Made by a program: the position numbers and the translations under genes
Notes under the pieces: model-generated
Seen by the model: only the letters and a program-made list of their open reading frames with translations
Told to the model about the DNA's origin: nothing
Database searches by the model: none
DNA from: Nitrospirota bacterium
GTDB taxonomy: Bacteria; Nitrospirota; UBA9217
Assembly (NCBI GenBank): GCA_035516965.1
Contig: DATIZR010000096.1
Location: 1 to 37,611 of the forward strand
Length of the DNA stretch: 37,611 nt
Reading direction: 5' to 3'
In this document: positions 1 to 37,611 of the stretch, in pieces
Layout: every line of letters begins with the position of its first letter
Position numbering within the stretch: position 1 is the first letter of the stretch

Positions 1-141
1 TCCGTCCTCGAACAAGCCCTCGGTCAGTTCGTCCACGGGCACGGAGAAGTGCTGCCACAATCCCGGATAATCCATGAACTTGAAGTCCACCATCAATGCC
101 TTGTTCTCTTTTGCCAGCTTCAATACGTCCTTTGGTGTCAT
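1..141 (-). CDS. glnA: Glutamine synthetase, N-terminal 47 residues (runs off the window)
   Basis: Only the first 47 codons are present; the rest lies beyond base 1. The start MTPKDVLKLAKENKALMVDF and the following WQHFSVPVDEL are typical of the beta-grasp N-terminus of type I glutamine synthetase, the ATP-dependent enzyme that makes glutamine from glutamate and ammonia in the cytoplasm. I chose the ATG at 141-139 because AGGAGG lies 5 bases upstream (147-152) and this matches the family's usual start. The gene follows glnB on the same strand, the classic PII-glutamine synthetase arrangement. Oddly, the reading frame stays open upstream to 330 (see next entry), so a longer product is possible. 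The family call is secure; the start is likely but not certain. Confidence 0.9.
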   Translation of the reverse strand, partial: MTPKDVLKLAKENKALMVDFKFMDYPGLWQHFSVPVDELTEGLFEDG

Positions 142-330
142 TGTATCCTCCTGTTCTGAAATTCGTACAGAGACCGCCATGGTCTTTTGCTTGCCTGCAT
201 TCGTGGCACGTCGAGCAATCGCCGGTTTCTTTTTCGCCGATTTTTTCCCAGTCGATTTCTTGGCTGTTGCCTTCTGGACGGCTTTCCCGGTACCGCGCTT
301 TCCCCCCGTTTTTTTCTTTCCCTTTTTCAT
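142..330 (-). other. Lysine-rich open frame fused in-frame to glnA
   Basis: From an ATG at 330-328, one base after the glnB stop, 63 codons run without a stop straight into the glnA start. The encoded stretch is strongly basic: 17 of its first 49 residues are lysine, with runs such as MKKGKKKTGGKRGTGK and KKSAKKKPAIARR, then a neutral tail ending in SEQEDT. The composition resembles histone H1-like or AlgP-like tails. There is no well-placed ribosome-binding site for ATG 330, whereas the internal glnA ATG has a strong one. It is either a true N-terminal extension of glutamine synthetase, a translated leader, or a chance open frame in the glnB-glnA gap. The strong lysine bias argues against pure chance. 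Confidence 0.45.
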
Positions 331-331
331 A

Positions 332-769
<438 letters not shown>

Positions 770-817
770 TTAAAAAATGATCAACAGCTTAAAAAAAAGG
801 CAGAGGATAAAGCACTA

Positions 818-3800
818 TCAGCTCCGGACCTTTTCGCTTTTCCTGGTCTTTTCCTCGCGCTCGATCCTTTCGCCCTCGGCGAGAAACTTCGACGATATCT
901 CCCGTTCGATATCGCTCTTCAGCTGGTGGAGCGAGATGGAGCCGCCCCGCTGCAGTTCCGCGATCTTTTCGGCTGTGTCCCGGTAATGCCGGTCGGCAGC
1001 ATAGACCTTCTGGAACTCCCGGAGCGCATGTTCCTGGTCGCCGGCGCCCTGGAAGGCAAGGCCGAGGTCATAGCACATGCTGAGATGGTCCTGGGCTGAA
1101 GCTCCGTATTCCTCGGCGCAGTTCAACGCGTTCTGGATCTCCGTGATCGCGTTCTGGTAGTCGCCCTGTTCCAGATAGCACAGTCCCAGCATGTAGCGGC
1201 TCAGGACGTACTTCGGCTCTTCCTGCGGCGTCATGATGAATTCGCTGATTGCGTCGTCGAGCAGCCCCATTTCCTTGTACGCGATGCCGAGGTTATAGTG
1301 GGTGTCCACATCCTCCTTGATCGACTGCTGCTCGACTCCCCGCTTGAACTCTTCAAAAATGTCGTCCAGGCTCTGGTCTTCGGGAGAAGAGGGCGGAGGC
1401 GGAACGTTGACGCTGCTCAACTCGTCGCGGAGCTCAGACGCAAGGTCGAAGAAGTCACCCGAGCCCGATGCCGCTGCTGCCGCCGGCTTCTCATCGGAGA
1501 TGCTGCCCATGTCGTTCAGTTCCGCGCCGAGGTCGAAGAAATCCTCTTCGGTCCGCTGCTGAACAGGGGCCGCCTGCGCCAGCGGAGGCGGGGCCGGTTC
1601 CCGGGCGATCGGGACAAATGGGGCTTTCGGAGGCTCCGGCGCTGCTTTCTCCCGGGCGGGTGACGACTTCTGCTTGAGCTGCGCTATCTCCTGCATGAGC
1701 TGCCGGACGGCCTCGTCATCGGAAACGCTGGATGCCATCTCCTCCTGAGGCGCGTTCGCGGCTCCCAGAGCCTCAAGGCCCTCGAGCCCGTCGACCGCTT
1801 CCGCCAGCTTCGAGAATTCCTGGGCGTCTTCCTGGTCCCGTTTCAGCTCTTCGATCCGCGCCTGGGCCTGCGCGTGATCCGGAGCGTACCCGAGGATCTT
1901 TTCATAGTCCCTGCGGGCCTCATCGAACAGACCCTGCTGGTAATAGAATTCCGCTTCGGCCCATATCTCGCTGATATCGACCGTCTCTCCCTGCGGCCCC
2001 CCGGCCGGCGCCGGCGGCATGACCGGAACGGGCTCGTCCAGCATCTCCGGCCCGGACTGGATCGCGAACGCGTCGTCCGCCGCCGGCTGCTTCTCTGTGA
2101 ATTCCTGCGGGGCGAAAGGCTGTCCGACCGGCAGATCGGGCGCCGCGAACGGATCGTCGAATGTGATTTCCTCCGGCTCGGGATGCCGCGCCTGGGGCGG
2201 CCCATCGAAGCTCAGGTCCTGCCCCGCGGAGGGGGCCGGGAAGGCAATCTCCTCCCCGCCGGAACCGGTCTCGAAATCCGCAGGATTCTCTGCCGGCTGT
2301 TCAGTGACCGGGACTGCCTCCTCGGAAATGCCCGCCCCGGCCTGGTTCGTGGCCGCGAAGTCCTGGAGACCGGCGGGAGCTTCAGCAGCTTCTGTGGCGA
2401 GGCGGGCCTTGAGCTCAGGATGGGAGGGGGCCATGGATGCGGCTGCGTGCAGGATCTCATCGACCTGGTCCTGCCGCCCCTGCTTCGCGTAGAGATCGGC
2501 AAGGGCCAGCATGTGAGTCACGGCCTTGGACATGTTCCCGATATCGGCGTAGAGATCCCGCAGCTTGATGCGGACCTGCGCGCTCTCGGGATACCCTTTG
2601 GCCATACCCTCGAGCTGCTCGAGCGCCTTCTTCGAGAGACCATATTTGACCAGAACGTCGACTTCCGTCAATGCCTCAATGATAGCCGGATCCTCGGCTT
2701 CCGGCATTGCGGGGGTCGCCGGGGCTGCGGGGGGCACCCACTCAGCAGCCTCCGGTGCTGCCGCAGCAGGTGCAGCCTCCTTGACCACGGGCGAAGCCGG
2801 TGCAGGTTCGGGCTCCGGCTGCGGCTGCAGCTGCTTGAGCAGACGTTTCGCCTCGCCGTGGTCCGGCACCAGTTCGAGGGACCGGGCGAGAACGTCTTTC
2901 GCCTCCTCGTTCCCCCCGTCCTCGATCAGGATCTGCCCGGCCAGAACGAGCTGCTCGGCCGCGGCATCATGCCGGCCGATGGTCTTGTAGAGTGCGCTCA
3001 ATGCGCGCCTGCCGTCCACGGTGCGGGGCGCCTCGGAGATGAACCGCTTGAGAATCTCCTCTGCGGCATCGAGGTCCTTGCTCTCAATCCTCATGTTGGC
3101 AAGGGACGAGACCTCGACGAACGCCTTGCCGTAGTCCTTCTGGGCGATATAGAGCTGATAGAGCTTTTCGCGGAGATCGCCGCGGCCGGGCTCCTTGGCG
3201 AGGAGCTTCTCATAGACCTCGGCAGCCTCCGCCCCGCGGCCGGCCTTCGCGAGCGCGTCGAGATAGCGTTCCGCGAGCTCTGCGTTCGACGGATCGCTTT
3301 CGAAGGCAGGCTTGAGCGCCTTGCAGGCCTCCACGAACTTGCCTTCCTTGTAGTAGACCAGTCCGGCCTTGTGGTAGACGTCCTTATTATTCGGGTCCAG
3401 GGCCAGCGCCTTCTCGAAGAGCTGGCGCGCCTCGTTGAACGCATCCTTGGAGACATGCACATCGGCGGCCTGCAGGTAAGCATCGACCGCTTCTTTTTTC
3501 ATACCCTCTTTCGCGTACATGTCCGCGAGCTTGATCCGGAAGGCAATGTTCGACGAGTTCAGGTCGGCCATCTTCCTGTAGATGCCGAGGGCCTTCTCCT
3601 TGTCGTTGTTCTGGGTATAATGGCCGGCGACGATCTTGTAACTTTCGAGCGCGTTGCCCGTGAGACCCTTTTCGGCGTTCAGATCGCCGAGGGCGAGGTG
3701 AGCTTCGATCTTCTTCGGATCGATGTTGAGGACCTTCTTGTACAGCGCAATCGCCTTGGAAGAGAAGCCGTCGGCGGCAAGGATGTCGGCGGCCTTCTGG

Positions 3801-3985
3801 TAGGCCTCGACGGCTTCAGGCTTGGAGTTCTTTTTCAGGCACAGGTCGCCTATCGTGTTGAAAATGTTCGCGTCGTTGGGTGATTCCTTGGCGATCTTCT
3901 TCCACTCCGCGATCGACTTGTCGAACTGGCCCTTGGCGGCAAACTTCTGCGCTTCCTTGATGATGGCGTTCCTGTCAATAGCCAT
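818..3985 (-). CDS. Giant tetratricopeptide-repeat protein (1055 aa)
   Basis: This soluble protein shows no signal peptide or membrane segment. Residues 1-390 are a near-continuous array of TPR helices (for example YQKAADILAADGFSSKAIAL and LYKKVLNIDPKKIEAHLALG). A proline/alanine/glutamate linker follows (about 390-435), then more TPRs (435-535), a long acidic proline-rich stretch (540-690), a short TPR pair (690-740), another linker with two FFDL..EL motifs (EEDFFDLGAEL, GDFFDLASEL), and a C-terminal TPR block (890-1030) containing THYNLGIAYKEMGLLDDAIS. The C-terminal module resembles large TPR scaffolds of delta-proteobacteria and myxobacteria, some linked to type IV pili. A scaffold role is inference and the partner is unknown. 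No Shine-Dalgarno is seen; a promoter lies almost directly on the start codon. It is divergent from def. Confidence 0.85.
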   Translation of the reverse strand: MAIDRNAIIKEAQKFAAKGQFDKSIAEWKKIAKESPNDANIFNTIGDLCLKKNSKPEAVEAYQKAADILAADGFSSKAIALYKKVLNIDPKKIEAHLALGDLNAEKGLTGNALESYKIVAGHYTQNNDKEKALGIYRKMADLNSSNIAFRIKLADMYAKEGMKKEAVDAYLQAADVHVSKDAFNEARQLFEKALALDPNNKDVYHKAGLVYYKEGKFVEACKALKPAFESDPSNAELAERYLDALAKAGRGAEAAEVYEKLLAKEPGRGDLREKLYQLYIAQKDYGKAFVEVSSLANMRIESKDLDAAEEILKRFISEAPRTVDGRRALSALYKTIGRHDAAAEQLVLAGQILIEDGGNEEAKDVLARSLELVPDHGEAKRLLKQLQPQPEPEPAPASPVVKEAAPAAAAPEAAEWVPPAAPATPAMPEAEDPAIIEALTEVDVLVKYGLSKKALEQLEGMAKGYPESAQVRIKLRDLYADIGNMSKAVTHMLALADLYAKQGRQDQVDEILHAAASMAPSHPELKARLATEAAEAPAGLQDFAATNQAGAGISEEAVPVTEQPAENPADFETGSGGEEIAFPAPSAGQDLSFDGPPQARHPEPEEITFDDPFAAPDLPVGQPFAPQEFTEKQPAADDAFAIQSGPEMLDEPVPVMPPAPAGGPQGETVDISEIWAEAEFYYQQGLFDEARRDYEKILGYAPDHAQAQARIEELKRDQEDAQEFSKLAEAVDGLEGLEALGAANAPQEEMASSVSDDEAVRQLMQEIAQLKQKSSPAREKAAPEPPKAPFVPIAREPAPPPLAQAAPVQQRTEEDFFDLGAELNDMGSISDEKPAAAAASGSGDFFDLASELRDELSSVNVPPPPSSPEDQSLDDIFEEFKRGVEQQSIKEDVDTHYNLGIAYKEMGLLDDAISEFIMTPQEEPKYVLSRYMLGLCYLEQGDYQNAITEIQNALNCAEEYGASAQDHLSMCYDLGLAFQGAGDQEHALREFQKVYAADRHYRDTAEKIAELQRGGSISLHQLKSDIEREISSKFLAEGERIEREEKTRKSEKVRS

Positions 3986-3992
3986 AAAGTGT

Positions 3993-4022
3993 AAAATACC
4001 ACAAAGGTCATCTGGGTGTCAA
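3993..4022 (-). promoter_or_regulatory. Sigma-70-type promoter of the TPR gene, near-leaderless
   Basis: On the minus strand a perfect TTGACA (4022-4017) is followed after 18 bases by TATTTT (3998-3993). Only 7 bases separate the -10 hexamer from the ATG at 3985, so transcription would begin at or within a base or two of the start codon. The absence of a Shine-Dalgarno fits a leaderless message. Confidence 0.5.
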
Positions 4023-4079
4023 TACGAAGCTCTTATCTTACGCCTTGATTTTCAATATAAATCATGTTACATATGACCC

Positions 4080-4604
4080 ATGACCGTGAGAGATATCCGA
4101 AAATTTCCCGAAGCCGTGCTGCGCACGAAAACGGGCCGGGTGACGGACTTCGACAATTCTCTTGAGCGCCTGATCGAGGATATGGTTGAAACCATGTACG
4201 CTGCGCCCGGCGTAGGACTTGCCGCGAATCAAGTCGGGGTGTCGCTCCAGCTCGCGGTGATCGACGTGACCACGCGTGACGACCGGGACAAGGGCAAACA
4301 CCAGCCGCTCATCGTGATCATCAATCCCGAGATACTGTCCATGGAAGGATCCATTGTCGAGGAAGAGGGCTGTCTCAGCATCCCCGATTATGCCGAGTCG
4401 GTCAAGCGTGCGGCCAGGGTCAAGGTACGCGCTCTGGACCGGGGCGGCAAACCCTTCGAGATCGAAGCCGACGGGCTGCTCGCAAAAGCCCTGCAGCACG
4501 AGATCGACCATCTCAACGGCCTGCTCTTCGTGGACCGGCTGAGCCCGCTCAAAAAAAGCATCTTCAAGCGAAGGTACAAGAAGGCAGTCGTGGAAAAGGC
4601 GTAA
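4080..4604 (+). CDS. def: Peptide deformylase
   Basis: This 174-residue protein is a normal-length type 1 peptide deformylase, the metalloenzyme that removes the N-formyl group from nascent proteins. All three family motifs are present: GVGLAANQVG (residues 44-53), EEGCLS (95-100, metal ligand Cys98) and QHEIDHLNG (139-147, ligands His140 and His144, catalytic Glu141). The start ATG at 4080 gives the expected N-terminus MTVRDIRKFPEAVLR; no Shine-Dalgarno is obvious. It is followed by fmt, the enzyme that adds the formyl group, in the very common def-fmt pair, here separated by about 150 bases holding a degenerate repeat element. Confidence 0.96.
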   Translation: MTVRDIRKFPEAVLRTKTGRVTDFDNSLERLIEDMVETMYAAPGVGLAANQVGVSLQLAVIDVTTRDDRDKGKHQPLIVIINPEILSMEGSIVEEEGCLSIPDYAESVKRAARVKVRALDRGGKPFEIEADGLLAKALQHEIDHLNGLLFVDRLSPLKKSIFKRRYKKAVVEKA

Positions 4605-4605
4605 G

Positions 4606-4751
4606 CAAAAGCCCCCAAATTTCCAAATCTCAAAATCCGGATAAGCTCCAAATTTCAGGCTGCGAACAAATGTTTCCGCTTCCTGTTCCTGTTTGCTCCG
4701 TGGGCATGGGGTTTTGGAGTTTATGGGGCGCGTGGTGCTTTGGGATTGCAA
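4606..4751. repeat. Degenerate CCAAAT/ATTTGG intergenic element
   Basis: The def-fmt gap is rich in CCAAATTT and CCAAATCTC words on its left side and in TTTTGGAGTTTATGGGG and GCTTTGGGATT on its right, so the two halves are roughly inverted. This style of short CCAAATC/GATTTGG element recurs in gaps of many environmental genomes. It carries no convincing coding signal of its own, although the fmt frame is open through part of it. Confidence 0.4.
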
Positions 4752-4753
4752 TT

Positions 4754-5692
4754 ATGAGACTGGTCTACATGGGTACTCCCCGGTTCGCCGTGCAGCCCCT
4801 GCTGGCCCTGCATCAGGCCGGTCATCAGATCGTCGGTGTCGTGAGCAGAACCGACAAGCCCGCGGGAAGGGGCCGTATGGTCGCGGTGCCCGAGGTAAAG
4901 CAGGCGGCCCGCGAACTGGGGCTCACCGTGCTTCAGCCGAAGCAGGTGCGCGATCCGGAATTCATCGAGACGCTCCGGGGGCTCGCGCCTGAGGCAATCG
5001 TCGCTGCCGCCTACGGGCAGATCCTGCCAAAGGCGGTCCTGGACCTTCCCCGCTACGGCTGCATCAATATCCATGCGTCGCTCCTTCCGGCGTACCGCGG
5101 TGCAGCCCCGATCAACTGGGCCATCATTCGCGGCGACCGGGAGACGGGCGTGACGATCATGCAGATGGACGAGGGCATGGATACCGGCGCTATCCTGCTG
5201 CAGGGGATCGTCCCCATCGAAGAAGAGGACACCACTGGCACGCTAACAGAGAAACTGTCCTCACGGGGCGCGGAGCTCATTACCAGCGCGCTGCCCCGGA
5301 TCGCCTCGGGCTCGCTCATGCCGAAAGCCCAGGACCAAGCAAAGGCAAGCCTCGCGCCGCTCTTGAGCAAGCATGACGGCCTGATCGACTGGACGCTGTC
5401 CGCTAAGGAGATCCACAACCGGGTGCGGGGATTCAAGCCCTGGCCGGGCTCCTTCACGTTCCTCGACGGAGCTGTGGTCAAGATACTGAGAACCGAGGTC
5501 CTGCCCGGCAGCAGCGAACCCGGATGCATCTTCGCTCCGTCCGGAAAAACGATGGAGGTCGGTACGGGCGAGGGTATGGTCCGCATCGTTACGATCCAGC
5601 CCGCGGGCGGAAAGCCGATGCCGGCGGCCGCTTTCCTGAGCGGGCACCGGAATATAGCGGGAAGGAAGTTCTCAAGAACCGAACAGCCGTGA
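4754..5692 (+). CDS. fmt: Methionyl-tRNA formyltransferase
   Basis: The 312-residue product transfers a formyl group from 10-formyl-tetrahydrofolate to initiator methionyl-tRNA. The Rossmann-like formyltransferase core starts MRLVYMGTPRFAVQPLL; the catalytic region INIHASLLPAYRGAAPINWA carries the Asn-x-His pair and the SLLPxYRG loop, followed by the conserved aspartate segment QMDEGMDTGAILLQ. The C-terminal OB-like domain (roughly 205-312) includes VRGFKPWPGSFT. The frame is open 28 codons further upstream to 4670, but that part reads through a repeat element and the family normally begins at MRLVYMG, so I place the start at 4754. It follows def and precedes a DUF116 gene. Confidence 0.95.
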   Translation: MRLVYMGTPRFAVQPLLALHQAGHQIVGVVSRTDKPAGRGRMVAVPEVKQAARELGLTVLQPKQVRDPEFIETLRGLAPEAIVAAAYGQILPKAVLDLPRYGCINIHASLLPAYRGAAPINWAIIRGDRETGVTIMQMDEGMDTGAILLQGIVPIEEEDTTGTLTEKLSSRGAELITSALPRIASGSLMPKAQDQAKASLAPLLSKHDGLIDWTLSAKEIHNRVRGFKPWPGSFTFLDGAVVKILRTEVLPGSSEPGCIFAPSGKTMEVGTGEGMVRIVTIQPAGGKPMPAAAFLSGHRNIAGRKFSRTEQP

Positions 5693-5801
5693 GGGATCAG
5701 GCGTCAGGGGAAAGGACAAATACCGTCGATTTTTTCCGCACCTGCCACCTACCGCCTTAGTAACTAACAAATCAAATTCTTTGCACAACGGCAAGAAAAT
5801 T

Positions 5802-5910
5802 TCTCGCAGAGGCGCAGATCTCACAGAGAAAATCAAAAAATAATTCGCCATGAAAACTTTCGGGTTTGGTTTTAAACTCTGCGTCCTCCGCGTGCTCCGC
5901 GAGAGACGCC
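5802..5910. repeat. Inverted-repeat intergenic element (GCAGAGGCGCAGA type)
   Basis: The left arm TCTCGCAGAGGCGCAGA (5802-5818) is matched imperfectly by a right arm beginning TCTGCG (5878) and ending GCGAGA (5904). The roughly 270-base gap between fmt and the DUF116 gene is otherwise unremarkable. The element produces a spurious minus-strand frame (5772-5957) with the tell-tale peptide LCEICASARNFLA. Confidence 0.55.
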
Positions 5911-5962
5911 TTTAGCTTGTGGTTTTGATCCGGCTTGTCCGGGTCAGGGCATTTCAAAGATT

Positions 5963-6742
5963 ATGTCTGAACCTAAAAAACGCATCTTCATCGGTCTTAT
6001 CGTCTTCACCGTGCTGCTCATCACCGCGGTCACCGTGGGGCTGTACCTGATACCCTATATCGGGCTCAGGAACATCCATCCCCTCGCTCCGCAGGTCGTC
6101 TGCTACAGCATGGGCGCCGTGCTCAGCACGCTCATCCTCGGCGTTGCGCTGCTCATCTTCACGCTCATCCGGGGGAGGGAGATCTTTTTCGCGTCGCGGC
6201 TAAGGGGCATCGTGATCGAAGTGCTCTTCCCCATCATGATCGTGCTCGGCAGGCTGCTCGGCCTCTCGAAGGAGAAGGTCCAGCAGTCCTTCGTCGAGGT
6301 GAACAACCTCCTGGTAAAGGCCAAATGCAGAGAAGCGCGGCCCCGCCGCATCCTGCTCCTCATGCCGCACTGCCTCCAGTTCAATGACTGCGCCATCAAG
6401 ATCACAACGGACGCCTACAAGTGCGCGGCCTGCGGCAAGTGCAAGATCAAGGACCTCGTGATGCTCGCAAAAAAACACGATGTGCACCTGTCCGTCGCCA
6501 CCGGGGGCACCCTCGCCCGGCGCCGGGTTGCCGAGGCCAGGCCGGAGGCGATCATCGCCGTTGCCTGCGAACGCGACCTGACGAGCGGCATCCAGGACGC
6601 CTACCCCCTGCCGGTGATCGGCATCCTGAACGACCGCCCCTTCGGCCCCTGCTTCAACACCAGCGTGGACATCAGCAAAGTTGCCGAGGCCCTCGAATTC
6701 TTCGCCACCGGCAGCTGCGAGCCCCGTGGTGCCGAAGGATAA
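5963..6742 (+). CDS. DUF116-family membrane protein with Cys cluster
   Basis: The 259-residue protein has two clear N-terminal membrane helices (about residues 9-31 and 47-70) and a third hydrophobic stretch near 83-100 (IVIEVLFPIMIVLGRLLGL). A cytoplasmic DUF116 domain follows. It contains MPHCLQFNDCAIK, the cysteine motif KCAACGKCKIKD, a VATGGTLARRR segment, ACERDLTSGI, and the conserved end NDRPFGPCFNTSVD. The cysteines suggest metal or Fe-S binding, but the biochemical function of DUF116 is not established. Its place between fmt and rsmB, with a short overlap into rsmB, recurs in Nitrospirota and delta-proteobacterial genomes, hinting at a translation-linked or membrane-linked role. I do not assign one. 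Confidence 0.88.
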   Translation: MSEPKKRIFIGLIVFTVLLITAVTVGLYLIPYIGLRNIHPLAPQVVCYSMGAVLSTLILGVALLIFTLIRGREIFFASRLRGIVIEVLFPIMIVLGRLLGLSKEKVQQSFVEVNNLLVKAKCREARPRRILLLMPHCLQFNDCAIKITTDAYKCAACGKCKIKDLVMLAKKHDVHLSVATGGTLARRRVAEARPEAIIAVACERDLTSGIQDAYPLPVIGILNDRPFGPCFNTSVDISKVAEALEFFATGSCEPRGAEG

Positions 6743-8054
6743 CGCGCGGGAGTCGGCTCTCGCCGTTCTCTCCCGCGTGGAACAGGGCGGGTTCGCAGAC
6801 CCGCTGCTGGAGCAGGCACGTACGCGGTTCGATCAGCGCGACAGCTCGTTCATCCTCGAGCTCGTCAACGGCGTGCTGAGGCACCGGCGGCATCTCGACT
6901 GGATCCTCGATCAATTTTCCCCGCAGCCCCTTTCCCGTACCGACGTCCGGACCAGGAACATCCTTCGTCTCGGCGCTTACCAGATGCTCTTTCTCGACAG
7001 GGTCCCGGTCAGCGCCGCCGTGAACACCGCCGTCGAACTCGCAAAGACGCACGGCGGGAAAAGCGGCTATGTGAACGGCCTGCTCCGGAACCTGGACCGG
7101 CGCAGGAGCACGATCGTCGATCCGCCTTCCAAGGACATCGTGAAGCGGCTCTCCATCCTCCATTCCCATCCCGCCTGGCTGGTACGGAGATGGGTGGCGC
7201 GGTTCGGCGCTGAGAGAACGGAAGCCCTGCTCCGGGAAAACAACGTCCCTTCTCCGCTCGTGATCAGGACCAATACGCTCAGGACGACCCGGGACAAGCT
7301 CAGGGCCTCGCTCGAATCGGAGGGTGCGGCAGCAAGCGAGACTGCCTATTCGGCCGAGGGACTCCGGGTCCAATCGTCGCCCGGTCTCCGCTCGCTTACG
7401 GCGTATCAGAAGGGCTGGTTCATGGTACAGGATGAAGCGGCACAGCTTATCGGCATAATGACGGCCCCCCGGCCGGGCGAAGCCGTGCTCGACGTCGGAG
7501 CGGCGCCTGGAGGAAAGGCCACTCACCTGGCAGAGCTCATGGGGAACATCGGCACGATCACGGCGCTTGAGATCGATCCCGGCCGCATCGGAAAGATCCG
7601 TGAGAACTGCGAACGGCTGGGCACGTCCATCATCAAGCCGGTCACGGGTGATGCGACAGCCTACGGGGAAGGCACCTACGACCGGATATTGATCGATGCC
7701 CCCTGCTCCGGTCTTGGCGTGCTCAGAAGGCACCCGGACGGTCGGTGGCACAAGGGTGAGGACACGATCCGGGAGCGCGCTGATCTCCAGCGAAGGATCC
7801 TCGCGAACTGCGCGGGTCTGTTGAAGCCCGGCGGTGTCCTGGTCTATGCGACATGCACGACGGAACCCGAAGAAAATGAAGCCGTGATCGATGATTTCAT
7901 CGCCAGGTCTCCGGAATTCTTCCTGGCCGACCCCCGCCCGCACCTCCCGGCTCCGGCGGTCAGGCTTGTTGACGGCCGCGGTTTTTTTCGGACCTTTCCG
8001 GAGGAGTCCGCCCTGGATGGTTTTTTCGGTGCCCGGCTGGTGAAAAAAACTTAG
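6726..8054 (+). CDS. rsmB: 16S rRNA (cytosine(967)-C(5))-methyltransferase
   Basis: This SAM-dependent enzyme methylates C967 of 16S rRNA. An N-terminal NusB-like RNA-binding domain (about residues 1-140, with RHRRHLDWILDQFS and NILRLGAYQMLFLDRVP) is followed by a RsmB/NOP-type methyltransferase domain: LDVGAAPGGKATHLAEL (SAM binding), IDAPCSGLGVLRRHPD (motif IV Cys) and YATCTTEPEENE (catalytic motif VI Cys). The open frame begins at an ATG at 6681, but that start would overlap DUF116 by 62 bases and add a low-complexity SNSSPPAAASP leader. The GTG codons at 6726 and 6729 give a typical N-terminus (VPKDNARESALAVL) and only a 14-17 base overlap, so I prefer 6726. The family call is certain; the start is moderately sure. 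Confidence 0.93.
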   Translation: MVPKDNARESALAVLSRVEQGGFADPLLEQARTRFDQRDSSFILELVNGVLRHRRHLDWILDQFSPQPLSRTDVRTRNILRLGAYQMLFLDRVPVSAAVNTAVELAKTHGGKSGYVNGLLRNLDRRRSTIVDPPSKDIVKRLSILHSHPAWLVRRWVARFGAERTEALLRENNVPSPLVIRTNTLRTTRDKLRASLESEGAAASETAYSAEGLRVQSSPGLRSLTAYQKGWFMVQDEAAQLIGIMTAPRPGEAVLDVGAAPGGKATHLAELMGNIGTITALEIDPGRIGKIRENCERLGTSIIKPVTGDATAYGEGTYDRILIDAPCSGLGVLRRHPDGRWHKGEDTIRERADLQRRILANCAGLLKPGGVLVYATCTTEPEENEAVIDDFIARSPEFFLADPRPHLPAPAVRLVDGRGFFRTFPEESALDGFFGARLVKKT

Positions 8055-8057
8055 CCT

Positions 8058-8087
8058 CAGGCCTTCCCGGGCCGGGTTCAAGGCCTG
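8058..8087 (+). terminator. Stem-loop just after rsmB
   Basis: CAGGCCTT (8058-8065) pairs perfectly with AAGGCCTG (8080-8087) around a 14-base GC-rich loop, starting four bases after the rsmB stop. No T-run follows directly, so it may be an RNA-stabilising or weak termination structure rather than a classic terminator. The remainder of the gap to 8286 shows only AT-rich sequence. Confidence 0.35.
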
Positions 8088-8286
8088 CACCTGAGCAAGC
8101 ACCTGTTTCGTCATGGGCGTGTCCCTGTAACTCTCTGTCAATAAAGCTTTTTTTGTTTTTTTATTTTCTGGATTCTTGACCGTGTTCCTGCGCGGCTATT
8201 GCCGTTTTCTATTTGAAAATTGAACCGGTCAGCAACCAAACCTCTTGCTTCTTATAATGATTCTGAGTAAAATGGGTCCTTAACTC

Positions 8287-9003
8287 ATGAAACGGTTCTT
8301 GAAAGGGCTCGGCATCTTCCTGGCTTTGGTCGGCGTCGGCATCATCAGCGCATTCGCGGTCGTGGCTCTGCTTCTCCGCCAGGAAGAGGTGCGCGTACCT
8401 GATCTGGTCGGCCAGGACATCGTAACAGTCGTCGACATGCTTCCGCAGCTGGGGCTCCAGCCCAAGATCGACCGGAGAGACACGAGTTCGACCGTGCCGC
8501 GGGACGCCGTGATCTCCCAGACGCCTCCGGGAGGGAGCGCGATAAAAAAAGGCCGAATGGTCCACGTGATCGTGAGCCTCGGGCCGAGCGACATGCAGAC
8601 GCCGAAGCTCGTGGGCGAGCACGTCCGCAAGGCCGACGTGATGATCAGGCAGGCGGGGTACTTCCCGGGCAACCTCTCGCGCATATCCTCCGACACCGTC
8701 GAGCGCGACATCGTCATCGGCCAGGACCCTTCGGCCGGGAGCCAGCTCAACAAGGGAGAAAAGATCAGCCTGCTGATCAGCACCGGCAGGAGACCGGCCA
8801 TGCTGGTCACGCCGAACGTGATCGGGAAGCGGGCCGAAGAGGCCGCGACGGTAATCAGCCGCCTGGGCCTGCAGAGCAAGGTGGTGTACCGGACGACAAG
8901 CGGCACGGCTACCGATACGGGCCGGACCGTGATCCAGCAGAAGCCCCCGCCCGGCTCGCCGGTTGCGTCTGACGGGACCGTGGAGATCGTGGTGAGCAAG
9001 TAA
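8287..9003 (+). CDS. PASTA-domain membrane protein without kinase
   Basis: The 238-residue protein has a short basic N-terminus, one membrane helix (about 8-30, FLALVGVGIISAFAVVALLL) and three PASTA repeats filling the rest (about 34-98, 101-169 and 174-238). Each repeat opens with a VPDLVG-like strand (VRVPDLVGQD, TPKLVGEH, TPNVIGKR) and contains a QxPxxGS element (SQTPPGGSAIKKG, GQDPSAGSQLNKG, QQKPPPGSPVASDG). PASTA domains bind peptidoglycan fragments or act as extracytoplasmic spacers in PknB-type kinases and PBPs. No kinase or penicillin-binding domain is attached, so this is a membrane-anchored, outward-facing PASTA array of unknown partner. It sits between rsmB and rpe, where PrkC-type kinase genes often lie in Gram-positive genomes. 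Confidence 0.9.
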   Translation: MKRFLKGLGIFLALVGVGIISAFAVVALLLRQEEVRVPDLVGQDIVTVVDMLPQLGLQPKIDRRDTSSTVPRDAVISQTPPGGSAIKKGRMVHVIVSLGPSDMQTPKLVGEHVRKADVMIRQAGYFPGNLSRISSDTVERDIVIGQDPSAGSQLNKGEKISLLISTGRRPAMLVTPNVIGKRAEEAATVISRLGLQSKVVYRTTSGTATDTGRTVIQQKPPPGSPVASDGTVEIVVSK

Positions 9004-9025
9004 GCAGGGGAATCATGAAGACATT

Positions 9026-9100
9026 TGACACTGAGTGACATAGACAGACTATGATTTTTCACTGTGCTCATCATAAGCCATCATGGTTTTTTCAGTGTCA
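9026..9100. repeat. Perfect 9-bp inverted repeat before rpe
   Basis: TGACACTGA (9026-9034) is mirrored exactly by TCAGTGTCA (9092-9100) across a 57-base spacer, within the 147-base gap between the PASTA gene and rpe. The spacer contains partly complementary words (CATCATAAGCCATCATG). It could fold as a long hairpin in the rpe leader or be a degenerate mobile element. Confidence 0.4.
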
Positions 9101-9150
9101 GGATTTAGTCTTTTTCAGCGTTGCTCTGGCTGTTCTATAAGGGAATCATC

Positions 9151-9810
9151 ATGACGAAGAAAATCAAAATAGCACCTTCGATCCTATCCGCGGACTTCTC
9201 CCGCCTGGGTGAAGAGATCCGTGCCGTCGAGGCCGCCGGCGCGGACATCATCCACGTGGACGTCATGGACGGCCACTTCGTGCCGAACATCACCATCGGG
9301 CCGCTGATCGTCGAGGCCGCGAGAAGGTCCACGAAGCTGCCGCTCGACGTGCACCTGATGATCACCAACCCCGAGCTCTATATCGCGGACTTCGCGAAGG
9401 CCGGCGCTGACTATATCACGGTCCACGCGGAGACCGCCATCCACCTGAACCGGCTGATCCAGCAGATCCGTGAGCATAAGGGCGTTAAGGCGGCGGTATC
9501 GCTCAACCCGGCAACCCCGCTGACGGCGCTCGACTATGCCCTTGCCGACGTGGACATGGTGCTGATCATGTCCGTGAACCCCGGATTCGGCGGCCAGGCC
9601 TTCATCCCGTCGGCTCTGGACAAGATCGCGAAGCTCAGGAAGCGTATCGACGAACGGGGGTTCGCGGCTGTGATCGAGGTGGACGGCGGCGTCAAACCGG
9701 GCAACGCGGCCGAGGTCATCAAGGCCGGGGCCGACATCCTCGTGGCGGGTTCGGCCGTGTTCGGTGCCAAGGACTATGCGGCAGCTATTAAAGCGATCCG
9801 GGGAGCGTAA
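9151..9810 (+). CDS. rpe: Ribulose-phosphate 3-epimerase
   Basis: The 219-residue TIM-barrel enzyme interconverts ribulose 5-phosphate and xylulose 5-phosphate in the pentose phosphate and Calvin pathways. Signature segments are [32 protein letters not shown] (metal-binding His and Asp), [19 protein letters not shown] and [10 protein letters not shown] (second catalytic Asp and phosphate binding). An upstream in-frame ATG at 9121 would add [10 protein letters not shown], which is not family-like. The ATG at 9151 has AAGG 8 bases upstream and gives the usual [12 protein letters not shown], so I chose it. It is the last gene of the def-rpe plus-strand run and is metabolically linked to rpiB at 32.7 kb. 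Confidence 0.96.
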
Positions 9811-9944
9811 AAATCGCCTTGAAGAGTAAAAAATGAGCAGTTGTATCCGACATTCTCAATCTTTCCTCTTCATTTTTGACATACTTTACAAACCAACATC
9901 TCAAATTTGGAGTCAAGTTTCTGGGTTAAGCTAAAACCATTTTT

Positions 9945-10010
9945 CGCGCAAAGGCGCCAAGACGCAAAGAAAGAGTGAATTCAAGATTCACCCCTTGGCG
10001 CCTTTGCGCG
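9945..10010. repeat. 17-bp perfect inverted-repeat element (GCAAAGGCGCC type)
   Basis: CGCGCAAAGGCGCCAAG (9945-9961) is mirrored exactly at 9994-10010, with a nested GTGAAT/ATTCAC pair inside the 32-base spacer, giving a cruciform-capable element. It fills the middle of the 288-base gap between rpe and the HMGL gene. The core words recur in shorter form at 32.6 kb. Confidence 0.75.
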
Positions 10011-10098
10011 AGATGCCTTTGACTGCAGAGTTCTCTTTTTTGACTTAATTGATCTGGGCGAAGCTTCGCTAATTTTATATTTGCCATTGGAGGTAGTC

Positions 10099-11886
10099 GT
10101 GTCGATAAAAAAACACCCAGCAAAAATGACCTTCGAGCTGAAGGATGTGACGGAGCCGGTGCTGTACCGTGATGTGTTCCCCTACACGAGCGTCCCGCGC
10201 GTCGTGCTCGAGGAGCGGCTCATCCAGACGAACATCCCGAAGGACATCTGGATCACGGACACTACCTTCCGCGATGGCCAGCAATCCCGGCCGCCCTACA
10301 CACCCAAGCAGATCGCCGATATCTTCGACTTCATGCACCGCATGAGCGGGCCCAAGGGCGTCATCCGTCAGTGCGAGTTCTTCCTCTATTCGGAAAAGGA
10401 CCGCGAGGCCGTCCGGCTCTGCCGGGAGCGCGGATACCGGTATCCCGAGATCACCGGCTGGATCCGGGCGAACAAAAACGACTTCAAGCTCGTGAAGGAC
10501 ATGGAGCTGAAGGAAACGGGCATTCTCACGTCCTGTTCCGACTACCACATCTTCCTGAAGCTGAACATCTCCCGCAAGGAGGCGCTCAAGCAGTACTGCG
10601 GCATCGTCTCGACCGCGCTGGAACAGGGCATCAAGCCGCGCTGCCACTTGGAGGACATCACCCGGGCCGACTTCTACGGATTCGTGATCCCCTTCGTGCA
10701 GGAGCTGATGAAGCTCTCGGAGCAGGCGCGGATCCCGGTCAAGGTCAGGGCCTGCGACACCATGGGCTACGGGTTCCCTTTCCCGGGCACGGCCCTTCCG
10801 CGCGGCGTGCCGGAGATCTTCTACGCCCTTATCCATGACGGCGGCGTGCCCTCGGAGCAGCTCGAATGGCACGGCCACAACGACTTCCACAAGGGGCTGG
10901 TGAACGGAACCGCCGCCTGGATGTACGGCTGCTCCGCCGTGAACGGAGCGCTCCTCGGGTTCGGCGAACGAACGGGCAACACGCCCGTCGAGGCCATGCT
11001 GATGGATTATATCAGCCTGACCGGCGAGGACTCCGGCATCGACACCACGGCGATAACGGAGATGGCCGAATATTTCCGGACCGAGATGGGCTTCCCCATC
11101 CCCACGAACTACCCCTTCGTGGGCTCCGAGTTCAACTCGACCGCGGCGGGCATCCATGCCGACGGCATGATGAAGAACGAGGAGATCTATAACATCTTCG
11201 ACACGACGAAGATCCTGAAGCGGCCCATGGGGGTCATCATCACGGACAAGTCGGGCGTCGCGGGCATCGCGCACTGGGTGAACAGCCACCTCCACCTGGA
11301 CGCGGACACGAAGATCGACAAGCGCCATCCCGGGCTCGCGAAGATAAACAAATGGGTCATGGAACAGTATGAGCAGGGACGGACCACGAGCATCTCGCAT
11401 GAGGAGCTGCTCGACCGGGCCAAGAAGTACCTGCCGGAATACTTCGTCTCCGATCTCGACCGCTTGAAGAAGAAGGCATCGGAGGTCGCTCGCCACATCG
11501 TCGAGGAGTTCGTCGGAAAGCCTGAGATACGCTCCATGGACCCGAAAAAGCAGGAGCCCGTCATGGAGAAGCTGCAGCGGGAGGACCCGTACCTTCAGTT
11601 CGTGTATGTCGTGAACGCGGAGGGAAAGAAGATCACCAAGAACATCACCGACATCGAGAACAAGGCGAAGTACGAGGATTCCGGCCTGGGCGACAATTTC
11701 TCCGACCGGCCGTGGTTCATCAGCCCGATGAAGGACGGCAAAAGCTTCGTATCCGACTTCTACACGTCCAAGATCACGGGCGCGCTCTGCATCACCGTGT
11801 CGGCACCCATCATGTCGATGAAGGAAGAGATAGTCGGGGTCTTCGGCGTGGACATCCGGTTCGAGGACCTGGTCAGGGCAGAGTAG
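10099..11886 (+). CDS. HMGL-family acyltransferase (Re-citrate/homocitrate synthase-like) fused to a C-terminal Cache-like domain
   Basis: The 595-residue protein opens with a DRE-TIM catalytic barrel, about residues 48-330. It carries ITDTTFRDGQQSRPPYT (Arg58-Asp59, the RDGxQ motif), CHLEDITRAD (182-191), the metal-binding WHGHND (257-262) and GFGERTGNTPVEAML. A linker with AGIHADGMMKNEEIYN follows, as in isopropylmalate and homocitrate synthases. These enzymes condense acetyl-CoA with a 2-oxoacid; oxaloacetate, 2-oxoglutarate or another substrate cannot be told from sequence. Instead of the LeuA regulatory domain, residues about 486-595 look like a PDC/Cache sensor: YLQFVYVVNAEGKKI, FSDRPWFISPMKDGKSFVSDF, CITVSAPI, VGVFGVDIRFEDLV. 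No membrane segment or signal peptide is seen, so the sensor would be cytosolic. GTG 10099 was chosen because GGAGG lies 5 bases upstream. A strong terminator follows. Confidence 0.85.
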   Translation: MSIKKHPAKMTFELKDVTEPVLYRDVFPYTSVPRVVLEERLIQTNIPKDIWITDTTFRDGQQSRPPYTPKQIADIFDFMHRMSGPKGVIRQCEFFLYSEKDREAVRLCRERGYRYPEITGWIRANKNDFKLVKDMELKETGILTSCSDYHIFLKLNISRKEALKQYCGIVSTALEQGIKPRCHLEDITRADFYGFVIPFVQELMKLSEQARIPVKVRACDTMGYGFPFPGTALPRGVPEIFYALIHDGGVPSEQLEWHGHNDFHKGLVNGTAAWMYGCSAVNGALLGFGERTGNTPVEAMLMDYISLTGEDSGIDTTAITEMAEYFRTEMGFPIPTNYPFVGSEFNSTAAGIHADGMMKNEEIYNIFDTTKILKRPMGVIITDKSGVAGIAHWVNSHLHLDADTKIDKRHPGLAKINKWVMEQYEQGRTTSISHEELLDRAKKYLPEYFVSDLDRLKKKASEVARHIVEEFVGKPEIRSMDPKKQEPVMEKLQREDPYLQFVYVVNAEGKKITKNITDIENKAKYEDSGLGDNFSDRPWFISPMKDGKSFVSDFYTSKITGALCITVSAPIMSMKEEIVGVFGVDIRFEDLVRAE

Positions 11887-11905
11887 CAGGCTGCAAAAAA
11901 AAGAC

Positions 11906-11938
11906 AAGCCGTACGCGGTTTCGCGTACGGCTTTTTTT
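11906..11938 (+). terminator. Rho-independent terminator after the HMGL-Cache gene
   Basis: A perfect 12-bp stem (AAGCCGTACGCG, 11906-11917, with CGCGTACGGCTT, 11922-11933), a GTTT loop and an uninterrupted T-run to 11938, starting 19 bases after the stop codon. An A-run on the left (11895-11902) may give weak activity for the convergent minus-strand gene as well. Confidence 0.92.
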
Positions 11939-11996
11939 ATTATACGAGAGCAACCGCGGCTGGTTGTTCATTCGCGGCCGACTGTCGCGATCGCCT

Positions 11997-13205
11997 TTAC
12001 TGCGTCTTCACGGAATGCCAGTCGGAGATCGGTACATAGGCGCCGCCCTGGAGCAGGGTAGGATACACGATCTGCGACCCCTGGTGGCTCCCGCCGGAGA
12101 AGTTGATCCGGTTTCCCGCCTGGATGTCGAGGTCCCGGATGCTCTCCGCGGTCCGGATGAAAGAATCCCTCGTCAGGTCCTTGCCCGCGCGCTTCAGGAT
12201 CTCGACGAATACCTTGGTGGCCAGGTATCCTTCGAGACTCCCGGGGCTGGGCACCGCTCCGGGCGAATAGGTACTCAGCATGCCCAGATACTCGTTCACG
12301 GCCGGGAAGTTCGTTTCGCGCTTGGAAAAGGGCGGCACGACCTGCGTCACGACGACACCGGCGCCGTAGTTCTCGAGAAGCGCAGCGAGGCGGTCCGGTC
12401 CGACGAAAGACACATTGATGAAAACAGGATCGAGGTGTTTGGGGCTTCCCGACAGGATTGCCTTGCGTTTCCAGGAGCGGATGAACTTGGCGCAGGCGCT
12501 GTACGTCCCGGCCATCACCACGGCCTCCGGCTTTTCCGCCATGATCGCATCCATGGCCGGAATGACATCTTCGTAGTTTCTCGTGTAGGCTCCCAGGGCC
12601 ACGGGCTTCAGGCGCCGCCGCTCCAGCGCTTGTCTGGTCCCTTCGAGCACGGCCTTGCCATAACCGTCATCCTGGTAGAAGACGGCCACCTTGGTGTAAC
12701 CCATCACGTCAACCGTCCCCTGGATGAAGGCCTCGGCCTCCTGGTTGTAGCTGGCGCGGTAGTGAAAGATGTACCGGTCCACCGGCGTCCGGAGGGACTC
12801 GGCGCCGGTAAACGGCGCGAACAGCGGCACTCTATGCTCGTCCAGGAGGGGCTTGATCGCGGAGGTCGTGGGCGTTCCGACGTTCCCCAGGAGGCAGAAG
12901 ACCTTGTCCTCCGTAAGAAGCTTCTTCACATTCGCCGTCGTGTTCAGGGGCTCATACCGGTCGTCGTAGGTGATGAGCCTTATCTTCCTTCGTCCGACCC
13001 CGCCCGCGGCGTTGACCATGCCGATGTATGCTTCGGCTCCTGCTTTGAAGTTCGTCCCCAGGAATGCTGAAGGGCCGCTCAGGGCCGTCGACATGCCGAT
13101 TACGATCTCCTTGTCGGTCACGCCGACTTCTGCGTGAACCGTCAACGAGAACAGCGAGAAAACCGCGAACAAAGCACATGCTGCCACAAGTCTGCCTGTT
13201 TTCAT
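11997..13205 (-). CDS. Branched-chain amino-acid-type ABC transporter substrate-binding protein
   Basis: The 402-residue protein begins with a classic signal peptide (MKTGRLVAACALFAVFSLFSLTVHA, cleavage near residue 25) and continues as a type I periplasmic binding protein of the LivK/Peripla_BP_6 family (DKEIVIGMSTALSGPSAFLG, GAEAYIGMVNAAGGVGRRKI, VFYQDDGYGKAVLEGTRQAL, ending in VYPTLLQGGAYVPISDW). It should bind a small solute (branched-chain amino acid, amide, aromatic acid or similar) in the periplasm. No LivHMGF permease genes are adjacent, so it is an orphan binding protein here and may feed a distant transporter or serve as a sensory partner, perhaps of the nearby Cache kinase. AAGGGAGG just upstream supports the start. 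A strong promoter lies at 13265-13292. Confidence 0.9.
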   Translation of the reverse strand: MKTGRLVAACALFAVFSLFSLTVHAEVGVTDKEIVIGMSTALSGPSAFLGTNFKAGAEAYIGMVNAAGGVGRRKIRLITYDDRYEPLNTTANVKKLLTEDKVFCLLGNVGTPTTSAIKPLLDEHRVPLFAPFTGAESLRTPVDRYIFHYRASYNQEAEAFIQGTVDVMGYTKVAVFYQDDGYGKAVLEGTRQALERRRLKPVALGAYTRNYEDVIPAMDAIMAEKPEAVVMAGTYSACAKFIRSWKRKAILSGSPKHLDPVFINVSFVGPDRLAALLENYGAGVVVTQVVPPFSKRETNFPAVNEYLGMLSTYSPGAVPSPGSLEGYLATKVFVEILKRAGKDLTRDSFIRTAESIRDLDIQAGNRINFSGGSHQGSQIVYPTLLQGGAYVPISDWHSVKTQ

Positions 13206-13264
13206 TGTCGCCTCCCTTTGCAGTATTTATTTAGGGATGATATACATCCAAAGTATCATTAATT

Positions 13265-13292
13265 ATTATAGCTCTGGCTTTGTATTTATCAA
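13265..13292 (-). promoter_or_regulatory. Sigma-70 promoter of the binding-protein gene, with upstream palindrome
   Basis: On the minus strand TTGATA (13292-13287), a 16-base spacer and a perfect TATAAT (13270-13265) stand 60 bases before the start codon in a markedly AT-rich region. About 9 bases upstream of the -35 lies a 14-bp palindrome GATAATTTATTATC (13301-13314), adjoining CACGTG (13296-13301), a candidate operator. Confidence 0.65.
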
Positions 13293-13378
13293 GGTCACGT
13301 GATAATTTATTATCTGCACTATTATGCAATATATAGATAAAAAACATTACAACATGAAATATTGAGAAACTAAGGGCA

Positions 13379-13543
13379 TGCCGCGGATGGGACTGATGGT
13401 CAAATGAAGAACTTCAAGAGTTTCGTCTCGGACTTTTATGCGCCAAGACCACGCGTGCGCTCTGCATCACCGTGTCGGCCCATCATGTCGATGGATGGAG
13501 GAAGTGATCGTCGGGGTTTTCATTTTCGATGTGGAATCCGGTG
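13379..13543 (+). pseudogene. Decayed fragment of a second Cache-domain 3' end
   Basis: This stretch is recognisably a diverged, frameshifted copy of the last ~165 bases of the HMGL-Cache gene (about 11710-11870). One frame gives MKNFKSFVSDFY, against MKDGKSFVSDFY in the intact protein; shared DNA words include GCGCTCTGCATCACCGTGTCGG and CATCATGTCGATG. The frame is lost after SDFY, regained for PIMSM and lost again before EEVIVGVFIFDV, so at least two indels break it. It lies on the plus strand and stops right against the 3' end of the convergent histidine-kinase gene. No upstream catalytic part is visible, so it is a relic of a duplicated or related gene. Confidence 0.8.
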
Positions 13544-15256
13544 TTATTCAAACGCCGGAAGGTAAATGGCGAAGGTCGTGCCTTTTTCGACCTCAGAATC
13601 AATCGTAATAAGACCGCCGTGCCGTTTGATGACAGAATAGCAAACGGCCAGGCCCAGTCCCAGGCCCTTCTGGCTGTAGGTATCTTTCGTGGAAAAATAA
13701 GGATCGAATATCCTCGGGATATGTTCCGTCTCAATGCCGAAACCTGTATCCCGCAGGGTCACTTTGATGTAGTCCCCGGCGGGCAGCAACAAGCCGTCAT
13801 CCGCGGCAAGGTGAATATTTTCTCCCGTGATGCGCAGTACGCCCCCGTCCGGCATCGCTTCCTTTGCGTTCGTCACGAGATTCAAAAAGACCTGCCGCAT
13901 CTGCTCCGCGTCGACCGGCACGGGACGGAGATCCTCCGGCAGCTCCAGCTCCGCTCTGAGCGGAGCATGGTCCAGGACCTCTTTTACGCTCTCTTTGATT
14001 ATTCCGGAGATCGGTCCCATTACTCTTGCATGCTCCCCTGCCGTGGCAAAGGTCAGGAGACGCTGACTCAATTCTCTGGCGCGGAGACAGTTTTGCATCG
14101 CCACGGTCATGGTCCTGTGCACCAGGTCATCGGGCTGAGATTCGTTTTTCGCGATCTCGATGAATCCGATGATGGAGGTTATGAGGTTGTTAAAGTCATG
14201 CGTAACTCCGCCGGCAAGGATCTCGAGCGATTCAAGATGGCGCAGTTTCAGATGCTCCTCTTCAGCCTTTTTGTGCTCCGCACGGTATCGGATCATGGCA
14301 ACGGCGACCGTGATGCTGATTCCGCACAAGACAACATAGAGCGCAATAAGGATGGCGGTGTCCCTTCGCCAGGGGGACAGAACCGCGTCCCGGCTGCGGC
14401 TTACGGTTATGATAAGCGGATATTCGACCTTCAAACCGGGAGGCGTACACGTGATGAGCACTGCAATGCGTTCTTCGCCCAACATTGAGGAACGGCCGTG
14501 TTGAATCGAGGCCTGCTTTCCACCCTCCCGGTGCCGCGAAAAAAGGGACCCGGACCTGAACAAATTTTTCCCGGCAAAACCGGGCTGCGTATCCGGAAGC
14601 GATATGAAGACATCACCGCCGGCATGCACGAGGCTTACCCGGTTATCAGGAGCGTAAAGCACCGACCCGACCAGCGTACCGAAATACTCCTTGTCCAGAC
14701 TTGCCGCGACGATACCGAGGAATTCTCCGCGCTTTCCCGTCACCTTCCTTGTTACGTTAACGACAGAAACTCCGAGCACGGTCTGATAGGGCGGCGTGAT
14801 GATCAGTCGGTCCGGATCGGAGATCGCAAGCGCCGTTTTGAAGTAATCACGGCCGCTCCCGTCAAACCCGATGATATTCTCCCTGCTTGAGCGAATAATG
14901 CGGCCATGGGAGTCGGTGACGAAAATCGTGCGGATGCCGGGGATCAGATCGTCCTGATGGCGCAGGTATGCGTTCATTTCAGCGGCGTTCGGACGCGATG
15001 CTCCGGTCTGCATTCTGACGATATCGGTCAATAAGACGTTTATGAATGTCAGGTTGGCGCCCAGGTTCTCGTCCAGGACCCGTGCCTGTGCCATCAGACG
15101 ATCTTCGGTACTCGCTATGGTACGCTTGTATTCTATGTACCGTTGTCCCGCCAGGAACAACCCGAGGAGCAGAAGCAAAGCAGAAATGCCGGCCCATGTT
15201 AATTTGCGGCCAGCGAGAGCGCCTTTTTTTAGTGCCTGTTCGGTGTGTTTTACCAT
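13544..15256 (-). CDS. Cache-domain sensor histidine kinase
   Basis: The membrane kinase has about 570 residues. Its parts in order: first membrane helix (about 19-38, WAGISALLLLLGLFLAG), a large periplasmic double-Cache sensor (about 45-305, with GFDGSGRDYFKTAL and VVNVTRKVTGKRGEFLGIVAASL), second helix (about 312-335), a short coiled coil, a HisKA domain with phospho-acceptor GGVTHDFNNLITSIIGF, and a HATPase domain (NLVTNAKEAMPDGG, DTGFGIETEHIPRIFDPYFS, GLGLGLAVCYSVIKRHGG). There is no receiver domain and no adjacent response regulator, so it is an orphan here. The frame is open to a TTG at 15298, but a promoter -35 occupies that spot and the ATG at 15256 gives a normal start, so I use it. 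No clear Shine-Dalgarno is present. Confidence 0.92.
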   Translation of the reverse strand: MVKHTEQALKKGALAGRKLTWAGISALLLLLGLFLAGQRYIEYKRTIASTEDRLMAQARVLDENLGANLTFINVLLTDIVRMQTGASRPNAAEMNAYLRHQDDLIPGIRTIFVTDSHGRIIRSSRENIIGFDGSGRDYFKTALAISDPDRLIITPPYQTVLGVSVVNVTRKVTGKRGEFLGIVAASLDKEYFGTLVGSVLYAPDNRVSLVHAGGDVFISLPDTQPGFAGKNLFRSGSLFSRHREGGKQASIQHGRSSMLGEERIAVLITCTPPGLKVEYPLIITVSRSRDAVLSPWRRDTAILIALYVVLCGISITVAVAMIRYRAEHKKAEEEHLKLRHLESLEILAGGVTHDFNNLITSIIGFIEIAKNESQPDDLVHRTMTVAMQNCLRARELSQRLLTFATAGEHARVMGPISGIIKESVKEVLDHAPLRAELELPEDLRPVPVDAEQMRQVFLNLVTNAKEAMPDGGVLRITGENIHLAADDGLLLPAGDYIKVTLRDTGFGIETEHIPRIFDPYFSTKDTYSQKGLGLGLAVCYSVIKRHGGLITIDSEVEKGTTFAIYLPAFE

Positions 15257-15270
15257 AGAATTTATAAAGT

Positions 15271-15298
15271 ATTGTACTGCAAATGATTTTAATTGCAA
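15271..15298 (-). promoter_or_regulatory. Promoter of the Cache histidine kinase
   Basis: On the minus strand TTGCAA (15298-15293), a 16-base spacer and TACAAT (15276-15271) lie 14 bases before the ATG at 15256. This argues against translation from the upstream TTG at 15298. Confidence 0.5.
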
Positions 15299-15359
15299 CT
15301 ACTAAGCCGCCCCTGTCTCTGGCCGAGGCTTCTCAACTTCTCCTGTTTTGACGTACACA

Positions 15360-15388
15360 AATAAGGCTGCCGAGTCGGCAGCCTTATT
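15360..15388 (-). terminator. Stem-loop terminator after the RusA-like gene
   Basis: A perfect 14-bp inverted repeat (AATAAGGCTGCCGA, 15360-15373, with TCGGCAGCCTTATT, 15375-15388) lies a few bases beyond the stop codon of the minus-strand gene. The T-rich flank is stronger on the plus-strand side, so it may work in both directions. Confidence 0.7.
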
Positions 15389-15392
15389 ATTT

Positions 15393-15734
15393 TTACTGTA
15401 TTGTGATATCAATCAGTGAACTAGCCATAGCAAATGAAGGAGCATGATGCAATGAGAAAGACGTGACCCCAATTGGTCCGTCGTACGCAATACCTTTCAG
15501 TGCGTCAAGCGTTGGTTTGTTGACGTTGTCGGTATCTTTCCGCTCTTCCTTTTTCTGATTCGTCACATATATAATTTCGACCTCGATATCGTTAGACTTG
15601 ATGGGACTTGTTATCTCGCCCAGAGCGGCATCGCGAACGGCATTGAAGTAGACCTGTTTTCCTTTGCCTTTCATTGTGGGACGTTCTTCGACCCATATCA
15701 GATAGGCCGGAGTTTCGAAACGATTGTATTTCAT
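15393..15734 (-). CDS. RusA-like Holliday-junction resolvase family protein (orphan)
   Basis: This 113-residue protein has the RusA core: a beta-rich start (ETPAYLIWVEERPTMKGKGK, then IEVEIIYVTN) followed by DTDNVNKPTLDALKGIAYDG. The pattern D-x-DN-x-x-K-x-x-LDAL-x-G-x-x-x-D (Asp67, Asp69, Lys73, Asp85) matches the RusA active-site layout, although the usual DD pair at the end is DG. RusA enzymes cut four-way DNA junctions and are mostly prophage-borne. No phage gene is near. The gene stands alone between two inverted repeats, lacks an obvious Shine-Dalgarno and is more AT-rich than its neighbours, which suggests transfer. It may be a domesticated remnant with altered activity. The family call is by motif only. 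Confidence 0.65.
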   Translation of the reverse strand: MKYNRFETPAYLIWVEERPTMKGKGKQVYFNAVRDAALGEITSPIKSNDIEVEIIYVTNQKKEERKDTDNVNKPTLDALKGIAYDGPIGVTSFSLHHAPSFAMASSLIDITIQ

Positions 15735-15767
15735 TTTTTAGGTCTTCTCATATCCGTTAATAATATC

Positions 15768-15803
15768 TTAACCGACCCGCGCTATCTTGCGCAGGTCGGT
15801 TAA
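15768..15803 (-). terminator. Perfect 10-bp stem-loop between the GlcG and RusA-like genes
   Basis: TTAACCGACC (15768-15777) pairs with GGTCGGTTAA (15794-15803); the loop holds a further CGCGC/TGCGC complementarity. It lies downstream of the GlcG-family gene and upstream of the RusA-like gene on the minus strand. No T-run follows, so termination is possible but not assured. Confidence 0.5.
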
Positions 15804-15867
15804 TGCCAGCGAGGACGGCGATATCACCATTCCGCCTTAGCGTGCATCCGGCCCTCTCTGGGCAGGC

Positions 15868-16401
15868 TTACTTGATGGTCGCAGCACCTGCTTTACAGAC
15901 GACCTCGTCCTGCGAGCCCGTCCCGCCGGAGCACCCGATCGCGCCGATAAGCTTGCCCCCCTCCACGAGCGGGATCCCGCCGCGTGAGCCGATGACCCCG
16001 TCAAGCGTCATGATATAGTTCAGACTGTTGAGCTGGATGCCGTTCTCGAATGCTTTTGTTTCCCGACGGAAGTTCGCCGCCGCGCGCGCCTTGTGTTCCG
16101 AGATCTGGATCGAGGCAAGTTGCGCCCCATCCATGCGCTGGAAGGCGACGAGATTCCCGCCGGAGTCCACCACGGCAATATTCATCTTCCAATCATGCTT
16201 CTTCGCTTCTGCAGCGGCCGTGGCGATTGCAGCCGTGGCTCGTTCGAGCGAGATTGGCGTTCCGTAAGGGACGTCGAAAGGCATCTTTTCCGGTACGGTA
16301 TCAAGAGGATTCGTCGGCGGAGACTGCTGCGCTCGAACCGGGCTGGCTCCGAGCAACGCGGCGCAAAGCATGGCAATGGTCAAGACTGATTTTGCAGACA
16401 T
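15868..16401 (-). CDS. Secreted GlcG/HbpS-family protein
   Basis: The 177-residue protein starts with a signal peptide (MSAKSVLTIAMLCAALLGASPVRA) and is otherwise a single GlcG/HbpS (DUF336) domain: ERATAAIATAAAEAKKHDW, NIAVVDSGGNLVAFQRMDGA, KARAAANFRRETKAFENG, then GVIGSRGGIPLVEGGKLIGAIGCSGGTGSQDEVVCKAG. Relatives bind haem or act in redox sensing in Streptomyces (HbpS); in glycolate loci the role of GlcG is unclear. I expect a periplasmic redox or cofactor-binding role, without firm proof. The frame is open to 16473, but AAAGGAGGA upstream (16411-16418 on the plus strand) and the signal peptide fix the start at 16401. Confidence 0.88.
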   Translation of the reverse strand: MSAKSVLTIAMLCAALLGASPVRAQQSPPTNPLDTVPEKMPFDVPYGTPISLERATAAIATAAAEAKKHDWKMNIAVVDSGGNLVAFQRMDGAQLASIQISEHKARAAANFRRETKAFENGIQLNSLNYIMTLDGVIGSRGGIPLVEGGKLIGAIGCSGGTGSQDEVVCKAGAATIK

Positions 16402-16495
16402 GTTGGAGTTCCTCCTTTGGATTGATTTAAAAAATGTAAAAACGCCACAGCATAGAGTTATCAATGGCCTCATAATAGGCTGTGCCTTTTAGTTC

Positions 16496-16568
16496 GTCAT
16501 TCCTGCGAAAGCAGGAATCCAGGATCTAACAAAAAATCCGCTGGCTTCCGGGTCAAGCCCGGAATGAC
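16496..16568. repeat. GTCATTCC...GGAATGAC composite hairpin element
   Basis: Outer arms GTCATTCC (16496-16503) and GGAATGAC (16561-16568) enclose a tight hairpin ATTCCTGC-GAAA-GCAGGAAT and a second GGGTCAAGCCC hairpin. This CATTCCTGCGAAAGCAGGAATCC style of repeat is widespread in bacterial intergenic DNA. Confidence 0.75.
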
Positions 16569-16686
16569 CGTTTTGAAGAATAATTTAAAGGCGATAGTGC
16601 GATGTCCGTTCTATTATGAGATCGTTAAAAATCTGCAGCGCTCGTCTTTTCTGAAGCTCGCCCATCCTTGCGGAAAACTTCGAGGC

Positions 16687-17706
16687 TCAGGGTACGAGGA
16701 CGACTTTCCCGACGTTCTTCCTGTCCTGGATGTAATGGTGCGCAGCAGCAGCCTCCGCGAGCGGGAAGCGCGCGGCAACGGTCGGACGGATCTTGCCCTC
16801 GCGGTGCCAGGCGAGGACCTGGAGGATCCATCGTCCGAGCAGTTCCTTCTCGCCCCACATGTGTCCGAGGTTCACGCCAATGAGCGCCCTGTTGTCGTTC
16901 ATGAGCCGCGGCGGCGGAAAGTTGAAGAACGGTGTTTTGACCAGCATCTTGAAGATCGACAGCATCGAGCGGGTTTTGCCGGCAACGGCGTTGGAAATGC
17001 CGAACATCACCAGCCGCCCGGTCGGCGCCAGGCATCGGTAGCCCTTTTTCCAGTGTTCGCCGCCCATCGCGTCGAGCACGATGTGCACGCCGCGTCTCTT
17101 GGTCAGGCGCTTCACCTCTGTTTCGTAATCTTGCGTGGTGTAGTCGATGACATGCGCCACGCCGCGCTCACGGAGAAAGGCGTGTTTCGAGGCCGAGGCG
17201 GTGCCGAAGATCTCGGCCCCGTGGATCTTGCAGAGGTCGATGGCGGCGAGGCCGACCCCGCCTCCCGCACTATGGACGAGCACGCGTTCCCCGGACTTGA
17301 GCGAACCCATCTGGACGAGCATCTGGTACGCGGTCAGATAGTTGACCGGGACTGCGGCGCCTTCCTCGTAGCTCATACCTTCGGGAAGAGGAAAGGCCTG
17401 AGCAGCGGGCACACACACTTTGTCGCTGTAGCCGCCGAAGCGAGTGAGCGCGAGGACTTTTTCACCGATCGAGCGCGTCACTCCGTCGCCGACCGCGGCA
17501 ATGTCGCCGGCGACCTCGTAACCGACGACCGCAGGCAGCTTGGGAGCGTCCGGATAGAGGCCAAGCCGGGCCAGAATGTCCGCAAAGTTGACGCCCGAGG
17601 CCCTGACGCGGATCAGCACCTCTCCCGGATTGGGAGCCGGATCGGGTGCCTCCCGGAGCACGAGCACCTCGGGCGGGCCGGCACGAGTGATCCAGACCTG
17701 TCGCAA
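16687..17706 (-). CDS. Quinone-oxidoreductase-like medium-chain dehydrogenase/reductase
   Basis: The 339-residue zinc-free MDR enzyme has a GroES-like N-terminal domain (GEVLIRVRASGVNFADILARLGLYP, GYEVAGDIAAVGDGV) and a Rossmann domain with the nucleotide-binding loop VLVHSAGGGVGLAAIDL. The C-terminus carries the family signature HHYIQDRKNVGKVVLVP. Zinc-ligand cysteines are absent. It is closest in style to the VAT-1/quinone-reductase group, so NAD(P)H-dependent reduction of a quinone or enone is expected; the substrate is unknown. Translation most likely starts at a TTG (17706-17704), because AAGGAGAG lies 6-7 bases before it. A promoter with three direct GACGGT repeats lies upstream (17758-17798). 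Confidence 0.9.
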   Translation of the reverse strand: MRQVWITRAGPPEVLVLREAPDPAPNPGEVLIRVRASGVNFADILARLGLYPDAPKLPAVVGYEVAGDIAAVGDGVTRSIGEKVLALTRFGGYSDKVCVPAAQAFPLPEGMSYEEGAAVPVNYLTAYQMLVQMGSLKSGERVLVHSAGGGVGLAAIDLCKIHGAEIFGTASASKHAFLRERGVAHVIDYTTQDYETEVKRLTKRRGVHIVLDAMGGEHWKKGYRCLAPTGRLVMFGISNAVAGKTRSMLSIFKMLVKTPFFNFPPPRLMNDNRALIGVNLGHMWGEKELLGRWILQVLAWHREGKIRPTVAARFPLAEAAAAHHYIQDRKNVGKVVLVP

Positions 17707-17757
17707 GTGATCTCTCCTTTTGGAAAATCATAGAACTACGGATCGCATATGCTGATA

Positions 17758-17798
17758 ATTATAGCGTATGGCGTGACCGTCTACCGTCATATACCGTC
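17758..17798 (-). promoter_or_regulatory. Promoter with triple direct repeat upstream of the MDR gene
   Basis: On the minus strand a perfect TATAAT (17763-17758) has no good -35 hexamer. Instead three direct copies of GACGGT lie in the -35 region and upstream (plus-strand ACCGTC at 17776, 17783 and 17793, spaced 7 and 10 bases). This resembles an activator-dependent promoter. The ~220-base gap to the DsbA-like gene holds little else besides a 12-bp palindrome. Confidence 0.45.
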
Positions 17799-17834
17799 AA
17801 TTTTGCTAGGATGACAAAGTGTTCCAGAATATGC

Positions 17835-17846
17835 AGGGTCGACCCT
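17835..17846. other. 12-bp perfect palindrome AGGGTCGACCCT
   Basis: A self-complementary 12-mer in the gap between the DsbA-like gene and the MDR promoter. It may be an operator half-site pair; a chance occurrence cannot be excluded. Confidence 0.3.
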
Positions 17847-17923
17847 ATTGGTCCCTGATGAGCCAGGAGAAGTAGAAACTTTAACAGCTGCAGGAAGGGA
17901 GACTCACAGCCGGGGCGCAGCGC

Positions 17924-18448
17924 CTAAGATTTTAAGGCCGCCAGGAGAGAATCATAATCGGATGGGCCGTCGTAGCGTGTTCCGTTGATATAAAAGGTCG
18001 GCGTGCCGTTAACGCCGCTGCGGATGCCGCTCTGGCGATCTTCCTTGATGCGTTTTTGGACAACGCCTTGCTTGATATCCTTCCCGAACTTATCGAGGTC
18101 CAGGCCGATCTTTTTGGCCCACTGGGGAATGACATCCGGCTTGAGGGAGGCCTGCTGTTCAAAAAGCAGATCATGCATTTCCCAGAACTTGCCCTGGAGC
18201 GCCGCGGCTTCCGCCGTTTCGGCCGCGATCAATGCATAGGGGTGCGCCTGGGTCACGGGGAAGTTCCTGAACACAAAGCGCAGTTTCTTGCCCAACGTCT
18301 TCTGCAGGCGCTTTACGACGGGATAGGCGGCTCCACAGTAAGGGCATTGATAATCACCGTATTCTACCAGCGTCAAGGGAGCGTCTGCGGGTCCTTCGGC
18401 GTGGTCGCGCGCTGAAACGGGCTGGGTGAGCTTGGGGGACTCGTCCAT
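17924..18448 (-). CDS. DsbA-family thiol-disulfide oxidoreductase (cytosolic form)
   Basis: The 174-residue protein has a thioredoxin-fold DsbA domain with LVEYGDYQCPYCGAAYPVVK (active site Cys35-Pro-Tyr-Cys38) and the cis-proline loop VNGTPTFYINGTRYDG. The helical insert spans about residues 70-130. There is no signal peptide, so it should act in the cytoplasm, probably as a reductant or thiol exchanger. Start ATG 18448 is preceded by AGGAGGG; the frame stays open to 18475 without a better site. It follows the peroxiredoxin gene by 36 bases on the same strand, which makes it a plausible electron donor to that enzyme. Confidence 0.9.
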   Translation of the reverse strand: MDESPKLTQPVSARDHAEGPADAPLTLVEYGDYQCPYCGAAYPVVKRLQKTLGKKLRFVFRNFPVTQAHPYALIAAETAEAAALQGKFWEMHDLLFEQQASLKPDVIPQWAKKIGLDLDKFGKDIKQGVVQKRIKEDRQSGIRSGVNGTPTFYINGTRYDGPSDYDSLLAALKS

Positions 18449-18484
18449 GATCCCTCCTGACTTGATTTCGCACACTCGCTGCTT

Positions 18485-18952
18485 TTAGCCTTTGGACATT
18501 GCTTCGAGCGCTTTCAATATTCCGTCGGCGCCCGGATTAATGCCCACCGGCGAGACGTAGCTCCAGCGAATGATGCCCCCGGCATCGATGACAAACAACG
18601 CCCGCTCCGACTCGCCGTCTTTCTCCCGGTACACGCCGTACTGACGGGCCACGGCGCCTTTCGGCTCAAAATCCGCCAGGAGCGGGATCTGCAGTTTGCG
18701 GTCCCTGCTGAAGGCAAGATGGCACCAGACGCCGTCGACCGAGATGCCGATGATCTGCGCATCGAACTCGGAGAATTCCGGCTTTAACTCGCTATAGAGC
18801 GCCAACTGATCACTGCAAACGGGGCTCCAATCGGCCGGATAAAAGACCAGGACTACGGGCTTTCCGCGGAAGTCGGAGAGAGATACCTTTTGATCGGGGG
18901 TGGTCGAAAGGGAAAAATCAGGTGCCTGTATTCCAGGCTTAAGGGCTGTCAT
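18485..18952 (-). CDS. Peroxiredoxin (AhpC/TSA, AhpE-like)
   Basis: The 155-residue redoxin-fold protein has its peroxidatic cysteine in FYPADWSPVCSDQLALY (Cys46), a second cysteine in SVDGVWCHLAFSRDRK, and the typical FPLL-like segment IPLLADFEPKGAVARQYGVYR. It should reduce hydrogen peroxide or organic peroxides in the cytoplasm. The residues around Cys46 (S-P-V-C-S) differ from the common T-x-x-C-P/T. The upstream frame is open to 19108, but AAGGAGA just before ATG 18952 and family length fix the start. It is followed by a cytosolic DsbA-like gene, likely its reductase. A tandem 10-bp repeat lies in its upstream region. Confidence 0.92.
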   Translation of the reverse strand: MTALKPGIQAPDFSLSTTPDQKVSLSDFRGKPVVLVFYPADWSPVCSDQLALYSELKPEFSEFDAQIIGISVDGVWCHLAFSRDRKLQIPLLADFEPKGAVARQYGVYREKDGESERALFVIDAGGIIRWSYVSPVGINPGADGILKALEAMSKG

Positions 18953-19034
18953 CAGATTCTCCTTACTATTGTGAAGGGTCATCCGGTTCCCCAGGACGGT
19001 CCTGTCACAATCGCTGTTTTTGATTTGCCTTTCA

Positions 19035-19056
19035 TGACTGCACTTGACTGCACTTG
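19035..19056. repeat. Tandem 10-bp repeat upstream of the peroxiredoxin
   Basis: TGACTGCACT occurs twice without a gap (19035-19044, 19045-19054) followed by TG, about 85-100 bases upstream of the peroxiredoxin start. Phasing of about one helical turn suits a regulator-binding site. Confidence 0.4.
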
Positions 19057-19160
19057 TTTCAATGTCAGCGTCCAAGCGTCCCTCGACGCCCACCACAAGT
19101 TTGCACATTCCTTCTGGCTACGACGGAACTGTATCATTCATGTTTCAGAACGTGATTCCG

Positions 19161-19985
19161 TCACGCTGCTTTCCGCAAAGCATCGCCACCAATGTTGGCC
19201 TCTACCCAGGACAATGCGTACTCCGCGACCTCCTGCCAGCCGTCCTGCGCGACGATAAGGTGCGACCGGTTCGGAAACTCCTTGTAATCCGTGACCGCGG
19301 TTGAACGCTTATACAACTTATAGTTGATCCGGTTGAGGATCGGTGGAATCAGGTGGTCCTCCGCACCGTTGATCAGGAGCAGCGGAACACGTTCGCTGTT
19401 GCCATGATTTACCTTGTTAGCGGCGCGGGGATTGAGATTTCCGAACGCTACCTGGAAGATCGTGCGTCCCGGTCCCGGGATGGCGTTGTTGTCGTAAGCT
19501 GCGCGCGCATCCTTTTCCGTCATGACATGGGCGAAGGCGTAGCGGAATTGGTCGAACGTGAGTGCCACGTTGCGCCTGTAGTTGAACGGGTTCGACAAAA
19601 CCGGGCTCGCCGCCTTGATCACCGAGAGCGGCAGCCGATAGATCCCCTTCGGGGCAGCCCCATCGATGGACACCCCGGCCGCGCCCAAGCCTCGATCCAA
19701 CAGTATCTGGACAACCAGTCCGCCCATCGAATGGCCCATCACAATGGGCGGCTCGTCGAGGGACCGGACGAATTTCTCGTAGTGGTCGGCAATCTCAAGG
19801 AGTCCCAGTCCCGCGAGCGCCGAGGGATCGCGGCGGACCTCTTCCACCTCACCCTTCATCTGGGGCCACGCAGGCGTTAATACTCTATATCCCCGCCCTT
19901 CGTAATAGCCGCGGAAAGGGTCCCAACTGCGCGGGGTCATCCACAAGCCGTGGATGAGAACAATGGTATTTGTTTTTCCATCCAT
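19161..19985 (-). CDS. Alpha/beta-fold hydrolase
   Basis: The 274-residue protein is a single alpha/beta-hydrolase domain. The oxyanion-hole motif is IVLIHGLWMTPRSWDPF (His12-Gly13), the nucleophile elbow GHSMGG (Ser86), the acid probably Asp in LLINGAEDHLIPP, and the base His in EFPNRSHLIVAQDGW. No signal peptide is present, so it is cytosolic. Substrate is unknown; lipase, esterase and haloperoxidase-like relatives share this pattern. ATG 19985 is used because AGGAGG lies 9 bases upstream; the frame stays open to 20021. It is the last minus-strand gene of the redox-type block. Confidence 0.88.
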   Translation of the reverse strand: MDGKTNTIVLIHGLWMTPRSWDPFRGYYEGRGYRVLTPAWPQMKGEVEEVRRDPSALAGLGLLEIADHYEKFVRSLDEPPIVMGHSMGGLVVQILLDRGLGAAGVSIDGAAPKGIYRLPLSVIKAASPVLSNPFNYRRNVALTFDQFRYAFAHVMTEKDARAAYDNNAIPGPGRTIFQVAFGNLNPRAANKVNHGNSERVPLLLINGAEDHLIPPILNRINYKLYKRSTAVTDYKEFPNRSHLIVAQDGWQEVAEYALSWVEANIGGDALRKAA

Positions 19986-20098
19986 GACATGACTCCTCCT
20001 CTCCTGCGGCAGAGTTTTCATCCCACACTATTCTGCGACTGTGATCGCCCGGTCTGCGCCAGCAGTAAATCTGTCTATTCCCATAGATTCATGCCTAA

Positions 20099-20128
20099 TT
20101 TTTTTACGCACAATTCGTCGTAAAAAAA
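20099..20128. repeat. Perfect 10-bp inverted repeat with A/T runs
   Basis: TTTTTTTACG (20099-20108) and CGTAAAAAAA (20119-20128) around a 10-base loop. The runs sit inside the stem rather than after it, so it is not a standard terminator. Confidence 0.5.
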
Positions 20129-20165
20129 GATTCCATGGTTTATAGATATCGCAACTTATAATATG

Positions 20166-20240
20166 TGTCAATGCGACGAAAGTACTGAACTCACAATTCA
20201 GCACGATTTGCAATACTAACATTTCATGCGAACATTGGAT
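20166..20240 (+). repeat. Direct repeat, copy 1 (about 75 bp)
   Basis: This aligns without gaps to 22239-22313; by hand count 63 of 75 positions agree. Conserved blocks include AGTACTGA, ATTCAGCACG and TCATGCGAACAT. A hairpin is kept in both copies (GTACTGAA...TTCAGCAC here, 20182-20204). Weaker similarity extends upstream (shared ATATCG about 14 bases before). The two copies bracket the CNB and AI-2E genes in the same orientation. Confidence 0.8.
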
Positions 20241-20478
20241 TTAGCGGACCTTTGACGGAAATCCTTCTGAAAAGTATGTCCCTGGACAGGGAACTTTCTT
20301 TACGGCACGGCAGTGACTTTTGCGTAATTTTTCTCCTCAGCAACATGAATCCTTCCACGTCTCATAGAATATCCGGAGATGTGAATATCTCCCGTTCCCG
20401 CTCGATCGGGCGGGCTCCTCCCCTTCACTTGCAGGCACATCATCCGGGGCTACTCTTTGTTTTTCATGAAAAAACACA

Positions 20479-20508
20479 TTGCCAGGAACCATGGGATTGC
20501 GGTAAAAT
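20479..20508 (+). promoter_or_regulatory. Promoter of the CNB gene, near-leaderless
   Basis: TTGCCA (20479-20484), an 18-base spacer and TAAAAT (20503-20508) end 9 bases before ATG 20518. Transcription would start within about 3 bases of the start codon, and no Shine-Dalgarno is present. Confidence 0.45.
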
Positions 20509-20517
20509 TTAAAACCT

Positions 20518-21006
20518 ATGATTTTAGATTCCAAAATAGTGAGAAGGTACTTTACCTGGGCCCTGGACACAACCAGGGAATCCCATCTCCGGACACTCAG
20601 TGACGGTCCCCTCTTTAAGGGTATGGACAAGAAACTGCTCAGGAAACTGCTCATCGACCTCATCGAAAAAAAATATGCAGCGGGCGATATTATCTTTCGC
20701 GAGGCTGAAAGCGGAAAGGCGGTCTATGTCGTCCTCGAGGGGTCGGTAAAAATAATCAAAGAGTCTGATCCGGAGAACAAGATACTTCATGTTCATGGAC
20801 CAGGCTCTCATTTTGGAGAGCTCGCCCTCATCGGCCACGCTTCACGGTTTGCTACTGCTGTTGCTGAAAAGGATTCGCTCCTTTTGATCATGTATAAGTC
20901 GTACTTTGACGATCTTATCCGGTGCAATAGTGCAACCTCTGCGAGAATTCTTTTAAACCTGGTCGAGATCTTGTCGGACTACATACACCGTAGCCAGCCC
21001 GAATGA
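20518..21006 (+). CDS. Stand-alone cyclic-nucleotide-binding-domain protein
   Basis: The 162-residue protein has a helical lead (1-30) and one CNB/cupin domain: LSDGPLFKGMDKKLLRKLL, YAAGDIIFREAESGKAVYVVLEGSVKII, then the phosphate-binding cassette GSHFGELALIGHASRFATAVA (Glu101, Arg110). The remaining C-terminal helices do not form a helix-turn-helix, and the length is too short for a CRP/FNR regulator, so it is not a transcription factor by itself. Such single-domain proteins usually regulate a partner protein. The next gene, a membrane permease, starts 13 bases downstream, so nucleotide-gated control of that permease is a reasonable inference. The ligand (cAMP, cGMP or other) is unknown. Confidence 0.88.
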   Translation: MILDSKIVRRYFTWALDTTRESHLRTLSDGPLFKGMDKKLLRKLLIDLIEKKYAAGDIIFREAESGKAVYVVLEGSVKIIKESDPENKILHVHGPGSHFGELALIGHASRFATAVAEKDSLLLIMYKSYFDDLIRCNSATSARILLNLVEILSDYIHRSQPE

Positions 21007-21019
21007 AAGATGAAAAGAT

Positions 21020-22174
21020 ATGACCATGACTGATGAAAAGCATAGGGGCGGCTCCTCGTTGACCGATTTGCGCAAGCTCCGTGACCAGATGCCAAGGTGG
21101 GTTGTTCTTCTCCTGGCTCTCGGTGTCGCAGCAGTCATCGCTTCCCGTATCACGCAGCTCCTCATGATGCTGATAGCCGCAGCGGTCATTGCCTATATTT
21201 TCAGCGCGGTTGTCAGGGCCGTCGAGAGGCTTGGAATCAAGAGGAGCGTGGCGGTCATTCTGCTCTTTGTGGTCGCTGCCGTGTTCGTGATTGCAGCAGA
21301 CCTTATCTTCATTCCCGACCTTAAGCGGGAAACCATGAACGTCTACGCAAAGTTTCCCGAATTCTTGCGTCAGATACAGGACGCTCTCCTGTTAACCGCG
21401 CGAAGCAGCGCAGAAAAATACCCCTTCATCGAATCAAGCATCATGAAACTTGTCGACACTGTGTTCGGTCCGAACGGATTTATCGAGGGGACACTCAACG
21501 CTTCAGCGATTCTCACGCAGGCAACGCCCGTTATTATGGCGCTCATTCTTGTCCCTTTCTTTGTCTTTTTCCTCCTGAAGGACTGGCCGGACGTATTGAA
21601 GAGGGCCATAGACTGGGTCCCGCCCTCTTACGTGGAATCGACTATTTCAGTCATTGGAGAGATCAATATCCTCGTTGGAAAATATCTCCGCGGGCTTGCC
21701 GCTGACTGTTTTGTTATAGGGGTACTGGCATCAGTGGGCCTCTGGCTCATGGGAAGCAACTATCCTATCACGCTCGGCATTGTAAGTGGTGTGGCAAATA
21801 TTATACCGTATTTTGGCCCCCTTATCGGATGCACGGCATCCGCCCTCGTCGCTCTGATGCAGTACCGCAGCCTTGATCCCTTATTGCATGTCGTTGTCCT
21901 GTACCTCGTCATAAAACTCATGGACGACCTCGTAATACAGCCTCTGCTGATCGGCAAAGGCGTGCACCTCCATCCCATGCTCCTGGTGATTACGTTGCTC
22001 GTGGGAGAGAAACTCTTCGGCATCATGGGGATGATACTGGGGGTGCCCGTCGTCACCGCTGCACAGAAGACTGCGGGCATCCTGCTGGAACACCGCCGGG
22101 AAACGCTGAGCAGGGAATCCGCGGGGCGCCTGATCAAGCCGCACCTTGTGAAATCTCCCGTCAGACCGATTTAA
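21020..22174 (+). CDS. AI-2E family transporter (PerM/YdiK type)
   Basis: The 384-residue membrane protein has the usual layout of the AI-2E (DUF20) exporter family: an N-terminal hairpin of helices (about 27-65), a third helix (73-95), a long soluble segment (100-165), then a cluster of five or so helices (165-345) with VPFFVFFLLKDW, the family-typical ITLGIVSGVANIIPYFGPLIG, and DDLVIQPLLIGKGVHLHPMLL. Family members have been linked to autoinducer-2 release or Na+/H+ antiport; the substrate here is open. It is co-oriented with and 13 bases after the CNB gene. The start at 21020 has only a weak ribosome site, and ATG 21026 is possible. Confidence 0.92.
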   Translation: MTMTDEKHRGGSSLTDLRKLRDQMPRWVVLLLALGVAAVIASRITQLLMMLIAAAVIAYIFSAVVRAVERLGIKRSVAVILLFVVAAVFVIAADLIFIPDLKRETMNVYAKFPEFLRQIQDALLLTARSSAEKYPFIESSIMKLVDTVFGPNGFIEGTLNASAILTQATPVIMALILVPFFVFFLLKDWPDVLKRAIDWVPPSYVESTISVIGEINILVGKYLRGLAADCFVIGVLASVGLWLMGSNYPITLGIVSGVANIIPYFGPLIGCTASALVALMQYRSLDPLLHVVVLYLVIKLMDDLVIQPLLIGKGVHLHPMLLVITLLVGEKLFGIMGMILGVPVVTAAQKTAGILLEHRRETLSRESAGRLIKPHLVKSPVRPI

Positions 22175-22238
22175 CGCTTATTCACGAATCCTCCCGCCAC
22201 GTCCCGCGCCGGTCTCAGAATATCGTGCCCTGAATGAA

Positions 22239-22313
22239 TGTCAATCCGGCGATAGTACTGAGCTCACCATTCAGCACGGTTTGCACTACCGACATCTCAT
22301 GCGAACATCAGAT
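22239..22313 (+). repeat. Direct repeat, copy 2 (about 75 bp)
   Basis: Second copy of the element at 20166-20240, same orientation, 65 bases after the AI-2E stop. The hairpin is 22255-22277 (GTACTGAG...TTCAGCAC). After it the gap holds two copies of a CAGGGGAC[T/C]GCTT word (about 22340 and 22372), perhaps another element. Confidence 0.8.
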
Positions 22314-22419
22314 AAGCTGCAATAAAGAGATTAGTGCGACAGGGGACTGCTTTCTGCGGGGGAGGTTACCAGGGGACCGCTTCGGGAGGCTGACATTTCT
22401 TCACGGAGCAAAGCGGCTG

Positions 22420-22827
22420 TCAGCGGGAGCACTGACGCAGTACGATAAAGTCATGGGCGTCAACAAAAACATCAAACCAATTTTCATCTGAAATCGTATC
22501 AACAGCAGCTCCCGTAATATGGGAACCATGGTCCGCGTAGCAGTACCTCACCTCGATGCCAAAAGATATTTCACGCGTGGGCATGAAGGAGATCGAGACG
22601 ATGCACTCGGTATGCTCGCCCTGACGAAACGGCACAGGACTCTCGAATAAGATACCGTTGCGGCTGAAGTTGCCGAGCAGCGCGGGCACGAATTCGTTGC
22701 CGCTCTTTACCTGCAGCTTGATATGCTCCTGGCAGGCATCGGGCACCGTGTATCGTTGTTCCCGCCTTTTTTCAGCAATTTCTTCCTCTGAACCGGAGGG
22801 AGGTGATTTCTTTCCTCGATCATCCAT
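22420..22827 (-). CDS. PilZ-domain c-di-GMP-binding protein
   Basis: The 135-residue protein is a single PilZ domain with the two c-di-GMP-binding motifs: RREQR (residues 21-25, RxxxR) and NFSRNG (53-58, [D/N]xSxxG), then beta-barrel strands (EISFGIEVRYCYADHGSHITG). A short charged N-terminus precedes it. c-di-GMP binding would let it modulate motility, surface attachment or a partner enzyme. It starts 6 bases after the stop of the upstream hybrid histidine kinase on the same strand, so the two are almost surely co-transcribed and likely work together. Confidence 0.9.
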   Translation of the reverse strand: MDDRGKKSPPSGSEEEIAEKRREQRYTVPDACQEHIKLQVKSGNEFVPALLGNFSRNGILFESPVPFRQGEHTECIVSISFMPTREISFGIEVRYCYADHGSHITGAAVDTISDENWFDVFVDAHDFIVLRQCSR

Positions 22828-22833
22828 AGGTGA

Positions 22834-24930
22834 TCAGCTGCTACTCTCGAGCGCCTCTCGCACCTTCATGGCCAATTCGTGCATGGAAAACGGTTTCTGC
22901 ATGAAGTGGATGCCTTTCTCCAGTACGCCTTGTCGGGCGATGACATTGGCCGTATAGCCGGACATGAACAGGGTCCTGAGGTCCGGGTAAAGGGAAACCA
23001 GACGACCGGCAAGGTCCTTGCCGCTCATCTCCGGCATGATCACGTCGGTCATGAGCAGATGAATCTGTCCGGCATGTTTCCCGGCAAGGTTGATCGCCTC
23101 GCCGGGGGTCCTGGCGATCAGTACCGTGTAGCCCAGATCCTCAAGCAAATCCTTGCTGAGTTCCAGGATCATCGGCTCATCCTCGACCAGCAGAACCGTC
23201 TCGGTACCGCCTTTTGCCGCGTGTTCCGGGCCTTCCTCCGGGACCGATATGACCTTGCTCTCGCAGCGGGGCAGGTAGATATTGAACGTTGTTCCTTTGC
23301 CCGGCTCGCTATAAACGTCAATGAAGCCATCGTTCTGCTTGACGATGCCATACACCGTGGCCAGACCCAAGCCGGTACCCTCGCCGATGCCCTTGGTGGT
23401 GAAGTAGGGTTCGAAGAGGTGAGTGAGGACCTCCGGGCCCATGCCGCAGCCGTCGTCGCTCACCGACAGCATTACGAACGAGCCTGGAACGAACCCGCGG
23501 TGACCGGCGCAGTACGCATCGTCCAAGACGACATTCTTCGTCTCTATGATGACTTTGCCTTCATGGGCGATGGCGTCGCGTGCATTGACCAGCAGGTTCG
23601 CAAGGAGCTGGTCGACCTGGGCGGGGTCGATTTTGACAGCCCAGGAGCCGCGGACGGGGACCCAAACCACCTTGATGTCTTCGCCGATGATACGGTGCAG
23701 CATGTTCAGCATCCCCTCCACCGTTGCATTCAAATCGAGCACCCTGGGCACGACGATCTGCCTACGGGCGAAGGCGAGCAGCTGCCGCGTAAGATCGGCC
23801 GAGCGCTGTGCGGCCCTTTGGATATTCCGGAGGTCGTCATAGAGGGGCGACGTCTTGTCAAGCCCGCGCAGGGTCATTTCTGCATGGCCGAGAATCACGC
23901 TCAGCATGTTATTGAAGTCATGGGCCACGCCGCCGGCCAGACGCCCGACTGACTCCATCTTCTGCGCCTGAATCAGCTGGGCCTGCAGTTTCTCTCTCTC
24001 TTCCTCCGCCTGCTTGTTTTCAGTTGTATCCCGGACAGCACCGATCGTGCGTACCGGATGGCGGCCATCGCCCTCGCCATCGAAGAAGGTCTGCGACCGC
24101 GTGGTCAGCCATCGGATGGAGCTGTCGCGGCGTACGATCCGGTGTTCAACGTCAAAGAAACCGTCACCCGCAGGGTCGTGGGCTTGCCGGACAGCCAGTG
24201 CGATCCTCTCCCGGTCCCCGGGGTGGACCCGATCCAGAAACGCCTGCAGGGTCACCGGCTCGTCCGGTCCCCAGCCATAGATTTCCCGCTGTTGCGGCGA
24301 CCAGTAGATGGTGTCCGTACGGTGGTCGTGATCGAATATGCCGATCTGGGAAACGCGGACGGCCTGCCGCAACCGCTCCTCGCTTCCGCGCAGCGTCCGT
24401 TCTGTCTTCCTGCGTTCGCTGATATCCCGGAAGACTCCCTGCAGGACCTTTTTCCCTTTAATGGTGACCAGCTGTGCTAAAACCTCCACGGGCACTTCGG
24501 AACCATCGGGCCGGGCAACGGTATTTTCAATAGGATGCGATTCCCCGCGTTCCCTCGTCTCCTCGATGTGCTGCGAAAAAGCCTCCCGCGAGAATGTATT
24601 TCTCTGAGGTGGATGAATTTCATATTGACGGAGTCCGACGATATTCTCTTGGGGTCTCGCGAGAAGACGGCTTGCGGCCGGATTGGCGTCAAGGATGATC
24701 CCCGTGGCCGGATCGGCAAGAAGGATGGCATCCGGTGAGCCTTCGAAGAGTGCCCGATACGTCGTTTCACTCTCGCGCAGTGCTTCTTCCACTTGTTTGC
24801 GCTCGGAGATTTCTTTTATTAGCTGCTCATTCAGTCTTTTCAGTTCTTCCTTCACGATGATTTGCGCTCCTGCTCTGACTTTCCTTGCTTTCGCTCCCGC
24901 CGGATCCGTGATACAAGGCAGGGCGAGCAT
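22834..24930 (-). CDS. Cytosolic PAS hybrid histidine kinase with receiver
   Basis: The 698-residue protein has no membrane segments. Its parts in order: short coiled coil (about 28-55), PAS domain 1 (about 55-175, ALFEGSPDAILLADPATG), PAS domain 2 of the PAS_3 type (about 190-310, with DTIYWSPQQREIYGWGPDEP), HisKA with phospho-acceptor GGVAHDFNNMLSVILGHAEM, HATPase (LLVNARDAIAHEG, VSDDGCGMGPEVLTHLFEPY, GEGTGLGLATVYGIVKQNDG), and a C-terminal receiver (VLLVEDEPMILELSKDLL, phospho-acceptor Asp in LLMTDVIMPEMSGKD). It should sense a cytoplasmic signal and relay phosphate within one chain. A stop closes the frame three codons before ATG 24930; a start further in cannot be excluded. PilZ follows at once. 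Confidence 0.93.
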   Translation of the reverse strand: MLALPCITDPAGAKARKVRAGAQIIVKEELKRLNEQLIKEISERKQVEEALRESETTYRALFEGSPDAILLADPATGIILDANPAASRLLARPQENIVGLRQYEIHPPQRNTFSREAFSQHIEETRERGESHPIENTVARPDGSEVPVEVLAQLVTIKGKKVLQGVFRDISERRKTERTLRGSEERLRQAVRVSQIGIFDHDHRTDTIYWSPQQREIYGWGPDEPVTLQAFLDRVHPGDRERIALAVRQAHDPAGDGFFDVEHRIVRRDSSIRWLTTRSQTFFDGEGDGRHPVRTIGAVRDTTENKQAEEEREKLQAQLIQAQKMESVGRLAGGVAHDFNNMLSVILGHAEMTLRGLDKTSPLYDDLRNIQRAAQRSADLTRQLLAFARRQIVVPRVLDLNATVEGMLNMLHRIIGEDIKVVWVPVRGSWAVKIDPAQVDQLLANLLVNARDAIAHEGKVIIETKNVVLDDAYCAGHRGFVPGSFVMLSVSDDGCGMGPEVLTHLFEPYFTTKGIGEGTGLGLATVYGIVKQNDGFIDVYSEPGKGTTFNIYLPRCESKVISVPEEGPEHAAKGGTETVLLVEDEPMILELSKDLLEDLGYTVLIARTPGEAINLAGKHAGQIHLLMTDVIMPEMSGKDLAGRLVSLYPDLRTLFMSGYTANVIARQGVLEKGIHFMQKPFSMHELAMKVREALESSS

Positions 24931-24981
24931 TGTACTTCAAGCTCAATGGTGAGTCTATAATAAATATGCATTCCTGGCAAT

Positions 24982-25006
24982 AAAAAAGCCTCCTTCTTGA
25001 GGAGGC
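24982..25006 (-). terminator. Rho-independent terminator downstream of the Fsr exporter
   Basis: On the minus strand GCCTCCT (25006-25000), loop CAAGA, AGGAGGC (24994-24988), then TTTTTT (24987-24982). It lies between the exporter gene and the hybrid kinase and separates their transcripts. Confidence 0.88.
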
Positions 25007-25127
25007 CCGGCTCGAACAATCCATTTACGAATCTATATTGTCACAAGACCTTAACCCCTTTCCTTCAAGCTGAGGCACCGGAAGCAGGCATGCTGTCAAG
25101 CCGGGGGGACCGGGGACGTTGGTTCTC

Positions 25128-26399
25128 CTACCGGGGACCTCCGGGTGACGAGCCTTGCGGGGCAATGGCCGGGTCAGCCTGCCGTCCGAGGTCGGGAAGA
25201 AACACCGTCAACGCACCGAGCAGGGGCAGATACGAGCACAGGTGATAGACGAATTCTATGCCGTGCCGGTCTGCAAGTTTGCCGAGCACGGCAGCGCCGA
25301 TTCCGCCCATGCCGAAAGCAAGTCCGAAGAAGAAACCTGAAACCGTTCCGACCTTTCCGGGGACGAGTTCCTGGGCGAACACAAGGATGGCCGAGAAGGC
25401 GGAAGCGAGGATGAACCCGATAACGAATGCGAGGATGCCCGTCCACGCCAGATTTGCGTAGGGCATGACGAGGGCAAAGGGGGCCGCCCCCAGGATCGAA
25501 AGCCAGATCACTCGCTTTCTGCCGATGCGATCGCCCAGGGGCCCGCCGAGGACGGTGCCCATCGCAACGGCGAACAGGAACGCGAACAGGTGCATCTGCG
25601 CCGACTGCACGGACAGATTGAAATGATGCATCAGATAGAAGATGTAATAACTGCTCAGGCTCGCAAGATAAAAAAACTTCGAAAAAATCAGTATCAGCAG
25701 AATTAGGAGGGACAGAACAACGGTGCGCGCTGGCAGGACCGGGTGCAGCCCTTGCTGTCCCCTGGCCCGAGGGCTGGCAAGCGCCTGACGGCGCCGGTAC
25801 CACCCTCCAACCTGCCACAGCACCGAGATGGCAAGCAGGGCGGCAAGCGAAAACCAGGCTACGCTTTGCTGACCCCGCGGGATGATGATCCACGCGGCCA
25901 GAAGCGGGCCCATCGCGGATCCGGTATTGCCGCCGACCTGGAAGATCGACTGGGCCAGCCCGTGCTTTCCGCCTGAGGCCATGCGGGCCACACGCGACGA
26001 CTCGGGATGGAAGATCGAGGATCCGGTTCCGACGATCGCGGCGGCAAGGAGCAGTGTGCCGTAGTTCGGCGCCATTGCCAGCACGAGAATACCGATGAGC
26101 GTGCATCCCATGCCGAAGGCGAGTGAATAGGGCTTTGGATTACGGTCGGTGTAGAATCCCACCAGAGGCTGGAGCAGGGAAGCCGTGACCTGGTAGGTGA
26201 GCGTGATCAGCCCGATCTGTGCAAAGCTGAGCTGGAACTTGCCCTTGAGCAGCGGATAGATCGCCAGGATCAACGACTGGATCATGTCGTTCAGGAAATG
26301 AGAGAAACTGATCGAACCGAGCACCCTGAAACCTGTGCGCTGGGCATCGCCCGGTGCGCTGGCTGTCATGGTATCGATACCGTTGATGTCCTTTTGCAT
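25128..26399 (-). CDS. fsr: MFS exporter, fosmidomycin-resistance (Fsr) type
   Basis: The roughly 423-residue, 12-helix major facilitator protein shows family-typical stretches: ISFSHFLNDMIQSLILAIYP in helix 1, GFYTDRNPKPYSLAFGMG, the diagnostic IFHPESSRVARMASGGKHG followed by AQSIFQVGGNTGSAMGPLLA, and GDRIGRKRVIW in the second half. The Fsr group exports fosmidomycin and probably other small molecules; the natural substrate is unknown. The frame is open to a TTG at 26411; ATG 26399 is simpler, though its ribosome site is weak. A terminator lies downstream. Confidence 0.88.
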   Translation of the reverse strand: MQKDINGIDTMTASAPGDAQRTGFRVLGSISFSHFLNDMIQSLILAIYPLLKGKFQLSFAQIGLITLTYQVTASLLQPLVGFYTDRNPKPYSLAFGMGCTLIGILVLAMAPNYGTLLLAAAIVGTGSSIFHPESSRVARMASGGKHGLAQSIFQVGGNTGSAMGPLLAAWIIIPRGQQSVAWFSLAALLAISVLWQVGGWYRRRQALASPRARGQQGLHPVLPARTVVLSLLILLILIFSKFFYLASLSSYYIFYLMHHFNLSVQSAQMHLFAFLFAVAMGTVLGGPLGDRIGRKRVIWLSILGAAPFALVMPYANLAWTGILAFVIGFILASAFSAILVFAQELVPGKVGTVSGFFFGLAFGMGGIGAAVLGKLADRHGIEFVYHLCSYLPLLGALTVFLPDLGRQADPAIAPQGSSPGGPR

Positions 26400-26466
26400 G
26401 ATTTCCCGCAAAACCGCGGCTCCTAAACGTCGGTTGTTTTGATTTCCCTGTCTCTACAGCAGCCGG

Positions 26467-27678
26467 CTAGGGCACGCAGATGATATCGTAGTTTTCTCCG
26501 GTCAGGCTTCTTCCGCCCTGCGAAGTCACCTCAAAAGTGTTCTCAACGCCCGTCATGCCGATGCCGGGGATACCTATCTTTGGCTCGATAGCGAGGACCG
26601 CACCCTCCTCGATCGGCACGTCGAAGCCTTTGGCGAGCGCCGGATACTCGTCGATGGCGAGCCCGATGCCGTGGCCGATAAAGCCGACCTTGTTCCTGCC
26701 GAGGCCCATGAAGCCTTCCTCGAAGCCCTTCTGCTTCGCATGCTCCAGGCTCAGCTCCCAGAGCAGGCTCGGCCTGATGCCGGGCTTCAGGTTCCCGGAG
26801 ACCCGCGCCTGGATCTCTATCGCGCAATCATGAGCGGCCCGAACGATCGCCGGTATCGAGTCCTGAGCTCCGAGCCAGTAGACCTGGGTCTTGTCCGTCT
26901 GATACCCCTCGTGCATGAACCCGTTGTCGATCGAGAGCGGCATGCCGTCCTCCCAGTGGACGTGCTTCGATCCCATGTGCGGCACCGCGGGATGCACGCC
27001 GCGCAGACCGAGCGGGCCGTTGAACACGCTCGGATAATTTCCGCTCTCCCCGATCGAGATGTGGCCGAGATAGACCTCCTCGCCGTAGTTCTCCATGCGC
27101 AGGATGCCCTGGTGGCCCTGGGAAAAGAAGAGGTGCGAGATCGCGTGGGCGATTTCGAATTCAGACATCCCCCGTTTCAGCAGAAGCGGCAGAAGCCTGA
27201 CCAGGCACGCTTCGTGCTTCGCACCGGCGTCCCGGAGCAGCTCCAGCTCCATCGTGGTCTTCCTGCTGCGCGTCAGGGAAAGAACGCGGTCGCCCGACAC
27301 GAGATCGCGTCCGGGGAGGTACCTGGCAAAACTGGATCCCAGCATCCACGAGAGGCCGTTCATCTCGACGGCGATGGTCTTCCCGATCGGCGATCCGGCA
27401 TCGCGCAAAACCCCTTCGACATCCTTATAGGAGTAGAACGGCGCAATGTTCCTGACCGGCGATTCCATCTTCGCCCGCTCATACCCCCGTCTGCAGAGAA
27501 GTATTGGTTCGCCCTGGAGCGGGAGCCAGAACAGGCCGTTCCCGAAGGTGCCGGTGAGGTAGTAGATGTTCAGGCGTGAGAAGACAACAAGGCCTTCCGC
27601 CGCGGGGAGATGCTCATGCAGCAATTTCCGGCAGCGGTCCCAGCGGGTGTTGAGTTCTTGAAGAGAGATGTGATCCAT
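26467..27678 (-). CDS. M24 family metallopeptidase (Xaa-Pro dipeptidase-like)
   Basis: The roughly 403-residue protein has a creatinase-like N-terminal domain (1-150, with EGLVVFSRLNIYYLTGTFG) and a pita-bread catalytic domain. The five metal ligands of the M24 family can be placed: the two Asp in SIDNGFMHEGYQTDKTQVYW, His in GFIGHGIGLAIDEYP, Glu in LAIEPKIGIPG, and Glu in GMTGVENTFEV. It should therefore be an active metallopeptidase acting on proline-containing dipeptides or a related compound. The frame is open to a TTG at 27696; ATG 27678 gives a normal N-terminus. It lies 58 bases after priA on the same strand and could share its transcript. Confidence 0.88.
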   Translation of the reverse strand: MDHISLQELNTRWDRCRKLLHEHLPAAEGLVVFSRLNIYYLTGTFGNGLFWLPLQGEPILLCRRGYERAKMESPVRNIAPFYSYKDVEGVLRDAGSPIGKTIAVEMNGLSWMLGSSFARYLPGRDLVSGDRVLSLTRSRKTTMELELLRDAGAKHEACLVRLLPLLLKRGMSEFEIAHAISHLFFSQGHQGILRMENYGEEVYLGHISIGESGNYPSVFNGPLGLRGVHPAVPHMGSKHVHWEDGMPLSIDNGFMHEGYQTDKTQVYWLGAQDSIPAIVRAAHDCAIEIQARVSGNLKPGIRPSLLWELSLEHAKQKGFEEGFMGLGRNKVGFIGHGIGLAIDEYPALAKGFDVPIEEGAVLAIEPKIGIPGIGMTGVENTFEVTSQGGRSLTGENYDIICVP

Positions 27679-27736
27679 AGACCTGACAGTCCTCAATGAG
27701 AAACAGTATTAATTCAGAATTCCGGCAGCAACCTGC

Positions 27737-29905
27737 TTACATCAAGTTGACCGGGTCCACATCCACGATCACCTTGCATTTCCTGCCGTACTTCTCCTCC
27801 ACGGCGTTCTTTCCTTCCGTTGCAAGAAACCTCATCATCTCGCGCTTTTGTGACAGCAGGAGCAGCTGGAACCGGTACTGACCGCGCACCCTCGCAATCG
27901 GGGCGGGCGCGGGGCCGAGCAGGAGAACGTCCTTGCCTTTGAGCAGGCTCCTGATGCGGTCCTGAGCGATCTTCGCCGCCTCCCGGGCATAGCCGTCATT
28001 GGCGCTCTTCACCTCGAGCTTCACGAACCTGCCGACCGGCGGATACTGGAGCTGGCTCCGGTAGGCGATCTCCTCATCATAGAATCCCTCGTAATCGTGG
28101 GTCCTGCTGTGGAGGATCGAGTAGTGGTTCGGGTTCATGGTCTGGATGACCACTTCCCCCGCCGCATCGCCCCTGCCCGCCCTGCCTGCCGCCTGGGTGA
28201 TGAGCTGGAACGTCTTTTCCGCGGAACGGAAATCCGGCAGGTTCAGCCCCACGTCGGCATCCACCACGCCGACGAGCGTCACCGCCGGGAAGTCGTGACC
28301 CTTGGCGACCATCTGCGTTCCGAGCAGGATGTCCACTTCCAGCCGGTCCACCTGCTGCAGCAGCGTGTCATAGGCGTCCCTTCCCTTGACCGAATCGCTG
28401 TCCATTCTCCGGACGCGCGCGTCCGGGAACAGGTTCTGCAGCTCTTCCTCGATCTTCTGGGTGCCCGAGCCGAGCGGCTTGAGGTCGACGCCCTTGCAGG
28501 ACGAACAGTGGTCCGGCGGGCTCGTGCAGTGTCCGCAGTAGTGGCACTTGAGCGTGCCTTCGGACTTGTGGTACGTGAGGGACACGCTGCAGCTCGGGCA
28601 CTTGATGACGGTGCCGCATTCCTGACAGATGAGGACCGAGGAAAAGCCGCGCCGGTTCAGGAGCAGCAGGACCTGCTCCTTCTTCTCGAGCCGCTGCCTG
28701 ATGCCGTCGAGCAGCTGAGGGGAATAGAGCTGCCCCTTGGGCATGGTCTTCCCGTCGACGATCCAAACTTCGGGCATGGGGCGGTGGTCCACACGGTTCG
28801 CGAGGCGGAGGTAGGTGAACTTGCCTGACTTCGCGTTGTGATAGCTTTCGAGCGACGGCGTTGCCGAGCCGAGCACCACGACGGCATCCTGGAATTTAGC
28901 TCGCATGATCGCCACGTCCCGGGCGTGGTAGCGGAGCCCCTCGTCCTGCTTGTAGGAGTTCTCGTGCTCCTCGTCCACGACGATCAGCCCCACCTTCCCA
29001 AAGGGAGCGAAGACCGCCGACCGCGCGCCGATGGCCACGTCGACCTGGCCCGCCCTGATGCGCCGGTATTCATCGGCCCGTTCCCGGTCCGTCAGCCCGC
29101 TGTGCAGCACCGCCACACGGCTCCCGAACCGCCGCCGGAAACGGGACAGCAGCTGCGGCGTGAGCGCGATCTCCGGGACCAGGACGATCACCCCCCTGTC
29201 CGAGGCCGTAAGCCCGTTGATGGCGTGGAGATAGACCTCGGTCTTGCCGCTGCCGGTCACGCCGTGCAGCAGGAAGACGCCGAAGGTCCTGCCTGCGATT
29301 GCCTCCTCGATCCTGCGCACCGCCTCCTGCTGTTCCGGCATCAAGACCGGAGGCTCGCTGGGCAGGAAATCGAGCTCCTCTGACGCGGGCTGCTGCTCCC
29401 GCTCGACGAGCTCGATGATGCCTTCTTCGCGGAGCTTGTTGACGGTCGCACGGGAGAAGCCCGGCAGCGCATCAACCTCCTGCTCCCCCTGCTCCTTCAA
29501 CGCCGCAACCAGCGCAGCCTGTTTCGCGCCCTTCAAGGGCGTGGACGGCTCGCGCAGCAAACGCAGGTATTGTTTCTTTTTCGGCCTTGCGCGCGAGACC
29601 GCCTTGGGCACGACGGCCTCGATGGCCTGGCCGAGCGGGTACAGGTAGTACTCGGACATCCAGGAGGCCAGTTCAAGGAGTTCGGGGGCGATCGGGTCAT
29701 CGATGACCTCGATCACGGACTTGAGGTCCGCAACGTCGGCCTGTTCGCGAAACCCGACGACCGTGCCGGTCATGCGTCTGCTGCCGAAGGGAACGAGCAC
29801 CCGTGAGCCGGGAGCGAGCCTGTCCTGCATTTCCTGCGGGACCAGGTAGTGGAAGGTCTTATTGACGGAAACACCGACGGCTATATCAACAACTGGGTTG
29901 GACAT
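27737..29905 (-). CDS. priA: Primosomal protein N' (replication restart helicase)
   Basis: The 722-residue protein is a full PriA, the 3'-5' helicase that reloads the replisome at stalled forks. It has the N-terminal 3'-DNA-end-binding domain (1-100, VVDIAVGVSVNKTFHYLVP), Walker A in FLLHGVTGSGKTEVYLHAI, the DEEH box LIVVDEEHENSYKQ, and VLGSATPSLESY. The zinc-binding insert follows with eight cysteines (CQECGTVIKCPSCS, CHYCGHC, CSSCKG), then the C-terminal helicase motifs ILLGTQMVAKGHDFPAVTLV and QLITQAAGRAGRGDAAG. ATG 29905 gives the normal start MSNPVVDIAVG. The gap to nrdR holds half of a repeat element. Confidence 0.96.
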   Translation of the reverse strand: MSNPVVDIAVGVSVNKTFHYLVPQEMQDRLAPGSRVLVPFGSRRMTGTVVGFREQADVADLKSVIEVIDDPIAPELLELASWMSEYYLYPLGQAIEAVVPKAVSRARPKKKQYLRLLREPSTPLKGAKQAALVAALKEQGEQEVDALPGFSRATVNKLREEGIIELVEREQQPASEELDFLPSEPPVLMPEQQEAVRRIEEAIAGRTFGVFLLHGVTGSGKTEVYLHAINGLTASDRGVIVLVPEIALTPQLLSRFRRRFGSRVAVLHSGLTDRERADEYRRIRAGQVDVAIGARSAVFAPFGKVGLIVVDEEHENSYKQDEGLRYHARDVAIMRAKFQDAVVVLGSATPSLESYHNAKSGKFTYLRLANRVDHRPMPEVWIVDGKTMPKGQLYSPQLLDGIRQRLEKKEQVLLLLNRRGFSSVLICQECGTVIKCPSCSVSLTYHKSEGTLKCHYCGHCTSPPDHCSSCKGVDLKPLGSGTQKIEEELQNLFPDARVRRMDSDSVKGRDAYDTLLQQVDRLEVDILLGTQMVAKGHDFPAVTLVGVVDADVGLNLPDFRSAEKTFQLITQAAGRAGRGDAAGEVVIQTMNPNHYSILHSRTHDYEGFYDEEIAYRSQLQYPPVGRFVKLEVKSANDGYAREAAKIAQDRIRSLLKGKDVLLLGPAPAPIARVRGQYRFQLLLLSQKREMMRFLATEGKNAVEEKYGRKCKVIVDVDPVNLM

Positions 29906-29917
29906 GGGGAACGCTTA

Positions 29918-29956
29918 TCTCGCGGAGGCGCAGAGTGCGCGGAGAGCGAAGAGCAA
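29918..29956. repeat. Half-copy of the GCGGAGGCGCAGAG intergenic element
   Basis: CTCGCGGAGGCGCAGAGTGCGCGGAG closely resembles the left arm of the element at 5802-5910 but has no matching right arm in the priA-nrdR gap. It yields a spurious plus-strand frame reading LSRGGAECAESE. Confidence 0.5.
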
Positions 29957-30038
29957 CTCTTAGGATACGGGCAACGGGAAACGTCCGGATTCACCCCTTC
30001 TGAGAAGAAGGGCCTGCATCTGGACTGCGGCTCCCGTG

Positions 30039-30524
30039 TTACGATGTGCTTTCCTTCAGTTTCTTTATTTCCTTGTTGCCCAGGATGTCCTTCAGCTCGC
30101 TCATGAACTCGTTGATGTCCTTGAACGACCGGTACACCGAGGCGAACCGGACATAGGCGACCTCGTCGAGCCTGTGGAGATGCTCCATCACCTCTTCGCC
30201 GATGACCGTGCTCGGGATCTCCTTGAGGCCCTTCTCCTGCAGTGACTTCTCGATGTCGGCCACGGTGTTCTCCAGCGCATCGACGCTGACCGGCCGCTTT
30301 TCACAGGCCTTCTTGAGCCCGTTCAGGATCTTCATGCGGTCGTAGGGCTCGCGCCTGCCGTCCTTCTTGATGACCGAGGGCAGCACTTCCTCGACGCGCT
30401 CGTAGGTCGTGAAGCGCCCCTCGCACTTGATGCACTCCCGCCTCCTGCGGATGGAATCGCCTTCCTTCCCCATCCGGGAGTCGATGACTTTATTATCGAG
30501 GCTTGAGCAGTAGGGGCAGCGCAT
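30039..30524 (-). CDS. nrdR: Transcriptional repressor NrdR
   Basis: This 161-residue protein is the ATP/dATP-sensing repressor of ribonucleotide reductase genes. It has an N-terminal zinc ribbon (Cys3, Cys6, Cys31, Cys34: [33 protein letters not shown]) and an ATP-cone domain (about 46-138: [51 protein letters not shown]). The length is normal. No nrd genes or NrdR boxes were seen in this window. It follows the dCMP deaminase gene, so two genes of deoxynucleotide supply are neighbours. Confidence 0.96.
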
Positions 30525-30642
30525 AGGTCACGAGGAGCATTTCACATTGCGGATTTCACGGTGCAAATCCCAAATTGAAGCACCTTTACCGGCCGATCTA
30601 CATTGTGCGTTGTTTAATTCGAAATACGCCCTTTGCCTTGAT

Positions 30643-31092
30643 TCACTTTTTTACGTAGTGTGTTATTTTGATGCCGGACTCGTTCAGCATCTCGGCGGCC
30701 AGGGCGTCGGGGTAGCCGTCCTCGAAGATGATGTGCGCGACGCCCGCGTTGATGATCATCTTCGCGCAGATGCCGCAGGGCTGGTTGGTGCAGTAGAGGG
30801 TGGAGCCTTCGATGTTCGTGCCGTGCTTGGCGGCCTGGATGATGGCGTTCTGCTCGGCGTGGAGGCCGCGGCAGATCTCATGGCGTTCGCCGGAGGGGAT
30901 GCCCAGCTGCTCGCGGAGGCAGCCGCGGTCCAGGCAGTGCTGGATGCCGGAAGGCGCCCCGTTGTAGCCCGTGGCCAGGATGTTCTTGTCCTTCACGAGC
31001 ACGGCGCCGACCTGGCGCCGCAGGCAGGTGGCGCGCCTCTTCACGAGGTGCGCGATCTCCATGAAATATTCGTCCCAGGAAGGCCTTGTCAT
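30643..31092 (-). CDS. dCMP deaminase (ComEB family)
   Basis: The 149-residue zinc deaminase converts dCMP to dUMP for thymidylate synthesis. The zinc motifs are [10 protein letters not shown] (HAE with catalytic Glu) and [16 protein letters not shown] (PCxxC). Further family features are [21 protein letters not shown] and an inserted cysteine-containing segment ([20 protein letters not shown]) typical of this group. The frame extends to a GTG at 31107, but that codon lies inside a dispersed repeat. ATG 31092 gives the usual [14 protein letters not shown], so I prefer it. It sits between glyA and nrdR in a conserved block. Confidence 0.93.
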
Positions 31093-31096
31093 AGAC

Positions 31097-31114
31097 TTTG
31101 TAACCACAGGTGAA
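31097..31114. repeat. 18-bp repeat word shared with the 34.1-34.3 kb element
   Basis: The minus-strand word TTCACCTGTGGTTACAAA occurs here and, on the plus strand, at 34252-34269. It is one end of a degenerate element that fills the glyA - dCMP deaminase gap together with ACACACAGATAAG near 31170. The GTG start of the longer dCMP deaminase frame is created by this word. Confidence 0.65.
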
Positions 31115-31290
31115 CATCTCCTGCCGTCGCCGTAACGCGGGGACAGGCAGGTGCGGCTCTGCCGGACACACAGATAAGATTCAGAGTTTTAAAACAAAGA
31201 ACAAGCTTCGAAAGCCCGCCCGAACGAAAAGCCCTGCTTTCACCCGTGATGCGAAGCCCGTGTGAGCGAAGCTCCCGTCGTTCCCGTGCT

Positions 31291-32544
31291 CTAAACCTGC
31301 GCTTTTTCCATCGCGAACATCGGGTACCGGCTGCAGAACTTCCTGGTCTGCTCCCTGATGTTCGCCAGCGCCTCGGCATCGTTGATGTGCTTCAGGGTCT
31401 GGCAGATCAGGTCCCCGACGACCTTCATCTCGTGCTCGCGCATGCCGCGCGTGGTCACGATCGGCGTGCCGAGCCGGATGCCGCTGGTCGTAACGGGGGG
31501 CTTCTGGTCGTAGGGGATGCTGTTCTTGTTGACCGTGATGCCGGCCGCGTCGAGCGCCGTTTCCGCGTCCTTGCCCGTGATGTTCTTCGGCGTCAGGTCC
31601 ACGAGCATCAGATGGTTGTCGGTGCCGCCCGACACGATCCGGAACCCGTCCTCGGTGAGGCGCTTCGCGAGCGCCTGGGCGTTCTTCTTCACCTGGCGCT
31701 GGTAGTCCTTGAACTCCGGCTGGAGCGCTTCCTTGAACGACACGGCCTTTGCCGCGATGACGTGAACCAGCGGGCCGCCCTGGATCCCGGGGAAAATAAC
31801 CTTGTCCACGGCCTTGGCGAACTTTTCCCGGCACATGATCATGCCGCCCCGCGGGCCGCGCAGGGTCTTGTGCGTCGTGGTCGTGATGAAGTCCGCGTGG
31901 GGCACGGGGCTCGGATGCTCTCCGGCTGCCACGAGTCCCGCGATGTGCGCGATGTCGGCCATCAGGTAGGCGCCGACCTTGTCGGCGATCTTCCGGAAGC
32001 GGCCGAAGTCGAGGCTGCGCGAATAGGCGCTGTAGCCGCAGACGATCATCTTCGGCTTATGCTCGATGGCGAGCCGCTCCACCTCGTCGTAATCGAGCAG
32101 CTCCGTCGCCCGGTCCACGCCGTAGGAAAAGGACTTGTACAGCGTGCCGGAAAAGCTGACGCTCGCGCCGTGGGTCAGGTGTCCTCCGTGGGGAAGCGCC
32201 ATGCCGACAATGGTGTCCCCGGGCTGGAGCACGCTGAAGTAGACCGCCATGTTCGCGGACGAGCCCGAATGGGGCTGCACGTTCACGTGCTCGGCGCCGA
32301 AAAGCTGCTTCGCCCGCTCGATCGCCAGGGACTCGACCTGGTCGGCGTACTCGCACCCGCCGTAATAGCGGCGGTTCGGATAGCCCTCGGCGTATTTGTT
32401 CGTGAAGACCGAACCCTGCGCTTCAAGCACCGCCTGGCTCACGTAGTTCTCGGAGGCGATCAGGACGATCTTCTCCAGCTCGCGCTGCTCCTCGCCCCTG
32501 ATCGCATTGTAGACTTCGAGGTCAGCGTCTTTGAGTTCCGACAT
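31291..32544 (-). CDS. glyA: Serine hydroxymethyltransferase
   Basis: This PLP enzyme interconverts serine and glycine with tetrahydrofolate, the main source of one-carbon units. The 417-residue product has the fold-type I landmarks: [81 protein letters not shown], and the PLP lysine in [17 protein letters not shown]. It ends with the usual C-terminal domain ([19 protein letters not shown]). The frame is open to 32589; AAGGATG before ATG 32544 and the family start [15 protein letters not shown] decide the start. It lies between rpiB and the dCMP deaminase gene on one strand. Confidence 0.97.
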
Positions 32545-32628
32545 GGTGGCATCCTTATGGGCGATTTTTCGATTTCTCGGTCGCGGCAAACCGGGACAAA
32601 AACCATTGAACCGCCAAGGCGCAAAGGT

Positions 32629-32679
32629 CGCGAAGGACTGGCCACGCCTTACACGCCGGTGCCAGCGCTTTCCTTCGCG
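32629..32679. repeat. Inverted-repeat element in the rpiB-glyA gap
   Basis: CGCGAAGGA (32629-32637) is mirrored by TCCTTCGCG (32671-32679). The preceding CCGCCAAGGCGCAAAGG (from 32611) resembles the arms of the 9945-10010 element. The element occupies the 167-base gap between rpiB and glyA. Confidence 0.55.
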
Positions 32680-32711
32680 GTCTCCGCGGCTTCGCAGTTG
32701 ATATTCCCGGG

Positions 32712-33167
32712 TTACTTCGTGTTGACGGATTTTTCGATATCCTCTATCTTGTTCAGCCGCAGCAGGTGGCGGCCTCCGGCGAACTGCGTTTCGAGCCAGG
32801 TCTTCACGACCTCCAGGGCCACCCCCCTGCCGATAACGCGCTCGCCCATCACGAGGATGTTCGCGTCATTGTGCTCACGGCTCATCTGCGCCGTGAAGTG
32901 GTCGTGGCAGAGCGCGGCGCGCACGCGGGGATAGCGGTTCGCAACGATGGACATGCCGATGCCCGTCCCGCAGATCAGAATGCCGCGGTCCGCGGCGCCC
33001 CGGGAAACCGCCTCGGCGACCTTTCTGCCGTAGTCAGGGTAATCAACGGAGTCCCGGCTCGCGACGCCGAAGTCCTCGATCCGCACGTCCGGAACCGTCT
33101 TGAGGTACTTCAGGACCTCTTCCTTGAGGTCAAAACCGCCGTGGTCGCAGCCGATCGCCAGTTTCAT
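32712..33167 (-). CDS. rpiB: Ribose-5-phosphate isomerase B
   Basis: The 151-residue RpiB/LacAB-type sugar isomerase interconverts ribose 5-phosphate and ribulose 5-phosphate. Diagnostic segments are [18 protein letters not shown] (Asp8, His9), [14 protein letters not shown], the active-site loop [19 protein letters not shown] with its catalytic cysteine, [20 protein letters not shown] and LVMGERVIG. Length and start are normal for the family, with a GGGGGG-rich ribosome site before ATG 33167. It heads the rpiB - glyA - dCMP deaminase - nrdR run and has a clear promoter at 33189-33218. Its substrate connects it to rpe at 9.2 kb. Confidence 0.95.
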
Positions 33168-33188
33168 TGGCCCCCCTCGTAGAGCGTG

Positions 33189-33218
33189 ATATTAACATCT
33201 CACTGCTCGGGGTGTCAA
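33189..33218 (-). promoter_or_regulatory. Sigma-70 promoter of rpiB
   Basis: On the minus strand a perfect TTGACA (33218-33213), an 18-base spacer and TAATAT (33194-33189) lie 21 bases before the rpiB start, leaving room for a short leader with the G-rich ribosome site. The remainder of the gap to rsmE (33219-33343) shows nothing else clear. Confidence 0.6.
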
Positions 33219-33343
33219 GGGAAATGCCGGGGGAAAACCGGCCAATAATGATAGCGGGGCGTGCTGCGGAAGCGGGAAACGGCGGGCCGGAGAACGGAAG
33301 AGCACCGGCAAAAGCAAGCAACATGCAGGGAAGACAAATCACC

Positions 33344-34075
33344 CTAACGATACTCGTATCCGATCATGCTCAGGACCGCGAGGGCGGCCGTTTCGGTTCG
33401 CAGAATATTCGATCCGAGGCTCACGGGATGAAAGCCCCTGCTCTTCGCCTCGTTGGCCTCTTTCCCGGAAAACCCTCCCTCCGGACCTACGAGTACGACG
33501 ATATTCCCTGCATCGGGGTTCCGCTTCAGGACGTTCTTGACCGGCTCGGTCCCTTCTTCCCAGGGAAAAAGGAGCAGGGTCCCGGGGGCGGGGTTCAGGG
33601 AAAAGACATAGTCCCTGAATGATCGCACGGGTTCGATCTGCGGAATATCGAGCCGGCTGCTCTGCATGGCCGCCTCTCTGGCGATCTTCTGCCAGCGTCC
33701 GGCCCGTTTCTCCTCGTCCCTGATCTTCACAATGGTCCGCTCCGTAACGAGCGGAACGAGGGCAGAAACGCCAAGCTCCGTTGCCTTCTGAATGATCAGG
33801 TCCATCTTGTCCGACTTGGGAATGCCCTGGCCCAGCGTGATGCGGGGAGAGGCGGGCTCCCGCTTTGCCTGGCTGATGATCTCGGTCCTGACCGTGGTGC
33901 GGTCAATGCCCATGATCCTGACCGCATACTCCATCCCCCGTCCGTCGGCAATCAAAAGTTCGTCGCCGCTCTCCATCCGGAGCACCGCGATATGGCGCAC
34001 ATCCTCGCCGGTGATGGTGATGGAATGGCCGGCTGCCTGCTCGGGGGATATGAAGAAACGCGGTGGTCTGGGCAT
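33344..34075 (-). CDS. rsmE: 16S rRNA (uracil(1498)-N(3))-methyltransferase
   Basis: The 243-residue SPOUT-class methyltransferase modifies U1498 of 16S rRNA. It has an N-terminal PUA-like domain (1-70, PRPPRFFISPEQAAGHSITI) and a C-terminal knotted SPOUT domain with GQGIPKSDKMDLIIQKATEL, IAREAAMQSSRLDIPQI, VGPEGGFSGKEANEAKSRG and the SAM-binding knot SLGSNILRTETAALAVLSMI. The frame extends two codons to a GTG at 34081; ATG 34075 follows AAGG closely and is preferred. It is upstream of and separate from rpiB, and no prmA is adjacent. Confidence 0.95.
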   Translation of the reverse strand: MPRPPRFFISPEQAAGHSITITGEDVRHIAVLRMESGDELLIADGRGMEYAVRIMGIDRTTVRTEIISQAKREPASPRITLGQGIPKSDKMDLIIQKATELGVSALVPLVTERTIVKIRDEEKRAGRWQKIAREAAMQSSRLDIPQIEPVRSFRDYVFSLNPAPGTLLLFPWEEGTEPVKNVLKRNPDAGNIVVLVGPEGGFSGKEANEAKSRGFHPVSLGSNILRTETAALAVLSMIGYEYR

Positions 34076-34090
34076 AAGCACCTTACTTTG

Positions 34091-34301
34091 CCACGGATGA
34101 CACAGACAAGAACAAAAGACAAGCTGGCCGCGAATTGATGCGAATATTCACGAATAGAAAAAAGTTAAGATCGATATCTGCAGTTTTTACATTGTGGCAA
34201 AGGACCCTATCGCTTTCGGCCCTCGCCTTTATTTACCTGTGCCAATCTGTGTTCACCTGTGGTTACAAAACGATTTTTCTTTTACCCGTATTCATCCGTG
34301 G
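34091..34301. repeat. CCACGGATGA...TCATCCGTGG intergenic element
   Basis: A perfect 10-bp inverted repeat bounds the element (34091-34100 and 34292-34301). Inside are CACAGACAAG, CGAATATTCACGAATAG and ATCTGTGTTCACCTGTGGTTACAAA, the style of ATTCACGAAT/CTGTGTTCATCTGTGG repeats found in gaps of many environmental genomes. It fills the 235-base gap between pcnB and rsmE; no gene is seen there. Confidence 0.65.
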
Positions 34302-34310
34302 TTATTACGA

Positions 34311-35822
34311 TCAGGCTTTCGGCTTCGGCTCTCCCGGTCTTCCCTTCCCGCCCCGTCTTCTCCGCCTCCGGGTCGGCCGGCCGCGCCTTTCCTGGCCTTT
34401 CCCTGCGACCTGACCATCGCCCGCATGGAGCCGCGCGTCGCTCTTGATGAACTCCTTCCACCAAGCGCGGAGCTCCGGCCGCTCACCCGTGGTTTCGGTG
34501 ATGAAGCGAAGGTACTCGAAGGCGTCGGCGAACCCGGGCCTGCGCAGGAAATAGCGGGGATGCTTCCCTTCCCGCTTCTCGAACCGCTGCTGGTTCCAGT
34601 AGATGTCCCGCATGGCGAGGCCGATCTTCTTCGGGATCTGGACGCGCTGCACCTGTTCACCCATGATCCCGGAGATCGCGGCGGTGAGCGCATCGACGGG
34701 CGGCATGCCCGCAGTCCGGAGCTCCCGGGCCTTTTCCTCCACATACTGTCCGTACAGGAGCGTGAACAGGATATGGGGCTCCACCCCTCTGCCGGTCTGC
34801 ATGCAGACATCGACCCATTCGAGCGCCTTGCCGATCCAGGTATGCGGGTACCCTTCGTGCTCAAGGTCGACCCACGCGTTCAGTCCCGGGAAGATGACGC
34901 CGAAGAGGCCGGATTTCCTGAGCAGCTGGTAGGTCTTCTCCGCCTCTCCCTGGAGGAACAGCTTCAGGACCTCTTCGTACATCCGGGACGGCGAGGCGAG
35001 CGCCACCCGGTCCTTCAGATCGAGCAGCGCTCGTTCCGTGCTCTCTTCGATCTCGAATCCGAGTATGGCAGCGAACCTGATGGCCCTTACCATGCGCACG
35101 GGGTCCTCGGTAAAGCGCACCACGGGGTCGCCGATGATCCTGATGAGCCCCGACCGGAGGTCCTTCATGCCGCCCACATAGTCGATGACCGAGAAGTCGG
35201 CGATGTTGTAGAACATGGCGTTCACCGTGAAGTCGCGGCGGACTGCGTCCTGCTCCGGCGTACCGAACACATTGTCGCGCAGGATCATGCCGTCCTCGGT
35301 CTTGAGCATGCGCGGCGGACGGGGGCGCTCGGGAGCTGTTATTGCTGAAGCCGATGGCGCTGCTGGTTCTGCTGCCGCGGCCTCGGGCTGACTCTCAGCC
35401 GGAATGTCCGCCTGGATCTCGCCCCCGGCCGGCTCCTTGACCTCTGCCACGGGTAAAGCTTCAGGGATTGTCTCCGACTCCGGTTCCTCGGGCTGGTTGG
35501 AACGGAAGGTCGCAACCTCTATGATCTCGTTATGGAAATGGACATGGGCCAGCCGGAACCTGCGTCCGATGAGCCGGCAGTTGCGGAAGAGCTTCTTGAC
35601 CTCGTTCGGGGTCGCGTTCGTGGCGATGTCGAAGTCCTTGGGCTCGCGACCGAGCAGCAGGTCGCGCACGCCCCCGCCTACGAGATAGGCGTGGTATCCC
35701 TTCTCCTTAAGGCGGTAGAGTACGCGGACTGCATTGGGGCTGATCCATTTGCGGGAGATGGTATGCCCCGAACGGGGAATGATGGTTGGTTCCAGGGTGC
35801 TCACAGAATTGCATCTTATCAC
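34311..35822 (-). CDS. pcnB: Poly(A) polymerase (PcnB) with an acidic insert and basic tail
   Basis: The 503-residue class II nucleotidyltransferase adds 3' poly(A) tails to RNA. The head has PRSGHTISRKWISPNAVRVL and YLVGGGVRDLLLGREPKDFD (catalytic Asp63 and Asp65), ATNATPNEVKKLFRNCRLIG, FRLAHVHFHNEIIEVATFR and RRDFTVNAMFYNIADFSVID. Neck and body regions follow (IRIIGDPVVRFTEDPVRMVR, ERALLDLKDRVALASPSRMY). Two oddities: residues about 109-178 of the palm are an alanine/proline/glutamate-rich insert, and the C-terminus ends in RRGRPTRRRRRRGGKGRPG, a likely RNA-binding tail. The resemblance to E. coli PcnB favours poly(A) polymerase over CCA-adding enzyme. The start is a GTG, 35822 or 35804, with no clear ribosome site. 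Confidence 0.9.
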   Translation of the reverse strand: MIRCNSVSTLEPTIIPRSGHTISRKWISPNAVRVLYRLKEKGYHAYLVGGGVRDLLLGREPKDFDIATNATPNEVKKLFRNCRLIGRRFRLAHVHFHNEIIEVATFRSNQPEEPESETIPEALPVAEVKEPAGGEIQADIPAESQPEAAAAEPAAPSASAITAPERPRPPRMLKTEDGMILRDNVFGTPEQDAVRRDFTVNAMFYNIADFSVIDYVGGMKDLRSGLIRIIGDPVVRFTEDPVRMVRAIRFAAILGFEIEESTERALLDLKDRVALASPSRMYEEVLKLFLQGEAEKTYQLLRKSGLFGVIFPGLNAWVDLEHEGYPHTWIGKALEWVDVCMQTGRGVEPHILFTLLYGQYVEEKARELRTAGMPPVDALTAAISGIMGEQVQRVQIPKKIGLAMRDIYWNQQRFEKREGKHPRYFLRRPGFADAFEYLRFITETTGERPELRAWWKEFIKSDARLHAGDGQVAGKGQERRGRPTRRRRRRGGKGRPGEPKPKA

Positions 35823-35921
35823 AGAGAGGCGGGAGAGGTAAAGAGGGAAAAGGCGGCAGGTTGAGGGGATGACGTTGTAATTTGAAGTCGAAGGACGATA
35901 AAAAGGAAGGGCAACGCCCTA

Positions 35922-37499
35922 TCACCACGCCCCGCTCAGCCTGACCCCATACAGATGATATCGGAAGCCGGTCGCTGTTTGGAGGGCATAATCGCCTCCT
36001 TCGACGTTCACCTCCACGGTGATGTTCTTCGTCAGCTTGTATCCGATGCTTGCGGTGCCGCCATAAATGAAGTCGTTATTGCCGGCCCCGTATCTCATGA
36101 ATGACTGATGGCCGACAAAGAGCTCGGCCGAACCGCTGACCTGTCCTTGCTCGAAGGAGGTATTCAAGAGGAGCTGATAAGACGTGAAGCGATTGGGATC
36201 GAAATAGCCGTCAAAACTCTGGTGGCCGAAATCGAGATACCGGAACCGGTAGCCGATGGTGATCCGGGGATTTTCCCGCGCCAGAGCATAGCGAAGGGTG
36301 AGCTGCAGGTCGTTGGAGCTGTTTGCATCCGAGTAATCCGCGTAGGTGTAATTTCCCGAGAGAGAGAGCAGCTCGGTCAGAGTGTGATCAAGGTTTACCC
36401 CGGCGGCTGAGCGCCGTATTCTTTTTTCGATGAGCTCAGCCGTTTCATTCAACGGCTCCCTGGCCAGCGCTATGCCCGTGGAACCGTGAGGCATTTCGAC
36501 ATCTGTGTTCAGGTGGCCAATCAAAAAATCCGGCTCGCCGCCGTCGTGGTAGCGGATGATGCCGAGGCCGGCCCCCATGCCGAGCTGCCTGCCCACCGGT
36601 ACACGGGTCTCCGCGGAAACCATATCAGTACTGTTCCGGCGGGTGTCGTCGTGCGCCTCCGTGTGCAGGTAGTTGAAAAGCGGGTTCCCGCCCCTCACGG
36701 GGAAAGCGTAGGATACCAGGTACCTGTTCACCGCATTGCCGTCGGTATCCTGGTAGTGGCTGAATTTCACGGCTCCCCGGGATTGCTGTGCGGGTTTCGG
36801 CTTGTTCATCTCCGCCTGTAATTTCTTGAGTTCATCTTCCTGATAGGGATAGGCCGGCTTTAACAGCGCCAGGCTTTCCCGCGCGGCCGGCTCCTCCCCC
36901 TGGGCAAAGAGCACAGAGGTGTACCCGACCCGCGCGTCGAAATCTTCCTTTTTTTCGAGGATGGAGCGGTAGAGCGGAAGCGCCTCGTCGATCTCTCCTT
37001 TCCAACGCAGGTCGTTCGCTTTGACCAGCAGGGCGTCCGTGTTTTCGGGGTCCCGGCCCAGAACAACAGCGATCTCGACGAGCGACTCATCGAACCTGCC
37101 CGCCCAGGAGAGCGTCCGAGCAAGGTGCGTCCTGGCCTCGATGTTGTCCGGATTCGTTTTCACGATCGCCCGGAACTCCGCAATTGCCTCCTCCAGCCTG
37201 TCTCCCCATGATATCGCAACCGTCATCTGGACCCGTTCGCTTTCGTCGAAATCGCCCTTCAGGGAAAGGGCGCGGATGTATTCCTCCGCGGCGTTCTTGA
37301 AGTCCTCGCGGGACACATAGAGATCCCCCAGCTTTTTGTACAACGCGGCCTTTTCAGCAACGTTTTTCGAAGCGGCAATGGCCTTCCGAAAGGACTCGAT
37401 CGTCGCCTCGTCGCCGCCCCCTTCCGGGGCTTGCGCCGGACAGATGCCCGCGCTTCCGAACAGCATGACAACGATCACGAGGAATCTCGCCATATTCAC
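35922..37499 (-). CDS. TPR-plus-beta-barrel outer-membrane protein
   Basis: The 525-residue protein has a signal peptide (MARFLVIVVMLFGSAGICPAQA after the first two residues) and a periplasmic TPR domain (about 30-245, KLGDLYVSREDFKNAAEEYI and DNIEARTHLARTLSWAGRFD). A C-terminal stretch (about 250-525) of alternating short beta strands follows, with many aromatic residues (FSHYQDTDGNAVNRYLVSYA, LQLTLRYALARENPRITIGY, IGYKLTKNITVEVNVEGGDY), ending in GAW, an aromatic end typical of outer-membrane barrels. The layout resembles PgaA or BcsC, which export polysaccharide, but a small porin-like or YaiO-type barrel is equally possible. The GTG start at 37499 has GGAG 7 bases upstream and overlaps the stop of the preceding gene (GTGA), so the two are translationally coupled. 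Confidence 0.85.
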   Translation of the reverse strand: MNMARFLVIVVMLFGSAGICPAQAPEGGGDEATIESFRKAIAASKNVAEKAALYKKLGDLYVSREDFKNAAEEYIRALSLKGDFDESERVQMTVAISWGDRLEEAIAEFRAIVKTNPDNIEARTHLARTLSWAGRFDESLVEIAVVLGRDPENTDALLVKANDLRWKGEIDEALPLYRSILEKKEDFDARVGYTSVLFAQGEEPAARESLALLKPAYPYQEDELKKLQAEMNKPKPAQQSRGAVKFSHYQDTDGNAVNRYLVSYAFPVRGGNPLFNYLHTEAHDDTRRNSTDMVSAETRVPVGRQLGMGAGLGIIRYHDGGEPDFLIGHLNTDVEMPHGSTGIALAREPLNETAELIEKRIRRSAAGVNLDHTLTELLSLSGNYTYADYSDANSSNDLQLTLRYALARENPRITIGYRFRYLDFGHQSFDGYFDPNRFTSYQLLLNTSFEQGQVSGSAELFVGHQSFMRYGAGNNDFIYGGTASIGYKLTKNITVEVNVEGGDYALQTATGFRYHLYGVRLSGAW

Positions 37500-37611
37500 G
37501 GGTTCGCTCCGAGGTATTGCTGAAATGATATGAGATCCAGTTTGTTGTTGATGTTCAGCCGCGGAAGATCACGCAGGTCGCTCTTTTTCTCGATGAAGCC
37601 TTCTCGTGAGG
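37496..37611 (-). CDS. C-terminal end of an upstream gene (partial, unknown)
   Basis: The open frame entering from the right edge reads SREGFIEKKSDLRDLPRLNI and then NNKLDLISFQQYLGANP before TGA (37498-37496). Only the last 37 or so residues are visible and I do not recognise the family. Its stop overlaps the GTG of the TPR-barrel gene by four bases, so the two form one transcript and probably one function, for example envelope or exopolysaccharide assembly if the barrel is PgaA-like. Confidence 0.55.
   Translation of the reverse strand, partial: SREGFIEKKSDLRDLPRLNINNKLDLISFQQYLGANP

Follow-up and report, generated by a model that had tools for sequence, protein, structure and literature searches.

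The window analysed here, a 37,611-nt stretch of DNA from a metagenome-assembled Nitrospirota genome, carries a gene that fuses a putative Re-citrate synthase to a Cache domain. We consider it probable that the product is a cytosolic Re-citrate synthase whose Cache domain binds an amino or carboxylic acid, probably an amino acid, and alters how active the enzyme is or how it assembles. The gene is complete (positions 10099..11886, forward strand; 595 aa, 67.8 kDa). Sequence inspection places its GTG start codon at 10099, its stop at 11886, a Shine-Dalgarno-like GGAGG at 10089..10093 (forward strand), 5 bases 5' of the GTG, and a terminator-like hairpin, AAGCCGTACGCG-GTTT-CGCGTACGGCTT followed by a T-run, at 11906..11938 (forward strand).

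The enzymatic part is an HMGL-like TIM barrel (PF00682; residues 51-324, positions 10249..11070, forward strand), detected by Pfam with 98 bits against a cut-off of 29, and the DRE-TIM motifs read there in the first-pass annotation (RDGxQ, CHLED, HGHND and GERTGNTPxE) are present at about the residues it gave. The barrel is followed by helical subdomains (residues 325-450, positions 11071..11448, forward strand) that hold the invariant residues H353 and Y364 and match HCS_D2 below threshold; homologues that have no Cache domain stop at the end of this region, around residue 450. A connecting helix between enzyme and Cache is predicted by the AlphaFold model at residues 452-471 (positions 11452..11511, forward strand), and the Cache/PDC domain itself, delimited by profiles, AlphaFold and fold search, occupies residues ~475-593 (positions 11521..11877, forward strand). 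This domain is a single module that resembles the membrane-distal half of dCache_1. Two Pfam models exceed their cut-offs over it, dCache_1 (PF02743, residues 485-591, 51.1 bits, cut-off 45) and MCP-like_PDC_1 (PF22673, residues 497-591, 50.4 bits, cut-off 27), and YkuI_C matches below its cut-off. LeuA_dimer (PF08502) had no Pfam match in the fusion protein; as a positive control, the isopropylmalate synthase of the same genome scored 125 bits with this model.

An AlphaFold model built from 130 homologues reached a mean pLDDT of 90.7, with values of ~75-92 in the Cache domain, and the best PDB fold matches of its barrel were homocitrate and isopropylmalate synthases (Foldseek). The fold matches of the C-terminus, KinD, Tlp3 and YkuI, were obtained by Foldseek with an earlier model from 13 close homologues, in which the barrel was poor (mean pLDDT 62.6) but the Cache part was good; KinD ranked first by fold among the sensor domains. 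In the PDB, the matches to a profile built from 27 Cache sequences were Tlp3 (1.3e-11), KinD (1.7e-10), PctA (6.8e-7) and YkuI (1.2e-4). By profile score and by fold the domain therefore belongs to the Cache superfamily, and what it lacks is the usual extracytoplasmic site beside membrane helices, which is perhaps not a defining feature. The proposal that a PDC/Cache domain stands where LeuA has its allosteric domain is thus upheld by profiles, fold and conservation, with its boundaries placed correctly; profile searches with the protein recovered both domains, and neither a LeuA_dimer fold nor an absence of Cache similarity was seen. The statement that the protein has no signal peptide or membrane helix agrees with our hydropathy scan, in which the top 19-residue window has a mean Kyte-Doolittle value of 1.2 and the N-terminus is polar. 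An extracytoplasmic or membrane protein is ruled out, since the 595 residues contain no hydrophobic segment.

Neither the upstream neighbours of the gene in the window (fmt, DUF116, rsmB, PASTA and rpe) nor the downstream one, which encodes a Peripla_BP_6 substrate-binding protein on the opposite strand, gives a clue to its function. Two genes downstream lies a histidine kinase of the conventional kind that has dCache_1 as its N-terminal domain (51.3 bits; 13544-15298, reverse strand) and whose usual sensor layout contrasts with the cytosolic Cache of the HMGL fusion. The intergenic sequence GCAAAGGCGCCAAGACGCAAAG at 9948-9969, 5' of the gene and followed by an inverted copy, has 10 genome-wide matches at up to 2 mismatches, compared with 0 for its reversed control, and is therefore a dispersed repeat. 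An antisense open frame of 610 aa (10075-11907, reverse strand) spans the entire gene; of 81 homologous loci, 71 are likewise covered by antisense open frames, and codon use in G+C-rich genes is the likeliest cause.

The fusion is widespread. All 13 Nitrospirota members of alignment A1 share the HMGL-Cache architecture, as do ten members chosen from other phyla. Of 14 genomes sampled from its own taxonomic family, 13 have the gene (its own genome counted), as do 31 of 148 Nitrospirota genomes and 99 of 198 Desulfobacterota genomes, nearly all of the last with the Cache domain. Further Cache-bearing records come from Omnitrophota, Elusimicrobiota, Spirochaetota, Lentisphaerota, Fibrobacterota, Margulisiibacteriota and Auribacterota, so that the fusion extends beyond Nitrospirota and Desulfobacterota to at least seven more phyla. 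An assembly chimera or a chance similarity to Cache is ruled out, as the fusion is kept across numerous genomes and phyla. The 32 Bacillota genomes with the gene (of 299) have matches that stop near model position 450 and hence are without Cache, and the anammox Planctomycetota also have the short form, ending at ~450. In a tree of the barrel the short forms are basal, and one clade holds 55 Cache forms together with 5 short forms. The tree test neither establishes nor rejects a common clade for the Cache forms (p-AU 0.175), and one gain with later losses is therefore indistinguishable from several gains.

An indication that the domain senses a small molecule is the conservation of its predicted ligand pocket, a stretch R537-x-W539-F540 ... 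Y555-x-S557 ... D585 (positions 11707..11853, forward strand) delimited by alignment to PctA and by conservation. Among 96 Cache-bearing sequences, W539, S557 and D585 are kept in all, F540 in 95, R537 in 91 and Y555 in 85 (with F in 8 others), and the nearby T566 and T560 in 95 and 92, respectively. The pocket residues persist in Lentisphaerota and Desulfovibrio, where identity of the Cache domain to that of the window protein is only 30-37%. R537, W539, F540, Y555, S557 and D585 align to PctA R126, W128, Y129, Y144, D146 and D173 (the numbering offset was set by hand from the alignment and the residues named in PMC10104139), so that S557 occupies the place of PctA D146. In amino-acid sensors, a first tyrosine, the arginine and the tryptophan grip the carboxyl group of the ligand, and a second tyrosine and the aspartate grip its amino group; the corresponding motif, dCache_1AA, reads [YFWL]....[RK].W[WYF]..[YF]..D (PMC11237719). 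The window protein has five of the six motif positions, with D532 in place of the first aromatic residue, and hence does not carry the complete motif. Without that first position the motif ([RK].W[WYF]..[YF]..D) occurs in 90 of the 96 members, compared with 40 of 20,000 shuffled versions of the Cache domain of the window protein. All six positions agree in 11 of the 96, all at Desulfovibrionales-type loci (L072, L084, L088-L090, L092, L093, L097, L101, L102 and L104), where an aromatic residue stands at the position of D532. Because these near-invariant residues match the contacts of amino-acid sensors, our best guess from sequence is a ligand that carries a carboxylate and, probably, also an amino group.

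The nearest alternative, which we regard as a real though rather unlikely one, is that Cache responds to a keto or hydroxy acid (pyruvate, oxaloacetate, malate or 2-oxoglutarate) or to acetate, serving the Re-citrate synthase as a substrate or energy sensor. It draws on KinD, the top sensor-domain match by fold and the second-best PDB match by sequence: one KinD PDB entry is a pyruvate complex, the chain of the KinD R131A mutant differs at the very residue that aligns to R537, the arginine and an S-x-x-T pattern are common to KinD and the fusion, and most members of the family are missing the first aromatic residue of the amino-acid motif. However, in the alignment KinD has neither the tryptophan nor the aspartate, whereas W539 and D585 are present in 96 of 96 members, and their equivalents in amino-acid sensors contact carboxylate and amine (PMC11237719). 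A keto acid is therefore less likely as the ligand than an amino acid, though possible.

It seems improbable that the domain binds no ligand and serves oligomerisation or stability alone. PAS and Cache domains are known as dimerisation domains (PMC8694187), and homologues without the domain exist; but the pocket positions stay near-invariant while the domain as a whole diverges to ~30% identity, and a domain that acted purely as a scaffold would have no need of R, W, S and D in a pocket. This conservation strongly suggests that the Cache domain is a sensor, and makes its role as an allosteric small-molecule sensor domain well motivated at the level of sequence.

As for the enzyme, which the first-pass annotation did not single out within its group, the fusion family is most likely Re-citrate synthase. 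Citrate synthase directs carbon towards glutamate, and the Re type is a rare form of it. R58, D59, Q62, E185, H258, H260, N294, H353 and Y364 are invariant in 130 sequences, and the metal and acid-base residues expected of an HMGL/DRE-TIM barrel are thus intact. The barrel is 63% identical to that of L113, a protein of Candidatus Kuenenia hertensis; the L113 gene directly precedes succinate-CoA ligase genes, with 26 bases between them. The candidate Re-citrate synthase of K. stuttgartiensis likewise adjoins succinate-CoA ligase and shares 55.1% identity with the enzyme of C. kluyveri; its authors present it as a proposal and ask for biochemical verification (PMC8027424). We take L113, by these shared neighbours, as a putative Kuenenia-type Re-citrate synthase, and it is through this proposed type that the window protein is related in sequence to recognised Re-citrate synthases, the comparison being to the Kuenenia type only. 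Membership of the homocitrate synthases (NifV/LysS) is ruled out by scores below the curated NCBIfam cut-offs (TIGR02660, NifV, 129.5 against 462.9; TIGR02146, homocitrate synthase, 95.1 against 413.55), and that of the isopropylmalate synthases by the missing LeuA_dimer and a score for TIGR00973 (LeuA) of 82.5 against 598.7.

Gene neighbourhoods point in the same direction. Aconitase and/or isocitrate dehydrogenase genes lie on the same strand within 8 kb in 19 of 66 named Cache-bearing loci, often directly adjacent, and further Cache-bearing loci have malate dehydrogenase or succinate-CoA ligase. Among 198 Desulfobacterota genomes, 85 have only the Re type, 74 only the Si type, 14 both and 25 neither, an exclusion with a Fisher p of 2e-18 when shared ancestry is ignored; Si-citrate synthase is also missing from 12 of 13 named genomes that have the family. 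The Cache-bearing Re type thus largely replaces Si-citrate synthase in Desulfobacterota. At 33 loci of the Desulfobacterota type (among L038-L099), aspS lies ahead of the Cache-bearing gene on the same strand, often with hisS before it (22 loci), a conserved coupling to aminoacyl-tRNA synthetase genes.

No such exclusion exists in Nitrospirota, where both types coexist as often as not, and the genome of the window and most of its taxonomic family keep an Si-citrate synthase beside the Re-type gene. With these Si-type enzymes present, the Re type may have a different role in this organism. Its genome (G000, contigs C14 and C60; loci L033 and L034) holds an Si-type citrate synthase gene directly after an aconitase gene, as well as a prpB-prpC pair, which belongs to the 2-methylcitrate cycle; two or three enzymes could therefore make citrate there. 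It is very unlikely that the barrel, instead of citrate, makes the product of a related condensation (homocitrate, citramalate or isopropylmalate). The homocitrate and isopropylmalate synthase models are its best NCBIfam matches, and Si-type enzymes are present in its genome. However, the NifV and LeuA scores fall far under the curated cut-offs, genes for aconitase, isocitrate dehydrogenase, malate dehydrogenase or succinate-CoA ligase occur in its operons, and in Desulfobacterota the family and Si-citrate synthase complement one another. Context makes the assignment of the family as a citrate synthase strong, and the window protein itself may well share the Re activity.

A characterised enzyme may already have carried the domain. 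Kim et al. reportedly purified the Re-citrate synthase of S. aciditrophicus in 2013 as a homotetramer of Strep-tagged subunits of 72,892 Da. This mass fits the Cache-bearing length (71.2 kDa in the Syntrophaceae homologue L060) and not that of the short forms (~50-54 kDa), and the purified enzyme therefore probably contained a Cache domain.

We propose that the barrel would convert acetyl-CoA and oxaloacetate to citrate on a DRE-TIM/HMGL fold, unlike the fold of Si-citrate synthase, and that Cache would be an allosteric module joined through the helix after residue 450, where the short homologues end. Cache would be dispensable for catalysis, since members that do not have it are presumably active. 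Its pocket would hold a small amino or carboxylic acid from inside the cell. The likeliest is an amino acid made downstream of 2-oxoglutarate, with glutamate, as an end product, a natural candidate. Binding of this effector may change the activity of the enzyme or the arrangement of its oligomer, in either direction, comparable to the action of leucine on isopropylmalate synthase through its LeuA domain.

Each half of this protein has known relatives. With Re-citrate synthases of the C. kluyveri/Kuenenia/Syntrophus type it shares the barrel family, the catalytic residues and neighbours from the TCA cycle, but it adds the Cache domain that the Bacillota and anammox members lack. LeuA and the lysine-regulated homocitrate synthases have the same HMGL barrel and helical subdomains and a C-terminal domain at the allosteric position; that domain is LeuA_dimer in LeuA and, in the Sulfolobus homocitrate synthase, a RAM domain (named in PDB 6ktq), instead of Cache. 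The dCache_1 sensors Tlp3, PctA and KinD resemble it in fold and in the pocket positions R, W, F/Y, Y and D (KinD without W and D), but theirs are two-module extracytoplasmic parts of receptors and not one module on a soluble enzyme. YkuI of B. subtilis (PDB 2bas) also has a C-terminal PDC/Cache-like domain beside an enzymatic domain, although it is an EAL signalling protein and not an enzyme of central metabolism. Neither Re-citrate synthase nor the Cache domain is new in itself, and in YkuI a PDC-like domain already sits beside an enzymatic domain outside the receptor layout. In a literature search that covered few subscription papers, and is therefore weak evidence of absence, we found no report of Cache in Re-citrate synthase or as the allosteric domain of any central-metabolic enzyme, no regulator of Re-citrate synthase, and no literature on SYN_02536, DVU0398 or CKL_0973.

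Cache is the largest family of extracytoplasmic sensors (PMC12889525), and a conserved single-module Cache on a soluble enzyme of central carbon metabolism would extend this fold to intracellular metabolic feedback. For annotation, HMGL-Cache proteins should be read as probable citrate synthases and not as signalling proteins, and the pocket residues make the sensor idea directly testable. If true, it would show how Re-citrate synthase can be regulated and would be a use of the Cache fold not described before; direct gating of citrate synthesis by an amino acid would likewise be an undescribed way to control entry to the oxidative branch of the TCA cycle. The broader scenario, which we put forward tentatively and hold somewhat short of an even chance, is that a receptor-type amino-acid Cache moved into the cytosol and became a feedback regulator of citrate synthase across many anaerobic phyla. 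The fusion suggests an entry enzyme of central metabolism that is switched by a repurposed receptor pocket.

Follow-up and report, generated by a model that had tools for sequence, protein, structure and literature searches.

AI-2E-family permeases are widespread and mostly without a known substrate. In the known cyclic-nucleotide-binding (CNB) domains, a glutamate and an arginine hold the ribose and the phosphate of cAMP, and the residue that follows this arginine is small in the classical cNMP binders, a phenylalanine or a tyrosine being unusual at that place. The described systems that come closest to the locus presented here are TqsA (PDB 7nb6); the Na+(Li+)/H+ antiporters of the same family, also named UPF0118, most members of which are uncharacterised (PMC7221264); SLC9C1, a Na+/H+ exchanger whose gating depends on voltage and on cAMP (PMC6052114); and the CNB domains of PKG, PKA and SthK. 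Our locus lies in the window, by which we mean the whole stretch of 37,611 nucleotides that was analysed, a contig of a Nitrospirota genome, and consists of a CNB gene and an AI-2E permease gene bracketed by two direct repeats:

19161-20021, minus strand: alpha/beta hydrolase gene (Pfam scan), left neighbour, outside the pair
20166-20240, plus strand: copy 1 of the direct repeat, where the alpha/beta hydrolase gene (minus) and the CNB gene (plus) diverge; GC 0.39
20518-21006, plus strand: stand-alone CNB protein, 162 aa; PF00027, E 1.1e-21, 77 bits for a cut-off of 27.5
21020-22174, plus strand: AI-2E / UPF0118 family permease, 384 aa; PF01594, E 6.9e-58, residues 30-351
22239-22313, plus strand: copy 2 of the direct repeat, where the AI-2E gene (plus) and the PilZ gene (minus) converge; GC 0.49
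22420-22827, minus strand: gene of a PilZ-domain protein (Pfam scan), right neighbour, outside the pair

A preliminary description of this DNA had seen here two repeats flanking exactly one two-gene set, with 13 bases between the genes, and the coordinates and the Pfam matches agree with it. The CNB protein has no further Pfam domain beyond PF00027, and the open reading frames tested in the gap before its gene (20252-20512, plus strand; 20337-20663, minus strand) have no Pfam match. Its predicted structure, whose mean pLDDT of 66.5 is moderate and was used for the fold alone, is a CNB fold, the best structure matches being PKG, PKA, SthK and CRP-type domains. With PKG, PKA and SthK it shares sequence, fold and the glutamate and arginine of the phosphate cassette, but it differs from them in being a stand-alone protein, in the F/Y type of residue after the arginine and in its YKSYFDD segment. 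The permease has TqsA as its sole match among the PDB sequences at E <= 0.001 (E 9.5e-11) and is like it in the PF01594 domain, which covers residues 30-351; it is unlike TqsA in being paired with a CNB gene and in occurring among 18 tested genomes without LuxS. The structure model of the permease, with a mean pLDDT of 41.9, was too low to make an interface readable and was discarded.

The comparison with the antiporters goes beyond the common family. In a hand alignment with the signature E179-R182-K215-Q217-D251-R292-R293-E296-K298-S307 (PMC7221264), D188 of the window permease falls at E179 and R224 near K215. The other aligned positions differ: R182, Q217, D251 and R292 are replaced by D191, L226, N260 and D303, and R293, E296 and S307 by L304, Q307 and H318. 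By this hand alignment the Na+/H+ antiporter signature of PMC7221264 is absent from the window permease, which is mostly different at its positions. SLC9C1 resembles the locus in principle, in that a transporter is coupled to a CNB domain (PMC6052114), which in our case would gate it; the CNB domain of SLC9C1 lies within the chain of a transporter of another family, whereas the CNB protein of the window is separate. The preliminary description did not recognise the combination as a described one, and our searches of open-licence PMC papers likewise brought up no pairing of AI-2E and cyclic nucleotide in print.

The association of the two genes is conserved outside the window. When 395 genomes of the phylum, own genome included, were searched with a profile, a permease ortholog at E <= 1e-60 appeared in the genome of the window and in 11 others, and in all of these 11 a CNB gene is found directly upstream on the same strand, which disposes of the possibility, raised in the preliminary description, that the two genes never co-occur elsewhere. 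The 11 loci belong to four families (f21, six; f33, three; f26, one; f23, one), the f23 member being distant, at about 30%. If the pair of G282 is excluded (AI-2E at about 30%, CNB at 28-30%, CNB protein without the YKSYF motif), the count becomes 10 of 10. With starts picked by script, the reading frames of the two genes overlap in 9 of the 11 loci, the exceptions being G226 and G378, with intergenic distances of 246 and 38 bases. The YKSYF motif follows the CNB core in 11 of the 12 paired CNB proteins, window included (10 of the 11 other genomes), and in none of 19 unpaired CNB loci, none of which has an AI-2E gene in its 2.1-3.4 kb; judged by sequence, the paired CNB proteins form a subfamily that can be recognised as such.

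The pairing has its limits. Six AI-2E loci of the phylum that are less closely related were found to have no CNB gene (0/6; 3.0-4.0 kb each). A wider scan, which covered 84,980 species with one genome each, gave three permease loci. Two of them, L049 and L050, hold good relatives of the permease, come from Nitrospirota and have a CNB gene directly upstream of the permease, with protein identities of 44-49%; these are apparently the same contigs as G388 and G346 and were counted once. The third, L051, is from another phylum and stands outside the count of 11 loci; its permease is remote (26% identical) and its 12.5 kb hold no CNB gene, so that the pairing is not a trait of the AI-2E family at large. 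Relatives of the permease occur on 35 plasmid records, all of them below 60% identity (24.6-32.2% for the 15 listed), and on this ground a plasmid-borne pair was rejected. Judged by gene order, the pair resembles an operon, is conserved in part of the phylum and is presumably co-transcribed. In the six f21 genomes the operon runs on with relatives of the TrkA-type ion channel, LemA and TPM proteins of L050. At L050 (5514-10452) and at the other f21 loci, CNB, AI-2E, TrkA-type ion channel, LemA and TPM stand in a row, and these genes together may form a larger unit.

The reading we prefer, and to which we give an even chance, is that the pair encodes a transporter regulated by cyclic nucleotides through a separate sensor subunit, that the pair was acquired and that the repeats are an old trace. 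The CNB protein could instead be merely co-transcribed with the permease and act on something else, an alternative that we consider unlikely, though it deserves real weight: the putative complex of the two proteins is deduced from sequence, and CNB proteins are numerous, with six domain matches in this genome, that of the window included. Such a protein acting elsewhere would have to be reconciled with a pairing in 11 of 11 genomes of four families, with the overlap of the frames in 9 of the 11, with the fact that the two genes of the pair both group with one and the same set of two f33 genomes, and with a YKSYF motif that was seen only in paired CNB proteins.

The origin assumed for this regulated transporter is drawn from its ancestry. 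Among the 13 other genomes of f1, the family of the window, five of which are less than 90% complete, none has a permease ortholog at E <= 1e-30; taken by itself, this absence may also reflect a loss. In both trees the window CNB and AI-2E group with the f33 genomes G197 and G352 (supports 95/100 and 98/98), to whose copies they are 62-67% identical; the third f33 genome, G226, falls outside this group. The PriA of this contig is native: its identity to the counterparts is 63-76% for the other 13 genomes of f1 and 33-36% for f33. Since the pair nests with f33 while PriA is native, this lineage probably received the pair by horizontal transfer, from a relative of f33 within the same phylum. The GC contents of the two genes (0.48 and 0.54), low but not unique in the window, agree with a transfer and are too ordinary to carry weight.

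The repeats themselves are real. The two 75-bp copies align without gaps at 63 of 75 positions (84%), both on the plus strand, which confirms the size, likeness and common orientation previously estimated by hand. Alignment of the two intergenic regions gives a best local score of 90 for a maximum of 30 in 1000 dinucleotide-preserving shuffles, far above chance, and in a self-comparison of the whole window the repeat pair is found with E = 2.8e-14. Copy 1 ends 277 bases before the CNB gene, and copy 2 starts 64 bases after the AI-2E gene. The preliminary description had proposed a search of the whole genome, considering that a repeat present at hundreds of unrelated gaps would undo its reading; in the 3.8-Mb genome, at E <= 10, these two copies are the only ones. 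In 99 related genomes, 58 of which, own genome included, have some match at E <= 10, the matches outside the own genome are short fragments, the best with E 0.09. The 395 genomes of the phylum yield, at E <= 0.05, four short fragments outside the own genome, none of them credible; the best has E 0.0024 (37 nt, 81%), about as expected by chance from so many genomes. Searches of plasmids and phages gave no credible copy, and the viral contigs no exact match to the repeat core.

It had been suggested that the whole is a mobile or duplicated module, in which case the repeats would be the ends of a cassette, att-like or flanked by miniature elements, mobilised by a recombinase acting in trans. The repeats bracket exactly the pair, the ancestry of the pair is unlike that of the contig, and a weak RusA-like endonuclease gene lies about 4.4 kb outside the bracket. 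We nevertheless judge such a cassette improbable, for the repeat is limited to two copies in the genome, with no credible one in the 395 phylum genomes, plasmids and phages and no exact core match in viral contigs; the orthologous pairs of the f33 and f21 genomes have no comparable repeats nearby; the two copies are already 16% apart; and no integrase or transposase is found among the 34 open reading frames of the window scanned against Pfam. The recurrence of a terminal repeat at other sites, by which a mobile element is recognised, was not observed. In two f33 genomes the pair occupies one conserved chromosomal place, between a gene for an LPG-synthase-TM family membrane protein and DnaJ. 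What stands of the suggestion is that the pair probably moved between families, its ancestry being incongruent with that of PriA; what finds no support is a functioning mobile or repeat-defined unit, given the relatives' pairs without repeats, the fixed place in the two f33 genomes and a repeat found nowhere else that was searched. The RusA-like gene (15393-15734, GC 0.44), of a type of endonuclease often found in phages, is possibly a phage remnant.

The empty counterpart of the locus was sought through relatives of the PilZ gene. In six regions, those of five other f1 genomes and the own one, the flanking genes are missing with two exceptions: G009 has, at a distance of about 2.7 kb, a histidine kinase that is 39% alike, and G001 has a distant match to AhpC. 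In G004 the PilZ relative is 74% identical and the other flanking genes are absent. No relative with the same flanking genes as the window pair was found in the regions examined.

How much a bracket of this kind means was assessed in a sample of 22 pieces of the genome (419,885 bases, about 11%), compared with themselves for direct repeats within 6 kb. Many such repeats were listed, and the open reading frames were inspected at three repeat loci (L108, L109 and L114) and in the window. Besides the repeats of our locus, two direct repeats bracket a single gene: 11728/13404 in the window and 5725/6992 in G000:C61. The repeats of L114 are serine tRNA genes with other genes between them, and those of L109 lie inside one long open reading frame. 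With two other single-gene brackets in a sample inspected in part, the bracket alone is no sign of a special module. The second pair of the window (11728-11844 and 13404-13521, 80%) also has only two copies in the genome; its copy at 13404-13521 sits beyond a periplasmic binding protein gene and is what remains, with a frameshift, of a second Cache-like C-terminus like that of the gene 10081-11886. The gene 10081-11886 is itself an unusual fusion, joining in one chain an HMGL-like enzyme of the homocitrate/isopropylmalate-synthase type and a C-terminal Cache/PDC sensor domain. The repeat of L108 (G000:C61; 5725-5985 and 6992-7253) is 263 bp long, 92% identical, brackets one gene of the opposite strand and holds an open reading frame of about 50 aa resembling a small membrane protein. 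Long tandem repeats are present in L118 (11935-14470), offset by about 270 bp, and in L108 (16986-19548), offset by about 145 bp. In L086 (2200-11650) the G378 pair is surrounded by several repeats, each about 1 kb long, that have CNB-domain matches.

Rather than marking an insertion, the repeats could be a regulatory element shared by the pair, a binding site or an RNA signal, which we also hold to be improbable. An imperfect 7-nt palindrome, GTACTGA / TCAGCAC, is visible by eye in both copies. A divergent gap for copy 1 and a convergent gap for copy 2 are nevertheless ill-suited to a shared promoter or terminator, and the element is missing near the orthologs. The copies do not fold better than their shuffles (z -0.16 to 0.96) and an Rfam scan of the window matched no family, on which grounds an RNA element was rejected. 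An integron attC site was rejected as well: the core sites of attC are RYYYAAC / GTTRRRY, and both are absent from both strands of both copies. A common open frame (+2, 24 codons) runs through each of the two copies and its peptides are partly alike, and the open reading frame that covers copy 2 (22234-22491) matches no Pfam family; because the 12 differences fall 5, 5 and 2 on codon positions 1, 2 and 3 (hand count), there is no sign of coding constraint, and an origin as coding remnants is possible but disfavoured. The repeats are probably incidental to the pair, and we infer that they are not a working mobile element but go back to an insertion or a local duplication, of which they would be the worn remains.

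Returning to the cyclic-nucleotide-regulated transporter, its ligand and its substrate have to be considered. E101 and R110 of the phosphate-binding cassette (G-E...R) are invariant in the 12 paired CNB proteins, and the residue after the arginine, F111 in the window CNB, is F or Y in 11 of the 12, so the ligand may be altered or absent. Class III nucleotide cyclases were detected in 18 of the 18 genomes tested, and the messenger can thus probably be made. As to the substrate, the preliminary description thought of a signal-molecule exporter. An exporter of AI-2 under cyclic-nucleotide control would be in keeping with the name of the family and with TqsA as the only PDB sequence match, but LuxS (PF02664) is absent from all 18 genomes tested, own included, while 5 of 14 control genomes are positive, and this argues against an export of AI-2; the likeness to TqsA is moreover remote. 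The exporter suggestion is weakened accordingly, and we see very little chance for AI-2 as the exported molecule. The substrate is more probably an ion or a small metabolite. Ions or envelope-related solutes are favoured, because the f21 operon continues with the TrkA-type ion channel, LemA and TPM. That the contig is misbinned, which would make the absence of the pair in f1 meaningless, is hardly credible in spite of a 120-contig assembly with 2.95% contamination, in view of the PriA identities to f1 and f33 given above; the data are most simply explained by a correct binning and a transfer of the pair.

In the model that we propose, the CNB protein would be a detachable regulatory subunit of the permease. 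The binding of cAMP, or of cGMP or a related nucleotide, would shift its C-terminal helices; the YKSYFDD segment that follows the CNB core is the candidate contact with the permease, and the displacement of the helices would open or close transport through it. The 75-bp repeats would be what age has left of the insertion, or of a local duplication at this site, with no part in the present function. More tentatively, at a probability that we put somewhat below even, the pair would represent a two-gene cyclic-nucleotide-gated transporter in which the sensor is an exchangeable subunit of AI-2E permeases, which would have spread in the phylum as a transferred pair and, within one family, been joined to an operon of K+ channel, LemA and TPM. 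A subfamily accompanied by a cyclic-nucleotide sensor of its own, wherever it moves, offers a handle on the role and the regulation of AI-2E permeases. If true, the model would add a new architecture to second-messenger-gated transport.
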